The notes under the pieces: model-generated
Seen by the model: the letters and a program-made list of their open reading frames with translations, nothing else
Database searches by the model: none
Told to the model about the DNA's origin: nothing
Assembly: GCA_902586695.1 (NCBI GenBank)
Contig: CACIIL010000005.1
Coordinates: 1-58,280, forward strand
Length of the DNA stretch: 58,280 nucleotides
Direction of reading: 5' to 3'
Source of the DNA: an uncultured Alphaproteobacteria bacterium
Lineage (GTDB): Bacteria; Pseudomonadota; Alphaproteobacteria; HIMB59; GCA-002718135
In this document: positions 1-58,280 of the stretch, one piece after another
Layout of the letters: every line of letters begins with the position of its first letter
How positions within the stretch are numbered: the stretch's first letter is position 1
Program-made: the position numbers and the translations under genes

Positions 1-1
1 T

Positions 2-409
2 GAAAAATTAGATTCTTTTGATAGATTTTTTGAAAAAATTATTAAAGAAATAAATCAAGAAAATAAAGAAATAGAAACTATAATTAAAGATTTTGAAAAA
101 GAGTTTAATTCTTTTAGCGATGTCTCTAATGTTAAAAAACCATTAAAGAAAGCTAGGAAGTTACTAAAGAAAAACTTTAATAATAAAAATGAAGCAATTG
201 AACTTATTATTGAATCTAGGATTATTTTGAATGAAGAAATTGAATGGCGACTACATGGGAAAAAATTATTTTTAAATGATTTAATAAAATTAATTGAAAG
301 TGGTAAAGAAACTTTTGCATTAAGAAAACAAGATCAATTAAATCGTGAGCAAGCGTTATATCTAGCGAGATGTAAATCTAAACCTAATGATATATCTTTA
401 TATTTTTAA
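2..409 (+). CDS. Unrecognised protein, C-terminal part (5' end outside window)
   Basis: The frame is open from base 2 to a TAA at 407-409, giving about 135 residues of a protein whose start lies upstream of the window. An internal ATG at 227 is not a convincing start, because the frame upstream is equally open and has the same codon character. The visible part is rich in Lys, Glu, Asn and Ile and looks largely helical. Its last 60 residues contain motifs such as IEWRLHGKKLFLNDL and REQALYLARCKSKP. I do not recognise the family. The 3' end overlaps the convergent methyltransferase gene by 4 bases. No signal or membrane segment is visible in this part. Confidence 0.6.
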   Translation, partial: EKLDSFDRFFEKIIKEINQENKEIETIIKDFEKEFNSFSDVSNVKKPLKKARKLLKKNFNNKNEAIELIIESRIILNEEIEWRLHGKKLFLNDLIKLIESGKETFALRKQDQLNREQALYLARCKSKPNDISLYF

Positions 410-1521
410 ATAATTTTTTCTATATCCATAATTACATGAACATAGTCCATAGAATGTCCTTCTGGATTGTTTGATACTTCATCAATGTACAAATCATAAA
501 ATTTATCAACTATTTCATTAACTTCCTTTGCAGTTCTATTAATTAATGCATTTTTAAAAACAGTCTCAGACCAACTTCTCATAGTGGGAATTAAAGTATT
601 TGCATAATCGTTAGACGACATAGATTCTTTATTATTTAAATAATAAGTTTTATATGGGCAATCTGTTATCATTGTTTCACATGATTTTAATATTAAACCA
701 GATTTTGAAACTAGAGAATCTTTGTCATCAAATGGTTTCTTAAATTCTTCAATAGTTCGATAATGTTGAGTGAATGTTGCATTAATAAATTCTTGATTGG
801 TAATTATGCCTTTATCTTGAAGATATTTCCAGTTCTTAGCAAAATTATCAAACATGACTTTTCCACCCGTATTACCTAGGCATCTTCCCTGCTCATCTAT
901 ACCAAAATTAATGCATACAAATCTTCCTCCATTAATTAATTCTTTGGATCTATTTAATAATATAATTTCCCAATCTTTATGAGCTTGATCTTTAAATAAT
1001 TGTTTTTCACGTTCATTAGCTCCAGTCATGTGGACGTGGTTCTCAATTAAGCAAGGTCTTTCAGAAACATAATGCATTGCAGTAGCTGAAAAACCTAAAT
1101 TTAAAGAATTATTTGACATTAATTGATCATGAAAACCAGTTCCACAACCATGAACGTAAATATTTGAAAAGTTTTTTTGAAAAGCAAACTTAGTATTTCC
1201 TTCCATTCCTTGCATAATCTTAAAAAGTGTAGAAAAATCATTTGAAGCTAAATCAGTATACAAAATTTCTATTTGTCTATCGTCTCCTTTTTCTCTAATT
1301 AATTTTATAATATTACTCCACATCTCTTGACTAGTTCCACCGTCAGCACTTCCAAAATCTGCAAATCTTAAAATATCTTTTGAGGGAATAGTTTTAATTG
1401 CTTCTTCAATTACTTTTTGAGTTTTATCAATAGCATTTTTTGCTCCTGCTGTTTTAGCAGAATAATAACCTGATCCTTTCATTGATAAACTAGATTGAGT
1501 ATTTAAATAATTATTGTTCAT
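406..1521 (-). CDS. SABATH-family SAM-dependent carboxyl methyltransferase
   Basis: A 371-residue protein resembling the Methyltransf_7/SABATH family, best known from plant enzymes that O-methylate the carboxyl groups of salicylate, jasmonate or indole-acetate. Visible family landmarks are a GSGYYSAKTAG segment at residues 17-27 (the SAM/substrate-proximal N-terminal motif), the glycine-rich SAM loop FADFGSADGGTS at 53-64, YTDLASNDFSTLF at 88-100 (plant consensus NDLPxNDFNxLF) and the acceptor-site strand LGFSATAMHYVSERP at 142-156. The plant Ser-x-Ser-x-x-Trp motif is changed to Ala-Thr-Ala-Met-His-Tyr, so the substrate cannot be read by analogy. No signal peptide is visible, so it is probably cytosolic. 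It stands alone, 35 bases upstream of the parC end and convergent with the unknown gene on its other side. Confidence 0.85.
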   Translation of the reverse strand: MNNNYLNTQSSLSMKGSGYYSAKTAGAKNAIDKTQKVIEEAIKTIPSKDILRFADFGSADGGTSQEMWSNIIKLIREKGDDRQIEILYTDLASNDFSTLFKIMQGMEGNTKFAFQKNFSNIYVHGCGTGFHDQLMSNNSLNLGFSATAMHYVSERPCLIENHVHMTGANEREKQLFKDQAHKDWEIILLNRSKELINGGRFVCINFGIDEQGRCLGNTGGKVMFDNFAKNWKYLQDKGIITNQEFINATFTQHYRTIEEFKKPFDDKDSLVSKSGLILKSCETMITDCPYKTYYLNNKESMSSNDYANTLIPTMRSWSETVFKNALINRTAKEVNEIVDKFYDLYIDEVSNNPEGHSMDYVHVIMDIEKII

Positions 1522-1556
1522 AAGATTAAAACATTTAAAGGAATTAGAATAATAAG

Positions 1557-3749
1557 TTAACTGTTAAATTTAAGATTTTTATTAAATCCTTTAGGTATTT
1601 TTTTTCCTACTTGAGCTCTTTTACCAATCCAGAAATCAATATCTTTTAAACTTTTTAATTTTGAACCTTTATTCCAAAAAAGACCTTCCTTAAGATCAAA
1701 TAAAGAAGTATCAATAATACAATCTTTTTCCTTAATTTTCATTAATTGAACCCCGGCTCCTTTATTTAAGGTTGGTAATATTGATGTATCAAAAATAAGT
1801 AATTTTTGATTTTTTGAAGTCATAGCAAGATGATCATTTTTATAATGATGTACATTTAAAAGTTCATCATTATTTTTCAGATTAATTATATTTTTACCTT
1901 TTTTTTGATTAGTAATCATATTTTCTGATATCGAAATAAAACCTTTGCCAAATTTAGTAATAAAGATTAATTTTTCTTGAGTATTTGCATTAAAAACAGC
2001 AATTAATTTTTCATCTACACCAACATTTACGAGTTCAATGTAAGATTTGGGGTTAGCTTTACCTCCAGGTAATAAATTTGGATCCAAAGTCATTACTTTA
2101 CCTGAAGATAAAAAAAGAAGTAGCTTATGATTGGATGAGACTGGAATAGCCTTACTAATATCATTATTATTCTCTTTATTATTATCAGAATAATCTTTTA
2201 CTTTTTTAAGAAGATTATTTTTGCTTAATAAAACATTAAATTTCTCAATTTCAGTAAATTCATCAATTTTAATATCTAAATCATAATCATCATTAGTATT
2301 AACTATACTTCTTCGTAATTTTATATTTTCATCTAATGAATCAGTTATATCGTTTGTTTCTTTCATTATAAATTTGTTAAGATAATGTTCATTATTTATT
2401 AGTTTTTTTAAATTAGTATTTAATTCTTTTAATTTTTTAATTTCTTTATTTATATTAAATTCATCTAATTTTTTTAAAGAACCTAATCTCATATTTAGAA
2501 TAGCATCAGCTTGAATTTCTAATAATTTAAAAACTTTAATAATTTCTTTTTTTGGATCTTCTTTATTTCGTATAATTTTTATAATTTTATCTAAATTGGC
2601 AAATACAATTAAATAGCCTTTTAATATTTCTAATCTTTGATTATTTTTATTAATATTAAATTTAGATTTTCTCTTAATTGTAGTTTTTCTAAAATCTATA
2701 AATTGAGAGAGTATGGACTTTAAACCCAATTGCTTAGGTATGCGTCCTTTATCAAGAACATTAAAATTACAAGAATATTTTACAGATAAATCAGTTAATT
2801 TAAAACATAAATCAACTAATTTATTTTTATCAATATTTCTATTTTTTGGCTTAAGAATAATTCTAATATTTTCATCTGATTCATCTCTTACATCATCAAG
2901 TGGTAATTTTTTTAAATTTATAAGGTTAGCCAGCTGTTCTATAATTTTAATTTTATTAACTTGGAAAGGAATTTCAGTAATAACTATTTCATACATTCCA
3001 TTTTTAATTTTTTCATCATGCCATTTTGATTTTATTAAAAAAGATCCGAACCCTTTTTTATATATATTTTTCTTTTCTTTAGGATTTAAAATTATTTCTC
3101 CACCTGTAGGCAAATCTGGTCCTTTAATATGCTTTATCAATTCAGAGTCAGAAGAATTAGGTTTTTTTATAAGCTGAATTATACATTCATTTAATTCTGA
3201 TAAATTATGTGGTGGGATATTTGTAGCCATTCCTACAGCTATACCAGAGGCACCATTCAATAGGATATTTGGTAACTTAGATGGAAGAACATCTGGTTCT
3301 AAGTTTTGGCCATCATAATTTTCACTAAAAGTAGTAGAGTCCTCTTCAATTCCATCGAAAAATAATTCTGTTATTTCCTCAAGTCTAGCTTCAGTATATC
3401 GCATAGCAGCTGCATTATCTCCATCTATATTTCCAAAATTACCTTGTCCTTCTATAAGCGTAACTCTTGAAGAAAAGTCTTGAGCCATTCTGACTAAACT
3501 TTGATAAATAGCCTGATCTCCATGAGGGTGAAATTTACCCATTACATCACCTACTATTCTTGCAGATTTTTTAAATGATGAATTATTAAAAAGTTTTAGA
3601 AGATACATAGAATATATTATTCTTCTATGTACTGGTTTCAAACCATCTCTCAAATCAGGAAGGGATCTAGAAATGATTGTAGATACAGCATAAGACAGGT
3701 ACCTAGTTTTTAGAATATCATTAATATTATCTTTTATTATATTTTTCAT
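1557..3749 (-). CDS. parC: DNA topoisomerase IV subunit A
   Basis: A 730-residue GyrA/ParC-type subunit that breaks and rejoins DNA through a catalytic tyrosine; with ParE it decatenates daughter chromosomes. The N-terminus has SRSLPDLRDGLKPVHRRI at about residues 27-44. The quinolone-pocket region GDVMGKFHPHGDQAIYQ is at 67-83, and the active-site Tyr118 lies in AAMRYTEARL. A coiled-coil tower region follows at roughly 350-470. The C-terminal third has weak blades and lacks the clear GyrA-box, which favours ParC over GyrA, as do its length and its position next to recO-era-rnc as in other alphaproteobacteria. It is the last gene of the minus-strand run, one base after recO. Confidence 0.9.
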   Translation of the reverse strand: MKNIIKDNINDILKTRYLSYAVSTIISRSLPDLRDGLKPVHRRIIYSMYLLKLFNNSSFKKSARIVGDVMGKFHPHGDQAIYQSLVRMAQDFSSRVTLIEGQGNFGNIDGDNAAAMRYTEARLEEITELFFDGIEEDSTTFSENYDGQNLEPDVLPSKLPNILLNGASGIAVGMATNIPPHNLSELNECIIQLIKKPNSSDSELIKHIKGPDLPTGGEIILNPKEKKNIYKKGFGSFLIKSKWHDEKIKNGMYEIVITEIPFQVNKIKIIEQLANLINLKKLPLDDVRDESDENIRIILKPKNRNIDKNKLVDLCFKLTDLSVKYSCNFNVLDKGRIPKQLGLKSILSQFIDFRKTTIKRKSKFNINKNNQRLEILKGYLIVFANLDKIIKIIRNKEDPKKEIIKVFKLLEIQADAILNMRLGSLKKLDEFNINKEIKKLKELNTNLKKLINNEHYLNKFIMKETNDITDSLDENIKLRRSIVNTNDDYDLDIKIDEFTEIEKFNVLLSKNNLLKKVKDYSDNNKENNNDISKAIPVSSNHKLLLFLSSGKVMTLDPNLLPGGKANPKSYIELVNVGVDEKLIAVFNANTQEKLIFITKFGKGFISISENMITNQKKGKNIINLKNNDELLNVHHYKNDHLAMTSKNQKLLIFDTSILPTLNKGAGVQLMKIKEKDCIIDTSLFDLKEGLFWNKGSKLKSLKDIDFWIGKRAQVGKKIPKGFNKNLKFNS

Positions 3750-3750
3750 A

Positions 3751-4452
3751 TTATTTATTTAAATAGCTTAAGATAAGTTTTTTAAATTTAAGATAATTTA
3801 CTGGTATATTATAATTTATATTATTTAAATGATGATTTTGGATAATAATTTCGAAAATTTTAAATAAAGAGTTTGCATTCTTTGAGTTTATTTTTTCTAA
3901 TTTATAAAGTAATTGATGGGGAAATTTAATTGAATTTGAACTTAAAGATTCTTCAAATTGCAGAGTTTCTAAATTTAAAAAATTTTTACTTAAATTTTTC
4001 TTATAATCAATATCATACCCAATTAATTTTAATAAATTAAGCAAATATAAAAAATAATCAATAATCCATTTTTCTTTATTAGAAAGTAAAACGATCATTT
4101 TCTCTGACAATTTAAATATTCCATCAATTCTTTGACCTTCAATTATTGATATATTTAATAAAGATACAATTGATAATAAGCAATGCAACTTATACTTATC
4201 ATTAAAAATATTAAAAAAATAAGGTTTTGTTAATTCGGCTGAAATATTATTTGGGAAATTGTTATTTTTATTATTGATAATAACATTAAAGAAATAACCG
4301 ATCTGATAAATATTTTTCTTCTTCTTAGAAGATCCTCCAAAACTTATTCCAGTCAATATTTCATCATTATGTGTTAGAAATTTTACATACAAATTATTTT
4401 CTGATGATAATTTGCTAAATAGTAAAATTGCTCTTTCCTTTTTTTCAATCAT
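3751..4452 (-). CDS. recO: DNA repair protein RecO
   Basis: A 233-residue protein of the length and layout of RecO, which anneals strands and loads RecA with RecR in gap repair. The N-terminal OB-fold region has the family pattern ERAILLFSKLSSENNLYVKFL and TGISFGGSSKKKK. The rest is a poorly conserved helical domain. I see no Cys4 zinc motif, which is absent from many RecO proteins. The start ATG overlaps the era stop as ATGA, indicating translational coupling. The assignment rests on the N-terminal motif, the length and the invariant era-recO neighbourhood. Confidence 0.85.
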   Translation of the reverse strand: MIEKKERAILLFSKLSSENNLYVKFLTHNDEILTGISFGGSSKKKKNIYQIGYFFNVIINNKNNNFPNNISAELTKPYFFNIFNDKYKLHCLLSIVSLLNISIIEGQRIDGIFKLSEKMIVLLSNKEKWIIDYFLYLLNLLKLIGYDIDYKKNLSKNFLNLETLQFEESLSSNSIKFPHQLLYKLEKINSKNANSLFKIFEIIIQNHHLNNINYNIPVNYLKFKKLILSYLNK

Positions 4453-5291
4453 TTATGAATAATTTCAAGATATAAGTGTATTTTGCTTTTAAAGATTTGG
4501 CTGATTTTTTTTTGACACTTTTCTCTTATTCTCTTAATCATTTCGCCCTTTTTACCTAATATTATTTTTTTATATCTTATTTCATTAATTATAATCTTTT
4601 GTTTAATTTTTATATCTTTGTTTTTTAAAATCTTAAAAGTGACAATCTCTATATTTACATTATAGGGTATTTCTTTGTGAAGATGTTCAAGAATAGTTTC
4701 CCTTAATAATTCATTTATAATAAATTCTTCATTTTTATTAGTAATTTCATCTTTTTTAAAAATCCATTCAGAATTATATGAATACTTATTAATTTCTTCT
4801 AATAACTTATTTATACCCTTATTTTTTTTAGCAGAAATACTGATAAAGAACTCTATCTTATATTTTGATTCAATATCTTTAATAATAGGAAGAAGTTTTT
4901 TAGATGAGATTAAATCAATCTTATTAAAAACAATTATAATTTTTTTATTAGTATCTATCAATATATCTAGTTGATTATTCAAAAAATTAAAATTAATTCT
5001 ATTGGAATCAATTAAATATAAAATTAAATCTGAATTGTTTATTCCATTCCAAAAATTTGTTTTAAGAATTTTTGATTGGTTATTAATTGGTTTTATAAAA
5101 TTAGAACCTGGAGTATCATAAAATAATAATTGAGTTTCTTTTAAATTTTTAACACCTAAAATAAGATCTTTAGTTGTATTGACTTTTTTATTTTGAATTG
5201 AAATTTTTTCACCTACAATTTGATTTATTAAAGTGGATTTTCCAGCATTAGTTTTTCCAACTATTGCAATCTTTAAAATTTTATTTTTCAT
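4449..5291 (-). CDS. era: GTPase Era
   Basis: A 280-residue GTPase that binds the 3' end of 16S rRNA and acts in 30S ribosome maturation. The G1 motif GKTNAGKS is at residues 12-19, the G3 motif DTPG at 59-62 and the G4 motif NKID at 123-126. A C-terminal KH domain with the GKKG loop (around residue 247) sits at roughly 205-280. The expected family length is about 300 residues. It lies in a tightly packed rnc-era-recO-parC run, overlapping rnc by 11 bases and recO by 4. Co-location with rnc, another rRNA-processing gene, is conserved in bacteria. Confidence 0.95.
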   Translation of the reverse strand: MKNKILKIAIVGKTNAGKSTLINQIVGEKISIQNKKVNTTKDLILGVKNLKETQLLFYDTPGSNFIKPINNQSKILKTNFWNGINNSDLILYLIDSNRINFNFLNNQLDILIDTNKKIIIVFNKIDLISSKKLLPIIKDIESKYKIEFFISISAKKNKGINKLLEEINKYSYNSEWIFKKDEITNKNEEFIINELLRETILEHLHKEIPYNVNIEIVTFKILKNKDIKIKQKIIINEIRYKKIILGKKGEMIKRIREKCQKKISQIFKSKIHLYLEIIHK

Positions 5292-5976
5292 TTAATAATT
5301 TTAATGCAATATTTGCTGCATTTTTTTCAGCCTCTCTTATTGATGGCCCTACACCTTTTATTTTTTTTATGTTTAATACTTTAAGCAAAACTGTAAAAGT
5401 TGGTGAGTGAGGAGGACCCTCTTTTTTAATTAAACTATAATTTGGAATTTTTTTAGATTTCTGTTGTGAAAGTTCTTGCAATTTAGTTTTTGGATCTTGC
5501 ATATTAAGATCATCAATATTTAAATAGGGTCCCCAAGTTGATTTTATAAATTTTTTAGCAGAAATAAACCCTCCATCTAGATAAATTGCACCAATTAGTG
5601 CCTCAATAGAGTCTGCCAAAATAGAAATATTCATTTTTACATTTTGCTTATGTGAAAATTTTAAAAAATTATCTATTTTTAAATCAATTGAAATCTTATA
5701 TAAAAAATTCTTCTGGACTAAATATGACAATTTTTTTGATAAGTCACCTTCGTTATTTTTATTAAATTTCTTGAATATGATTGATGATATGGCTAAACCA
5801 AGTACTCTATCACCTAAAAATTCTAATCTTTCAAAATCACTTGTTTCATTTAAGTAATTTTTTTTCTTTTCAGAAATATAACTAGGATGAATCAACGAAT
5901 TGATCAGATATTGCTTATTCTTAAAAGAATAATCGATATGATTTTCAAATTTAGTAATTTTTATTTTTGATATCAT
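5281..5976 (-). CDS. rnc: Ribonuclease III
   Basis: A 231-residue double-stranded-RNA endonuclease that processes rRNA precursors. The signature ERLEFLGDRVLGL at residues 49-61 carries the metal-binding Glu and Asp residues, and the second metal site is in DSIEALIGAIYLDGG (about 122-136). A dsRNA-binding domain begins at DPKTKLQELSQ (about 161) and runs to the end. The start ATG overlaps the lepB stop (ATGA). Catalytic residues all appear intact. Confidence 0.95.
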   Translation of the reverse strand: MISKIKITKFENHIDYSFKNKQYLINSLIHPSYISEKKKNYLNETSDFERLEFLGDRVLGLAISSIIFKKFNKNNEGDLSKKLSYLVQKNFLYKISIDLKIDNFLKFSHKQNVKMNISILADSIEALIGAIYLDGGFISAKKFIKSTWGPYLNIDDLNMQDPKTKLQELSQQKSKKIPNYSLIKKEGPPHSPTFTVLLKVLNIKKIKGVGPSIREAEKNAANIALKLLNEK

Positions 5977-6704
5977 TTAATAATTTTAAAAATTCTCTCA
6001 TTCCTAATAGCTTTTGGCCATTTCCATATTTGTATAAATCTTGAATTTTCAAGAGAGAAAAAAACAAATCTAGCTTTACCAACTAAATTTTCAAAAGGTA
6101 TGAAACCTACTGTTTGTTTAAATCTACTATCTTGAGAATTATCTCGATTATCACCCATAACAAAAAAATGACCATCTGGAACGATATATAATTCTGTGTT
6201 ATCAGCAATACCATTATCAACTATATCTAAAACTGCAAAATTTAATTCTTTATGATATTCAATATATTTCCTAATCCTTTTAATTGAAGTATTATTATCA
6301 TTATCTATAAAATCATTTGTTTTTTTTCTAAAAATTTTTTCACCATTTAATATAATTTCACCATTAATAACTTTAATTTTATCTCCAGGTAGTCCTATTA
6401 CTCTTTTAATATAATCAGTTCTATTATCTTCAGGAGTTTTAAAAACTACAATATCACCTCTTTTTGGAGATTGTGAAAATATTTTTTTGGAAATAATAGG
6501 TATAGAGAATGGAAGTGAATGTTTTGAATAACCGTAAGACCATTTTGATACAAAAATAAAATCACCAACTAGCAAATTAGGTTTCATAGAGCCAGAAGGA
6601 ATATTGAAGGGCTCAGCTATGAATGAACGTATCAATAAAGCTATTAATACTGCCAAAGAGATTGATTTAATATTACTTAAAAAATTATTTTTTTTTGTTT
6701 CCAT
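5973..6704 (-). CDS. lepB: Signal peptidase I
   Basis: A type I signal peptidase anchored in the inner membrane that removes signal peptides from exported proteins. I place the start at the ATG at 6704 (METKKNNF), giving 243 residues. An upstream in-frame ATG at 6743 would add 13 residues deep inside acpS and is less likely. A transmembrane segment spans about residues 12-30. The catalytic serine is Ser39 in IPSGSMKP, the general-base lysine lies in DYIKRVIGLPGDK, and the family box GDNRDNSQDSR is present. The gene overlaps acpS by 20 bases and rnc by 4. Confidence 0.93.
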   Translation of the reverse strand: METKKNNFLSNIKSISLAVLIALLIRSFIAEPFNIPSGSMKPNLLVGDFIFVSKWSYGYSKHSLPFSIPIISKKIFSQSPKRGDIVVFKTPEDNRTDYIKRVIGLPGDKIKVINGEIILNGEKIFRKKTNDFIDNDNNTSIKRIRKYIEYHKELNFAVLDIVDNGIADNTELYIVPDGHFFVMGDNRDNSQDSRFKQTVGFIPFENLVGKARFVFFSLENSRFIQIWKWPKAIRNERIFKIIK

Positions 6705-7083
6705 ATATAATAACGTTTGCAATAGCATAATTTTTTTCATCACTTAATGAAACTTCAATTGAAAATTCTTTATTCTTTACTAAAACTTCAAGAAACTTAA
6801 GAGCATTATTGTGCAATTTGATTATAGGCTTACCAAATTTATTATTCTGCACTTCTATATCTTTCCAAAAAACACCTCTGGCCAAACCAGTGCCAAGTGC
6901 TTTAGCACAAGCTTCTTTTGCAGCATATCTTTTTGCATAAGATTCGACTGATTTTACTCTTGATTCAGATTTTTTAATTTCTCCTGAATGAAAACATTTT
7001 TTTTTAAATCTAAAGTTGTATTTACTAATAGTGTTTCTAATTCTTCTAACATCAATTATATCAATTCCATTACCAATTATCAT
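6685..7083 (-). CDS. acpS: Holo-[acyl-carrier-protein] synthase
   Basis: A 132-residue phosphopantetheinyl transferase that activates acyl carrier protein for fatty-acid and lipid A synthesis. The magnesium-binding Asp8 lies in GNGIDIIDVRRI, and the second site is in YAAKEACAKALGTG at about 52-65. Length is typical. It sits between relA and lepB. In many alphaproteobacteria pdxJ lies at this point between relA and acpS; here only a 2-base gap remains. Confidence 0.93.
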   Translation of the reverse strand: MIIGNGIDIIDVRRIRNTISKYNFRFKKKCFHSGEIKKSESRVKSVESYAKRYAAKEACAKALGTGLARGVFWKDIEVQNNKFGKPIIKLHNNALKFLEVLVKNKEFSIEVSLSDEKNYAIANVIIYGNKKK

Positions 7084-7085
7084 TT

Positions 7086-9209
7086 TTAACCTTTAATTCT
7101 CTCTAGGGAAGATACTTCAGAAACCAACCTCAGTGCTGCAATAATATTTTTAAGATGATTTGCATCCCTTACCTCAATATCTATTATAATTTCAAAAAAA
7201 TCAATTTTTCTAATAGAAAAATTAATATTTGAAATATTACCATTATTCTTTGCAATTACAGTTGTTACTTTTCCTAAACTTCCGGGTTGATTTTTTAAAA
7301 CTACACCTATTCTTGCATTAGATATACTTTTACTATTATTGGAATTATCCCATGTAATATTTATCCATCTTTCAGGATCATCTGAATAAGAAGCTAAAGT
7401 CTCACATTCAATTGTATGAACTGCTACACCAATTCCAGCTGTCATAATGCCAACTATAGTATCTCCTTTAATTGGCGAACAGCAACCTGCTAGATGGTAT
7501 GACATCCCTGCAGTCAAACCTTTCAAACGAATAGTATTTTCGGATTTAAGTTCAAATTTTTTTGGAGTTTTATAATTAATCTCAGGATATATTCTTTTTA
7601 TAACTGAAAATGGTGTTAGCTTGCCTGCTCCTACCATTTCATATAAATCTTCTAAATCATTTAAATTAAATTCCTTTTTAATCTTGTTTGAAGTTGATTC
7701 ATTTAAATCATAGTTTTCTTTAGTAAAAAATGCATTTAGAATTTCTTTGCCAAATATAATATATTCTGCCCTTTTCTTAGATCTAAAAAATCTTCTAATT
7801 TGTGATTTTACTCTAGAAGTTACAGCAAATCTCTCCCATAATGGAGAAGGTTGAGACTCTTCAGAAGTAATTATTTCTATTTGATCTCCATTTTTTAAAA
7901 TTGTTTTTAAAGGTTGCAATTTTTCATTAATTTTAGCACCTACACATTTATCTCCAATTTGAGTGTGAATAGCATAAGCAAAATCAATTGGTGTAGCTTT
8001 AGTTGGCAGTTCAATTAAATCTCCTTTAGGAGTAAATACATATATCTCGTCTTTAAAAACACTTATTTTTGAATTTTCAATTAATTCATCTTGATTTGCA
8101 GAAGAATTCATTAAATCAACTAAATCATGCATCCATTTGTATTCTTTAGTGTCTTTTTCTTTAATACTTTTTGGGTCTTTATACTTCCAATGAGCAGCAA
8201 CTCCAAAATCTGCTATTTGATTCATTACATTTGATCGAAATTGAATTTCAATTTTTTTATTTTTAGGCCCCATAACTGAAGTGTGTAGAGCTCTATATCC
8301 ATTTGATTTTGGCGAAGATATAAAATCTTTAAACCTACCCTGAATGTAAGGGAATCTTCGATGTATTATTCCTAAACATCTATAACATTCTCTCGTAGAA
8401 TTCGTAATAATTCTAAAAGCCATAATATCTGATAGTTGCTCAAATGAAATATTTTTATTTTTAATTTTATTCCAAATAGAATATGCGGACTTAATTCTTC
8501 CTTCAATTTTACAATTTAAATCTTCATTTAAAAAGATTTTTTTTAATTCATACCTAATTTCATCAATTATATTTTCATCATTTGAATTAAGGTAATTTAA
8601 CCTATCTATAACTGATTTTCTTGCATCAGGATTAATGGATTGAAAAGATAAATCTTCCAATTCATCTTGCCATTGTTTCATGCCCAATCTTTGTGCCAGA
8701 GGTGCAAATATTTCTAATGTCTCCATTGAAATATTAATTTTTTTGCTATCATCTTTTATAAAGTCAATTGTTCTCATATTATGTAATCTATCTGCTAATT
8801 TAATTAAAATTACTCTAATATCCTTTGAAGCTGCTAAAATTAACTTTCTATAATTTTCTCCAAGTTTTTGTTTATTTATTTTAAGTGAGAATTTACTAAT
8901 TTTTGTTAAACCTTGAACTAACTCTGAAATCTGTATACCAAAAGTATTTGAAATTTCGTTAATTGATATATCCGTATCTTCTATAGTATCATGTAATAGT
9001 CCTGCGGCAATTGCAGAAGCATCTAATTTTATAGAAGTTAATATCTTTGCTACTTCTATTGGATGAGTAATAAAAGGATCTCCTGATTTTCTAAGCTGGT
9101 CTCTGTGCGCATTTTCACTAAAATTAATTGCACTAGCAATTATATTTTTTTCATTTTCATTAAAATAAGTAGTTAATTTTTCTAGATCTCTAATTTGTTC
9201 ATTTATCAT
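7086..9209 (-). CDS. relA: Bifunctional (p)ppGpp synthetase/hydrolase (RelA/SpoT)
   Basis: A 707-residue long RSH enzyme controlling the stringent response. The N-terminal HD hydrolase domain has its His-Asp pair at 73-74 (LLHDTIEDT) and other metal ligands at AHRDQLRKSG and NMRTID. A synthetase domain follows, with KSAYSIWNKI, DIMAFRII and PKSNGYRALHT. A TGS domain (YVFTPKGDLIELP) lies near residue 390, and a C-terminal ACT domain starts near 625. The intact HD site argues for a bifunctional Rel/SpoT-type enzyme, which in alphaproteobacteria is usually the only long RSH. It lies 47 bases downstream of rpoZ. Confidence 0.93.
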   Translation of the reverse strand: MINEQIRDLEKLTTYFNENEKNIIASAINFSENAHRDQLRKSGDPFITHPIEVAKILTSIKLDASAIAAGLLHDTIEDTDISINEISNTFGIQISELVQGLTKISKFSLKINKQKLGENYRKLILAASKDIRVILIKLADRLHNMRTIDFIKDDSKKINISMETLEIFAPLAQRLGMKQWQDELEDLSFQSINPDARKSVIDRLNYLNSNDENIIDEIRYELKKIFLNEDLNCKIEGRIKSAYSIWNKIKNKNISFEQLSDIMAFRIITNSTRECYRCLGIIHRRFPYIQGRFKDFISSPKSNGYRALHTSVMGPKNKKIEIQFRSNVMNQIADFGVAAHWKYKDPKSIKEKDTKEYKWMHDLVDLMNSSANQDELIENSKISVFKDEIYVFTPKGDLIELPTKATPIDFAYAIHTQIGDKCVGAKINEKLQPLKTILKNGDQIEIITSEESQPSPLWERFAVTSRVKSQIRRFFRSKKRAEYIIFGKEILNAFFTKENYDLNESTSNKIKKEFNLNDLEDLYEMVGAGKLTPFSVIKRIYPEINYKTPKKFELKSENTIRLKGLTAGMSYHLAGCCSPIKGDTIVGIMTAGIGVAVHTIECETLASYSDDPERWINITWDNSNNSKSISNARIGVVLKNQPGSLGKVTTVIAKNNGNISNINFSIRKIDFFEIIIDIEVRDANHLKNIIAALRLVSEVSSLERIKG

Positions 9210-9256
9210 TAGAAGGATGTTATATTAGAGCAAAAGCGAGATACTAATATTGAAAT

Positions 9257-9763
9257 TTAGTCCTCTGTAGGCTTACCAGTTTCAGTAGAAAACTCTTCGT
9301 TATTTTCATCTGGATCATCTTGTTTATAAGATATTTCTCCTATTGTTGATTCTGAGCTATCATTAGAGTCAACTTCTAAAGAATCAACTTTAACTTTAAC
9401 TTCATCTTCGTCTTCAACTTTAACCTCATCTTCAACTTCAACTTTAACTTTATCTTCAACTTCATCTTCAACTTCACCATCAGAACTGCTATCTTGTGAA
9501 TCAATATTTTCAATTGTTAGATCTTCCTCACTTTGTAAAGAAACAGTTTGATATTCTTCAATTAAATTATTTTTCATATCATCAATAGCGATTGATTCAT
9601 CTGCAATTTCTCTTAATGCAATTACGGTATTTTTATCATTATCTTTTTCAACTGTTGGATTTTCTCCTGAATGGAGTTTTCTTGCCCTATTAGATGCTAC
9701 AAGAACAAGCTCAAATCTACTTTCAAATTTATCAATACAATCTTCAACTGTTATACGTGCCAT
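9257..9763 (-). CDS. rpoZ: RNA polymerase omega subunit with acidic repeat tail
   Basis: The first 65 residues are a normal omega subunit: [20 protein letters not shown], then VASNRARKL and [13 protein letters not shown]. Omega stabilises the beta' subunit. Beyond this the protein continues for about 100 residues, roughly doubling the usual length. The tail contains a low-complexity block of alternating acidic residues, valine and occasional lysine (about residues 95-130: [14 protein letters not shown] and similar) and ends in Asp/Glu/Ser-rich sequence. The block is encoded by tandem hexamers. The tail is likely disordered. The gene lies between smpB and relA on the minus strand. Confidence 0.9.
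9385..9477 (-). repeat. rpoZ: Tandem hexanucleotide repeat inside rpoZ
   Basis: On the plus strand this tract is an imperfect array of six-base units of the TTCAAC, TTTAAC and TTCATC type. On the minus strand it encodes Val-Glu, Val-Lys and Asp-Glu dipeptides. Because the unit is a multiple of three, gain or loss of copies would keep the frame and only change the length of the acidic tail. Confidence 0.75.
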
Positions 9764-9807
9764 AGGATGAGGCTTATAGATATAGCCATTAAAAAAGTAA
9801 ACAAAAA

Positions 9808-10254
9808 TTAACTATTTTTAAGTAATCTTAGTTTATTTTTGTTCCAATCCTTCAGTTTTTGACTTTCCCTTTTGTCATATTTCTTTTTGCCCTTTCCTAT
9901 TCCAATGTTTAATTTAACCAAACCCTTCTCATTAAAATACAAATTAATTGGAACAATAGAAAAACCATCTTTTTTAACTGAGCCTAAAATTTTATTTAAT
10001 TCTTTTTTTTTAATTAATAATTTACGATTTCTGGTTTGATTATTATTTTTATCACTCGATAATCCATATTTTTTTATAAAGTAATTACAAAGCCATAATT
10101 CATTTCCTTTATCATCAACATATGATTCTTTGATTGATGAAGAGTTAACTCTTAGAGATTTAACCTCGGATCCAGTAAGTACTAAACCAGCATCAAACTT
10201 AAGTGAAATTTCATAATCATAAGTTGCCCTCCTATTAGTGGCTATTATTTTCAT
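9808..10254 (-). CDS. smpB: SsrA-binding protein SmpB
   Basis: A 148-residue tmRNA-binding protein that rescues stalled ribosomes by trans-translation. Family motifs are [10 protein letters not shown] at the N-terminus, [13 protein letters not shown] at about 24-36, the central [17 protein letters not shown] and the basic tail [17 protein letters not shown]. Length is typical (about 150-160). It follows dapA by one base and is separated from rpoZ by 44 bases. The tmRNA gene itself is not in this window. Confidence 0.95.
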
Positions 10255-10255
10255 T

Positions 10256-11128
10256 TTAAATTAAAGAAAGTTCTTTTAAGCAATCAGTTACAATTTTTTT
10301 GGTATTATCATTAATATCTACTAGTGGTAATCTTGTTTCACTTGAACATAAGCCAAGAAGAGATGCGGCATATTTTACTGGACCTGGACTAGATTCGAGG
10401 AAAAGAGAATTATGGAGTTTTGCAAGTTTTAAATTTATTTCTTGAGCTTTATTTATATTGTTGCTTCTCCATGCATGATGCATTTCTGCACATAATTTAG
10501 GTGCAACATTTGCCGTAACAGATATACACCCATGTCCTCCCTGTGCAAGAAATGCCATTGCAGTACCATCCTCACCAGATAAGAAGCAGAAATCATTGGA
10601 CATATTTGCAGCAGTAAGAAGAGGTCTAAATAAATCATTAGTTGCATCTTTAACACCAATAATATTTTCAATTTTAGATAACTCAATCATTGTATCTATA
10701 GACATGTCTACAACTGATCTACCAGGAATATTATAAATTATAATTGGTATTTTTACTGATTTAGCTATTGAATAAAAATGAGCGTATAAACCTTTTTGAG
10801 TAGGCTTATTGTAATAAGGAGTAACTACCAAAGCAGCATCTGCTCCAATACTTTCGGCATGTTTTGTATAATCTATTGCCTCAGCTGTATTATTAGATCC
10901 AGTTCCAGCAATAATAGGTACTCTTTTATCATTTATTTTTATTGTCTCTTCAATAATTTTTTTATGCTCATCATTTGATAAGGTTGGTGACTCACCTGTT
11001 GTTCCACATGGAACTAATCCATTTGATCCATTTTCAATTAGATGATTTAGAATTTTTGACAAAGATTCATAATCTACTTTTTGATTATTAAATGGTGTTA
11101 ATACTGCGGGTATACTTCCAAAAAACAT
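10256..11128 (-). CDS. dapA: 4-hydroxy-tetrahydrodipicolinate synthase
   Basis: An aldolase-type TIM barrel that condenses pyruvate with aspartate semialdehyde in lysine and diaminopimelate synthesis. The start is placed at the ATG at 11128 (MFFGSIPAVLTPF), 290 residues. A longer frame to 11197 would run through the tRNA-Ser gene and is rejected. Motifs are GTTGESPTLS, VVTPYYNKPTQ, the tyrosine region IIYNIPGRSV, and the Schiff-base lysine in ENIIGVKDATND. The start lies 9 bases downstream of the tRNA 3' end, so both may share the tRNA promoter. Confidence 0.94.
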   Translation of the reverse strand: MFFGSIPAVLTPFNNQKVDYESLSKILNHLIENGSNGLVPCGTTGESPTLSNDEHKKIIEETIKINDKRVPIIAGTGSNNTAEAIDYTKHAESIGADAALVVTPYYNKPTQKGLYAHFYSIAKSVKIPIIIYNIPGRSVVDMSIDTMIELSKIENIIGVKDATNDLFRPLLTAANMSNDFCFLSGEDGTAMAFLAQGGHGCISVTANVAPKLCAEMHHAWRSNNINKAQEINLKLAKLHNSLFLESSPGPVKYAASLLGLCSSETRLPLVDINDNTKKIVTDCLKELSLI

Positions 11129-11137
11129 ATTATATTC

Positions 11138-11229
11138 TGGCGGAGAGAGAGGGATTCGAACCCTCGGAAGGGGTTGCCCCCTTCGCAGGTTTAGCAAACC
11201 TGTGGTTTAAGCCACTCACCCATCTCTCC
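11138..11229 (-). tRNA. tRNA-Ser (anticodon GCU), CCA encoded
   Basis: Reading the minus strand from 11229, a seven-base acceptor stem GGAGAGA pairs with TCTCTCC ending at 11142. The anticodon loop TTGCTAA is flanked by CAGGT/ACCTG, giving anticodon GCT for serine AGC/AGU codons. The long variable arm (an AAGGGG/CCCCTT hairpin) is typical of tRNA-Ser. The T arm has GGGTTCGAATCCC. The discriminator is G at 11141, and a genomically encoded CCA occupies 11140-11138. Confidence 0.95.
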
Positions 11230-11249
11230 TTTTTAAGTTTCATATAACC

Positions 11250-11278
11250 TTAATAGTCAAATGTACTTAGAAACTCAA
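11250..11278 (-). promoter_or_regulatory. Predicted promoter of tRNA-Ser (and possibly dapA)
   Basis: On the minus strand a -35-like TTGAGT (11278-11273) is followed after 17 bases by a -10-like TATTAA (11255-11250). The predicted transcript would start about 15-20 bases before the mature tRNA 5' end at 11229. Spacing is ideal for sigma-70, but in DNA this AT-rich chance matches are common. Confidence 0.4.
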
Positions 11279-11342
11279 CAATATTCATTAATATTTAAAA
11301 TATGTTGAGGATTTTTTTAATTTATGAATATAAATGATAAAT

Positions 11343-11681
11343 ATGAAAAGATTAATTAAAAGATTTTGGCTTGGAGAAATTGCTTTATGGAGATCTTATT
11401 GGTTAGTTGGAGAGTTATTAAATGCACTTTTTATATTAGCAATATTCAATTTTGAAATATACCTTTTTGGAAATAATCAAGTTTCAAGCTCTTTACTATT
11501 TTTAAATTTTAGTAATTTTAGTTTACTATCGAAACTTATATTAATTATTTGGACTGTATTTATAACTGTAGGAATTTGGAGAGCGGCAGAAAATTATAAA
11601 GGTACTATTATTTGGATAGTCGCAACCTTTCTTTTTCTATCTTATAGAATTTTTACTTTAAGATTAATTTTTTTTGGATAA
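11343..11681 (+). CDS. Small integral membrane protein of unknown function
   Basis: A protein of about 112 residues that starts best at the ATG at 11343 (MKRLIKRFWLGE); another ATG at 11334 adds three residues. It has a basic N-terminus and three hydrophobic segments at roughly residues 20-42, 59-79 and 87-104. The loop GIWRAAENYKG between the second and third segments and the N-terminal FWLGEIALWRSYW are the most distinctive parts. I do not recognise a named family. It stands alone on the plus strand between the divergent tRNA-Ser and convergent gatB, overlapping the gatB 3' end by 18 bases. Codon use resembles its neighbours. Confidence 0.7.
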   Translation: MKRLIKRFWLGEIALWRSYWLVGELLNALFILAIFNFEIYLFGNNQVSSSLLFLNFSNFSLLSKLILIIWTVFITVGIWRAAENYKGTIIWIVATFLFLSYRIFTLRLIFFG

Positions 11682-13142
11682 TTTAGCTTTTAATATTTCA
11701 TTTAAAATTTTAGGATTAGCTTTGCCTTTGCTTTTTTTCATAGACTCACCTACAAAAAAACCTAATAATTTATCTTTACCTGATAAATATTGTTCAACCA
11801 TTTTTTGATTTTCTTCTAAAACTTCCTTAACTATATCTTCAATTTCATTAGTATTGGTTAGTTGTTTTAATCCTTTTTTATCAATTATAGTTTCAGGATC
11901 TCTTTTTGTATTATACATATCTATCAAAACATCTTTAGCAATTTTTCCTGAAATAACATCTTCAAGAATCAATTTTATTAATCTGCCTAAATATTTAGGT
12001 GTTATGGGTGATTTATTAATTTCAACATTTTTTTCATTTAGAATTGAAAATAATTCTGATGTTATCCAATTTACAACAATTTTTGATGAATTTTTTAAAG
12101 ATTTATCGGTATTAATAACATCATCAAAATAATCTGATACATATTTATCAGCAGTTAAAACTGATGCATCATAATTTGATAAATTATATTCATTGACATA
12201 TCTTTTTTTTCTATCATCAGGTAGTTCAGTAATTGAGCTTTTTAATTTATCTATTTCTCTTTGAGAAATATCTAGAGGTAATAAATCTGGATCTGGAAAA
12301 TATCTATAATCATGTGCTTCTTCTTTGCTACGCATAGGTCTCGTTTTGCCATTAGATGTATTAAATAAAAGAGTATTCTGCTCAATAGTTCCTCCTTCTT
12401 CAAGAATTTCTATTTGCCTTTTAGCTTCATAATTAATTGCTTGTTTAATAAATTTAATTGAATTTAAATTTTTAATTTCACATCTTGTGCCATAATCATC
12501 TCCTGGTTTTCTTACTGAAATATTTACATCAGCTCTAAGAGATCCTTCCTGCATATTTCCATCACAGGTATCTAAGTACATCAAAATTGATCTTATTTTA
12601 TTGATATACAAACCCGCTTCATCTGCACTTCTAATATCAGGCTCACTTACAATTTCCATCAAAGCAACTCCTGATCTATTTAAATCAACGTATGTTTTAG
12701 TAGGATTTTGATCATGGAGACTTTTTCCAGCATCTTGCTCTAAATGCAATCTAACAATTCTAATATCTTTTGAATTTCCATCCTTAAAATCAATAGTAAC
12801 TTTACCCTCACCAACAATTGGATACTTATATTGACTGATTTGATAACCTTGAGGTAAATCAGCATAAAAATAATTCTTTCGATCAAAAACAGAATAGTTG
12901 TTTATTTTTGCATTCAAACCAATACCTGTCCTCACTGCTTGCTCAATACAATACTGATTAATTACTGGAAGCATTCCTGGCATAGCCGCATCTACAAGTG
13001 ATACTTGACTATTTGGTTTTGATCCAAATGCAGTTGATGAATTACTAAATAATTTTGATTTAGATTTTACTTGAGCATGTATTTCCAAACCAATTATAGT
13101 TTCCCATTCAAACTTATTACCTTTAATTAAATTATTATTCAT
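11664..13142 (-). CDS. gatB: Aspartyl/glutamyl-tRNA(Asn/Gln) amidotransferase subunit B
   Basis: The 492-residue subunit binds misacylated Glu-tRNA(Gln) or Asp-tRNA(Asn) and, with GatA and GatC, converts the amino acid to the amide. Recognisable parts are ETIIGLEIHAQVKSKSKLF near the N-terminus, YFYADLPQGYQISQ, VRLHLEQDAGKSLHD, DLNRSGVALMEIVSEPD and MRSKEEAHDYRYFPDPDL. The C-terminal YqeY-like tail ends in KANPKILNEILKAKL. It starts 8 bases inside the gatA 3' end, in the gatCAB cluster. Confidence 0.96.
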   Translation of the reverse strand: MNNNLIKGNKFEWETIIGLEIHAQVKSKSKLFSNSSTAFGSKPNSQVSLVDAAMPGMLPVINQYCIEQAVRTGIGLNAKINNYSVFDRKNYFYADLPQGYQISQYKYPIVGEGKVTIDFKDGNSKDIRIVRLHLEQDAGKSLHDQNPTKTYVDLNRSGVALMEIVSEPDIRSADEAGLYINKIRSILMYLDTCDGNMQEGSLRADVNISVRKPGDDYGTRCEIKNLNSIKFIKQAINYEAKRQIEILEEGGTIEQNTLLFNTSNGKTRPMRSKEEAHDYRYFPDPDLLPLDISQREIDKLKSSITELPDDRKKRYVNEYNLSNYDASVLTADKYVSDYFDDVINTDKSLKNSSKIVVNWITSELFSILNEKNVEINKSPITPKYLGRLIKLILEDVISGKIAKDVLIDMYNTKRDPETIIDKKGLKQLTNTNEIEDIVKEVLEENQKMVEQYLSGKDKLLGFFVGESMKKSKGKANPKILNEILKAKLSKKN

Positions 13143-14559
13143 AATCTTTTTCTAAAGCAAAAGCTGCATTGAAAATTTCTTGTTCGTTATAATGTTTGCC
13201 TAAGATTTGAATACCTAAAGGCAATCCTTTTTTATCAGAACCATAGGGAATAGAAATTCCAGGTATACCTGCTAATGAAGCAGGAACAGTAAATACATCA
13301 TTTAGATACATTTTTATTGGATCATCTTGTTTTTCATTTAATGGAAATGCTGCACTTGGTGCTGTTGGTGTTAAAATAAAATCACATTCAGAAAATCTAT
13401 TAACAAAATCATTTGCAATCAATTTTCTAACTTTTTGTGCTTTAATATAATATGCATCATAATAACCTGCAGATAAAACGTAAGTACCAATTAAAATTCT
13501 TCTTTTAACTTCTTTGCCAAACCCTTCACTTCGTGTTAATTCATACATCTCATCTAAACTATTTGAGTCATCAGCTCTAAATCCATATTTTACTCCATCA
13601 TATCTAGCTAAATTTGAAGATGCTTCAGCAGGAGCAATAATATAATAAGTTGGTAAAGCATACTTTGTATGAGGAAGAGATATTTTTTTTATTATTGCAC
13701 CTTTTTTTTCTAATGATTTTATAGCATCTTCCCAAACTTGATTAATTTCATCAGATATTCCATCAACAGCATACTCTTTTGGAATGCCAATAATCTTTCC
13801 AGACATATCAGCATTTAATTCTTTAGAAAAATTTGGAATTTTAACATTTGAACTCGTGCTATCTCTTTGATCATAGCCAGCCATTTCTTCTAATAAAATT
13901 GAAGAGTCAGTAACATTTTTAGAAAAGACCCCCGCTTGATCAAGACTTGACGCAAAAGCAGCAATTCCCCATCTAGAGCATAGACCATAAGTTGGTTTAA
14001 TTCCAACAACACCACATAAACTCGCGGGTTGTCTTATCGATCCTCCAGTATCAGTACCCGTAGCTCCTAAGCATAAATCTGCAGCAACTGCTGCAGCTGA
14101 ACCACCTGAAGATCCTCCTGGTGCTAGGGGAATATCTTTTTCTGATAAAGGATTTATCGTATTTCCAAAATAGCTAGTATTAGTAGCAGAACCCATTGCA
14201 AATTCATCGAGATTTGTTTTACCTACAAACATCGCACCCATATCTACTAATCTTTGAGTAACAAATGATTCATATGTAGGATGGAAGTTTTCTAAAATTT
14301 TTGATGCTGCTGTTGTTGGCATGTTTTTTGTGCAAAAAAGATCTTTTACAGCTATTGGAATTGCCTTTAATTTTTTTTCGTTAGAAAAATTTTCAATATT
14401 CTTAACTTGTTCATAAATTTTATCTTCATTAAAATAAATAAATATATTTAAATCTTTTTTTTCTTTTATCTTTTTTATATATGTGTCAGCAATTTCTTTT
14501 ACAGAAATTTTTTTATCATTCAGTAATGATTGTAATTCTGAAATTGATTTAAATTCCAT
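13135..14559 (-). CDS. gatA: Aspartyl/glutamyl-tRNA(Asn/Gln) amidotransferase subunit A
   Basis: The 474-residue amidase subunit releases ammonia from glutamine for the GatCAB complex. It carries the amidase signature catalytic triad: the lysine in PIAVKDLFCT, and the serines in APGGSSGGSAAAVAA and TDTGGSIRQPAS. The C-terminal region FTVPASLAGIPGISIPYG is also typical. Length is normal. It lies between gatC and gatB. A GatCAB system usually implies that GlnRS, AsnRS or both are missing, and a single gltX is in this window at 50320. Confidence 0.96.
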   Translation of the reverse strand: MEFKSISELQSLLNDKKISVKEIADTYIKKIKEKKDLNIFIYFNEDKIYEQVKNIENFSNEKKLKAIPIAVKDLFCTKNMPTTAASKILENFHPTYESFVTQRLVDMGAMFVGKTNLDEFAMGSATNTSYFGNTINPLSEKDIPLAPGGSSGGSAAAVAADLCLGATGTDTGGSIRQPASLCGVVGIKPTYGLCSRWGIAAFASSLDQAGVFSKNVTDSSILLEEMAGYDQRDSTSSNVKIPNFSKELNADMSGKIIGIPKEYAVDGISDEINQVWEDAIKSLEKKGAIIKKISLPHTKYALPTYYIIAPAEASSNLARYDGVKYGFRADDSNSLDEMYELTRSEGFGKEVKRRILIGTYVLSAGYYDAYYIKAQKVRKLIANDFVNRFSECDFILTPTAPSAAFPLNEKQDDPIKMYLNDVFTVPASLAGIPGISIPYGSDKKGLPLGIQILGKHYNEQEIFNAAFALEKDYE

Positions 14560-14846
14560 TACTCTACAACCTTTGGAACAGCAAAATAACCTTCTAATTT
14601 ATCAGGACTGTTTTGTAAGATTTCATCTGATGAATTAATATCCTCTGCCTGATCTTTTCTTTTTGGAAGGCTAGAAGATGAAATATTAGCCAATGGCTCT
14701 ATCTTGTCTGTATCAACTTCATTTAATTGCTCAACCCAGTCTAAAATAGAATTCATATCCTTTAATAAATCTTTAGACTCTTGCTCAGATAGCTTAATTC
14801 TAGCAAGTTTTGCAATTTTATTTATTGTATTTGTATCTAACTTCAA
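14559..14846 (-). CDS. gatC: Aspartyl/glutamyl-tRNA(Asn/Gln) amidotransferase subunit C
   Basis: The small GatC subunit links GatA and GatB. The conserved core begins DTNTINKIAKLARIKLSEQE and ends in PDKLEGYFAVPKVVE, the usual C-terminus. I choose the TTG at 14846 as start (95 residues): it gives the family length and is preceded by GGAG (14859-14856) at 9 bases. The upstream ATG at 14906 would add 20 unrelated residues and run into the divergent ruvX. The stop overlaps the gatA start by one base. Confidence 0.88.
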   Translation of the reverse strand: MKLDTNTINKIAKLARIKLSEQESKDLLKDMNSILDWVEQLNEVDTDKIEPLANISSSSLPKRKDQAEDINSSDEILQNSPDKLEGYFAVPKVVE

Positions 14847-14851
14847 TTTAT

Positions 14852-15325
14852 ATGTCTCCAATGATTGAAAAACTAAGTAATTTATTAGAACGACTTCATA
14901 CATCACAAATTCTAGTAGGTCTAGATGTAGGTTTCAAAACAATAGGAATTGCAGTATCTGATAGCTCTTTAACTATAGCAACTCCAATTAATATAGTGAA
15001 TAGAAAAGGGACAATGAAAGATTTATTAAAAATAAAGGAATTTTTGAATGATTATAAAATTGGAGGATTTATATTGGGTTTACCCTTAAGCTTAGATAAT
15101 TCAGAAAATGAACAGACTAAAAAAATAAGGGTATTTGGTAATGAATTAAAAACTTTTTTCAAATTTCCTATTGAATTTTGGGATGAAAGATATTCATCAG
15201 ATGTAATTTTTAAAGAGATGAGAAAATCGAATTTAAGTTCAACCAAAATAAAAAAAAAGTTAGATCAGCAATCCGCAGCCTATATTCTGCAAGGATATTT
15301 AGATAGATATAGAAAATCTTTTTAA
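14852..15325 (+). CDS. ruvX: YqgF/RuvX family nuclease (pre-16S rRNA processing)
   Basis: An RNase H-fold protein related to RuvC resolvases, implicated in 5' maturation of 16S rRNA. The motif ILVGLDVGFKTIGIAVSD carries the first catalytic Asp. GFILGLPLSLDNSENEQ, then FWDERYSSDVI with the acidic pair and LDQQSAAYILQGYLD complete the fold. I start at the ATG at 14852 (MSPMIEKL, 157 residues); 14861 is an alternative. Further upstream starts would run into gatC. Only 5 bases separate the start codons of ruvX and the divergent gatC. Confidence 0.9.
   Translation: MSPMIEKLSNLLERLHTSQILVGLDVGFKTIGIAVSDSSLTIATPINIVNRKGTMKDLLKIKEFLNDYKIGGFILGLPLSLDNSENEQTKKIRVFGNELKTFFKFPIEFWDERYSSDVIFKEMRKSNLSSTKIKKKLDQQSAAYILQGYLDRYRKSF
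14856..14859 (-). promoter_or_regulatory. gatC: Ribosome binding site deciding the gatC TTG start
   Basis: GGAG on the minus strand lies 9 bases before the TTG at 14846-14844. It falls at the very start of the divergently read ruvX gene (ATG at 14852 or 14861), so the two translation start regions overlap. Confidence 0.55.
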
Positions 15326-15333
15326 AATAGTCT

Positions 15334-15360
15334 ACACATAATAACACATTATTAACACAT
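15334..15360 (+). promoter_or_regulatory. Three helically phased ACACAT repeats before pyrB
   Basis: ACACAT occurs at 15334-15339, 15344-15349 and 15355-15360, spaced 10 and 11 bases apart, so all three face the same side of the helix. The last copy touches the pyrB ATG at 15361. The repeats fill almost the whole 35-base gap between ruvX and pyrB. They look like an operator or protein-binding array. No known regulator is identified. Confidence 0.45.
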
Positions 15361-16512
15361 ATGAATTCAAAGTTTCTAAAATCTGGTCATATAAAAATAT
15401 ATAAAAGAGAAAATTCAAAATTTTGGCAAATGAAAATTAAATTGCCAAAGTTAAAAGCTATAAGATCGTCAACAGGGACAAAAATTTTGAAGTATGCAGA
15501 AAATATTGCATTAAAAAAATTTTCATCTTTGAAAAAATATAATGAAATTAAAATTAAAAATAAATCTAAAAATATATATAAAAAAATTCATTTAGTAGAA
15601 ACAGAAGATTTGAATAAAAAAGAAATAGAATTTATCTTACAAGAAGCAATTAAATTTATAAAATTTAATAAAAAAAGAATTAAAAAAAATAATTTACTTG
15701 AAGGTAGGACTGTATTTAATTTATTTTTTGAAGACTCAACAAGAACTCGTACAAGTTTTGAAGTTGCGGCAAAAAGATTAGGTGCAGATCTCATTAATGT
15801 TGCAGTAAAAGATAGCTCCATTAATAAAGGTGAAACTCTTTTAGACACAATGACAACCATTAATTCTATGAATCCTGATGTTTTAATTGTCAGACATCCT
15901 GAAGAAGGGATTAGTAAAAAAATTTCTATGAATGTAGATGCATCTGTAATAAATGCTGGAGATGGTAGTCATGAACATCCGACACAAGCTTTGTTAGATG
16001 CTTTAACAATTAAGAGCAGATTTAAAAATTTCACAAAATTAAAAATAGCAATTTGCGGTGATATTCTTCATAGTAGAGTAGCAAGATCAAATATAATAAT
16101 TTTATCCAAATTAGGTGCCAAGATTAATGTTATTGGTCCAAAAGAGTGGCTTCCACAAAATCTAAATAAGCTTCCAGTTAAAGTTTTTACTGATATGAAA
16201 AAAGGACTTAAAAATTGCAATATTGTAATGATGCTTAGAATTCAAAAAGAGAGGATTGTTGGCAAAATAATGCCAAATGAAAAGACTTATTTTAAAAAAT
16301 ATGGATTAGATTACAATAAACTTCAATATGCAAAAAAAAATGCTTTTGTAATGCACCCGGGGCCAATGAATAGAGGAGTTGAAATTGATTCTGAGCTTGC
16401 TGATGATGTTACAAGAAGTTTAATTCAAGAACAAGTTGCAATGGGTGTTGCGATACGTATGGCTTGTTTAGATATACTAATTAAAAATAGAGATAATGTC
16501 CTTAGTTACTAA
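15361..16512 (+). CDS. pyrB: Aspartate carbamoyltransferase with N-terminal extension
   Basis: The catalytic ATCase chain of pyrimidine synthesis, joining carbamoyl phosphate to aspartate. The family begins near IYKKIHLVETEDLNKKEI (about residue 70). It contains the carbamoyl-phosphate loop EDSTRTRTSFE (about 124-134), GDGSHEHPTQALLD, and the C-terminal HPGPMNRGVEIDSE. At 383 residues it is about 70 longer than usual. The extra N-terminus (IYKRENSKFWQMKIKLP followed by IRSSTGTK and AENIALKKF) resembles the small arm-binding domain of tyrosine recombinases rather than any ATCase part. A TTG near 15532 could be an alternative start without the extension. pyrC, often next in this cluster, is absent, and plsY overlaps by 17 bases. 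Confidence 0.9.
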   Translation: MNSKFLKSGHIKIYKRENSKFWQMKIKLPKLKAIRSSTGTKILKYAENIALKKFSSLKKYNEIKIKNKSKNIYKKIHLVETEDLNKKEIEFILQEAIKFIKFNKKRIKKNNLLEGRTVFNLFFEDSTRTRTSFEVAAKRLGADLINVAVKDSSINKGETLLDTMTTINSMNPDVLIVRHPEEGISKKISMNVDASVINAGDGSHEHPTQALLDALTIKSRFKNFTKLKIAICGDILHSRVARSNIIILSKLGAKINVIGPKEWLPQNLNKLPVKVFTDMKKGLKNCNIVMMLRIQKERIVGKIMPNEKTYFKKYGLDYNKLQYAKKNAFVMHPGPMNRGVEIDSELADDVTRSLIQEQVAMGVAIRMACLDILIKNRDNVLSY

Positions 16513-17097
16513 TTTTTTATTTATAACTGTCTTCTATCTTATTGGGTCAATTCCTTTTGCATTAATACTTACAAAGTTATTAGGACATGGAGATATTAGA
16601 AATATTGGCTCTGGGAATGTGGGGGCAACAAATGTTCTTCGCACCGGAAATAAGTATTTAGCATTTGCAGTACTATGTTTAGATATTACTAAAGGACTTC
16701 TACCTTTCATTATATTAAAATTGTTTTATGATATTAATACTTTGCATTCAATATTTCTATGTCACTTTGCAATACTTGGTCATATTTTTCCTATTTGGTT
16801 AAAATTTAAAGGTGGCAAAGGTGTAGCTACGTATATTGGTTTCTTAATTGGTTTAAATTTTCTTATTGGACTGTATTTTTTATTAACTTGGATTATTGTT
16901 GCTTGGATTACTAGATACTCATCGCTAAGCTCATTGGTAGCATCTTTAGTAGCTCCACTCTATTTTTTTTCGTAAATTCGAATAATTTTGTTGGTATTTT
17001 TTTACTGTATTTATTTTTTATAATATCACTAAAACACCGACAAAATGTAAAAAGATTGATAAATGGTTCAGAAAATAAAATAAAATTATCTAAGTAA
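16496..17097 (+). CDS. plsY: Acyl-phosphate glycerol-3-phosphate acyltransferase, frameshifted at a T8 tract
   Basis: A membrane enzyme that makes lysophosphatidic acid from acyl phosphate and glycerol 3-phosphate. The first frame runs from 16496 to a TAA at 16973-16975 (159 residues) and holds IGSIPFALILTKLLG, DIRNIGSGNVGATNVLRTG, LDITKG and FKGGKGVAT. It stops in APLYFFS, where the family normally continues for about 40 residues. The missing end, with a hydrophobic segment and then SLKHRQNVKRLINGSENK, is present in another frame up to a stop at 17095-17097. The switch point is the run of eight T at 16963-16970; nine T would restore one frame of about 200 residues. This could be an assembly error, a real mutation, or a slippage site. 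It overlaps the pyrB end. Confidence 0.85.
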
Positions 17098-17162
17098 TAT
17101 TCTAATTTTTTAAAAAATTCTTGACGAAGTAAGTTTAAACTGAAATTTGGACTAAAATTTAT

Positions 17163-19676
17163 ATGAATGTATTAATTGTTGAATCTCCTTCCAAAGCAAA
17201 ATCTATAAATAAATATTTAGGTTCTGGCTTTAAAGTTCTTGCAAGCGTAGGTCATGTCCGCGATCTATCTGCTAAAAATGATGCAATAGACACCGAAAAT
17301 GATTTTAAAATGCAATGGGAAACAAGTGATAGAGGGAAAAAAGTTATTAAAGAAATAACTGATGCCGCTAAAAAATCTGAAAACCTATATCTAGCCACTG
17401 ATCCTGATCGTGAAGGAGAAGCGATAGCTTGGCATGTTGAAAAGCTTTTAAGAGATAATGCCTCTCTATCAAAATTAAATATTCATCGAGTTACATTTAA
17501 TGAAATTACTAAAAATGCAGTTTTAGAAAGTTTGAAAGAGCCACGCCAAATAGATGAAAATTTAGTTAATGCTTATTTAGCTAGACGTGCATTAGATTTT
17601 TTAGTTGGCTTTACCCTTTCTCCTGTGCTTTGGCGAAAACTCCCTGGATCAAAATCTGCTGGTAGAGTTCAATCTGTCGCTTTAAAAATTATAAGTGAAA
17701 GAGAGTTAGAAATAGAAAAGTTTAATCCTCAAGAATATTGGTCTATTCAAGGACAGTTTTTAAATAAAGATGATAAAGATATTAACGCACGTTTAACATT
17801 ATATGATGGAAATAAAATTGATAAACTAGATATTAAAGATGAAAAACAAGCTAGTGAAATTTATGAAACAATTAAAAAATCAAATTTTAATGTTGGAAAT
17901 ATTACAAAAAAAGAAGCAAAAAGAAATCCTTATCCTGCTTTTACAACTTCCACCATGCAAATTGAATCAAGTCGCAAATTAGGATTAAGTGCTAGTCAAA
18001 CCATGCGTACAGCACAAAAGCTTTATGAAGGCACAGAAATTGATGGGGAGACAACAGGATTAATTACTTACATGAGAACTGACAGTGTAATTATGTCAAA
18101 TGAAGCTATCAATCAAGTTAGAAACTTTGTTGGTGAGAATTATGGAAACGAATATCTTCCTGATGCTCCAAGATTATATAAGTCTAAAGCAAAAAATGCT
18201 CAGGAAGCGCATGAATGTATACGTCCAACAAATGTAAATTTAACTCCAAAAAATATTAAGCAATATATTACTGGTGAAGAATATAAGTTATATGAAATTA
18301 TTTGGCAGAGAGCAGTTTCTTCGCAAATGGCTAGTGCCATTCTTGATCAAGTAGCAATAGACATCAAAAGTGAAGATAAACAGGTAAGTTTGCGTGCTAA
18401 TGGTTCAACTATTAAATTTCCTGGTATGTATAAGGTTTATCATGAAGCAAAAGATGATGATAAAGATGAAGAAAAAGAAACTATTCTTCCAGTAATGAAT
18501 GAAGGAGAGAAATTAAATCTTAAAGAGGTAATTAAAAATCAACATTTTACCATGCCACCTCCTCGTTACACAGAAGCAAGTTTAGTTAAAAAATTAGAGG
18601 AACTAGGTATTGGTAGGCCTTCCACTTACGCATCAATAATTAAAGTTTTACAAGATAGAGATTATGTTATTTTGGATAAAAAACGTTTTAACCCTCATGA
18701 CAGAGGTCGTATTGTTTCTATTTTTCTTGAAAAATATTTTAACCAATATGTAGAGTATGACTTTACGGCAGATTTAGAAAATCAATTAGATGAAATTTCT
18801 GATGGTAAATTAGATTGGAAAGAGGTTTTAAGAAATTTTTGGGAAACTTTTAAACAATTATGTGATGACACAGTAGGTAAATCGAATAGAGAGGTAATTG
18901 ATGTGCTTGATGATGCCTTAGGTGCTCATTTCTTTCCACCAGAAGGAAAGGATGAAAGTAGAAAATGTCCGACCTGTGAAAACGGAAGATTAGGAATCAA
19001 AGTTGGAAAGTTTGGTGGGTTTATCGGTTGTTCAAATTATCCTGATTGCAAATACACTGTTCAGTTCAACCAGTTAAATGACAAAGACGGTAAATCATTA
19101 AGTGGACCAAAAGAGATTGGTATTTATCCGGAAACAAACGAAATGATTACGCTTAGAAAAGGCCCTTATGGATTTTATATGCAAGTTGGTGAAGGAACGC
19201 CCGAAAAAAAACCAAAAAGAGTATCAATTCCCAAAAATTTTGAACCTGATGAGATAGGCTTGAATACAGCCATACAATTATTAGGATTACCAAGGAAGCT
19301 TGGCTTTAATCCTGAAAATAATAAAACTGTTAGTGCTGGAATTGGGATGTACGGACCATACATTCTTCATGATAAAAAATATAAAGCTTTAGAAAAAACT
19401 GATAATATTCTTGATATAGAATTAGAAAGAGCTCTAGAATTAATTGCAAAACCTACTCAAAGAGGTAATGCAACATTAAAAAGTTTTGGTGAACATCCAA
19501 CAGATAAAAAAAATATAACTGCCCATGATGGTAAGTATGGGCCTTATGTAAAATGTGGAAAAATTAATGCTTCTCTTCTGGGTGATCAAACAATTGATAG
19601 CTTAACATTAGAAGATGCGGTCAAATTAATTGATGATAGGAAGCAAAAAATAGGTTTAAAAAAAAAGAAAAAATAG
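17163..19676 (+). CDS. topA: DNA topoisomerase I
   Basis: An 837-residue type IA topoisomerase that relaxes negative supercoils. The N-terminal TOPRIM domain starts VLIVESPSKAKSINKYLG, with the acidic metal site in ATDPDREGEAIAWH. The active-site tyrosine is near residue 303 in TGLITYMRTDS. A Cys4 zinc element (CPTCENG, then CSNYPDCKY) lies near residue 600, followed by C-terminal repeat segments containing GKYGPYV-like motifs. A basic Lys tail ends the protein. It lies 65 bases after the plsY end; dprA, which separates plsY and topA in many alphaproteobacteria, is absent. Confidence 0.96.
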   Translation: MNVLIVESPSKAKSINKYLGSGFKVLASVGHVRDLSAKNDAIDTENDFKMQWETSDRGKKVIKEITDAAKKSENLYLATDPDREGEAIAWHVEKLLRDNASLSKLNIHRVTFNEITKNAVLESLKEPRQIDENLVNAYLARRALDFLVGFTLSPVLWRKLPGSKSAGRVQSVALKIISERELEIEKFNPQEYWSIQGQFLNKDDKDINARLTLYDGNKIDKLDIKDEKQASEIYETIKKSNFNVGNITKKEAKRNPYPAFTTSTMQIESSRKLGLSASQTMRTAQKLYEGTEIDGETTGLITYMRTDSVIMSNEAINQVRNFVGENYGNEYLPDAPRLYKSKAKNAQEAHECIRPTNVNLTPKNIKQYITGEEYKLYEIIWQRAVSSQMASAILDQVAIDIKSEDKQVSLRANGSTIKFPGMYKVYHEAKDDDKDEEKETILPVMNEGEKLNLKEVIKNQHFTMPPPRYTEASLVKKLEELGIGRPSTYASIIKVLQDRDYVILDKKRFNPHDRGRIVSIFLEKYFNQYVEYDFTADLENQLDEISDGKLDWKEVLRNFWETFKQLCDDTVGKSNREVIDVLDDALGAHFFPPEGKDESRKCPTCENGRLGIKVGKFGGFIGCSNYPDCKYTVQFNQLNDKDGKSLSGPKEIGIYPETNEMITLRKGPYGFYMQVGEGTPEKKPKRVSIPKNFEPDEIGLNTAIQLLGLPRKLGFNPENNKTVSAGIGMYGPYILHDKKYKALEKTDNILDIELERALELIAKPTQRGNATLKSFGEHPTDKKNITAHDGKYGPYVKCGKINASLLGDQTIDSLTLEDAVKLIDDRKQKIGLKKKKK

Positions 19677-19717
19677 AATCAATTTGATTTAAGCTAAAAT
19701 AGTCTTAAATATATATA

Positions 19718-21040
19718 ATGCCTAAATATATATCTCTTAATGACGTTAAAAAATTCAAAAATAAATTTCTTAAAAATAATAAAAATACTGTATCAAGAAA
19801 TGCATTAATAAAAAATGACTTAAATACTGTTGCGCTTAATTGGGAAAATTTTAGTCAAATTAATCATCATTTTTCACATTTAATTGAGAAAGAGCTACCA
19901 GCTACAAATCAAATGGCATCTGGAAGATGTTGGGGTTTTGCGGGATTAAATTTAATGCGTCTCGAAGTTGTCAAACAGCTAGATTTAACAAATTTTGAAT
20001 TTTCTCAAAACTATTTTATGTTTTGGGATAAGTTAGAAAAAGCAAATTATTTTTTAGAAAATATTATTAAAACAAGAGATGAAGACTACGAAAGTAGATT
20101 AATTATGCATCTTGTCAAAGCACCAGTTCAAGATGGTGGACAGTGGGATATGTTCGTCAATCTTATAGAAAAATACGGCGCTGTTCCAAAAGATGTTATG
20201 CCAGAGACAAATCATAGCAGTAAATCAATGGCAATGAATTATATACTTACTCATAAGCTAAGAGAGTTTGCATCCATTCTCAGAAAAAAACCTGCGAAAC
20301 AATCAGCAACGTTAAAGAAAGATATGATGGAAACTATTTATAATTTATTAGCTATGTTTCTTGGACAGCCTCCAGAAGTAGTTAACTGGTCTACAAGAGA
20401 TAAAGATAATAAATACATATCAATTTCAGATATGACACCTAAAGATTTCTGTAAAAAATATGCAGATATCAAAATCAAAGATAAAGTTTGCCTAATTCAT
20501 GCGCCAATGAGTAATAAAAAATTTAACACAACTTATACTGTTGAATATTTAGGTAATGTTGTTGAGGGACAAGATATAAAATATTTAAATGTAGAAATAA
20601 CTGAATTAAAAAAATCTGCTATGCAATCAATTAAAAATAATGAAGCTGTTTGGTTTGGATGTGATGTTGGTAAGAGATTTAGTAGAGATATGGGTGTTCT
20701 TGATATGGGTATCTTTGATTATGAAAATGTTTTTCAAACTTCTTTTAAAATGAATAAACAAACCAGACTAGAATATGGAGATAGTGAAATGACACATGCT
20801 ATGTTGTTAACAGGAGTAGATGTTAAAAACAGAAAATCAGCTAAATGGAAAATTGAAAACAGTTGGGGCACTAAAAGTGGCAACAAGGGGTATATGATGA
20901 TGACTGATGAGTGGTTTGACGAATATACATATGAAGTTGTTGTAGATAAAAAATACTTAAGCAAAAAGTTACTAAAATATCTCGATATAGATCCTATAAC
21001 TCTTGCTCCATGGGATCCAATGGGTGCTTTAGCTAAATAA
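19718..21040 (+). CDS. pepC: Aminopeptidase C / bleomycin hydrolase-type C1 peptidase
   Basis: A 440-residue cytosolic papain-fold peptidase of the PepC/bleomycin hydrolase (C1B) family, which trims N-terminal residues from peptides as a hexamer. The active-site cysteine is Cys71 in NQMASGRCWGFAGLN, the catalytic histidine is in EMTHAMLLTGVDV and the asparagine in WKIENSWGTKSG. The C-terminus DPMGALAK matches the family tail that reaches into the active site and limits substrate entry. No signal peptide is visible. It is followed after 2 bases by a 75-residue gene, suggesting co-transcription. From memory, the family is patchily distributed in alphaproteobacteria. Confidence 0.93.
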   Translation: MPKYISLNDVKKFKNKFLKNNKNTVSRNALIKNDLNTVALNWENFSQINHHFSHLIEKELPATNQMASGRCWGFAGLNLMRLEVVKQLDLTNFEFSQNYFMFWDKLEKANYFLENIIKTRDEDYESRLIMHLVKAPVQDGGQWDMFVNLIEKYGAVPKDVMPETNHSSKSMAMNYILTHKLREFASILRKKPAKQSATLKKDMMETIYNLLAMFLGQPPEVVNWSTRDKDNKYISISDMTPKDFCKKYADIKIKDKVCLIHAPMSNKKFNTTYTVEYLGNVVEGQDIKYLNVEITELKKSAMQSIKNNEAVWFGCDVGKRFSRDMGVLDMGIFDYENVFQTSFKMNKQTRLEYGDSEMTHAMLLTGVDVKNRKSAKWKIENSWGTKSGNKGYMMMTDEWFDEYTYEVVVDKKYLSKKLLKYLDIDPITLAPWDPMGALAK

Positions 21041-21042
21041 AG

Positions 21043-21270
21043 TTGAATAAAGAAAACGCAACTAAACTTTGGAAACTTATCCAAGCAACAGGTGATGAAT
21101 TGGTAGGTAAGCTTCTCGATCATCCTAATCATCCCAAAGGTCGTAATCCCTATGCACATGTAGCCCTAGAAGTAAAAAATAATTTTGGAATGACTTACAA
21201 AGATATTCCAGATGAAAAATATAATGAAGTAATAGTGTTTCTAGAAAAATTAAAAATTAATCCTGAATAG
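21043..21270 (+). CDS. Small conserved-looking protein, TTG start, unknown function
   Basis: A 75-residue protein starting at a TTG 2 bases after the pepC stop, with no in-frame ATG alternative near. It is hydrophilic. Its second half (GRNPYAHVALEVKNNFG, then TYKDIPDEKYNEV, then VFLEKL) resembles the short helical pattern 'H/Y-x-x-hydrophobic-K-x-x-F-G-hydrophobic-x-x-Y-K-x-I-P-x-x-x-hydrophobic' seen at the C-terminus of some phage antirepressor-type proteins. This is only a pattern-level resemblance, and I do not assign a function. The 3' end overlaps the convergent MFS gene by 14 bases. Tight spacing suggests it is translated with pepC. Confidence 0.65.
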   Translation: MNKENATKLWKLIQATGDELVGKLLDHPNHPKGRNPYAHVALEVKNNFGMTYKDIPDEKYNEVIVFLEKLKINPE

Positions 21271-22438
21271 CATTCTTTTGATTATTATGAATTGGTAAAA
21301 ATAAAATAAATACAGAAACAAAAGCCATCATAAAAGCATTAATTAAGAACAAGTAAGTAAATTCTAAAGTTATAGAATATATTTCTGAAATTAAGAATAC
21401 TGAGATAGGGCCTGAACCAAAAGCTAAGATAAATTTTATTCCGTAAACAATACCATGATACTTTTGGGGTGTATAATTACTGAGAAGAAGGTTTTCAGTT
21501 GGTAAAATACTTGCATTAAATATAGCTGCTAATATGCATAAAATAACAAGTGAATAACCTGACATATAAGCAATAGCTAAGTAACATGGAAATTGCATGA
21601 ATATACCAATTAAATAAATTAATTTTAAATTAAACCGATCAGCAAGTAATCCCCCAAAAAAAGTCGTAGCTCCAGAAATAAAATAAACAACACCAATCAT
21701 TAAACCTATTTGTATTGAGTTGATATTGTTTATTCTTATTTCAAAAACTTTTGGTAAAGCTGTTTGAGTATTATGAAATGATAAGCCAAGAGCAAACATG
21801 GATAAAAGCATTATGCATGCAATTAAAATCATTTCATTTCGTGAATGATCTTCTTTATTCTTATTCACAAAAAAATTTTTAAAAGAAATTTTATCAATAA
21901 TAATTAAGTAAATTAGAACAAAACCTATAAATATAGAAATCAATCCAGGTAAAATAAAAGCAAGTTGCCAATTAAGTAAATCGCTCAAAGTACCAGCAAC
22001 AAAAGCTCCTGAGCCTATTCCTACTCCTCCAAAGATGCCATTAATTCCTAATGCTCTTCCCTGTTTACTTGCTGAATTTATAACCCAGGGTATGCCAACA
22101 GGATGGTATATAGAACAAAAAAGACCTAATAGAGATAAAGAAATAAATAAAAAAGTTATAGAAGTACTGAAACCACAAAGAACAGATGCTAAGCCCATCC
22201 CAATAAACATAATTGTCATTGTTCCTGATCTGCTCCATTTATCACTAAGCCACCCAAACGGTATAGCTCCAAGACCTATTAACAGTGCCCCAAAGGTCCA
22301 TAAACGAATAAGTTGATCATAAGAAATACTCCAATCTTTTTCTATTGTTAGTATAATCACAAAATAAAAAGCAGCAAACATATGCATAAAAGCATGTCCT
22401 ATTGAGGAAAATAAAAGTGTTAAATTTGAATTATTCAA
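21257..22438 (-). CDS. Major facilitator superfamily transporter
   Basis: A 393-residue membrane protein with about 12 hydrophobic segments in two halves, as in MFS carriers. The loop between segments 2 and 3 has the MFS signature in IPFGWLSDKWSRSGTM, and its counterpart FGGLLADRFN is in the second half. A hydrophilic central loop (about residues 188-202) separates the halves. The substrate cannot be read from sequence. The start is a TTG at 22438 overlapping the msrB end by 8 bases; no better start exists before the first membrane segment. It is the last gene of the minus-strand run from dat. Confidence 0.85.
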   Translation of the reverse strand: MNNSNLTLLFSSIGHAFMHMFAAFYFVIILTIEKDWSISYDQLIRLWTFGALLIGLGAIPFGWLSDKWSRSGTMTIMFIGMGLASVLCGFSTSITFLFISLSLLGLFCSIYHPVGIPWVINSASKQGRALGINGIFGGVGIGSGAFVAGTLSDLLNWQLAFILPGLISIFIGFVLIYLIIIDKISFKNFFVNKNKEDHSRNEMILIACIMLLSMFALGLSFHNTQTALPKVFEIRINNINSIQIGLMIGVVYFISGATTFFGGLLADRFNLKLIYLIGIFMQFPCYLAIAYMSGYSLVILCILAAIFNASILPTENLLLSNYTPQKYHGIVYGIKFILAFGSGPISVFLISEIYSITLEFTYLFLINAFMMAFVSVFILFLPIHNNQKNAIQD

Positions 22439-22826
22439 ATTCTTTATATTGTATAGAAAGAGAGTTTACACAATATCTTTGTCCTGTTGGTTCAGGTCCA
22501 TCATCAAAAACATGTCCCAAATGTGCATCACAAGTTGCACATATAATTTCTGTTCTTATCATACCATGAGAAGTATCTTGCTCTGTTTTTATTGCTTCAT
22601 TTGAGATTCCTTTAAAAAAACTAGGCCACCCACAACCAGATTCATATTTAGAAGTTCTCTCAAATAATTCCGCACCACAACATCTACATCTAAAGACACC
22701 ATCTTTAGAAATATCAAAAGCCTTACCTGAAAAAGCAGGTTCAGTCCCTTTCTGCCTTGTGACATTAAATTCTTCTTCAGAAAGAATTTCTTTCCATTCT
22801 TGTTCTGTTTTTATAATTTTATTCAT
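22431..22826 (-). CDS. msrB: Peptide-methionine (R)-S-oxide reductase
   Basis: A 131-residue MsrB that repairs oxidised methionine R-sulfoxide in proteins. Zinc-binding cysteine pairs are at 47/50 (RCRCCG) and 96/99 (CATC). The family box YESGCGWPSF is at 61-70, and the catalytic cysteine is Cys119 in QRYCVNSLS. HLGHVFDDGPEPTG is fully conserved. Its ATG overlaps the stop of the upstream transporter gene (ATGA), so the two are probably translationally coupled. Confidence 0.96.
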   Translation of the reverse strand: MNKIIKTEQEWKEILSEEEFNVTRQKGTEPAFSGKAFDISKDGVFRCRCCGAELFERTSKYESGCGWPSFFKGISNEAIKTEQDTSHGMIRTEIICATCDAHLGHVFDDGPEPTGQRYCVNSLSIQYKEFE

Positions 22827-23728
22827 ACAATTTTTTTATTTTTATTAGAAAGTATAATGCCAAATATAATAAAGGCAGTACCAAATAAATGAAAGAAAGA
22901 AAATTTTTCCTCTAAAAAAATAATTGCCCACAAAGAACTAAAAACTGGTATCAAATGCAAAAAAAGACTGGCTTTATTAGCTCCTAAAATAGAAACCCCC
23001 TTATTCCAAGCAAAAAAAGATGTAATACTAGCAAAAATTGCAACATAACTAATCATAAGTACTTCATTGAAATCTTTGGGTAAAAAAGAATTATTTAAGG
23101 ACTCTAATATATAAAATGGGAAAATAAATATTAGTCCAAAAAAAATCATCACTTCTAAAGTAGCTAGCTGAGATAATGTATTATCAATTTTTTTTAATAA
23201 AACTGAATAGAGCCCCCACGAAAAAACAGCAGCCAACATCCATAAATCCCCTGTTGTAAAATTCAAATTAATCAAGTTGTAAAAATTTGCTTTTGAAATA
23301 ATAATTAAAACACCAATAATTGATAAAATTATACCAAAAAATTGCATGAAGTAAGTTTGTGTTTTAAATATTAACCAAGAAAAAAGAATTATTAATAACG
23401 GTGTAATAGATGCCATTATTGAAGAATTAATAACCATCGAAGTTTGGAGAGATAAATAAGTAAAAGAATTAAAAATAGTGACTCCAAGAATTGAAGTAAT
23501 TAAAATAAATGGAAGATTTTTTTTATATTTTTCAAAGTCATCAACTATTTTTTTATATGTAAATGGAAGTAATAATAAAAAAGCTAAAGACCATCTTAAA
23601 AAGCTTAATTTAAAAGGTGTTAATTCATAAAGTGATGCAATTTTACCTGTAAAAAAATTACCTGACCAAAATAAAGATGAGGCTGTTAATAATATAAAAG
23701 CAAAATAAATACTTTTGGTATTAACCAT
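22823..23728 (-). CDS. EamA/DMT-family transporter
   Basis: A 301-residue inner-membrane protein with about ten hydrophobic segments forming two EamA repeats, the layout of the drug/metabolite transporter superfamily. Typical features are SSLFWSGNFFTGK in the first helix, then LSFLRWSLAFLLLLPF, and in the second half GDLWMLAAVFSWGLYSVLLKK and HLIPVFSSLWAIIFLEE. Such proteins often export amino acids or metabolites, but the substrate is not predictable here. It overlaps the dehydrogenase gene upstream by 8 bases and msrB downstream by 4. Confidence 0.88.
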   Translation of the reverse strand: MVNTKSIYFAFILLTASSLFWSGNFFTGKIASLYELTPFKLSFLRWSLAFLLLLPFTYKKIVDDFEKYKKNLPFILITSILGVTIFNSFTYLSLQTSMVINSSIMASITPLLIILFSWLIFKTQTYFMQFFGIILSIIGVLIIISKANFYNLINLNFTTGDLWMLAAVFSWGLYSVLLKKIDNTLSQLATLEVMIFFGLIFIFPFYILESLNNSFLPKDFNEVLMISYVAIFASITSFFAWNKGVSILGANKASLFLHLIPVFSSLWAIIFLEEKFSFFHLFGTAFIIFGIILSNKNKKIV

Positions 23729-24593
23729 CTACTAATTTCATTAAAGATGAAGTATCGTATCTTGATCCTCCATTTTTTTGAATCTCTTGATAATATTTAT
23801 CAATTATTTTAGTAATAGGTAATGATGCACCACTCTTTTCAGCTTCATCAAAACAAATGGAAAGGTCCTTTCGCATCCAATCTACCGCAAACCCAAACTC
23901 ATATTTACCTTCTAGCATTGTTTTGTAACGATTTTCCATCTGCCATGATTGAGCAGCTCCTTTAGAAATAACTTTAAGAACTTTTTCCATATCTAAATTT
24001 GCTTTTTTTCCAAAAGCCAATGCTTCAGATAACCCTTGAACAAGACCAGCTATACAAATTTGATTAATCATTTTTGCCATTTGGCCTGAACCAGCCGAAC
24101 CTATTAATTCAATAGTTTTTCCATATGAACTCATAATAGGTTTAGCTAAGTTGAATTGATCTTGATCACCGCCAACCATAATAGAAAGAATTCCTTTTTC
24201 CGCACCAGCTTGACCTCCAGAAACTGGCGCATCAAGGAAATGAAAATTATTATCTTTTGCTAGTTGATAATATTTTCTCGCAATATTTGCTGAAGCTGTT
24301 GTATGATCAACAATTATTGAATTATCTTTGATATTATTAATAATTCCATCATCTCCTTCCATTACAGAAACTAAATCCTCATCTCTTCCAACGCAAATAA
24401 AAACAATATCCGCTTTTGAAACAGCTGTTCCGGGTGTTAATTGAGATGAACCATAAAATTCTTTAACCCATTTTTCAGCAACAGTTGAAGTTCTGTTATA
24501 TACAGTAGTGTTAAAATTATTTTTTATTAAATGTCCTGCCATATTATACCCCATCACACCAAGACCGATAAAAGTTACATTTTTTATTTCCAT
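23721..24593 (-). CDS. 3-hydroxyisobutyrate/tartronate-semialdehyde-type dehydrogenase
   Basis: A 290-residue NAD(P)-dependent beta-hydroxyacid dehydrogenase. The N-terminal Rossmann motif is GLGVMGYNMAGHL (about residues 10-22), the substrate-binding box is DAPVSGGQAGAEKG (about 122-135), and the catalytic lysine lies in GQMAKMINQICIAG (about 171). The family includes 3-hydroxyisobutyrate dehydrogenase, GarR and related enzymes, and sequence alone does not decide the substrate. It sits one base after the inositol-phosphatase-type gene. Confidence 0.88.
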   Translation of the reverse strand: MEIKNVTFIGLGVMGYNMAGHLIKNNFNTTVYNRTSTVAEKWVKEFYGSSQLTPGTAVSKADIVFICVGRDEDLVSVMEGDDGIINNIKDNSIIVDHTTASANIARKYYQLAKDNNFHFLDAPVSGGQAGAEKGILSIMVGGDQDQFNLAKPIMSSYGKTIELIGSAGSGQMAKMINQICIAGLVQGLSEALAFGKKANLDMEKVLKVISKGAAQSWQMENRYKTMLEGKYEFGFAVDWMRKDLSICFDEAEKSGASLPITKIIDKYYQEIQKNGGSRYDTSSLMKLVDG

Positions 24594-25388
24594 TTATTTC
24601 CCCTCCATCAAACTCAAAATTTTATAGTTAAGATTCTTAGAATTACTAACAACAAGATTATTTGAATGCTCATAAAATTTATATCCTAATTTATCAAAAT
24701 GACAATCATGTCCTCCAGCTTGACGAACAATAAAAACGCCAGGAATATGGTCCCAGGGATATAGTCTTGATAATAATGCAAAATTTCTAAGTCCTAAAGC
24801 TATATCTAAATACTCACACCCTATGGATCCATAAGAATCTATTTTTTTAAAAAAATTTTTTATTTCTTTAATTTTTAATTTTGTAGTTTCACTCCAATAC
24901 TTAGAACTTACTGAACCAATTGCATTTTCAATTTGTGTTTCTTTTTTTAAAATTAATTTATTATCATTAATAAAAGTACCTTTACTATCCGCATATATAA
25001 ATTCTTCAGAAATAGGTTTGAAAATAAAAGTTTGTTTTATTTGATTTTTTTTGGTTAAACCAACCATTACTGCAAATCTTTCTTTTGAATTAACAAAATT
25101 TTTTGTTCCATCTATAGGATCAACAGTCCAACAATAATTATCAGACGAATAATATTTTAATATCGAAGGATCTTTTGAATAAGTTTCCTCTCCTATGAAA
25201 TAGGTATTATTAAGTAACTTTGATAATTGTTTTTTTAATTCTAATTCAACTTCAATATCTACTTCGGTAACAATATCTAATCCATTTTTAAATGAAATTT
25301 GATTTTCTTTTAAATTACCAAAACTTGGTATTATGATATTTTTACTTATATTGTATAATATATCTTTTATTTCATTTTGATTTACCAC
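24594..25388 (-). CDS. Inositol-monophosphatase family phosphatase
   Basis: A 264-residue metal-dependent phosphatase. The metal-binding motifs are GEETYSKD (about 62-69) and the signature WTVDPIDGTKNFVNS, with the C-terminal YPWDHIPGVFIVRQAGG. Family members hydrolyse inositol monophosphate, histidinol phosphate (HisN) or sulfur nucleotides such as 3'-phosphoadenosine 5'-phosphate. A HisN role is possible in alphaproteobacteria but unproven here. The start is a GTG at 25388, 2 bases after the aminotransferase gene. Confidence 0.87.
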   Translation of the reverse strand: MVNQNEIKDILYNISKNIIIPSFGNLKENQISFKNGLDIVTEVDIEVELELKKQLSKLLNNTYFIGEETYSKDPSILKYYSSDNYCWTVDPIDGTKNFVNSKERFAVMVGLTKKNQIKQTFIFKPISEEFIYADSKGTFINDNKLILKKETQIENAIGSVSSKYWSETTKLKIKEIKNFFKKIDSYGSIGCEYLDIALGLRNFALLSRLYPWDHIPGVFIVRQAGGHDCHFDKLGYKFYEHSNNLVVSNSKNLNYKILSLMEGK

Positions 25389-25390
25389 AA

Positions 25391-26233
25391 CTATTTAATA
25401 ATAGATTTATATAAATTTAAAGCCAAAGTTTTTGTTATAGTTCCTATTTTCCCATTATTGATTTTACAGCTATCAACCTGAATTATTGGAGTAATAAGAC
25501 TGCCTGAACTAGTAATAAAAACTTCATCTGCATTATATAGTTCTTTTTTGGTAAATTTTTTTTCTTTTAAAATTAATCCATTTGAGTAAATTATTTTTAT
25601 TAATACTGTTCTCGTTACTCCTTTTAAAATTTCTTTATTAGCAGGATGAGTAATAATTTTATTTTTTTTTATTATCCATACATTGGAATGTGCAGCTTCC
25701 GTAATTATATTACCTTTAAAAAAAATTGCTTCATAAGCTCCTTTATTACTTGCATATGTTGCAGCTAATATATTTGCCAAAAGAGAAGTTGTTTTAATAT
25801 CAGGTCTGGCCCATCTTATGTCTGGATAGGTAATTGCTTTAAATCCTTTATAATTTTTATTTGGTAAATTAAAATTTTTATAATTAGTGTAAATAATTAT
25901 ATTGGGCTTTAGATTTGTATTATAAGCATGTTCTCGATTTTGTACTCCTCTAGTTACTTGAAGATAAATAGTTCCATTATTTAATTTGTTTTTTTTAATC
26001 AGATTTATAAATATTTTATATAATTTTTTTTTATCTAATTTAAAATTGAAATTTAATTCTTTAGTGGAATATTTTAATCTTCTAACATGAAAGTCATAAT
26101 CTAGTATTTTTTTTTTAATTACTTTAATAACTTCGTATACACTGTCTGAAAATTGAAAACCTCTATCTTCAATATGTATATGTGCATCTTTGTAATTTAT
26201 ATATTTATTATTTAAATAGACATACCTTGGCAT
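25391..26233 (-). CDS. dat: Class IV aminotransferase (D-amino-acid aminotransferase type)
   Basis: A 280-residue PLP enzyme of fold type IV. Features include YKDAHIHIEDRGFQFSDSVYEVI near the N-terminus, the PLP lysine in DIKTTSLLANILA, AIFFKGNIITEAAHSNVW, and the C-terminal EVFITSSGSLITPIIQ. These fit D-alanine/D-glutamate aminotransferases, which supply D-amino acids for peptidoglycan, rather than branched-chain enzymes. The location next to trkA-ntrX-ntrY matches the dat position in other alphaproteobacteria, where hfq usually follows; here an inositol-phosphatase gene follows instead. Confidence 0.87.
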   Translation of the reverse strand: MPRYVYLNNKYINYKDAHIHIEDRGFQFSDSVYEVIKVIKKKILDYDFHVRRLKYSTKELNFNFKLDKKKLYKIFINLIKKNKLNNGTIYLQVTRGVQNREHAYNTNLKPNIIIYTNYKNFNLPNKNYKGFKAITYPDIRWARPDIKTTSLLANILAATYASNKGAYEAIFFKGNIITEAAHSNVWIIKKNKIITHPANKEILKGVTRTVLIKIIYSNGLILKEKKFTKKELYNADEVFITSSGSLITPIIQVDSCKINNGKIGTITKTLALNLYKSIIK

Positions 26234-26236
26234 ATA

Positions 26237-27601
26237 CTAATAATCTGAAAGTAATGACTCTAATTTCTTAATATAATTTGTTTCAGAAAAAAAAACTACA
26301 TCATCATTTTCTTTAAATACTGTAGTGCTATTAGGAATAATAATTTTATCATTTCTAAAAATTGAAGCGATTCTTATACCTTTAGGCAAATTTAAGTCTT
26401 TTAAACTTTTATTACACAATGCAGTCTGCTTTTTTATAACAGCCTCGATAACCTCACCAAAACCATCTCCGATTGAATAGTCACTCATAATACCTCCTCC
26501 TCTAACTTTTTCTAGAATTTTTGAAATAGTTATAAGTTTTGGATCTATTGTTATATCTATACCTATATTTGATAATAGTGAAGTATAAGAGCTATTATTA
26601 ATTAATGTTATGCACTGATCAGCACCTGCTCTCTTTGCTAATAATGAAGCGAGCACATTAACTTCATCATCTTCAGTGACTGCTACAAAGTAATCTGCGT
26701 CAGAAATATTAACCTCATCTAAAATTTGATTATCAAGACCATCACCATTTGTAACTGTCACATTTTTTAAATTAGATGCTAAAAATTTAGATCTATCTTT
26801 ACTATTTTCAATTAATTCTGTTGATATTCCAGAATCATATTGTTCAATTAATTCTGATAATGAAAAACCAATGTTACCTCCTCCAATAATTACAATTTTT
26901 TTTGCTTGAATTTCTTTGTGACCAAATTCCATTAAAACATCTTTCAAATTCTGGGTTTCAACAACCATATAAATCAAATCGTTTGCTTCAATTTTGGTTG
27001 AAGAATTTACTATAAATTTTTTATCACCTCTAAAAATAAATAAAATGTTAGCAATATAATCTGGAAATTTAGATGAAAGTTCTCTCACAGTTAAACCTAG
27101 ATGCTCACATGTTTGCTCACACTTAAAACCTATTAATTTTAATTTTTTTTCAGACAGTTCAACCATATCAATTGTGCCAGGTGATATAATTCTTCTATGA
27201 AAAGCACTTGCCACTTCCTGTTCTGGAGATATTATTGCATCAATTGGTAAGTTATTTTTTGTATATAAATTTTGCCATTCTCCTTTTAAATAATCTTGCT
27301 GTCTTATACGTGCTATTTTTTTTGGAATTTCGAATAAAGAATGGCCAATTTGACATGCTACCATATTTGTTTCATCACTTTTTGTAACAGCGATTAATAT
27401 TTCACATTCATTTGCACCAGCATTTAATAAAACACTTGGCAAACTTGGTAATCCAGAAATAACCTTTACATCAAGATTTTCAGAAATTTTGTTTAATTTT
27501 TCTGAAGGTTCATCAACAACTGTAACTTCAAAGTTTTCTTTAGATAATTTATCAGCTATGCTGTATCCCACATCTCCTGATCCACATATTATAGTTTTCA
27601 T
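26237..27601 (-). CDS. trkA: Trk potassium uptake regulatory protein TrkA
   Basis: A 454-residue peripheral membrane protein with two RCK_N-RCK_C repeats that bind NAD(H) and gate the TrkH potassium channel. The first dinucleotide motif is GSGDVGYSIADKL (about 7-19), the second IIGGGNIGFSLSELIEQ (about 235-251). RCK_C parts lie at about 140-220 and 370-450. A membrane partner TrkH is not in this window. It lies 6 bases downstream of ntrX, a conserved association in alphaproteobacteria. Confidence 0.93.
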   Translation of the reverse strand: MKTIICGSGDVGYSIADKLSKENFEVTVVDEPSEKLNKISENLDVKVISGLPSLPSVLLNAGANECEILIAVTKSDETNMVACQIGHSLFEIPKKIARIRQQDYLKGEWQNLYTKNNLPIDAIISPEQEVASAFHRRIISPGTIDMVELSEKKLKLIGFKCEQTCEHLGLTVRELSSKFPDYIANILFIFRGDKKFIVNSSTKIEANDLIYMVVETQNLKDVLMEFGHKEIQAKKIVIIGGGNIGFSLSELIEQYDSGISTELIENSKDRSKFLASNLKNVTVTNGDGLDNQILDEVNISDADYFVAVTEDDEVNVLASLLAKRAGADQCITLINNSSYTSLLSNIGIDITIDPKLITISKILEKVRGGGIMSDYSIGDGFGEVIEAVIKKQTALCNKSLKDLNLPKGIRIASIFRNDKIIIPNSTTVFKENDDVVFFSETNYIKKLESLLSDY

Positions 27602-27607
27602 TTTATT

Positions 27608-28942
27608 TTAATTAACCGAAATATTTAGTGATTTAAGTTTTCGATAAAGTGCTGTTCTTTCCATACCAGTAAATTCTGATACTTTTGATATATTACCACT
27701 AAACCTTTTTATTTGCGATAATAAATATTGTTTTTCAAACTCAAGTCTAGCTTCTTTTAGAGACAAATCAAAATTATTTAAACTATTTTGTTCCTTATTA
27801 TAATCACCCATTTCTAAAGCTAAATTATCAACATCAAGGATCAAATCCTTGCTAGATGATTGATTAAGTATAACAGTCTTTTGGACATAATTAACTAATT
27901 GTGCAATATTTCCTGGCCAATCAAACATTTCTAACTTTGAAATAGCAGACTTAGAAAAGCTGAGTTTAATATTTCTATTATTAAATTTTAAAATATAATA
28001 ATTAAGTATAGGTAATATATCAGCTATTCTTTCTGACAAACTTGGGCACTTTAAATGATCTACTTTTATCCTTTCATATAATCTTTTCATAAAATTACCT
28101 TTTAATATCTCATTCTCTAAACTTTTTTCAGAAATCGATATAATTTTTTGATCAAGAATTACATTAGAGTTTTTAAAAAATTCTTGGCTTTCAATAAAAA
28201 ATAAAAATTGCTTTTGAAATTTAAGTGGTATTTGATCTATATTAAGTAGAATTAAGGTATTATTGTTAGACCTTATAAAAATATTCTCATTCAAATTTTT
28301 TATATTTTCAGAAAAAAGAACCTCTAAATTGCTTTCATTAAGATTTGCAAAATCAATTATTATAGGTATTTTTTCTTTATACTTTGAGTTCTTATGAATT
28401 TTATTAGCTATTAATTTTTTTCCAACCCCAAATGGACCCTCTATCAATAATCTTGATTTAGATTTTGAAAATTCAATAATTTTTTTATTTACTTGGTTAT
28501 TAAATACAGAATTTCCAACTAAATTATCATCATCTGCAATTAATTCTTTCAAATCTTTATTTTCATTATGCAGTTTGGAACTTTCTATAGCCCTATTGGC
28601 TAAAATAATTAATTTATCACTATTAAAAGGCTTTTCTAAAAAATCATAAGCACCATTTTTAATTGCACTTACCGCTAAATCGACTGTACCATGACCACTG
28701 ATTATTATTACAGGAACTTCTTTTTTTATTTTTTTAAATTCTTTTAATAGTTCAATTCCATCTAATTTACTATTTGATAGCCAAACATCTAAAATAATAA
28801 GATTAGGATTATACTTTTTAAAATTTGATAATGCTTCTTCTGAGTTTAAAGCGGAATAAGTAAGATACTGCTCATCTTTTAATATCTCCGATATCAGAAA
28901 ACAAATATCTTTTTCATCATCAATAATTAATACTTTATGCAT
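27608..28942 (-). CDS. ntrX: Two-component response regulator NtrX with degenerate AAA+ domain
   Basis: A 444-residue regulator paired with NtrY. The receiver domain has the acidic pocket DDE at 8-10, phosphoacceptor Asp52 in IILDVWLS, and SGHG and EKPF later. The central domain aligns with NtrC-type AAA+ modules, but its Walker A is GPFGVGKK (169-176), its Walker B region reads LILLNID (230-236) without the Asp-Glu pair, and the GAFTGA sigma-54 loop is missing. The C-terminal Fis-type HTH is intact (SKVSEFTGMERTALYRKLK). It probably binds DNA as an ordinary sigma-70 regulator rather than a sigma-54 activator. It overlaps ntrY by 8 bases. Confidence 0.92.
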   Translation of the reverse strand: MHKVLIIDDEKDICFLISEILKDEQYLTYSALNSEEALSNFKKYNPNLIILDVWLSNSKLDGIELLKEFKKIKKEVPVIIISGHGTVDLAVSAIKNGAYDFLEKPFNSDKLIILANRAIESSKLHNENKDLKELIADDDNLVGNSVFNNQVNKKIIEFSKSKSRLLIEGPFGVGKKLIANKIHKNSKYKEKIPIIIDFANLNESNLEVLFSENIKNLNENIFIRSNNNTLILLNIDQIPLKFQKQFLFFIESQEFFKNSNVILDQKIISISEKSLENEILKGNFMKRLYERIKVDHLKCPSLSERIADILPILNYYILKFNNRNIKLSFSKSAISKLEMFDWPGNIAQLVNYVQKTVILNQSSSKDLILDVDNLALEMGDYNKEQNSLNNFDLSLKEARLEFEKQYLLSQIKRFSGNISKVSEFTGMERTALYRKLKSLNISVN

Positions 28943-31082
28943 TTAAATTTTCAAATATTATTGTACTAGTTGTGCCAGCCATATGTTTATTTTTTTCTAT
29001 TCTAATTTTTCCATTATGATCTTCAATAATTTTTTTTACAATTGAAAGTCCTAGTCCGGTCCCTTTATTTTTTGTTGTAAAGTATGGCTCAAATATTTTT
29101 CCTGCAGTTTCCTTAGATATACCAACTCCATTATCTATTATCTCTATAAAAATCTTATTATTTTGAATTCTTAAATTAACAGTAATAGATGGATTGGGTA
29201 TTTTTTCAACTGATTCAACAGCATTCTTTATTAAATTATTAAAGGTTTGGGTAAGTTGAAATTTATCAAATTGAAAATAAATATCTTTATCTTGTAATTC
29301 AATTTTAAACTTAATATTTTTATGTGAATTAGAAAATAAAATATAGGACTCTTGTAAACATTTTGATAAATTATCTAGTTTCATTTCTGGTTCAGGCATT
29401 CTAGCAAAAGATGAAAACTCATCTATAAGTTTTCCTATATCATCCACTTGTCTTGAAATTGTACTGGTTAAAGCTTTAATATCATCATTTTCAAAATCAT
29501 TATTTTTATATTTTTTTTCAATTCTTTCTGCTGATAATTTGATTGGTGTTAGAGGGTTCTTAACTTCGTGAGCTATTTTTCTCGCAATATCAGACCAAGC
29601 CGCATGCTTTTCTGCCAAAATAAATGAAGTAGTATCATCTATTGCAACAACATAGCCATTTATTTTAGCTTCTTTAAACTCTTTAATTATTCTAACATTA
29701 AAATTTCGTAGATCGTCCTTAACTAAAATTTCAACTTGAAAATTTTCAAGTATTTTTTTTGAATTTTTAAAGCTATTAAATATTTTTTGCCATTCAGGAA
29801 AAATTTTTAAAAAACTTTCATTTTCTTTCAAATGCTTTGCACCCTTAAATAGATTTGTTGCGGTTTGATTATAAAAGATAATATTGAAATTATAATCTAA
29901 TGAAATTACTCCTATTGTTAAAAGACTTAAAATAGCCTCAATAAACAATCTTTTTTCCTCATCTTCATTGCTCTTCTTAATTAGTTGATTTTGTTTATTT
30001 TCAATTTCTACTATCATCTTATTATATGACGAAATTAGTACTTTTATTTCTTCAAATTGATCAACTTCGGATACTTTGGCTTCAAAATTTCCTCTAGAAA
30101 TTTCATTCGCTGATTCAATTAAATTTGATATAGGCTTTGATAGTCTTCTTGCTAAATTAAACCCTATTAAAATAGCAATTAAAATAAATCCAATTGAAAA
30201 TAATACAAATATCATTGAATAAGTTATTTGTATACCTGCGCTTTCATTTTCTTTTGTAGTATATATTTGGTAAGCATCTTTAGTTGCAGAAATATGATCC
30301 CAAATATTTGTATTTAATTCTCTATTAACCTGCATAAATACATCATTTAAAAAATTAATTTTTTTATAAGCTGAAATAGAATTTTTATTTACTTGAAAAA
30401 TAAAGACCCTATTTTGTTCTAAGATTTTAATTATATCTTCAGAAGGAAATAAAAAATTTTTATTTTCTTTATCTTTAAAATTTAAATAAATTTCTCCAGA
30501 TTTGTTAAATAGATAAATATTTGAGATTGTTCTTAAATTAATAAACTCACTCAAACCTTGATTAATAGAATTTATATTTACTTCATTATTTTTAGAAACC
30601 TTAAATATTTCTCTAGTAATTAATTGGGTATCAGAAATAATTTCTGCTTGTATTTCATTTTCATAATCTCTTGCTACAATATTAGAATTAACTACAACCT
30701 CTCTTACAGCTCCACCATACCAGGTTCTAAATTCTAAATTAAAGAAAAGAGAAGTAATAATTACAAGGCCTATAGCTGGCCCAACAGCCATTGCTGCAAA
30801 CAAATTAACAAATTTTATATATAATTTAGACTCGTCTTTTTTATTTCTTCTATAAATAAAAATTAAAATTACTTGTCTTAAAATCAAAGCTAAAAGTAAT
30901 ATTACAAGAAAAACATCAGCTAATAGAAAATACTGCAATTGTAGTGGATTTTTTACTAAATTATTATTTGGTAGCATCAAATAAAAAGTAATTGAAAAGC
31001 TAAGAAGTATTAGTGTAAGCAACAAATAAAATGAAAACTTTGTTAGATATAATTTATTTAAGATTTTTGTTAAACTGATCAC
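28935..31082 (-). CDS. ntrY: Sensor histidine kinase NtrY
   Basis: A 715-residue membrane kinase. Three hydrophobic segments lie at about 15-37, 50-73 and 90-113, then an extracytoplasmic sensor region to about 285, a fourth segment at about 287-310, HAMP, and a PAS domain at about 375-480. The HisKA motif is HEVKNPLTPIKLSAERI near residue 500. The ATP-binding domain has NLIKNAVES, IIDNGVGI and NKGTGLGLSIVKK. NtrY/NtrX respond to nitrogen or redox state in alphaproteobacteria. The start is a GTG at 31082. It is divergent from ispDF with a 65-base gap, and the usual ntrB-ntrC neighbours are missing. Confidence 0.92.
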   Translation of the reverse strand: MISLTKILNKLYLTKFSFYLLLTLILLSFSITFYLMLPNNNLVKNPLQLQYFLLADVFLVILLLALILRQVILIFIYRRNKKDESKLYIKFVNLFAAMAVGPAIGLVIITSLFFNLEFRTWYGGAVREVVVNSNIVARDYENEIQAEIISDTQLITREIFKVSKNNEVNINSINQGLSEFINLRTISNIYLFNKSGEIYLNFKDKENKNFLFPSEDIIKILEQNRVFIFQVNKNSISAYKKINFLNDVFMQVNRELNTNIWDHISATKDAYQIYTTKENESAGIQITYSMIFVLFSIGFILIAILIGFNLARRLSKPISNLIESANEISRGNFEAKVSEVDQFEEIKVLISSYNKMIVEIENKQNQLIKKSNEDEEKRLFIEAILSLLTIGVISLDYNFNIIFYNQTATNLFKGAKHLKENESFLKIFPEWQKIFNSFKNSKKILENFQVEILVKDDLRNFNVRIIKEFKEAKINGYVVAIDDTTSFILAEKHAAWSDIARKIAHEVKNPLTPIKLSAERIEKKYKNNDFENDDIKALTSTISRQVDDIGKLIDEFSSFARMPEPEMKLDNLSKCLQESYILFSNSHKNIKFKIELQDKDIYFQFDKFQLTQTFNNLIKNAVESVEKIPNPSITVNLRIQNNKIFIEIIDNGVGISKETAGKIFEPYFTTKNKGTGLGLSIVKKIIEDHNGKIRIEKNKHMAGTTSTIIFENLNA

Positions 31083-31125
31083 TATGGTAGGCTTTATTTA
31101 TAATTTTTATGCTATAGTAAACTTA

Positions 31126-31131
31126 TATAAT
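31126..31131 (+). promoter_or_regulatory. ispD: Candidate -10 element before ispDF
   Basis: A perfect TATAAT lies 16 bases before the ispDF ATG at 31148. The corresponding -35 region (31103-31108, ATTTTT) is poor, so the promoter call is tentative. It would give a leader of only about 10 bases. Confidence 0.35.
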
Positions 31132-31147
31132 ATAAATTACCCTATAA

Positions 31148-32287
31148 ATGAAAAAGATAAAAAATGCACTTGTTATCCTGGCTGGAGGTAAAGGGTCAAG
31201 ATTTGGGAAAAAGTTACCTAAGCAATTTATTGAAATTAATGGTGAAAATCTAATACATTTTTTTTTAAAACGTATAGACACAAGGAATTTTGATAAAATA
31301 TTGATTGTTCATAAATATTCTCATCTTAAATATATTAAAAATATTAGAATTGATTTTCCATCAGTAAATTTTCTATTTGCTAATGCAGGTAAAAATAGAC
31401 AATTATCTTCATTCAATGCTTTAAGAAAATTGAAACCTTTTAAACCAAAAAATATATTAATTCATGATGCAGCAAGACCGTTCTGTTCAAATAAATTAAT
31501 AGTAAAAATACTTAAACAATTAAAAAAAAATTATTCTGCGATACCATATGTGTATAGTGTTGATAAAAAAGTTGTTGCAAACAAAGAATTCAATAATAAA
31601 TTGAAATTAATACAAACTCCTCAAGGATTTGAATTTAAAACGATTTTTGAAGCACATAAAAAAACTTTAATAAAAAATGCAAAGGATGACTCTATATTAT
31701 TACCACAAAATAAAATAAAGTTTATAAGAGGTGAAAATTTAAATTTAAAAATAACTTATTCAGATGATTTAAATTATTTTAAACTATTTTTAAAACCCGT
31801 TTTCAAATCTGGAATAGGTTATGATATCCATCGTTTTGACACAAATACTAAGAAAGGTCTAAAATTATGTGGTATAAAAATAAATTATAGTAAATTAATT
31901 GGACACTCTGATGCTGATGTTGGTATACATTCGATATGTGATAGCATCTTTGGAGCATTGTCGATGAAAGATATTGGTTATTATTTTTCTAATAGTAATC
32001 AAAAGTGGAAAAATAAAGATTCACTACATTTTCTAGCTTTTGCAAAAGAAAAACTTAAGGAAAAAAAATTCTTTATAGTTAATCTTGATATTAATTTTAT
32101 ATGTGAAAAACCTAATATAAATAAATATAGAAAAAAAATGATTAAAAAATTATCTTCTACACTTAAAATACCTGAAAAAATTATTTCAATCAAAGCAACT
32201 TCAAATGAAAAAATTGGTTTTATAGGTGATGGTTTAGGAATAGCTGCAGAATCAATAGTACAAATTTCAAATGAAAAACTTTACTAA
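31148..32287 (+). CDS. ispDF: Bifunctional IspD/IspF isoprenoid enzyme
   Basis: A 379-residue fusion catalysing two steps of the MEP isoprenoid pathway. The N-terminal half is the cytidylyltransferase IspD, with LVILAGGKGSRFGKKLPKQF (about 8-27), IHDAARPF and LIQTPQGFEF. The C-terminal half from about residue 217 is the cyclodiphosphate synthase IspF, with its metal site GIGYDIHRFD, then GHSDADVGIHSICDSIFGAL and a C-terminal KATSNEKIGFIGDGLGIAAES. The IspDF fusion is common in alphaproteobacteria. Its 3' end overlaps pgpA by 17 bases. Confidence 0.95.
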   Translation: MKKIKNALVILAGGKGSRFGKKLPKQFIEINGENLIHFFLKRIDTRNFDKILIVHKYSHLKYIKNIRIDFPSVNFLFANAGKNRQLSSFNALRKLKPFKPKNILIHDAARPFCSNKLIVKILKQLKKNYSAIPYVYSVDKKVVANKEFNNKLKLIQTPQGFEFKTIFEAHKKTLIKNAKDDSILLPQNKIKFIRGENLNLKITYSDDLNYFKLFLKPVFKSGIGYDIHRFDTNTKKGLKLCGIKINYSKLIGHSDADVGIHSICDSIFGALSMKDIGYYFSNSNQKWKNKDSLHFLAFAKEKLKEKKFFIVNLDINFICEKPNINKYRKKMIKKLSSTLKIPEKIISIKATSNEKIGFIGDGLGIAAESIVQISNEKLY

Positions 32288-32744
32288 ATTTTTTTTATCA
32301 ATTTGTTTAGTAGGTTATATAAACTTTGCACCCGGGACATGGGGCAGTCTGGCATCTATTATAATTTTGTTTCCAATAATCAAATTATACTCTTTAACAT
32401 TAGAAATTCTAATTATTATTTTTATTTTATTATTTTTTATATCAAATTACTTAATAAATTTTTTTTCATCATTTACAAATTCAAAAGACTCTAAACATAT
32501 TGTTATAGATGAATTTCTAGGTATTTTTACTATTTTCCTGTTTTATGATTATATATTTATATATAATGATTTTTTTACATTAATTTTGATATTTTTTATT
32601 TTTAGATTTTTTGATATTTTAAAGATTTTTCCAGCCAACTATATAGATAAAAATTTTAAAGATGGGTATGGTGTTATTCTTGATGATATAGTTGCGGGAA
32701 TATATACAATTTTAATTTTAATAATTTTAAATGTATTTATATAA
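32271..32744 (+). CDS. pgpA: Phosphatidylglycerophosphatase A
   Basis: A 157-residue integral membrane phosphatase that makes phosphatidylglycerol. Motifs typical of PgpA are NFAPGTWGSLASI near the N-terminus, HIVIDEFLGIF in the middle with conserved acidic residues, FRFFDILKIFPANYID, and GYGVILDDIVAGIYT at the C-terminus. Four or so hydrophobic segments are visible. It overlaps ispDF upstream and cinA downstream by 14 bases, in a compact plus-strand trio. PgpA acts downstream of PlsY in phospholipid synthesis. Confidence 0.93.
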   Translation: MKNFTKFFLSICLVGYINFAPGTWGSLASIIILFPIIKLYSLTLEILIIIFILLFFISNYLINFFSSFTNSKDSKHIVIDEFLGIFTIFLFYDYIFIYNDFFTLILIFFIFRFFDILKIFPANYIDKNFKDGYGVILDDIVAGIYTILILIILNVFI

Positions 32745-33195
32745 AAAAATATTAAATAAATTACTTGCTAAGAAGATGTCAATTTCTACTGCTGAATCAT
32801 GCACTGGTGGTTTATTAGCTTATAGTTTTACAAGAAATAAAGACTCTTCAAAAGTTTTTATGGGTGGATATATAACTTATTCAAATGAATTAAAAATAAA
32901 TGATCTTAATGTAAAAAAAGTAACTTTAAAAAAGTATGGTGCTGTAAGCCCAGAAGTTGCTACAGAAATGATAAGAGGATTATATTTAAAGAATAAAGCT
33001 CAATTATGTATAGTAACTACTGGTATAGCTGGACCAGGAGGAGGTAAAAAAAATAAACCAATTGGATTAGTCTATATAGGAATAAGAATTAGTGGTAGAA
33101 CAAAAATTATAAAGAAAAATTTTAAAGGTACAAGAATTCAAATACAAAAAAAATGTGTAAATTTTATTTTTAAACATTTAGACATATTAGTCTGA
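32731..33195 (+). CDS. pncC: CinA C-terminal-type nicotinamide-nucleotide amidohydrolase
   Basis: A 154-residue protein corresponding only to the C-terminal domain of CinA (PncC), which deamidates nicotinamide mononucleotide in NAD recycling. Signature motifs are SISTAESCTGGLLAYSFT (about 17-34), GGYITYSNELK, YGAVSPEVATEMIRG and TTGIAGPGGGKKNKPIGLV. The free-standing form without the N-terminal MoaB-like domain is typical of proteobacteria. It overlaps pgpA by 14 bases and the convergent coq10-like gene by 9. Confidence 0.93.
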   Translation: MYLYKKILNKLLAKKMSISTAESCTGGLLAYSFTRNKDSSKVFMGGYITYSNELKINDLNVKKVTLKKYGAVSPEVATEMIRGLYLKNKAQLCIVTTGIAGPGGGKKNKPIGLVYIGIRISGRTKIIKKNFKGTRIQIQKKCVNFIFKHLDILV

Positions 33196-33624
33196 AATAC
33201 TATCAGCCCTTTCTTTAAAAGATTTAATCATTTTATTTTCAATAAGTGGATAAAAAGTTTCTGCAACTTTCTGATGAACAAAATTTTTAAATTCAAAATT
33301 AACATCAAATATTATTTTTGATTTCTCGTTATCAATTGATTCAAATTTCCAATTTGTAGTTAAATCCTTTAAAGGTCCTTCTATATAATTAGTCTCTATT
33401 GTTAATTTATTTCTATTAAAAATAACGTGAGATCCAAATTTTTGAGCTAAGATTAATTTGTATTGAACATACATATCTGCATAAATTTCATTATTTTTTC
33501 TTTTATTAATAACCATTTTAGTGCACCAAGGTATGTATTGGGGATAGCTTTCAATATCTACAACAATATCAAATAATTTTTTTGCTGAATGGCTAACTAT
33601 TTCCTCTCTTTGAGAATTTTTCAT
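33187..33624 (-). CDS. Coq10/RatA-type START-fold lipid-binding protein
   Basis: A 145-residue polyketide-cyclase/START-like protein. Typical parts are SHSAKKLFDIVVDIESYPQYIPWC near the N-terminus, IFDVNFEFKNFVHQKVAETFYP, and a C-terminal helix MIKSFKERAD. In mitochondria the homologue Coq10 binds ubiquinone and supports respiration; in E. coli the RatA name was given for a proposed ribosome role. In alphaproteobacteria the gene sits by lipA as here, with one shared base. A quinone-binding function is the more likely reading. Confidence 0.88.
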   Translation of the reverse strand: MKNSQREEIVSHSAKKLFDIVVDIESYPQYIPWCTKMVINKRKNNEIYADMYVQYKLILAQKFGSHVIFNRNKLTIETNYIEGPLKDLTTNWKFESIDNEKSKIIFDVNFEFKNFVHQKVAETFYPLIENKMIKSFKERADSISD

Positions 33625-34550
33625 TAAAAATTTTTATAAGCTCTGTTTTCTTGCATGACTTTAAAATCTTCAGATGCATGATAACTAGAACGAGTTAGAG
33701 GTGAAGATGCAACCATTAAAAATCCTTTTGCAATCGCCATCTTTTTATATTCATTAAACTCTTTAGGTGTAATAAATTTTTCTAGTTTTGCATGTTTTGG
33801 AGTTGGTGGTAAATATTGTCCAATAGTGATAAAATCAACATCTGCTGATCTTAAATCATCCATTACCTGATATATTTCTTCTTTTGTTTCTCCCAATCCA
33901 ACCATGAGTCCAGATTTTGTAAAAATATTAGGATTAAGTTTTTTAATATCTGATAACAACTTTAAACTTACAAAATATCTAGATCCAGGTCTTATGTTGA
34001 GGTACAAGCGAGGAACTGTTTCTAAATTATGATTAAATACATCTGGTAAATCTGAAGATAAAATACTTAATGCTTCAGGCTTTTTATGAAAATCAGGTGT
34101 CAAAACTTCTATAGTACAATTTTCATTTAGTTTTCGAATTGATTTTATAACATTTGTAAAATGACTAGCCCCACCATCTATTAAATCATCTCTATCAACA
34201 CTTGTTATAACAACGTGTTCTAAACCTAATTCAAATACAGCCTCTGATATTTTTTGTGGCTCTTCTAAATCAATAAAACCAGGTTTACCTGTTTTAATAT
34301 TGCAAAATGCACATGCTCTTGTACAAATATCTCCAAGTATCATAAAAGTTGCATGTTTTTTTTGCCAACATTCTGCTATATTTGGACAAGCTGCTTCTTC
34401 ACAAACAGTAACAATTTTTTTATCTTTTATAATTTTATTTGTTAATTTAAAAAATTTTGATGTTGGTGCCTTTACTCTAATCCAAGATGGTTTTTTGGGT
34501 ATGGGGTTTGAAACTCTGTTTATTTTCTCAGGATGTCTTATTTCACTCAT
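33624..34550 (-). CDS. lipA: Lipoyl synthase
   Basis: A 308-residue radical-SAM enzyme that inserts two sulfurs into octanoyl groups on lipoyl domains. The auxiliary cluster cysteines are Cys50, Cys55 and Cys61 ([12 protein letters not shown]), and the radical-SAM cysteines are Cys76, Cys80 and Cys83 (CTRACAFC). GLVVG-like sequence [13 protein letters not shown] and the C-terminal RSSYHA are also present. Its likely clients, PdhC and PdhB with lipoyl domains, are encoded immediately upstream in the same direction, with a 2-base gap. Confidence 0.97.
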
Positions 34551-34552
34551 TT

Positions 34553-35782
34553 TTAAATAACTTCCATATCACTGCTTTGAATCCAAATTTCAAATGGTTC
34601 CTCAATAATATTATTAAAATCTTTTAACAACTTAGCAGCAACTGCGCCATCTAAAACCCTATGATCAGCTGATAGAGTAGATTTTAAGGTGTTGCCTACT
34701 ATGATTTCATTATTTTTTACTATAGGTTTATTAATAATTTTTCCAACTGCTAAAATTGAAGCTTGAGGAGGGCTAATTATGGCAGCAAACTCATTTATTC
34801 CAAACATACCAAGATTTGATACTGTTATAGAGCCCCCTGTATATTGTTCTGGTTTCAACGAATTTGTCTTTGCCAACTTAGCCAGTTTCCTTATTTCATC
34901 TGATATCTGATTCAGGCCCTTAGAATTAACTTTTTTGACAATTGGTGTTATAAGCCCTTCATTTATAGCTACTGCAACAGATACATCAATATGATTTAAT
35001 TTAACAATTTTATCATTTTGCCAATATACATTTGTATTAGGGTTTTTCTGCATTGCTAAGCCTATAGCTTTAACTATAAGATCGTTGATTGAAATTTTAA
35101 ATGAATTATTTGCATTAATTTTTTTTCTTAGGTCTATTAGCTTATCTACATTGGATTCAATTGTTAAATAAAAATGTGGAATTTGCTGTTTAGCTTCTAA
35201 AGTACGTTTTGCGATTACTTTACGCATCGTACTTGGCTCAATTACTTGTCCTTCGAATTTATAAATATCTGATTCTGAAACTATATTATTTGAATTAATA
35301 TCTCTTTTAATGATTCTTCCATCTGGGCCCGATCCATTAAATTTGCTTAAATCAATTTTTTGATCTTGTGCAATTTTTTTTACCAATGGTGAAGCTTTTA
35401 ATCTATCATTAGAATTATTATTAGTTCTACTTTCAATGTTCTGAGTATTTTTATTTAAACTAAAATTGTCTTGTTTTTTGATATCTTTTTTATAATCAGA
35501 ATGGTCTATTTCAGTGTTTTTTTTATTTAGCGTTTCATTTTTATTACCATCAATAATAGCTATCACACTATTAACTGGTATTTGAATATTTGGATTTTCC
35601 TCTAAGAGGTGTGTAATTTTTCCTTCATCAACAGCCTCTACTTCCATTGTAGCTTTATCAGTTTCTATTTCAGCCACAATATCACCGGCTTTAACATTAT
35701 CACCTACTTGAACTAGCCATTTATTGATAACACCCTCAGTCATTGTTGGAGATAAAGCTGGCATTAAAATTTTTGATGACAT
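34553..35782 (-). CDS. pdhC: Pyruvate dehydrogenase E2 (dihydrolipoamide acetyltransferase)
   Basis: The 409-residue core of the pyruvate dehydrogenase complex. A lipoyl domain occupies about 1-80, with the lipoylated Lys43 in [13 protein letters not shown]. An Asn/Ser/Lys-rich linker follows. The E1/E3-binding domain is at about 128-165 ([12 protein letters not shown] and [13 protein letters not shown]). The acetyltransferase domain ends with the catalytic [16 protein letters not shown]. It lies 3 bases after pdhB, in the lipA-pdhC-pdhB-pdhA cluster. The DNA around Lys43 is identical to the pdhB equivalent over 53 bases. Confidence 0.96.
35622..35674 (-). repeat. pdhC: 53-bp tract identical to 36972-37024 (lipoyl region, pdhC copy)
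   Basis: This stretch encodes the lipoyl-lysine loop of PdhC. It is identical at all 53 positions to the corresponding tract in pdhB, 1350 bases away. Flanking codons for the same amino acids differ at synonymous sites, so identity stops abruptly at both ends. Confidence 0.9.
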
Positions 35783-35785
35783 ATG

Positions 35786-37132
35786 TTATATATAATTAAC
35801 TTCTTTAACTGCTTTTACTATATCTTCTATTTGTGGAAGATATAATTTTTCTAATTCACTTGAATAAGGCATTGGTACGTCCGCACTATTTACTTTTATT
35901 ATTGGTGCATCTAAATAATCAAATGCATTTTTTTGAACAATATTAACAATTTCTGATCCAATGCTAGAAAAAGGCCAGGATTCTTCTACTGTAATAATTC
36001 TGTTTGTTTTTTTTACTGAATTAATAATAGTATCAGAATCTATAGGTCTTAAACTTTGCAGATCAATAACTTCAACATCTAGATCAAATTCATTCTTTAA
36101 AACTTTTGCAGCCTCTAATGATTTTTGAAGCATTATAGAATAAGTTACAATAGTTGTGTCTGTTCCCTTCCTTGCAATATTTGCTTTACCAAATGGAATT
36201 TTAAAATTGTTATCAGATGATACTTCTCCCTTTAAACCATAAAGAATTTCATTTTCAAGAAATATAACTGGGTTTGGATCTCTAATCGCTGAGCGAAGAA
36301 GACCCTTTGCATTTAAAGGAGTAGAAGGTGCTACAACTTTTAATCCAGGTACATGAGAATACCATGATGAAAAATCTTGACTGTGTTGAGCTGCAACTTG
36401 AGAAGCAGCACCATTCGGACCTCTAAAAACAATAGGACAATTAATTTGACCACCAGACATATACAAGGTCTTTGCAGCTGAATTAATAATTTGATCTATT
36501 GCTTGCATTGAAAAATTAAAAGTCATAAATTCAACAATAGGTGTTAAGCCTTTAAATGCAGCACCAATAGCAAGTCCAGTAAAACCTTGTTCTGATATAG
36601 GTGTATCAATAACTCTCTTATCTCCAAACTCCTCTAGAAGACCTTGAGTAACCTTATAAGCTCCTTGATATTCTGCTACCTCTTCACCGAGGATAAATAC
36701 TTTTTTATCTTTTCGCATTTCTTCTGCAATAGTATCTCTGATAGCCTGCCTCATAGTAATCTGCTCTTTATCAACAGCAATTTCTGTTTCAGCAATTTTA
36801 TTTTGATTTTGATGTGGTTCAATTATTTCCACACGTTTAGTTTTTTTAGAATTCTCTTTTTTAATATGCTTTTTTGAAGATTGTGGAGCTCTTTTTCCCG
36901 ATATTAATGCAATTGGTTTGTTAACTGGAATATTATTATCTCCTTCGTTAAAAAGTAATTTTTCAACAAAACCTTCATCAACAGCCTCTACTTCCATTGT
37001 AGCTTTATCAGTTTCTATTTCAGCAATAACATCTCCAGCTTTTACCTCTTGACCCTCTTTAACTAACCATTTAGTTAAATTTCCCTCTGTCATTGTAGGT
37101 GACAAAGCAGGCATTAAAATTTCAATACTCAT
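35786..37132 (-). CDS. pdhB: Pyruvate dehydrogenase E1 beta with N-terminal lipoyl domain
   Basis: A 448-residue E1 beta subunit. It begins with a complete lipoyl domain (Lys43 in [13 protein letters not shown]) and a Lys-rich linker to about residue 120. The transketolase-like domain then runs from [15 protein letters not shown] to [16 protein letters not shown], with a C-terminal [19 protein letters not shown]. The lipoyl-bearing E1 beta is a known alphaproteobacterial arrangement. It pairs with PdhA, encoded one base upstream, to decarboxylate pyruvate with thiamine diphosphate. Confidence 0.96.
36972..37024 (-). repeat. pdhB: 53-bp tract identical to 35622-35674 (lipoyl region, pdhB copy)
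   Basis: Second copy of the perfectly shared tract, encoding [18 protein letters not shown] in PdhB. It has the same position within the lipoyl domain as the pdhC copy and the same orientation, so the two are direct repeats. Confidence 0.9.
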
Positions 37133-38095
37133 TTATAAATAAACATCCGTATATAATTCTTCACTAGACGGAAAATTACTTTTTAATGCAAAATCTGCAG
37201 CAGATTTAACTTCTTCAATAATTTTTTTATTTATTTTTTCTAATTCAATCTTTGAAGCAATTTTGTTTTTAATTATTTCTTCTTTTACGATTTCAATTGG
37301 ATCAGAATTTTTATATTCTTCCAATTCTTTTTTAGTTCTATACTTTGCTGGATCAGACATAGAATGCCCTCTATAACGATATGTTTGAACCTCCAAAATA
37401 TAAGGACCCTTACCCGACCTAACAAATTCACCTGCTTTAAAAGCAGCTTTGATAACAGAATATACATTCATTCCATCTACAATTTCACCCTTTATACCAA
37501 AAGCTTCTCCACGTTTGTAAAGATCTGAACCAGCAGCTGCTCTATCAACAGCTGTTCCCATACCGTACTTATTGTTTTCTATTATATATAAGACAGGTAA
37601 TTTCCAGAGAGCAGCCAAATTAAATGCTTCAAAAACCTGGCCATTATTCATTGCCCCATCTCCAATATATGTGCGACAAATATTTTTATCACCATTATAT
37701 TTATGAGTAAAAGCTATACCTGTACCAATAGGAACTTGAGCACCAACAATTCCATGTCCCCCATAAAAATTATTTTCTTTAGAGAACATATGCATTGAGC
37801 CGCCTTTCCCAGAAGAATAACCATCAACTCTTCCTGTAAGTTCTGACATAATCCTTTTAAGTTCCAATCCTCTAGCTATCATGTGACCATGATCTCTGTA
37901 AGTTGTGACAACTGAGTCATTTTTTTTAATAGTCATCAAAACACCTACTACAACAGCCTCTTGCCCGATATATAAATGGCAAAATCCACCTATTTGGCCC
38001 ATGCCATATAATTGAGAAGACCTTTCCTCAAAACGTCTAATTTTGAGCATGTAAGAATAAATTTTTAAATGGTCATTTTTTAATAGTTTTTTCAT
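37133..38095 (-). CDS. pdhA: Pyruvate dehydrogenase E1 alpha
   Basis: A 320-residue thiamine-diphosphate subunit. The N-terminal MLKIRRFEERSSQLYGMG, GFCHLYIGQEA and YRDHGHMIARG are typical. The ThDP motif runs from GDGAMNNGQVFEAFNLAAL to IIENN, and the phosphorylation-loop-like YRYRGHSMSDPAKYRTKKE follows. It is the first gene of the pdhA-pdhB-pdhC-lipA run and has a recognisable promoter just upstream. E3 (lpdA) is not in the window. Confidence 0.96.
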   Translation of the reverse strand: MKKLLKNDHLKIYSYMLKIRRFEERSSQLYGMGQIGGFCHLYIGQEAVVVGVLMTIKKNDSVVTTYRDHGHMIARGLELKRIMSELTGRVDGYSSGKGGSMHMFSKENNFYGGHGIVGAQVPIGTGIAFTHKYNGDKNICRTYIGDGAMNNGQVFEAFNLAALWKLPVLYIIENNKYGMGTAVDRAAAGSDLYKRGEAFGIKGEIVDGMNVYSVIKAAFKAGEFVRSGKGPYILEVQTYRYRGHSMSDPAKYRTKKELEEYKNSDPIEIVKEEIIKNKIASKIELEKINKKIIEEVKSAADFALKSNFPSSEELYTDVYL

Positions 38096-38136
38096 TTGTA
38101 AATTTTTGTAAATTTTTTAATATAAATTTGTAAAAT
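38095..38136. promoter_or_regulatory. Three phased TTTGTAAA(A)T repeats at the pdh promoter
   Basis: The plus strand reads TTTGTAAAT at 38095-38103 and 38105-38113, and TTTGTAAAAT at 38127-38136. Spacings of 10 and 22 bases are about one and two helical turns. They flank and overlap the predicted -10 element and the start codon, as an operator would. The AT-rich background makes chance occurrence possible. Confidence 0.35.
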
Positions 38137-38144
38137 TTTGTCAA
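38117..38144 (-). promoter_or_regulatory. pdhA: Predicted sigma-70 promoter of the pdh operon
   Basis: On the minus strand a consensus -35 TTGACA (38144-38139) is followed after 16 bases by TATTAA (38122-38117). Transcription would start near 38110, leaving a leader of about 15 bases before the pdhA ATG at 38095. Confidence 0.55.
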
Positions 38145-38148
38145 TAAA

Positions 38149-38463
38149 TTATTTATTTAATATAATAACCCGTTCATTTTTGTCAATAAAACCAAGGTTT
38201 TTTCTTACATTTTCATCCAGGAAATCCAAATCAATAGTATTGGGTTGCAATCGTTTTATTCGATCAACATAATAATCATTTTCAATCTTAAGAATATTAA
38301 TCGTTTTATTAAATTCTATATTTTGCTTTTGCAGATAAAAATACTTTAGCAAGCCTCTTTGACCATTTACAAAAAAATAAATTAAATAAATAGAAATAAA
38401 AAAAGTAATTAAAAAGGAGAAATATAGGATAATCTTATTTTTTAAAATTACTGATTTATTCAT
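38149..38463 (-). CDS. ftsB: Cell division protein FtsB/DivIC family
   Basis: A 104-residue bitopic membrane protein. A short cytoplasmic N-terminus is followed by one transmembrane helix at about 11-31, then a coiled-coil segment (about 35-70), and a conserved acidic tail IDLDFLDENVRKNLGF. This is the layout of the FtsB/DivIC septum protein that joins FtsL and FtsQ. Its position between eno and pdhA is the usual alphaproteobacterial location. Confidence 0.87.
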   Translation of the reverse strand: MNKSVILKNKIILYFSFLITFFISIYLIYFFVNGQRGLLKYFYLQKQNIEFNKTINILKIENDYYVDRIKRLQPNTIDLDFLDENVRKNLGFIDKNERVIILNK

Positions 38464-38500
38464 TATTTATTATCAGCTAATCAGATTTTAGGCGTTTCTG

Positions 38501-39778
38501 TCAATATTTTAGAATAGATTTTCCAGCAAATTTAGCTTTAGTTCCCAGCGTTTCCTCAATTCTTAAAAGTTGATTATATTTAGCCGTTCTATCAGTTCTT
38601 GATAGTGAGCCTGTCTTAATTTGACCAGCTGATACCGCAACAGATAAATCAGATATTGTTGTGTCTTCAGTTTCTCCTGATCGATGGGATATAATTGATG
38701 AGTAATTATGATCCTTACCAAGGTTTATAGTATCCATTGTTTCTGATAATGAACCTATTTGATTTAACTTAACTAAAATTGCATTTGCTGCATTTTTTTC
38801 AATTCCAATATTTAATCTTTTTATATTTGTTACAAACAGGTCATCTCCTACTAGTTGAACCTTCTTACCAATTCTTTCTGTTAATTTTGACCAACCATTC
38901 CAATCATCTTCAGACATTCCATCTTCAATAGAATATATTGGATAATTATTTGATAAATTTTCTAAATAATCAACCATTTGATCAGAAGATAAGATTTTGT
39001 CCTCTCCTTTTAATTCGTATTTATTGTTTTTGAAGAACTCAGTAGAAGCAACATCTAATGATAAAAGAATATCGTCATTAATTTTTAAGCCTGCTTTTTC
39101 AACTGCATTTAAAATAATCTCAATTACTTCAGCTGAATTTTTTATATTAGGTGCAAATCCTCCTTCATCGCCAACATTAGTATTTAAGTTTTTTAATTTC
39201 AAAATTGATTTTAAAGAATGAAAAACCTCACAACCATAGCGCAATGCTTCAGAAAAATTTGGTGCTCCTACTGGTGCTATCATAAATTCCTGAATATCAA
39301 CTTCATTATCAGCATGTGCCCCACCGTTAACAATATTCATCATTGGTACTGGCAATAAAAATTCTTCACTTTCTGCAATATATGAAAAAAAATCTTTTGA
39401 AGATTGATTTGCTAAACTTTTGGCAAAAGCTAGACTTGCAGCAAGAGAGGCATTTGCTCCAATTTTAGATTTATTTTCCGTTCCATCTAGATCTAATATA
39501 AACTTATCGAACTCCCTATAGCTTTTAAATTCTTTATTAGTTGCATTTTCTCTAATTAATTCATTAATATTTCTAATAGCTTTTTTAACACCTTTACCTT
39601 GATATCTATTTTTATCACCATCTCTTAATTCTAGAGCTTCATGCACTCCTGTTGATGCTCCACTTGGTACAGAAGCTCTCCCAAAAGATCCATCATCTAA
39701 TAAAATGTCACATTCTACAGTTGGATTACCTCGACTATCCAAAATTTCTCTAGCATGAATATTTTTTATTTTTTCCAT
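38501..39778 (-). CDS. eno: Enolase
   Basis: A 425-residue glycolytic enzyme converting 2-phosphoglycerate to phosphoenolpyruvate. Motifs are [16 protein letters not shown] at the N-terminus, [18 protein letters not shown], the metal ligands in [20 protein letters not shown] and VGDDLFVTN, the catalytic lysine in [15 protein letters not shown], and [13 protein letters not shown]. All active-site residues look intact. It is separated by about 40 bases from both neighbours. Confidence 0.97.
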
Positions 39779-39818
39779 CCTTACCTTTCCATATTACAAA
39801 ATTACTTCTATATTAAGT

Positions 39819-40643
39819 TTACTTTTTTGAAATCTTATCAAATTCAATCAATTTAGAAATTAAAACTTCTAAATTTTGTATATTCAACATATTTGGACCA
39901 TCGCTTGGCGCTTTATCTGGATCATCATGCGTTTCTATAAAAATTCCTGCTACACCTATTGCTGCAGCAGCCTTTGAAAGAGTAGTTACAAACTCTCTTT
40001 TGCCTCCGCTTTTCTCACCTAGCGCTCCAGGCTCCTGAACTGAGTGAGTTGAATCAAAAATCACAGGATATGAATAGGTTTTCATAATATCTAATGCTTT
40101 AAAATCATTAACTAAATTATTATAACCAAATGAAGTACCTCTTTCAGTAATCATAATCTTTTTATTTCCTGTACTTTCAATTTTTTTAAAAATATTTGGA
40201 ACCTCATAAGGTGATAAAAATTGACCTTTTTTTATATTGATAATTTTATTGGTTTTTGCTGCAGAAATTAATAAATCTGTTTGTCTACATAAAAATGCAG
40301 GTATTTGTAAAATATCTACAGTTTCAGAATTTGCAAAGTGCTCACACTGACTTTCATTATGAACATCTGTTAATATTGGACAATTAAAAGAAGATTTAAT
40401 TTTTTCAAAAATTTTTTCAGCTCTATCTATACTAATACCTCTATTACTATTAATGCTTGACCTATTTGCTTTATCAAAACTTGATTTAAAGACAAAGTTA
40501 ATATTATGTTTGTCACATATTTTTGCAATTTTTTCTGCCATCATTAAGCAATGATTTTCACTTTCAATGACACAGGGTCCAGAAATTAAAATAAATTGAT
40601 TGTTGTTTGATATTTCAAAATTATTTAATTTAATTTTATTCAT
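39819..40643 (-). CDS. kdsA: 3-deoxy-D-manno-octulosonate 8-phosphate synthase
   Basis: An enzyme condensing phosphoenolpyruvate with arabinose 5-phosphate in KDO synthesis for lipopolysaccharide. The start is the ATG at 40643, which overlaps the pyrG stop as ATGA (274 residues); a TTG three codons upstream is less likely. Motifs are LISGPCVIESE, FKSSFDKANRSS, CPILTDVHNESQ, LQIPAFLCRQTDLL, TERGTSFGYNNLV and FDSTHSVQEPG. Its product feeds the lipid A pathway encoded at 53049-57245. Confidence 0.95.
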   Translation of the reverse strand: MNKIKLNNFEISNNNQFILISGPCVIESENHCLMMAEKIAKICDKHNINFVFKSSFDKANRSSINSNRGISIDRAEKIFEKIKSSFNCPILTDVHNESQCEHFANSETVDILQIPAFLCRQTDLLISAAKTNKIINIKKGQFLSPYEVPNIFKKIESTGNKKIMITERGTSFGYNNLVNDFKALDIMKTYSYPVIFDSTHSVQEPGALGEKSGGKREFVTTLSKAAAAIGVAGIFIETHDDPDKAPSDGPNMLNIQNLEVLISKLIEFDKISKK

Positions 40644-42250
40644 TTTATGCAATTCTTAATAAAGGATGAAAATAAAGGATGTGGCGACAAAGGTCTAGAT
40701 TTTAATTCAGGATGAAACTGAACACCAATAAACCACTTATGTTTTTTACTTTCCAAAACTTCAGGAAGAACATTATCTGGTGACATGCCTGAAAACTCAA
40801 AACCTTTATCTTTAAAGCCTTTAGTATAAGTTAAATCTACCTCATATCTGTGTCTATGCCTTTCTGAAATCTCAGTTGTTTTATAAATTTCACTAACTTT
40901 TGAACCAGGATTTAGTATAGCTTTATATGCTCCAAGTCTCATTGTTCCTCCCTTGTCACTATCCTGATCTCTTTTCTCAATTTTCTTTTCATTATTCCAT
41001 TCTGTCATTAAACTAACTACTGGATTTTTCGTTAATTTAAATTCTGTTGAGTTTGAATCATTTAGTCCAAGCACATTTCTAGAGATTTCAATAACACTTA
41101 ATTGCATACCTAAACATATTCCAAAAAACGGTATATCATTCTCTCTTGCATACTTAATTGCCTCAATTTTACCCTCAACGCCTCTATAACCAAAACCTCC
41201 AGGTATCAAAATTCCATCAACACAACTTAATTCTTTGACCAATTGATTAGTTTCAATCTTTTCAGCATCCATCCAGTGTATTTCTACTCTAGCATTATTT
41301 TCCATGCCTCCATGTGTTAAAGCCTCTATAAGAGATTTGTAACTATCTTTTAGATTAGTATATTTTCCAACTACTCCAATTTTTACTGTTTTTTGCAAAT
41401 TATTAATTTTATTAATTAAATTTTCCCATGCCTTTAATTTTAGAGAGTATTTTGATGTATCAAAACCTAAGTGCTCTAGTAAAACTTTATCAAGACCTGC
41501 TTTTGAATAAATGGATGGTACTTCATAAATAGAATTTGCATTTAATGCTGGTATAACAGAATCTTTTTTAACATTACAAAACTGTGAAATTTTTTCGAGA
41601 GAGTCATCATTAATCTCTTTTTCACATCTACACATAATGATATCTGGTTGAATTCCTGAGTTCAGTAACTCTTTTACAGAGTGTTGCGTTGGTTTAGTTT
41701 TTAATTCACCTGCAGAACTAAGATAAGGTACATATGTCATATGAATTAAAGCTGAATGAATATTTTTATCATTTCTTATTTGTCTTATTGTTTCCAAAAA
41801 AGGAAGTGACTCTATATCACCTACTGTACCACCAATTTCATAAATTATAATATCTTCATCCTCAAGATTACTATTAATGAACAACTTAATTTCATCAGTT
41901 ACGTGAGGTATAACTTGAATTGTAGCTCCAAGATAATCTCCTTTTCTTTCTTTTTTTAAAACATTTGAATATATTTTTCCTGAAGATGTACTGTCAGATT
42001 TTTTAGCAGATATATTTGTAAACCTTTCATAATGACCTAGATCAAGATCAGTCTCTGCACCATCATCTGTAACAAATACTTCTCCATGTTGATATGGACT
42101 CATAGTTCCGGGGTCTACATTGAGATAAGGATCTAATTTTCTTATTCTAACTTTAAAGTTTCTTAACTGAAGGAGAGATGCAAGTGCTGCAGATGCAATA
42201 CCTTTTCCAAGTGATGAGGCAACTCCTCCCGTAATAAATACATATTGCAT
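40640..42250 (-). CDS. pyrG: CTP synthase
   Basis: A 536-residue glutamine-dependent enzyme making CTP from UTP. The synthetase domain starts FITGGVASSLGKGIASAAL and has KLDPYLNVDPGTMSPYQHGE and EIGGTVGDIESLPFLE. The glutaminase domain has the nucleophile cysteine in FFGICLGMQLSVIE, and the His-Glu pair near FIGVQFHPELKSRP. It precedes kdsA (whose product needs CTP for activation by KdsB) with an ATGA overlap. Confidence 0.97.
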   Translation of the reverse strand: MQYVFITGGVASSLGKGIASAALASLLQLRNFKVRIRKLDPYLNVDPGTMSPYQHGEVFVTDDGAETDLDLGHYERFTNISAKKSDSTSSGKIYSNVLKKERKGDYLGATIQVIPHVTDEIKLFINSNLEDEDIIIYEIGGTVGDIESLPFLETIRQIRNDKNIHSALIHMTYVPYLSSAGELKTKPTQHSVKELLNSGIQPDIIMCRCEKEINDDSLEKISQFCNVKKDSVIPALNANSIYEVPSIYSKAGLDKVLLEHLGFDTSKYSLKLKAWENLINKINNLQKTVKIGVVGKYTNLKDSYKSLIEALTHGGMENNARVEIHWMDAEKIETNQLVKELSCVDGILIPGGFGYRGVEGKIEAIKYARENDIPFFGICLGMQLSVIEISRNVLGLNDSNSTEFKLTKNPVVSLMTEWNNEKKIEKRDQDSDKGGTMRLGAYKAILNPGSKVSEIYKTTEISERHRHRYEVDLTYTKGFKDKGFEFSGMSPDNVLPEVLESKKHKWFIGVQFHPELKSRPLSPHPLFSSFIKNCIK

Positions 42251-42300
42251 TACGGATAACCCTGATACAGAATTGAGTTATCTAGATCAAGATAATAATA

Positions 42301-42612
42301 TTAATTGTTTTCGGGAATTACTGGTTCTTCTGAGCTTTCTGCCTCAGAATTAATAGAAGGAAGTGACTCTAAGATATTTTTTTCTGATCCTACTGATGCA
42401 AAAATAGTCAATATTACACTCATAACCATAAATAAAGTTGCAGTTAAGGCTGTTAATCTCGATAGTAAGTTAGCAGAGCCTCTTGCAGACATCATTCCTC
42501 CAATACCTCCACCTCCTCCAAGTCCGAGACCTTCATTGTCGGTACCTTGAAGCAATACTAGTATAACTAGGAGGATAGCTAATATTAGTTGAATAATTAT
42601 TAGTGTTATCAT
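42301..42612 (-). CDS. secG: Preprotein translocase subunit SecG
   Basis: A 103-residue inner-membrane protein that assists SecYEG export. Two transmembrane helices at about 2-20 and 53-72 flank the conserved loop GTDNEGLGLGGGGGIGGM and SARGSANLLSRLTA. The acidic C-terminus ends in EESEEPVIPENN-like sequence. It lies between tpiA and pyrG, the usual order in alphaproteobacteria. Confidence 0.93.
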   Translation of the reverse strand: MITLIIIQLILAILLVILVLLQGTDNEGLGLGGGGGIGGMMSARGSANLLSRLTALTATLFMVMSVILTIFASVGSEKNILESLPSINSEAESSEEPVIPENN

Positions 42613-42650
42613 GCGGTACTTATATTTATTAAGTATTATAAATCAAGTTA

Positions 42651-43379
42651 TTAATCTTCTATTATTTTTTTAAATTCATCTAAATTAATTGAAGCACCAC
42701 CTATTAATGCTCCATCAACATTAGGTAAAGCAACTATTTCTTTTGAATTAGATGACTTAACAGATCCACCATATAAAATTTTAAAATTATTAAATTTTTT
42801 ATTATTTTCTCTTATAAATTTATGAGTAGATTCAATTTCTTCATATGATGGAGTCAAACCAGTTCCGATAGCCCATACCGGCTCATAAGCAATTATAGTA
42901 TTGGATGAATTAGATGAGTCAGACATAGATTCTTTTAATTGATTTTCTAAAACTTCATTTGTTCTACCTTGCTTTTTTTCTTCTAATGTTTCACCAACAC
43001 AAACAATTGGTATAATTCCATCTTTTATCAATTGAAAAGATTTTAAGTTTATTTCACCATTTTTTTCATAAAAAATTTGTCTTCTTTCTGAGTGACCAAC
43101 TATACAAAAATCAATTTTAAAATCACGAAGAGAATTAGATGAAATTTCACCAGTATAAGCTCCATCTTCATATTGTGAAACATTTTGAGCGCCAATGAAA
43201 AATTTCTTTTTTTTCTGAGATAAAGTATCCAAATAAATTGAGGTAGGACATACGACTATACATTTTGATATATCATTAGGCATTTGTATTTTATCAAGAA
43301 ATTCATCAATAAAGTTTAAATTTCCATGTAATTTCCAATTTGCTATAAAAAATGAAGAAAAACTATCTAATTTGATCAT
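42651..43379 (-). CDS. tpiA: Triosephosphate isomerase
   Basis: A 242-residue glycolytic isomerase. The start is the ATG at 43379 (MIKLDSFSSFF); a longer frame upstream would run 77 codons through the divergent ppiD and is not real. Asn14 and Lys16 in IANWKLHGN, the catalytic histidine in CIVGHSERRQIF, the catalytic glutamate in AYEPVWAIGTG and the phosphate loop ILYGGSVKSSN and ALIGGASIN are all present. A 46-base gap separates it from ppiD. Confidence 0.95.
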   Translation of the reverse strand: MIKLDSFSSFFIANWKLHGNLNFIDEFLDKIQMPNDISKCIVVCPTSIYLDTLSQKKKKFFIGAQNVSQYEDGAYTGEISSNSLRDFKIDFCIVGHSERRQIFYEKNGEINLKSFQLIKDGIIPIVCVGETLEEKKQGRTNEVLENQLKESMSDSSNSSNTIIAYEPVWAIGTGLTPSYEEIESTHKFIRENNKKFNNFKILYGGSVKSSNSKEIVALPNVDGALIGGASINLDEFKKIIED

Positions 43380-43425
43380 AATTATTTCCCTTATAGAAAC
43401 TATTATTATAGAAGCAACAATATTT

Positions 43426-45318
43426 ATGTTTAGAAGTCTAGGAAAATCAAAAATAGCTTTTGTATTAGCTATACTTTTTGGAATAAGCCTATTTTTTTTT
43501 AGAGGTGGTGAAAGATACTCAAATTTATTTAATTCAGACAATATTGTTGCTTCAGTATCTGGAACTCCTATTTCTACTTCTAAGTTTCTTAGAGTTATGG
43601 AAATTAACATTAATCAATACAGTCAAATGCTTGGTAGACCTCTTACTAATGAAGAAGTCAAGGCATTTCAAATTCACTCAACCGCACTTGGAAATTTAAT
43701 TAATGGAGCAGTATTTGAAAATGAATTTGATACTCAAAATTACATTATTGATGAAACAGTTGTTGCTTCAGAAACGAAAAAAAGGTTTCCCAATCTATAC
43801 AATAAAAATAATAAACTTGATGAACTAGCTCTAAACTCATTTCTAAAACAACAAAATTTAAAAATTGATGATTTTGTAAAGATTATTAATTATGAAACTA
43901 GAGCAAGAGTTTTTGATAAACTTTTTTTCCAGGTTGATTATCCAAAAGAAATGGAAGAAGTTATCAACAAACATAACAATCATACTAGAAATGTTAATTT
44001 AATTAAATTTAATATTAATGATTTTGAATTAAAAAATTATAAAGAATTAAATATAAATGAAAATAATAATGAGATTATAGATTTCTATAACAAAAATATT
44101 AATTCTTATATTAATTCTGAAAAAAGAAATATATCTTACGTTTTAATCAATAAAGAAGATTATAAAAATGAATTCACACCATCAGAAAGTAAAATTTTAG
44201 ATTATTATAATAATAATGAAAATTTATTTTTAAATCCTGAAAAAAGAGATTTTATTCAATTTAATTTTAAAAGTTTAGAGGAAGCAGATGAGTTTAAAAA
44301 AAATATTAGTACTTTAAATAACGAAAATATTGTTAAATTTGCTAAAGAAAATAATATTTTCTTTAATGAATTTTCAAATGTTTCACAAAATGAAGTTTTA
44401 GAAGAATTATCAAATGTTATATTCCGTTTGGAAGAAAATGTAGTTTCTGAAGTTGTAGAAACTGTAATTGCAAAACATATAGTAATTGTTAGTAAAATAT
44501 ATCCAGAATTTCAGAAAAACATTGATGAATCAAAAGAAGAAATATCAAAAACTTTACTTGAAGTGGAGCTTGATAGTTATTTATTAGATTTAAAAAATAA
44601 AATTAACCAACAAATTCTTGATGGTTTTTCTTTAAATGAGATAGCTTCAGATAATTCTCTAACTATCAAAACTATAAATAATGCTGAAAAATTTGGTGAT
44701 GAAATTGAAAATGACTTGGTTAGAAGAGAGGTTATTTCTAAAGGTTTCGCAACTAATAAAGATTTTGTAAGTGATATGGTTGATGTTGATGATAATAGGT
44801 CTATTATTATCAACGTAGATAAAATTGAAAACTCAAAACCTTATGATTTTGAAGAAGTCTTTGAACGAGTATCCAATGATTGGATTAAATCTCTTAAGAT
44901 TTTAGAGATAGAAGAAAAAATTGATGTACTTTATACAAAAAATCAAACTGTTGAAAATGTTTATGATGATGAATTAGTTAATGAAATGTCTAAAAGAAAT
45001 TTTGAAATTGTTTTTAGTTCAATTGATGCAGAAATCTTAAATATTGATATTAGATTAGATGCTATTGACTACCCATCTAGTTTAAAAAATAAATTATTTT
45101 CAAATGATATTAATCAAATATCTCTAAGTATTGAAGGTGATGATATTTATATAGCAAAAGTTAATAATATTTCTTTTTCTAATGAAAATGAAAATGAAAA
45201 TTTTCAACAAATTTTTATGTTATCTGAACTAAGAAGTAATTTTGGTGCTGAGATATTTAAAGATAAAAAAATATCAACAAATGATAATTTAATTGAGGCT
45301 TTAATCAGCCAATATTAA
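43426..45318 (+). CDS. ppiD: PpiD-type periplasmic chaperone (SurA-N / degenerate parvulin)
   Basis: A 630-residue membrane-anchored periplasmic folding factor. I start at the ATG at 43426 (MFRSLGKSKIAF), which precedes one transmembrane helix (about 9-26). A SurA-N-like helical domain follows (AKVSG-type region IVASVSGTPISTSKFLRVMEI at about 41-61). The middle holds a degenerate peptidyl-prolyl isomerase region around 230-350 without the usual conserved residues. The tail is Asp/Asn/Glu-rich. It faces tpiA divergently and its stop shares a base with the trpE start, so it heads the trp operon. Confidence 0.87.
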   Translation: MFRSLGKSKIAFVLAILFGISLFFFRGGERYSNLFNSDNIVASVSGTPISTSKFLRVMEININQYSQMLGRPLTNEEVKAFQIHSTALGNLINGAVFENEFDTQNYIIDETVVASETKKRFPNLYNKNNKLDELALNSFLKQQNLKIDDFVKIINYETRARVFDKLFFQVDYPKEMEEVINKHNNHTRNVNLIKFNINDFELKNYKELNINENNNEIIDFYNKNINSYINSEKRNISYVLINKEDYKNEFTPSESKILDYYNNNENLFLNPEKRDFIQFNFKSLEEADEFKKNISTLNNENIVKFAKENNIFFNEFSNVSQNEVLEELSNVIFRLEENVVSEVVETVIAKHIVIVSKIYPEFQKNIDESKEEISKTLLEVELDSYLLDLKNKINQQILDGFSLNEIASDNSLTIKTINNAEKFGDEIENDLVRREVISKGFATNKDFVSDMVDVDDNRSIIINVDKIENSKPYDFEEVFERVSNDWIKSLKILEIEEKIDVLYTKNQTVENVYDDELVNEMSKRNFEIVFSSIDAEILNIDIRLDAIDYPSSLKNKLFSNDINQISLSIEGDDIYIAKVNNISFSNENENENFQQIFMLSELRSNFGAEIFKDKKISTNDNLIEALISQY

Positions 45319-46793
45319 TGGATGAGTTTAAAAAAAATTTTATTGAAGGTCTAAGACAAAAAAAACCTCAGTTATTAACTAATAATTTAATTGCTGATGT
45401 TGAAACACCTATTTCTTGTCTGCTTAAAATACAAAAAAATCAAAAGTATTCTTTTTTATTAGAGTCAGTTGAAGGTGGTAGTCTCAGAGGGCGATACTCA
45501 CTTTTAGGTTGCGACCCAGATATAATATGGAAAGTAGAAAATAACTCAGCTGAAATTATATATAATTATGAAAATTACAATTATGATATCTCTAACAAAC
45601 CAATTGATTCACTTAAAAATTTAATAGATTTGTCAAAATTTGATCGAGGTAAAATAGAAGTACCTTATCCTATATTAGTTGGATATTTAGGCTATCCAAT
45701 GATCAAATATATGGAGCAAATAGAATTAAAAAATCCAGATAATATTAATATACCTGATTCCGTTTTAATTCGACCAAAGGTTGTAACTGTTTTTGATAAT
45801 ATAAAAGACAGCATAACAGTCATGACAATAGTGTATCCAAGTAATAACATTAATTATGAAAATATTTATGATGACTCTAAAAAATTATTAGAAACTAAAG
45901 TCAGTAAACTTAAAGAAAGTCTTGTTCAAGAATCTTATGGTAATATTAGGTCAAAACTTAATTTTAAATCTAACTATTCAAAAAATGAATATTTTTCAAT
46001 AATTTCAAAAGCAAAAAAATATATAACTGATGGTGATATTTTTCAGGTAGTTACTTCTCAAAGATTTGAAACAGATTACGATTTAAAAGCTACCAGCTTG
46101 TATAGATCTTTAAGAAGATTAAATCCCTCTCCCTATTTAGTAAATTTGAATTTTGATAAATTTGGTTTAGTTGCTTCTAGCCCTGAACTCCTTGTTCAAT
46201 TAAGGAATGGGAAAATTACTATTAGACCTATAGCTGGAACAAGAAAAAGGGGTAAAAATGCAAATGAAGATCTTAAATTATCTAAAGACTTGCTTGAAGA
46301 TAAAAAAGAACTAGCTGAACATTTAATGCTACTTGATCTGGGAAGGAATGATGTTGGAAGAGTTTCAAAAAATAATTCAGTAAAAGTTACAGAAAAAATG
46401 ATCATTGAATACTATTCTCATGTTATGCATATAGTATCAAATGTTGAAGGAATGATAGAAAAAAAATATGATGCTGTAGATGCGCTAAAAGCTGGTTTTC
46501 CTGCTGGAACAGTATCTGGGGCACCTAAAATCCGTGCAATGCAAATTATTGAAGAACTTGAAAATTTAAATAGAAGTTTCTATGCTGGTTGTATGGGTTA
46601 TTTTGATTCTAACGGTGATATGGACACATGTATAAGTTTAAGAAGTGGATTAGTAAAAAATGGTAAATTGTATATCCAAGCTGGTGGAGGTGTAGTTTAT
46701 GATTCAAATCCAGAGGATGAATATCAAGAAACAATTAACAAAGCTGGAGCATTGATTGCAGCCGCTGAAGATTCTTATAAATACAATCAATGA
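45318..46793 (+). CDS. trpE: Anthranilate synthase component I
   Basis: A 491-residue enzyme converting chorismate to anthranilate, with ammonia from TrpG. The N-terminal LLESVEGGSLRGRYS carries the LLES tryptophan feedback-binding motif. The chorismate-binding domain has DGDIFQVVTSQRFE, RPIAGTRKRGKN, DLGRNDVGRVS, HVMHIVSNVEG, and the signature FPAGTVSGAPKIRAM. No leader peptide or attenuator can fit before it, because it overlaps ppiD by one base. Confidence 0.96.
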   Translation: MDEFKKNFIEGLRQKKPQLLTNNLIADVETPISCLLKIQKNQKYSFLLESVEGGSLRGRYSLLGCDPDIIWKVENNSAEIIYNYENYNYDISNKPIDSLKNLIDLSKFDRGKIEVPYPILVGYLGYPMIKYMEQIELKNPDNINIPDSVLIRPKVVTVFDNIKDSITVMTIVYPSNNINYENIYDDSKKLLETKVSKLKESLVQESYGNIRSKLNFKSNYSKNEYFSIISKAKKYITDGDIFQVVTSQRFETDYDLKATSLYRSLRRLNPSPYLVNLNFDKFGLVASSPELLVQLRNGKITIRPIAGTRKRGKNANEDLKLSKDLLEDKKELAEHLMLLDLGRNDVGRVSKNNSVKVTEKMIIEYYSHVMHIVSNVEGMIEKKYDAVDALKAGFPAGTVSGAPKIRAMQIIEELENLNRSFYAGCMGYFDSNGDMDTCISLRSGLVKNGKLYIQAGGGVVYDSNPEDEYQETINKAGALIAAAEDSYKYNQ

Positions 46794-47368
46794 TAATTTT
46801 AATAGATAATTATGATAGTTTTACTTACAATGTAAAACATTATTTTAATGAGATTGGTGCAGAAGTTGAAACTTTTAGAAATGATAAGATAACATTAAAT
46901 GAAATAGAGGAAATAAATCCTAAAGCCATAGTGCTCTCTCCTGGACCTTGTACTCCTAATGAAGCAGGTATTTCACTTAATCTAATAAATAAATTTAAAG
47001 ATAAATTTCCTATTTTAGGTATATGTCTAGGACATCAATCTATTGGACAAGCCTTTGGATCAAAAATAATTAAATGTGAAGAAATCATGCATGGTAAAAT
47101 TGATTCTATGATGCATTACAATCATGCAATATTTAAAGATATTGATAAAAAATTTTTTGCAACAAGATATCACTCCTTGGTTATTGACAGAAATACATTA
47201 TCAGATAATTTTATAATAACTGCAGAAACTGAAAAAAAAATTATTATGGGTATTGCTCACATTAACTTACCTATTTATGGCTTTCAATTTCATCCAGAAA
47301 GTATTGGAACTAAATATGGAAAAAAATTATTAAAAAACTTTTTAAATATTATAAATTATGGAAATTAA
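46790..47368 (+). CDS. trpG: Anthranilate synthase glutamine amidotransferase component
   Basis: A 192-residue class I glutaminase supplying ammonia to TrpE. It begins IILIDNYDSFTYNV, has VLSPGPCTPNEAG, the nucleophile cysteine in LGICLGHQSIGQAFG and the His-Glu pair in GFQFHPESIGT. In some bacteria the same subunit serves p-aminobenzoate synthase; no pabB is visible here. The start overlaps the trpE stop (ATGA). Confidence 0.95.
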   Translation: MIILIDNYDSFTYNVKHYFNEIGAEVETFRNDKITLNEIEEINPKAIVLSPGPCTPNEAGISLNLINKFKDKFPILGICLGHQSIGQAFGSKIIKCEEIMHGKIDSMMHYNHAIFKDIDKKFFATRYHSLVIDRNTLSDNFIITAETEKKIIMGIAHINLPIYGFQFHPESIGTKYGKKLLKNFLNIINYGN

Positions 47369-48359
47369 AAAAATAAAAGAAAAATTATTTTCATTACATC
47401 ATTTAACTAGTGATGATTCATTGTTTCTTTTTGATGAAATTATGAATGGAAGGTTAAGCGAAATTGATATTTCTGCAATTTTAATATTATTAAAAATTAA
47501 AGGTGAAACAAAAGAAGAAATTTTAGGAGCAGCAAAGATTATGCGATCCAAATCACTCAAAATTCACTCATCTGAGAATACAGTTGATACCTGTGGTACT
47601 GGTGGGGACATGTCTGATACACTAAATATATCTACTGCAGCTTCCTTAGTTGCTGCGAGTTGTGGAGTTAAAATTGCTAAGCATGGTAATAAATCTGTAA
47701 GTTCAAAATCTGGGTCAGCAGATATGCTTGAAAAAATAGGATATAAATTTTCAGATGATACAAAGATATTAAAGGAACAATTAGAAAATAATAATTTTTG
47801 TTTTATGTTTGCTCAATACCATCATTCAGCTATGAAACATGTAATTAAAGTAAGGCAAACACTTGGGACTAGAACTATATTTAATCTTCTAGGTCCTTTG
47901 ACAAATCCAGCAAATGCAAAAAACCAAATATTAGGAGTTTACGATAAAAAATGGCTTAATACTCATTGTGAAGTATTAAAAGAATTAGGTTCAAAAAATG
48001 TTTTAGTAGTTCATGGATTAGATGGATTAGATGAAATATCTCTGAGTTCAAATACACATATATGTGAATTAAAGGATAATAAAATTCAAAATTATATATT
48101 TGATCCTCGTGAAATAGGTTATGATTACATTTCTCTTGATGAAATTAAAGGTGGAAACCCTAAATATAATGCAGACAGTTTTAACAAAATGATAAATGGT
48201 GACTTTCCACAATTCCAAAGCATTGTAGAGATTAATGCTGGTGCAGCTTTATATGTTGCTGGAAAAGCTTCAAACATCAAAGAGGGTACTATAATTGCTG
48301 CTAAATCAATAGTTGAAGGTAAATCAAAAGATTTTATATCAAAAATAATAAGTGAATAA
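47358..48359 (+). CDS. trpD: Anthranilate phosphoribosyltransferase
   Basis: A 333-residue enzyme joining anthranilate to PRPP. The PRPP loop is VDTCGTGGDMSDTLNISTAA (about 77-96), followed by KHGNKSVSSKSGSADMLE and the anthranilate-binding region HHSAMKHVIKVRQTLGTRTI and FNLLGPLTNPA. Length is typical. It overlaps trpG by 11 bases and trpC by 8. Confidence 0.96.
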   Translation: MEIKKIKEKLFSLHHLTSDDSLFLFDEIMNGRLSEIDISAILILLKIKGETKEEILGAAKIMRSKSLKIHSSENTVDTCGTGGDMSDTLNISTAASLVAASCGVKIAKHGNKSVSSKSGSADMLEKIGYKFSDDTKILKEQLENNNFCFMFAQYHHSAMKHVIKVRQTLGTRTIFNLLGPLTNPANAKNQILGVYDKKWLNTHCEVLKELGSKNVLVVHGLDGLDEISLSSNTHICELKDNKIQNYIFDPREIGYDYISLDEIKGGNPKYNADSFNKMINGDFPQFQSIVEINAGAALYVAGKASNIKEGTIIAAKSIVEGKSKDFISKIISE

Positions 48360-49146
48360 TATTTTAGAAAAAATTTGTGAGAATAAAAAGATAGAAGTTG
48401 AAAAAGCTAAAAAAAAATGCTCATTAAACTCTTTAAAAAAACTTATATCAGAAAAAATTATTAAAAGAGATTTTAAGAATCAAGTAATTGAATATTCTAA
48501 AAATAAAAAAAATTTTTTAATTGGTGAAATTAAAAAAGCTAGTCCAAGCGCGGGAGAAATTATTAAAAATTATGATCCTTTAGATATTGCAAGAATATAT
48601 GAAAAATCAGGAGTTAATGCAATTTCTATTTTAACTGAAGAGAAATATTTTAAAGGTGAAATTGATCATTTGTCACTTTTAAAACAAAATACAAATATTC
48701 CAATATTGAGAAAAGATTTTATAATTGATGAATATCAATTATATGAAAGTAAAGTATACCAAGCAGATGTTGTTTTGCTAATTGTATCTATTTTAAATGA
48801 TGATCAATTAATAAAATTTATAGAAATATCAAATGATTTAAATTTAGATTGTATTATTGAAGCTCATAATGAAGAAGAAGTTAAAAGAGCTTTAAAATTA
48901 AAATATCCTATTATAGGTATTAACAACAGAAATTTAAAAAATCTTAAAACTGATGTTAAAAATACTATAAATTTATTTACAAATATTAGTAAGGATTATA
49001 CTGTAATTGCTGAAAGTGGTATTAAGTCATCTTTAGATATAAAAATGTACAATGATTTAGGTATTTTTAATTTTCTTATTGGAGAGTCTATATTAAAATC
49101 AAAAAATTATTCCTCTTTTATTAATAAAATTTTAAATAATGGTTAA
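48352..49146 (+). CDS. trpC: Indole-3-glycerol phosphate synthase
   Basis: A 264-residue TIM-barrel enzyme closing the indole ring. The start is a GTG at 48352 inside the trpD 3' end. Active-site motifs are IGEIKKASPSAGEI (about 58-71), SILTEEKYFKG, PILRKDFIIDEYQLYES, IGINNRNLKNLKTD and VIAESGIKS. trpF, trpB and trpA are not in this window, so the pathway is split between loci. Confidence 0.95.
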   Translation: MNNILEKICENKKIEVEKAKKKCSLNSLKKLISEKIIKRDFKNQVIEYSKNKKNFLIGEIKKASPSAGEIIKNYDPLDIARIYEKSGVNAISILTEEKYFKGEIDHLSLLKQNTNIPILRKDFIIDEYQLYESKVYQADVVLLIVSILNDDQLIKFIEISNDLNLDCIIEAHNEEEVKRALKLKYPIIGINNRNLKNLKTDVKNTINLFTNISKDYTVIAESGIKSSLDIKMYNDLGIFNFLIGESILKSKNYSSFINKILNNG

Positions 49147-49606
49147 CCACTTAGATAAATCAAATAATCCAATTATGGTAGATGTTGGTAATAAAAAAAT
49201 TACTGAAAGAACAGCTATTGCCGAAGGAGAGATAATATTTGATAAAAACACTTTTAAAAAAATTGATAGCTTTAAATCAAAAAAAGGAAGCATTAATAAT
49301 ATAGCAATTATAGCAGGAATTATGGGAGCAAAAGAAACATCTAGATTAATTCCGCTGAGTCATAACATCCCAATAGAATCTGTTGAAATTGATATATCAA
49401 GAAATAATAAAAAGAATTTAATTAAAGTCATAGCTAGAGTTAAAACAAGTGCTAAAACAGGAGTTGAAATAGAAGCATTAACAGCTGTATCAATTAGCTG
49501 CCTTACAATTTATGATATGTGTAAATATTTAAATAAATCAATCAAAATAAGTAATTTAAGATTAGTATTAAAAAAAGGCGGAAAATCAGGAAATTTTAAA
49601 AGATAA
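49139..49606 (+). CDS. moaC: Cyclic pyranopterin monophosphate synthase
   Basis: A 155-residue enzyme of molybdenum cofactor synthesis. Motifs include HLDKSNNPIMVDVGNKK at the N-terminus, AGIMGAKETSRLIPLSHNIP and KTGVEIEALTAVSISCLTIYDM, with the conserved His and Lys/Asp active-site residues. The C-terminal LVLKKGGKSGNF is typical. It overlaps trpC by 8 bases. Placement between trpC and lexA is usual, although moeA, often between moaC and lexA, is missing. Confidence 0.95.
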   Translation: MVNHLDKSNNPIMVDVGNKKITERTAIAEGEIIFDKNTFKKIDSFKSKKGSINNIAIIAGIMGAKETSRLIPLSHNIPIESVEIDISRNNKKNLIKVIARVKTSAKTGVEIEALTAVSISCLTIYDMCKYLNKSIKISNLRLVLKKGGKSGNFKR

Positions 49607-49624
49607 AATTTTTAAAAAAAATTA

Positions 49625-49653
49625 TTGTTTTTTCTCAAAAGAGAACATATATA
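49625..49653 (+). promoter_or_regulatory. lexA: Predicted lexA promoter
   Basis: A -35-like TTGTTT (49625-49630) and a -10-like TATATA (49648-49653) are separated by 17 bases. Transcription would begin about at 49660-49662, that is, at or next to the lexA ATG at 49662, predicting an mRNA with little or no leader. Confidence 0.5.
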
Positions 49654-49657
49654 GAAC
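49643..49657 (+). promoter_or_regulatory. lexA: LexA operator (SOS box), GAAC-N7-GAAC
   Basis: Two direct GAAC repeats at 49643-49646 and 49654-49657 separated by seven bases match the alphaproteobacterial SOS box GTTC-N7-GTTC read on the other strand. It overlaps the predicted -10 element and ends 4 bases before the ATG, so bound LexA would block its own transcription. Confidence 0.8.
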
Positions 49658-49661
49658 ATAT

Positions 49662-50306
49662 ATGCTTACAAAAAAACAAAAAGAGCTGTTTATCTATTTA
49701 AAAACTTTCATTTCAAATAATGAAATATCACCTTCTTTTGAAGAAATGAAAAATGCTGTTAATTTAAAATCAAAATCTGGCATTCATAGATTAATTACTA
49801 GTTTAGAACAAAGAGGCTATATTAAGCGCTTAAAGCATAAAGCTAGAGCAATGGAGATAATAAAGGATTTTCCTAATAGAAATAATAGTGAAGTTATTGG
49901 CAATAATAATGATGATAGTTATCTAAAAATACCTTTGGTAGGATTAATCGCAGCTGGAGAGGCTATTGAGGCAATAAATTCATCAGAATCAATGATTTCA
50001 GTACCTAAATCCCTTGTTACAAAAAACTCTACATATTTTGGATTAAAAGTTAAGGGGCTTTCAATGATTGATGAAGGTATTTTTGATGGAGATATTGCAA
50101 TTATCAAAAAAACTAGTTCTGCTCAAAATGGTAAAATTGCAGCAGTTCTAACATTAGATAATGAAATAACTCTTAAAAAAATAAAAATTACTAGTCAAAA
50201 AATTTATTTGATTCCTGCAAATAAAGCATACAATATCAAAGAACATAATTTAGGGGATGTTCAAATTCAGGGTACTTTATCTGGCATTATAAGAAAATAT
50301 AATTAA
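49662..50306 (+). CDS. lexA: SOS repressor LexA
   Basis: A 214-residue repressor of the DNA-damage response. The N-terminal winged helix-turn-helix has SPSFEEMKNAVNLKSKSGIH (about 23-42). The self-cleavage site is Ala98-Gly99 in LIAAGEAIEA, and the Ser/Lys dyad is Ser133 (KGLSMIDEG) and Lys172 (ITLKKIK). All parts for RecA-stimulated autocleavage are present. It lies 55 bases after moaC with its own SOS box and a predicted promoter, and 13 bases before gltX. Confidence 0.95.
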   Translation: MLTKKQKELFIYLKTFISNNEISPSFEEMKNAVNLKSKSGIHRLITSLEQRGYIKRLKHKARAMEIIKDFPNRNNSEVIGNNNDDSYLKIPLVGLIAAGEAIEAINSSESMISVPKSLVTKNSTYFGLKVKGLSMIDEGIFDGDIAIIKKTSSAQNGKIAAVLTLDNEITLKKIKITSQKIYLIPANKAYNIKEHNLGDVQIQGTLSGIIRKYN

Positions 50307-50319
50307 TAGTCATTTTTAA

Positions 50320-51726
50320 ATGACTGAATTAGTAACTAGATTTGCACCATCACCTACTGGTAATCTTCATATAGGAAGTGCTAGAACAGCTTTAATTAAT
50401 TTTATTTTAAAATCTCAATACCCAAATTCAAAATTATATTTACGTATCGAAGATACAGACAAACAAAGATCAAAAGAAGAATACATAAATAATATTTTAA
50501 ATGGACTAAAGTGGCTAGGAATAAGTTGGGATAATGAACCACAAATACAATCTAAAAATATTAATAGACATCTCGAAATAGCAAATGAACTCTTAAAAAT
50601 TAAAAAAGCATATAAATGTGCATGTACAGAAAACGAACTAAGTGAAAGAAGAAAAAAAATAAACTCTGGAGAAATTACTTCAAAAAAGATTTGTGTTAAT
50701 TGTGAATCAAATAAAGATGTACAATCACTAAATAAAGGTTTTGTAATTAGAATTAAAATTCCAGAAGAAGGTAAGGAAATTTTACATGATGTTATTCAAG
50801 GTAAGGTTGAAGTTAACAAAAATGAATTAGACGACTTTGTTTTAATCAGACAAAATAATACACCTACTTACATGTTATCAGTTGTTGTAGACGATCATGA
50901 CTTAGGGGTTAATTATATTATTAGAGGAGACGACCATTTAAATAATTATTTTAGACAAAAATTTATTTATGAATTTTTGAGCTGGGAAATTCCTCGATAT
51001 GCTCATATTCCTTTAATTAACGGTGAAGATGGCAAAAAATTATCAAAAAGACATGGTGCTGTGAGCATAACAGATTTAAAAAAACAAGGTTTTCTTCCGG
51101 AAGCAATAATAAATAATCTAATTTTACTTGGTTGGGCTCCAAATAATCAAAAAGATGAAATAATTAATCTTGATAACATTATCAATGAATTTAAAATTAA
51201 TAATTTATCAAAATCTTCTAGCATTTTTAGTTATAAAAAATTAAATTTTTTTAATAATCACTACATAAGACAAGATGATAATTTAAATAAATTTTATGAA
51301 TATTGTAAATCTAATGAATTTTTAAATCAATATTTGCAATCAGATAAAAATAAAATTACCAGAATTTTTAACACTTATAAAAAAAATATATTAAAATACG
51401 ATGACATTATCAATATTTCAAAAATTTATTTTGATGAATATTTTAAAATTAGTTTGGAAAAAAATTTTGATATTCAGTTTGATAATTTATTTAAGGAATT
51501 CTTAAAGTTAATAAACAATATTAATACTTGGGAGCATGATTACATAAATTTAAAAATAAATGAATTTTTAAATCAAAATAACATTAAATTCCCTGTTTTA
51601 GGTAAACCAGTAAGGTATTTGCTAACTAATAATTATAATGGACCTTCTATTACAGATATATTTATGATATTAGGAAAAAATAAATCTTTAGAAAGATTAA
51701 ATAATTACAAAATATTAAATGGCTGA
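50320..51726 (+). CDS. gltX: Glutamyl-tRNA synthetase
   Basis: A 468-residue class I aminoacyl-tRNA synthetase. The HIGH-type motif is HIGS (17-20) in [18 protein letters not shown], and the KMSKS-type motif is KLSKRHGA. The Zn-like cysteines in CACTENEL and CVNC are visible. With GatCAB present, this enzyme may charge tRNA(Gln) with Glu as well as tRNA(Glu). The start codon lies 13 bases after lexA, and the 3' end overlaps gltA by 8 bases. Confidence 0.95.
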
Positions 51727-53068
51727 TTACGAAGAAAATAAACAAAAAAACTCATTTACACTTTTTAGCAATGAAACAGGTAAGTCTTATGATTTACCAG
51801 TTATAAAAGGTACAGAAGGGCCTGATGTTTTAGATATTAGAAAACTTTATGAGGAAACTGGAATGTTTACCTATGATCCAGGATTTACTTCAACTGCCTC
51901 ATGTGACTCATCTATTACTTTTATTGATGGTAATAAAGGTGTTTTAAGACATAGAGGATATGATATTCATGAACTTGCTACAAATAGTGAATTTTTAGAA
52001 GTATGTTATTTATTATTACATGGAGATCTTCCATCACCCGAAGATAAAAATAAATTCAAAGAAGTCATAAGAAATCATACTATGTTACATGAACAGCTTG
52101 TATACTTATATAGAGGTTTTAGACGTGATGCTCATCCAATGGCAATAATGGTGGGTGTTGTTGGAGCATTATCTGCATTCTATCATGATAGTACTGATTT
52201 TTCAGATATTAAGCAAAGAATGATTGCATGTCATAGATTAATTGCAAAAATACCAACTATAGGTGCTATGGCATACAAATATTCTATAGGACAACCATTT
52301 GTTTATCCTAGAAATGATTTGTCATATACAGAAAATTTTTTGTATATGACTTTTTCTGTTCCAACAAGAGAATTTAAAATAAGTAAAAAAATTGTTAAAG
52401 CAATGGATCGTTTCTTTATTTTACATGCAGATCACGAACAAAATGCATCAACCTCAACAGTCAGATTAGCAGGTTCTTCAGGAGCTAATCCATTTGCATG
52501 TATAGCAGCTGGAATTGCATCTCTTTGGGGTCCTGCACATGGTGGAGCTAATGAAGCTGTTATAAAAATGCTTGAAGAAATTGGTGATGTTAAAAATATT
52601 CCTGAATTTATTAATAAAGCAAAAAATAAAAAAGATCCTTTTAGATTAATGGGTTTTGGTCATCGAGTTTATAAAAATTATGATCCAAGAGCCATAGTTA
52701 TGAAAGAAAGTGCTCATGAAGTATTGGAAGAACTAAACAAACTTGATGACCCTTTGTTAAAGATTGCTATAGAATTAGAAAAAATTGCACTTAAAGATGA
52801 GTTTTTTATTGAAAAAAAATTATTTCCAAATGTAGATTTTTATTCGGGAATTATATTAAAGGCTCTTGGATTCCCTACAAGCATGTTTACAGTTTTATTT
52901 GCGATTGGACGAACAGTAGGCTGGATATCTCAATGGAAAGAAATGATTGAGGATCCTATAAATAAAATAGGAAGACCTAGACAATTATATTTAGGTCAAA
53001 AAACAAGACAGTTTCAAAGTGAATCAACTAGAGAGAAAAAATCGATATTTAAGTGGCTTTGGAAATAA
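51719..53068 (+). CDS. gltA: Citrate synthase
   Basis: A 449-residue TCA-cycle enzyme of the type II (hexameric) proteobacterial kind, judging by length and the N-terminal beta region. Catalytic parts are the His in [14 protein letters not shown], the His in [15 protein letters not shown], the [13 protein letters not shown] loop and the Asp in [14 protein letters not shown]. The C-terminus [10 protein letters not shown] is typical. It ends 20 bases inside the convergent lpxB. Confidence 0.96.
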
Positions 53069-54179
53069 TTTCTCTAATTCTCTTTGCACAAATTTCATAA
53101 GGATCTGAAGAACTTTCAAATTTTTCTAGATTTTTTTTAATATTAAAAATTTGAGTATCTCTAAATTTTTGATCATTAATTAATTTATTAAAAGATATAA
53201 TTAAATTTCTTTTATTTAAATTCCTATTTACAACTTCTTCAATTATCATCTTATTATTAATTATATTAATAATATTAGCAAATCTGATTTTTATTAAGAA
53301 AGAGAATATAAAATAAGTCAATTTATTAAGTTTATATAATACAATTTGAGGAATAAGCCTTTTAGAAATTTCTAAAGAAGCAGTACCTGAACAAGTAACA
53401 CTAGCAAAAACTTTTTCATATAATTTTTCATTTTGTATTATGTTATCTGATACAATTGTTTTAATTTTCCAATTTTTAGTTAAATTAGTAATTTTATTGA
53501 TTAAATGTGGTAATGTAGGAATAAATATTGAAAATCTATTTTGATTCGATTTAAGTAAGTAATTATAAATATATTCATAATAAGGGAAAAGTTTATTTAT
53601 TTCATTTTCTCTACTTCCAGGTAAAAAAGCAATCAAATTTTTTTCTTGATTATTATAATAATTAATTGATTTTATTGAAGATATTGGATGGCCAATAAAA
53701 GTTGTTTTTAATCCTTCTATTTCAAAATAATTTTTTTCAAAACTAAATAATGTAAATATTTCATCATAATATTTAGCAAATTTTTTAGCCCTACCTTTTC
53801 TCCAAGCCCAAACTGTTGGGGCAACAATTTGAATGATACTTTTTTTAAATCCTTTTTTCTTAAGTTTCTTAGCTAGCTGATAATTAAAATCTGGAGAATC
53901 TATACAAATTACCAAATCATAATCATTTTTTAATATTTTTTTTGTTAAATTATTAATTATTTTTAAATATTTAGGAATTGAGAAAAGAATTTCTACAAGT
54001 CCCAAAGATTTAAATATACTTATATCATAGTATTTATTAGTAAAATAATTTTTTGATAGATTCCCGCCAACTCCGTCAATTTGATAATTATATTTTCTTA
54101 TTTTTTTGCACAAATTATAGGATATATTTTCTCCTGATTGTTCAGTACAACAAATAAATATTTTGATTTTCTTAGTCAA
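53049..54179 (-). CDS. lpxB: Lipid-A-disaccharide synthase
   Basis: A glycosyltransferase joining UDP-diacylglucosamine and lipid X. I place the start at the TTG at 54179 ([11 protein letters not shown], 376 residues), 8 bases inside lpxI; an ATG at 54221 would extend 14 residues within lpxI and gives an atypical start. Motifs are [23 protein letters not shown], the substrate region [34 protein letters not shown] and [12 protein letters not shown]. It ends the lpxD-fabZ-lpxA-lpxI-lpxB series. Confidence 0.92.
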
Positions 54180-54990
54180 TTTTACTACAAGTAGAAATAA
54201 ATATTTTATTTTTGTTAGCAAGTTCTATAGTTTTTTCTTTATCAATAATTAAACAATTATTTTTTTCTATAAATATTCCTTCATAATTATTATTTATTAA
54301 CAAAGAGATAGTTTGCTCACCTATTGTTGGTATATCCAATATTTTACTTTGATTATATTTAGATAATTTTACTAAAATTCCTTTATCACCTTGCTTTTTT
54401 AATTCTTTACATCTCATAATTAGTCTATCAGTTCCCTCAGCAGCTTCTAAACCTAAAATAATTTGATTTTGAACAATAATACTTTGACCAATATCTAATT
54501 TACCATAAATATTAAAAGTATTAAGTGCTTTTTTTAAATTTGTTTTTGCAGATTTTGAAGGTTTAAAAAATGTTAGATGTTCATCACTTACAAAAAGCTC
54601 TGAACAATATTTAGTCCAGTCAAAATATTCAAAACCATTTTTATTAAAAAACAATTTAATTGATTCTAATAATTGATTATCCCCATTATTATTAAATAAC
54701 AAATCTTTAGCTAATTTAATTGTTTGAAAATCAAAATTAATATCTGAAATGCTTGGTCTATTAATACTTCCTGCAAGTAGAATTTTTTCTATTTTATTTA
54801 ATTTTAAAAGATTAATTATTTTTTTTACAGATTTTAAATTTATATTAATAAAATCTAAATCTTTATATTTTTTATTATCGACAACATCTTCTAATAAAAA
54901 AAATATAACTTCAAAATTTTTACTAATTAAATTTTTCCCAATAATAAGTGGTAATTTACCACCTCCAGCAATAATTGCAATTTTAGTCAT
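54172..54990 (-). CDS. lpxI: UDP-2,3-diacylglucosamine pyrophosphatase LpxI
   Basis: A 272-residue protein with the LpxI (DUF1009) pattern: IAIIAGGGKLPLIIGKNL at the N-terminus, LLAGSINRP, and in the second half QNQIILGLEAAEGTDRLI and GILVKLSKYNQSKILDIPTIG. LpxI replaces LpxH in alphaproteobacteria and hydrolyses UDP-diacylglucosamine to lipid X. The order lpxA-lpxI-lpxB fits. It follows lpxA directly. Confidence 0.93.
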   Translation of the reverse strand: MTKIAIIAGGGKLPLIIGKNLISKNFEVIFFLLEDVVDNKKYKDLDFININLKSVKKIINLLKLNKIEKILLAGSINRPSISDINFDFQTIKLAKDLLFNNNGDNQLLESIKLFFNKNGFEYFDWTKYCSELFVSDEHLTFFKPSKSAKTNLKKALNTFNIYGKLDIGQSIIVQNQIILGLEAAEGTDRLIMRCKELKKQGDKGILVKLSKYNQSKILDIPTIGEQTISLLINNNYEGIFIEKNNCLIIDKEKTIELANKNKIFISTCSKID

Positions 54991-55767
54991 TTAAAAACTT
55001 GCTATACCTCTTTTATTGGAAGAATTTATAAATTCTATAATTTCTTTAATTTCTTCTGATGAAGTATATTTTTTTTCTATTTTTTTTAAATTTGTCTCAA
55101 TAGAAGATTCTTTATTAAAAATTTTAATCAAAAATTCTGAAATATTCTTAATATTTTTATTTGTTGATTTTTTTCTTTTTAGACCAATTATATTTAAACC
55201 CTTCAAATTAGTTCTTATCCCTATATAAAGACAATAAGGTAAAATATTTTTTTCAACTCCACTCATTCCTCCTATCATTGCAAACTTACCAATTTTAACA
55301 AATTGATGAATAGCTGAATTACCTCCTATAATCGCATTTTCACCAATTTCTACATGTCCTGCTAAAGTTGCATTGTTTGCTAAAATAACATTTGATTCAA
55401 TTTTACAATCATGAGCAATATGTGAGCCTACCATAAAAAGACAATTATCTTTTACAATTGTATTTAGTCCACCTCCAAATGTGCCTGGATTAGCAGTTAC
55501 ATTTTCACGAAATGTATTATTGTTACCAATTTTCAAAAAACTTTTTTCATTATTAAACTTCAAATCTTGTGGGTCAGATCCTATAGAACAAAATGGATAA
55601 AAAATATTATTATTTCCTATACTTGTATTTCCCATTATTGACACATGTGATTTAAGTATAGAATTTTCTCCAATTACTACTCCATCACCTATAAAGCAAA
55701 AAGGACCAATTTTAACATTAGGGTGTATTTTTGCATTTGGAGAAATAAAAGATGAGTTTTTAATCAT
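54991..55767 (-). CDS. lpxA: UDP-N-acetylglucosamine acyltransferase LpxA
   Basis: A 258-residue left-handed beta-helix acyltransferase for the first step of lipid A synthesis. Hexapeptide repeats run from ISPNAKIHPNVKIGPFCFIG to about residue 190. The catalytic histidine lies in GSHIAHDCKIESNV, and the C-terminal helical part begins after IGLKRKKS. It is 44 bases from fabZ and abuts lpxI. Confidence 0.95.
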   Translation of the reverse strand: MIKNSSFISPNAKIHPNVKIGPFCFIGDGVVIGENSILKSHVSIMGNTSIGNNNIFYPFCSIGSDPQDLKFNNEKSFLKIGNNNTFRENVTANPGTFGGGLNTIVKDNCLFMVGSHIAHDCKIESNVILANNATLAGHVEIGENAIIGGNSAIHQFVKIGKFAMIGGMSGVEKNILPYCLYIGIRTNLKGLNIIGLKRKKSTNKNIKNISEFLIKIFNKESSIETNLKKIEKKYTSSEEIKEIIEFINSSNKRGIASF

Positions 55768-55812
55768 TACTTATAATTAGAAGAAAAGAAAAATTAAAAA
55801 ACTAATTTTTTA

Positions 55813-56256
55813 TTACAAAATATTACTATTAGTTATCATAGCAGAAAATTCGGATTCAGATACTAATATTTCTTTATGATATGCTTGTCCAGAAAACTTA
55901 TAAACATTTCTTTTTTTGTTTAACATTTCAACATAAAATCTTATTTTGTGATTTGGATAGACTGGTTTTCTAAATTTTGCTTTATTAATGCTCATGAAAA
56001 GAACAGATTTATTTTTATCTTTTTCTAAACTATTTGACACAACTACTCCAGCTGTTTGGGCCATAGCTTCTACAATTACAACACCTGGTACAATTGGATT
56101 ATTTGGAAAATGGCCCTCAAAAAAATATTCATCATCATAAAATGTTCTGAAAGATTCTCCTATAGTACCATTTTCAATAATTTTACATTCCTCAATAAAT
56201 AAAAAAGGTTTCCTATGTGGAATTAATTTTTTTATATCTTCTAAATTTAAGTTCAT
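55813..56256 (-). CDS. fabZ: 3-hydroxyacyl-[acyl-carrier-protein] dehydratase FabZ
   Basis: A 147-residue hot-dog fold dehydratase of fatty-acid synthesis. It begins LEDIKKLIPHRKPFLFIEE, carries the active-site histidine in EGHFPNNPIVPGV and the acidic residue in VIVEAMAQTAGVV, and ends with a typical VSESEFSAMI region. Placement between lpxD and lpxA links fatty-acid and lipid A synthesis, as in most Gram-negatives. Confidence 0.96.
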   Translation of the reverse strand: MNLNLEDIKKLIPHRKPFLFIEECKIIENGTIGESFRTFYDDEYFFEGHFPNNPIVPGVVIVEAMAQTAGVVVSNSLEKDKNKSVLFMSINKAKFRKPVYPNHKIRFYVEMLNKKRNVYKFSGQAYHKEILVSESEFSAMITNSNIL

Positions 56257-57245
56257 TATAAGTTATTAAATTTTATGGTTGCAATTTTCCATTTTTTTAA
56301 ATCAACTGCAGGAAATCCCGCAACTACAGAGTTATCTTTTATATTTTTAGTTACTCCACTTTTAGCAGCAATTTTTACATTATCACCAATAGTTAAATGT
56401 CCAGATATACCTGCTTGACCACCTATTAAAACATTTTTTCCTATAATAGTACTCCCAGCAATACCTGTTTGAGATGCTATAATAGTTCCAGATCCTAAAA
56501 TTACATTATGAGCAATTTGAACTAGATTATCAATAAAGCAATTTTCTGAAATAATTGTCGAATCAAATACAGCTTTATCAATAGTTGTATTAGAACCTAT
56601 GTTACAATTATTTTTAATTATTACATTTCCAAAATGTTGAATATTAATTTTAGTCTTAGGATCAAATCCAAAACCTGTGCCTCCAATTACAGCTCCTGAT
56701 TTAATTATACAATTTTCTCCAATTATACTATCTGAAATAACTGAATTAGATTTAACTACTGTATTTTTGCTTATAGTAACATTTGGACCAATAGTACAAT
56801 TGGATTCAATAATTACATTTTCATCAATTTTGCAATTTTCTTTAATATTAACAAAGTTGTCAATTTGAATATTATTACTTAACTTTGAAGCTTTATTAAT
56901 ATTAGTTAACTCAGCTATTACTCCTGAAGAAAGATTTTTTTGTTTAAATAAATTTGAAATTAATGCAAAAGCTTTATATGGATCCTCAACTATTATAGCA
57001 GCTGTATTTTGTGGTAAATTTTTGGAATTTTTTTTATCAATTAAACATGCTTTGGCTTTAGTTTCACTTAAATAATTTAAAGAAGAAATATTTGCAAAAA
57101 ATGTCAAATCATTATTTGATGAATTATTTAAAGAATTTAAATTATAAAATATTTCATCTTCAGCAATTAAAGAGCTTACATTAACATTATTTTTCGATAA
57201 ATGATTTTTAATAGTAAGGAAAGATATATTATTTAAACTTTTCAA
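56256..57245 (-). CDS. lpxD: UDP-3-O-acylglucosamine N-acyltransferase LpxD
   Basis: A 329-residue lipid A enzyme. An N-terminal UDP-binding domain (about 1-100, with DLTFFANISSLNYL) is followed by hexapeptide repeats (IDNFVNIKENCKID onward to about 310). The catalytic histidine is in DNLVQIAHNVILGSG. The start is a TTG at 57245 within the Skp gene 3' end (17-base overlap), as no ATG occurs before the conserved core. Confidence 0.94.
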   Translation of the reverse strand: MKSLNNISFLTIKNHLSKNNVNVSSLIAEDEIFYNLNSLNNSSNNDLTFFANISSLNYLSETKAKACLIDKKNSKNLPQNTAAIIVEDPYKAFALISNLFKQKNLSSGVIAELTNINKASKLSNNIQIDNFVNIKENCKIDENVIIESNCTIGPNVTISKNTVVKSNSVISDSIIGENCIIKSGAVIGGTGFGFDPKTKINIQHFGNVIIKNNCNIGSNTTIDKAVFDSTIISENCFIDNLVQIAHNVILGSGTIIASQTGIAGSTIIGKNVLIGGQAGISGHLTIGDNVKIAAKSGVTKNIKDNSVVAGFPAVDLKKWKIATIKFNNL

Positions 57246-57750
57246 GGTCTATTCCAACACTAATTTTATCTAATTTTTCAAAAATATTATTTGTTATATT
57301 AATTGAATTATCAGATATAATATAACTTTTAGTATCCAATATCAAATCAATTTTATTGTTTAGTGAGTATTCCTTTAATAATTCTAAAATTATCTGAAGA
57401 ATCTTATTCTTAAATAAATTTAATTGATTTTCATAATGAATATTAAATTTTTCTATTTTATTATTAAAAATATTAAAATCTTTATTATATTCATTTATTT
57501 CATTTTGAATCTCATTATCATTAAGAATTAATCTTACTTCTTCTATTTTTTCTAATTGAGATTTTAAATTTAATTCTTCTTTTGCAAATTCTTCCCGATG
57601 TTGCTTTTGGTCAATTTCAATTTTATTAATAAATTCTTTTAATTCTGAATTCTTATTGATTAAGAAATCTAAATCAACAACCCGTATGTTTGTTGCATTT
57701 AAATTATGAGAATAAAAAATTATAAATATTATAAATATTTTTCTTATCAA
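57229..57750 (-). CDS. skp: OmpH/Skp-like periplasmic chaperone
   Basis: A 173-residue protein with a signal peptide (RKIFIIFIIFYSHNLNAT, about residues 2-19), then RVVDLDFLINKNSELKEF and a long charged coiled coil (about 45-130), ending in the Skp-type sequence LILDTKSYIISDNSINIT. Skp-like proteins hold outer-membrane proteins such as BamA substrates in the periplasm. The start is a TTG at 57750 overlapping the bamA stop. Confidence 0.88.
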   Translation of the reverse strand: MIRKIFIIFIIFYSHNLNATNIRVVDLDFLINKNSELKEFINKIEIDQKQHREEFAKEELNLKSQLEKIEEVRLILNDNEIQNEINEYNKDFNIFNNKIEKFNIHYENQLNLFKNKILQIILELLKEYSLNNKIDLILDTKSYIISDNSINITNNIFEKLDKISVGIDLEKFK

Positions 57751-58280
57751 TTTAAATTGCCAATTGTAAACGAGAACATTCTTTTAATGTCATAATCTTT
57801 ATCAGATAATGGGAAACCCCAACTAAAACCTATTGGTCCAATTGGTGAATAATAATTTATCCCAAAGCCATATGAAGCTCTAACTGATTCATCTGAAAAA
57901 GTAGTTGTGTTTTTATTATCCCATACCATTCCATAATCATTAAATAAGTTAAAATAAATAGGATTTTGGTCATTTAAATTAATTGGTCGCGAAAAGTCTA
58001 GTTTAGTTACAGCTAAATTATTTCCTCCGACATATGCAGTTCTTGAGTCTCTTGGTCCAGCTCCAAAATTATCAAACCCCCTTAACCATCTTCCACCTAG
58101 AGAAAACTTATCATCTGATAATATCTCACTATCATTTAAAGAATAAATATTACCTAATCTTGCTTGAATTGAATAAATATTTCTTTTATTTTCTATATAT
58201 TTTTTTGCTGTTAAAATATTTTTAATATACCCATTAGAAGAGCTTGATGGAGTTTGAAGATAATTTGAAAATTTAAAAAA
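57747..58280 (-). CDS. bamA: Outer membrane assembly protein BamA, C-terminal part (5' end outside window)
   Basis: The frame is open from the window end down to TGA at 57749-57747, giving about 177 residues of the BamA beta-barrel. It contains the lid-loop RGF motif (RGFDNFGAGPRDSRTAYVGG), the TKLDFSRPI strand, and the terminal strands NYYSPIGPIGFSWGFPLS and MFSFTIGNLN. BamA folds proteins into the outer membrane. The last residue is Asn, not the usual aromatic residue. It lies upstream of skp and the lipid A genes, the standard order. Confidence 0.92.
   Translation of the reverse strand, partial: FFKFSNYLQTPSSSSNGYIKNILTAKKYIENKRNIYSIQARLGNIYSLNDSEILSDDKFSLGGRWLRGFDNFGAGPRDSRTAYVGGNNLAVTKLDFSRPINLNDQNPIYFNLFNDYGMVWDNKNTTTFSDESVRASYGFGINYYSPIGPIGFSWGFPLSDKDYDIKRMFSFTIGNLN

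What the first reader, a model, noticed from the sequence alone, without database searches (positions are those of the whole stretch)
406..1521. Plant-type SABATH carboxyl methyltransferase in a streamlined bacterium
SABATH enzymes are known mainly from plants, where they methylate hormones and volatile precursors. Here a complete copy sits among housekeeping genes of a compact genome, so it is likely useful. The acceptor-pocket motif differs (SATAMHYVSERP instead of the plant Ser-x-Ser-x-x-Trp pattern), implying a different carboxylic acid. In a marine bacterium it might make a volatile or signalling methyl ester.
Basis: partly seen in the sequence, partly recalled or inferred. Interest (0 to 1): 0.6.

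Follow-up and report, generated by a model that had tools for sequence, protein, structure and literature searches.

The report
Bacterial carboxyl methyltransferase beside acid transporter
A real, intact relative of plant SABATH methyltransferases sits in a streamlined ocean bacterium, but it belongs to its own alphaproteobacterial branch with an altered acceptor pocket, and it travels with a transporter whose binding protein looks built for small keto or hydroxy acids, so its substrate is probably such a polar acid rather than a plant-like volatile.

Summary
The gene at 406-1521 is real: a 371-aa ORF on the minus strand, matching Pfam Methyltransf_7 over its whole length (E 3.8e-34), under purifying selection, with conserved SAM-site motif residues. 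It is not "plant-type". With 54 relatives it forms a supported alphaproteobacterial clade apart from plant SABATH enzymes and from mycobacterial fatty acid O-methyltransferase (FAMT), the nearest solved structure. Its motif change is real (Trp->Tyr), but Tyr/Trp alternate within the clade. The sharper difference is loss of the Gln aligned with SAMT Gln25, replaced by Ala in 33/33 clade members, together with many invariant polar residues. In its genus it follows parC and is convergent with an unusual TRAP transporter (880-aa DctM with a ~330-aa tail). In another lineage the order is an operon, dctP-dctQ-dctM-MT; 23 of 23 methyltransferase-positive genomes of that order carry the tailed DctM, against 55 of 113 negatives. 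The receptor keeps all six residues with which TakP binds sodium-pyruvate. Best reading: a carboxyl O-methyltransferase for a small polar acid, possibly a 2-oxo or 2-hydroxy acid handled by that transporter. The substrate is untested. A volatile or signal ester is unsupported. New variant of a known kind.

The parts
406..1521 (-). Carboxyl methyltransferase gene (Methyltransf_7, alphaproteobacterial subfamily), 371 aa
   Evidence: ORF; Pfam PF03492 E 3.8e-34; purifying selection; clade 100/99
2..409 (+). 3' end (last 135 codons) of an ~880-aa DctM (TRAP large permease) with a long soluble C-terminal tail; convergent with the methyltransferase, stops overlapping by 4 bases
   Evidence: 71% identical to residues 747-881 of the DctM of locus L016; the remainder (residues 1-649), DctQ and DctP lie at the end of contig C12 of the same genome
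1557..3749 (-). parC (topoisomerase IV subunit A), 35 bases upstream of the methyltransferase on the same strand
   Evidence: NCBIfam TIGR01062 over its cut-off; same order in loci L014-L022
3751..9209 (-). recO, era, rnc, lepB, acpS and RelA/SpoT-family genes: the conserved gene run that ends in parC and the methyltransferase
   Evidence: RecO weak, E 2.2e-5; synteny

Best explanation
The gene encodes a cytoplasmic, SAM-dependent carboxyl O-methyltransferase of the Methyltransf_7 (SABATH) superfamily, from a distinct alphaproteobacterial subfamily. It is probably the last gene of the RelA/SpoT...parC run. It most likely methyl-esterifies the carboxylate of a small polar acid. The best guess is a 2-oxo or 2-hydroxy acid, or a direct product of one, taken up by the adjacent TakP-like TRAP transporter with a tailed DctM. 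The ester would mask the charge and change the fate of the acid (disposal of an inhibitory acid, or a first catabolic step). Shown: gene, family, conserved SAM-site motif residues, subfamily and its characteristic residues, physical linkage and co-occurrence with the tailed TRAP, conserved keto-acid-binding residues in its receptor. Inferred: carboxyl O-methylation as the reaction (from the family), the substrate class, and the physiological role.
For: Family. SAM-site motif residues kept: D55, G57, D90, N94/D95, F130. Subfamily: 55 rows, 100/99. Pocket: the residue aligned with SAMT Gln25 is Ala in 33/33, whereas it is Gln in FAMT, SAMT, LAMT and IAMT (alignments) and in the six other bacterial rows; K/R at 28 (32 of 33), invariant H150, H162, N205, D209, Q252, Y254, R315, W317, D359, H362, which suits a polar, possibly anionic substrate. 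Linkage: methyltransferase beside tailed DctPQM in its genus and as the operon dctP-dctQ-dctM-MT in the g231 genomes. Co-occurrence: 5/5 against 0/18 in the genus and 23/23 against 55/113 in the order of G438, including genomes where the two are not adjacent. DctP: all six residues that bind Na+-pyruvate in TakP (Y100, Q156, R177, E214, W215, E240; PMC1839085) are conserved.
Against: Substrate not tested. The tailed TRAP is commoner than the methyltransferase (55 MT-negative genomes carry it), so the transporter does not need the enzyme. The plain TRAP of MT-negative genus members keeps the same six receptor residues, so they do not single out the methyltransferase's acid. In its genus the two genes are convergent, not in one operon, and co-occurrence is inflated by shared ancestry. 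In other lineages the gene has other neighbours (gamma-glutamyltranspeptidase, CoA ligase, RraA aldolase, M19 dipeptidase, Ldh_2, isochorismatase), or none of these. The structure model is weak (pLDDT 55.6), so the pocket was read from alignments only.
Confidence: 0.4

Rival explanations
1. It is a fatty-acid O-methyltransferase like the mycobacterial enzyme and makes fatty acid methyl esters.
For: Closest solved relative by sequence, profile and fold is FAMT 5f2k/5f2n/5f2o; an acyl-CoA dehydrogenase lies beyond the TRAP genes.
Against: It sits outside the FAMT branch, lacks the Gln shared by FAMT and plant enzymes, and has many invariant polar residues absent from the FAMT-type rows. The acyl-CoA dehydrogenase is also found downstream of parC in MT-negative genomes, so it is not linked to the enzyme.
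Confidence: 0.15
2. One reading: it makes a volatile or signalling methyl ester of an aromatic or hormone-like acid, as in plants.
For: Family membership only.
Against: Separate from plant enzymes; Gln25 equivalent lost and Trp151 equivalent replaced; linked to a TakP-like receptor, not to aromatic metabolism.
Confidence: 0.1
3. It is a housekeeping or repair enzyme that methylates an inhibitory by-product acid (works like trans-aconitate methyltransferase, different family); its place next to a TRAP gene is historical.
For: It lies 35 bases behind parC with no terminator found; it is absent from many close relatives without disturbing parC; neighbours differ between lineages.
Against: Does not explain why all 23 methyltransferase-positive genomes of another order carry the tailed TRAP, adjacent or not.
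Confidence: 0.2
4. It methylates nitrogen or another non-carboxyl atom, as the caffeine-type N-methyltransferases of the same family do.
For: The family contains N-methyltransferases; such chains are among the fold matches.
Against: Nothing in the neighbourhood points to purines or other N-acceptors.
Confidence: 0.1

Closest known systems
Mycobacterial fatty acid O-methyltransferase (FAMT; PDB 5f2k, 5f2n, 5f2o; Methyltransf_7)
   Same: Same Pfam family and length, SAM-site motif; nearest solved relative (258 bits with the clade profile).
   Different: About 20% identical in the fold match; separate branch; Gln and Trp of the acceptor site are Ala and Tyr here; different set of invariant polar residues.
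Plant SABATH enzymes (SAMT 1m6e, IAMT 3b5i, LAMT 6c8r)
   Same: Same Pfam family; D55/G57, D90, N94/D95, F130 conserved.
   Different: Form their own branch; SAMT Gln25 and Trp151 are Ala27 and Tyr151 here; 138 bits or less with the clade profile.
TakP-type TRAP transporter (receptor 2hzk/2hzl, 2-oxo-acid binding)
   Same: The neighbouring DctP matches it at E 1e-69 or better and keeps all six Na+-pyruvate ligands.
   Different: DctM carries a ~330-aa soluble C-terminal tail and DctQ a long N-terminal extension compared with the plain TRAP of relatives.
Trans-aconitate methyltransferase (Tam)
   Same: Works-like comparison only, from general knowledge: a bacterial SAM-dependent enzyme that esterifies a small polar carboxylate.
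   Different: Different methyltransferase family; no Tam-family hit for this protein in Pfam or NCBIfam.

Membership tests
Methyltransf_7 / SABATH superfamily (PF03492) | Match to the family profile over the curated cut-off and over the whole domain | tested here: met
   118.8 bits against 29.8, positions 5-332 of 335
Methyltransf_7 / SABATH superfamily (PF03492) | SAM-binding motif residues (D-x-G of motif I, D of the ribose motif, NDF, S/T-F) | tested here: met
   D55, G57, D90, N94, D95, F96, F130 conserved
Methyltransf_7 / SABATH superfamily (PF03492) | SABATH fold (Rossmann core with alpha-helical cap) | tested here: inconclusive
   The top 26 fold matches are SABATH chains, but the model is weak (pLDDT 55.6; TM about 0.5)
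Plant SABATH carboxyl methyltransferases | Gln and Trp that hold the carboxylate (Gln25, Trp151 in SAMT) | tested here: not met
   Aligned residues are Ala27 (33/33 in the clade) and Tyr151 (24 Tyr, 9 Trp); the role of the SAMT pair is from general knowledge
Plant SABATH carboxyl methyltransferases | Falls within the plant branch | tested here: not met
   Alphaproteobacterial clade of 55, 100/99; plant enzymes form their own branch (only three plant sequences, two of them partial)
Fatty acid O-methyltransferase (FAMT) | Falls within the FAMT branch | tested here: not met
   FAMT groups with plasmid rows L036/L037 (100/98), apart from the clade of 55
Any SABATH enzyme | SAM-dependent methyl transfer to a carboxyl (or N) acceptor | not testable with these tools
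   Needs purified protein

The most novel reading that the evidence does not exclude
A transport-coupled methyl-ester pathway: a SABATH subfamily with a rebuilt polar acceptor site works together with a tailed TakP-like TRAP transporter to capture and esterify a small 2-oxo or 2-hydroxy acid in marine and other alphaproteobacteria. To my knowledge this chemistry has not been described.
Probability: 0.28. Interest if true: 0.65.

Novelty: new variant of a known kind. Interest (0 to 1): 0.45.

Why it matters
SABATH-family enzymes are studied almost only in plants; the full-text searches made here returned no paper on this bacterial branch, though subscription literature is not covered. A branch spread over several alphaproteobacterial families, with a changed acceptor pocket and a transporter partner, gives a direct way to find a bacterial role for the family and a specific hypothesis for an acid used or disposed of by ocean bacteria.

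Tried and rejected
Phages and viral contigs: no relative, so no sign of viral cargo. Recent transfer from plants: rejected by the tree. Conserved role with gamma-glutamyltranspeptidase, suggested by the neighbours in other orders: not supported for this organism, since its genome, about 75% complete, has no such gene. The acyl-CoA dehydrogenase as partner: rejected, because it is present without the methyltransferase. An early in-script label 'valS' for the 881-aa neighbour was wrong; it is DctM. Promoters and terminators: no more than chance.

Full report
Observation. The window has a 371-aa ORF at 406-1521 on the minus strand. It matches only Pfam Methyltransf_7, over nearly the whole profile, at E 3.8e-34; no NCBIfam model matches it. 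It is single-copy in its genome. Orthologues with 70-100% identity exist in other marine single-cell genomes and MAGs, some titled Pelagibacterales SAG-MED31 or MarineAlpha5. Genome size and these titles suggest the AEGEAN-169/HIMB59 group, but I did not test that name directly. dN is about a tenth of dS. The gene is real and under constraint.

Surroundings. Upstream on the same strand, 35 bases away, is parC, the end of a run of RelA/SpoT, acpS, lepB, rnc, era, recO and parC genes; no terminator-like site separates them, so co-transcription is likely but not shown. Downstream, with stops overlapping by four bases, a convergent gene ends: it is the tail of a DctM TRAP permease. The window's contig is broken inside that gene; the first 649 codons, with DctQ and DctP, are at the end of contig C12 of the same genome. 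The full unit was read in L014, L016 and L019-L022: DctP about 368-372, DctQ 307-325, DctM 880-885 aa. This DctM has a soluble C-terminal tail of about 330 residues that the ordinary 457-aa DctM lacks.

Presence and absence. In the sampled genus 12 of 37 genomes have the gene; most of these genomes are incomplete. Twelve MT-negative genomes were inspected downstream of parC: ten have an ordinary TRAP set there (the DctP is not covered in every stretch) and two have no TRAP between parC and the acyl-CoA dehydrogenase. Of 23 genus members searched with the tailed DctM, the five methyltransferase-positive ones have it and the 18 others do not. None of the 24 genomes of the sister family, including a closed one, has the methyltransferase. 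Identities of the methyltransferase and of ParC fall off in the same order, so the gene is probably as old as the genus and has been replaced repeatedly at this site. The receptor gene is 99% identical to that of L016, while the other genes of the stretch are 72-92% identical, which suggests recent exchange.

Relatives. The family is rare: 13 of 385 genomes spread over the class and 4 of 398 in the phylum sample. A tree of 65 rows puts 55 alphaproteobacterial rows in one clade (100/99), apart from plant SAMT/IAMT/LAMT and from FAMT with two plasmid rows. Long branches and partial plant sequences limit what can be said on the deeper order. The window's group is a 14-row clade beside seven rows of another alphaproteobacterial family, f110 (95/84).

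Pocket. By alignment to 1m6e, SAMT Gln25 and Trp151, which I recall as the carboxylate-holding pair, fall on Ala27 and Tyr151. Ala27 is in 33 of 33 clade members, Gln in all six other bacterial rows; Tyr151 alternates with Trp (24:9). Position 28 is Lys or Arg in 32 of 33; H150, H162, N205, D209, Q252, Y254, R315, W317, D359 and H362 are invariant in the clade, and most of them are not conserved outside it. This speaks for a shared, polar acceptor across the clade. Which residues line the pocket is inferred, because the model is weak.

Partner. In g231 genomes the gene is the last of a dctP-dctQ-dctM(883)-MT operon. In the order of G438 all 23 methyltransferase-positive genomes carry the tailed DctM against 55 of 113 negative ones (Fisher p 5e-7 without correction for kinship); this includes g110 and f240 genomes, where the genes are apart. 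So the enzyme is nested within the range of the transporter. The DctP is TakP-like (E 1e-69) and keeps Tyr100, Gln156, Arg177, Glu214, Trp215 and Glu240, the residues that bind sodium-pyruvate (PMC1839085). The plain TRAP of MT-negative relatives keeps them too, so they give a substrate class, not a specific acid. Other lineages add gamma-glutamyltranspeptidase, a hydroxyacid-dehydrogenase-like gene, GMC oxidoreductase, CoA ligase, RraA-like aldolase, M19 dipeptidase, Ldh_2 or isochorismatase. These look catabolic; gamma-glutamyltranspeptidase was not found in the window's genome, which is about 75% complete.

Interpretation. Enzyme class (SAM-dependent methyltransferase of Methyltransf_7): about 0.95. 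Carboxyl O-methylation: about 0.8. Small polar acid as acceptor: about 0.5. A 2-oxo or 2-hydroxy acid tied to the TRAP: about 0.3. These figures are judgement, not computed.

Noticed in passing
window 1557-3749; G037-G050: Genomes of the sister family, including a closed 1.4-Mb one (G037), gave only GyrA-like matches to the window's ParC; topoisomerase IV may be missing or very diverged there.
   Followed up: no
window 2-409; L016:9113-11758; L087:8606-11257: DctM with a ~330-aa soluble, coiled-coil-like C-terminal tail is common in another alphaproteobacterial order (78 of 136 genomes); the role of the tail is unknown.
   Followed up: partly
L068-L079; L014-L022: The stretch between parC and the acyl-CoA dehydrogenase is a replacement site in the genus: tailed TRAP plus methyltransferase, plain TRAP, or no TRAP.
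   Followed up: partly
L164:2502-3620: The DctP of the window's genome is 99% identical to that of L016 while other genes of the stretch are 72-92% identical, a sign of recent exchange of the receptor gene.
   Followed up: no
L035:12001-14396: On a Rhizobium plasmid a 40% identical relative is followed by a DAO-type FAD oxidoreductase and preceded by a B12-binding/radical SAM-like gene, amid transposases.
   Followed up: no
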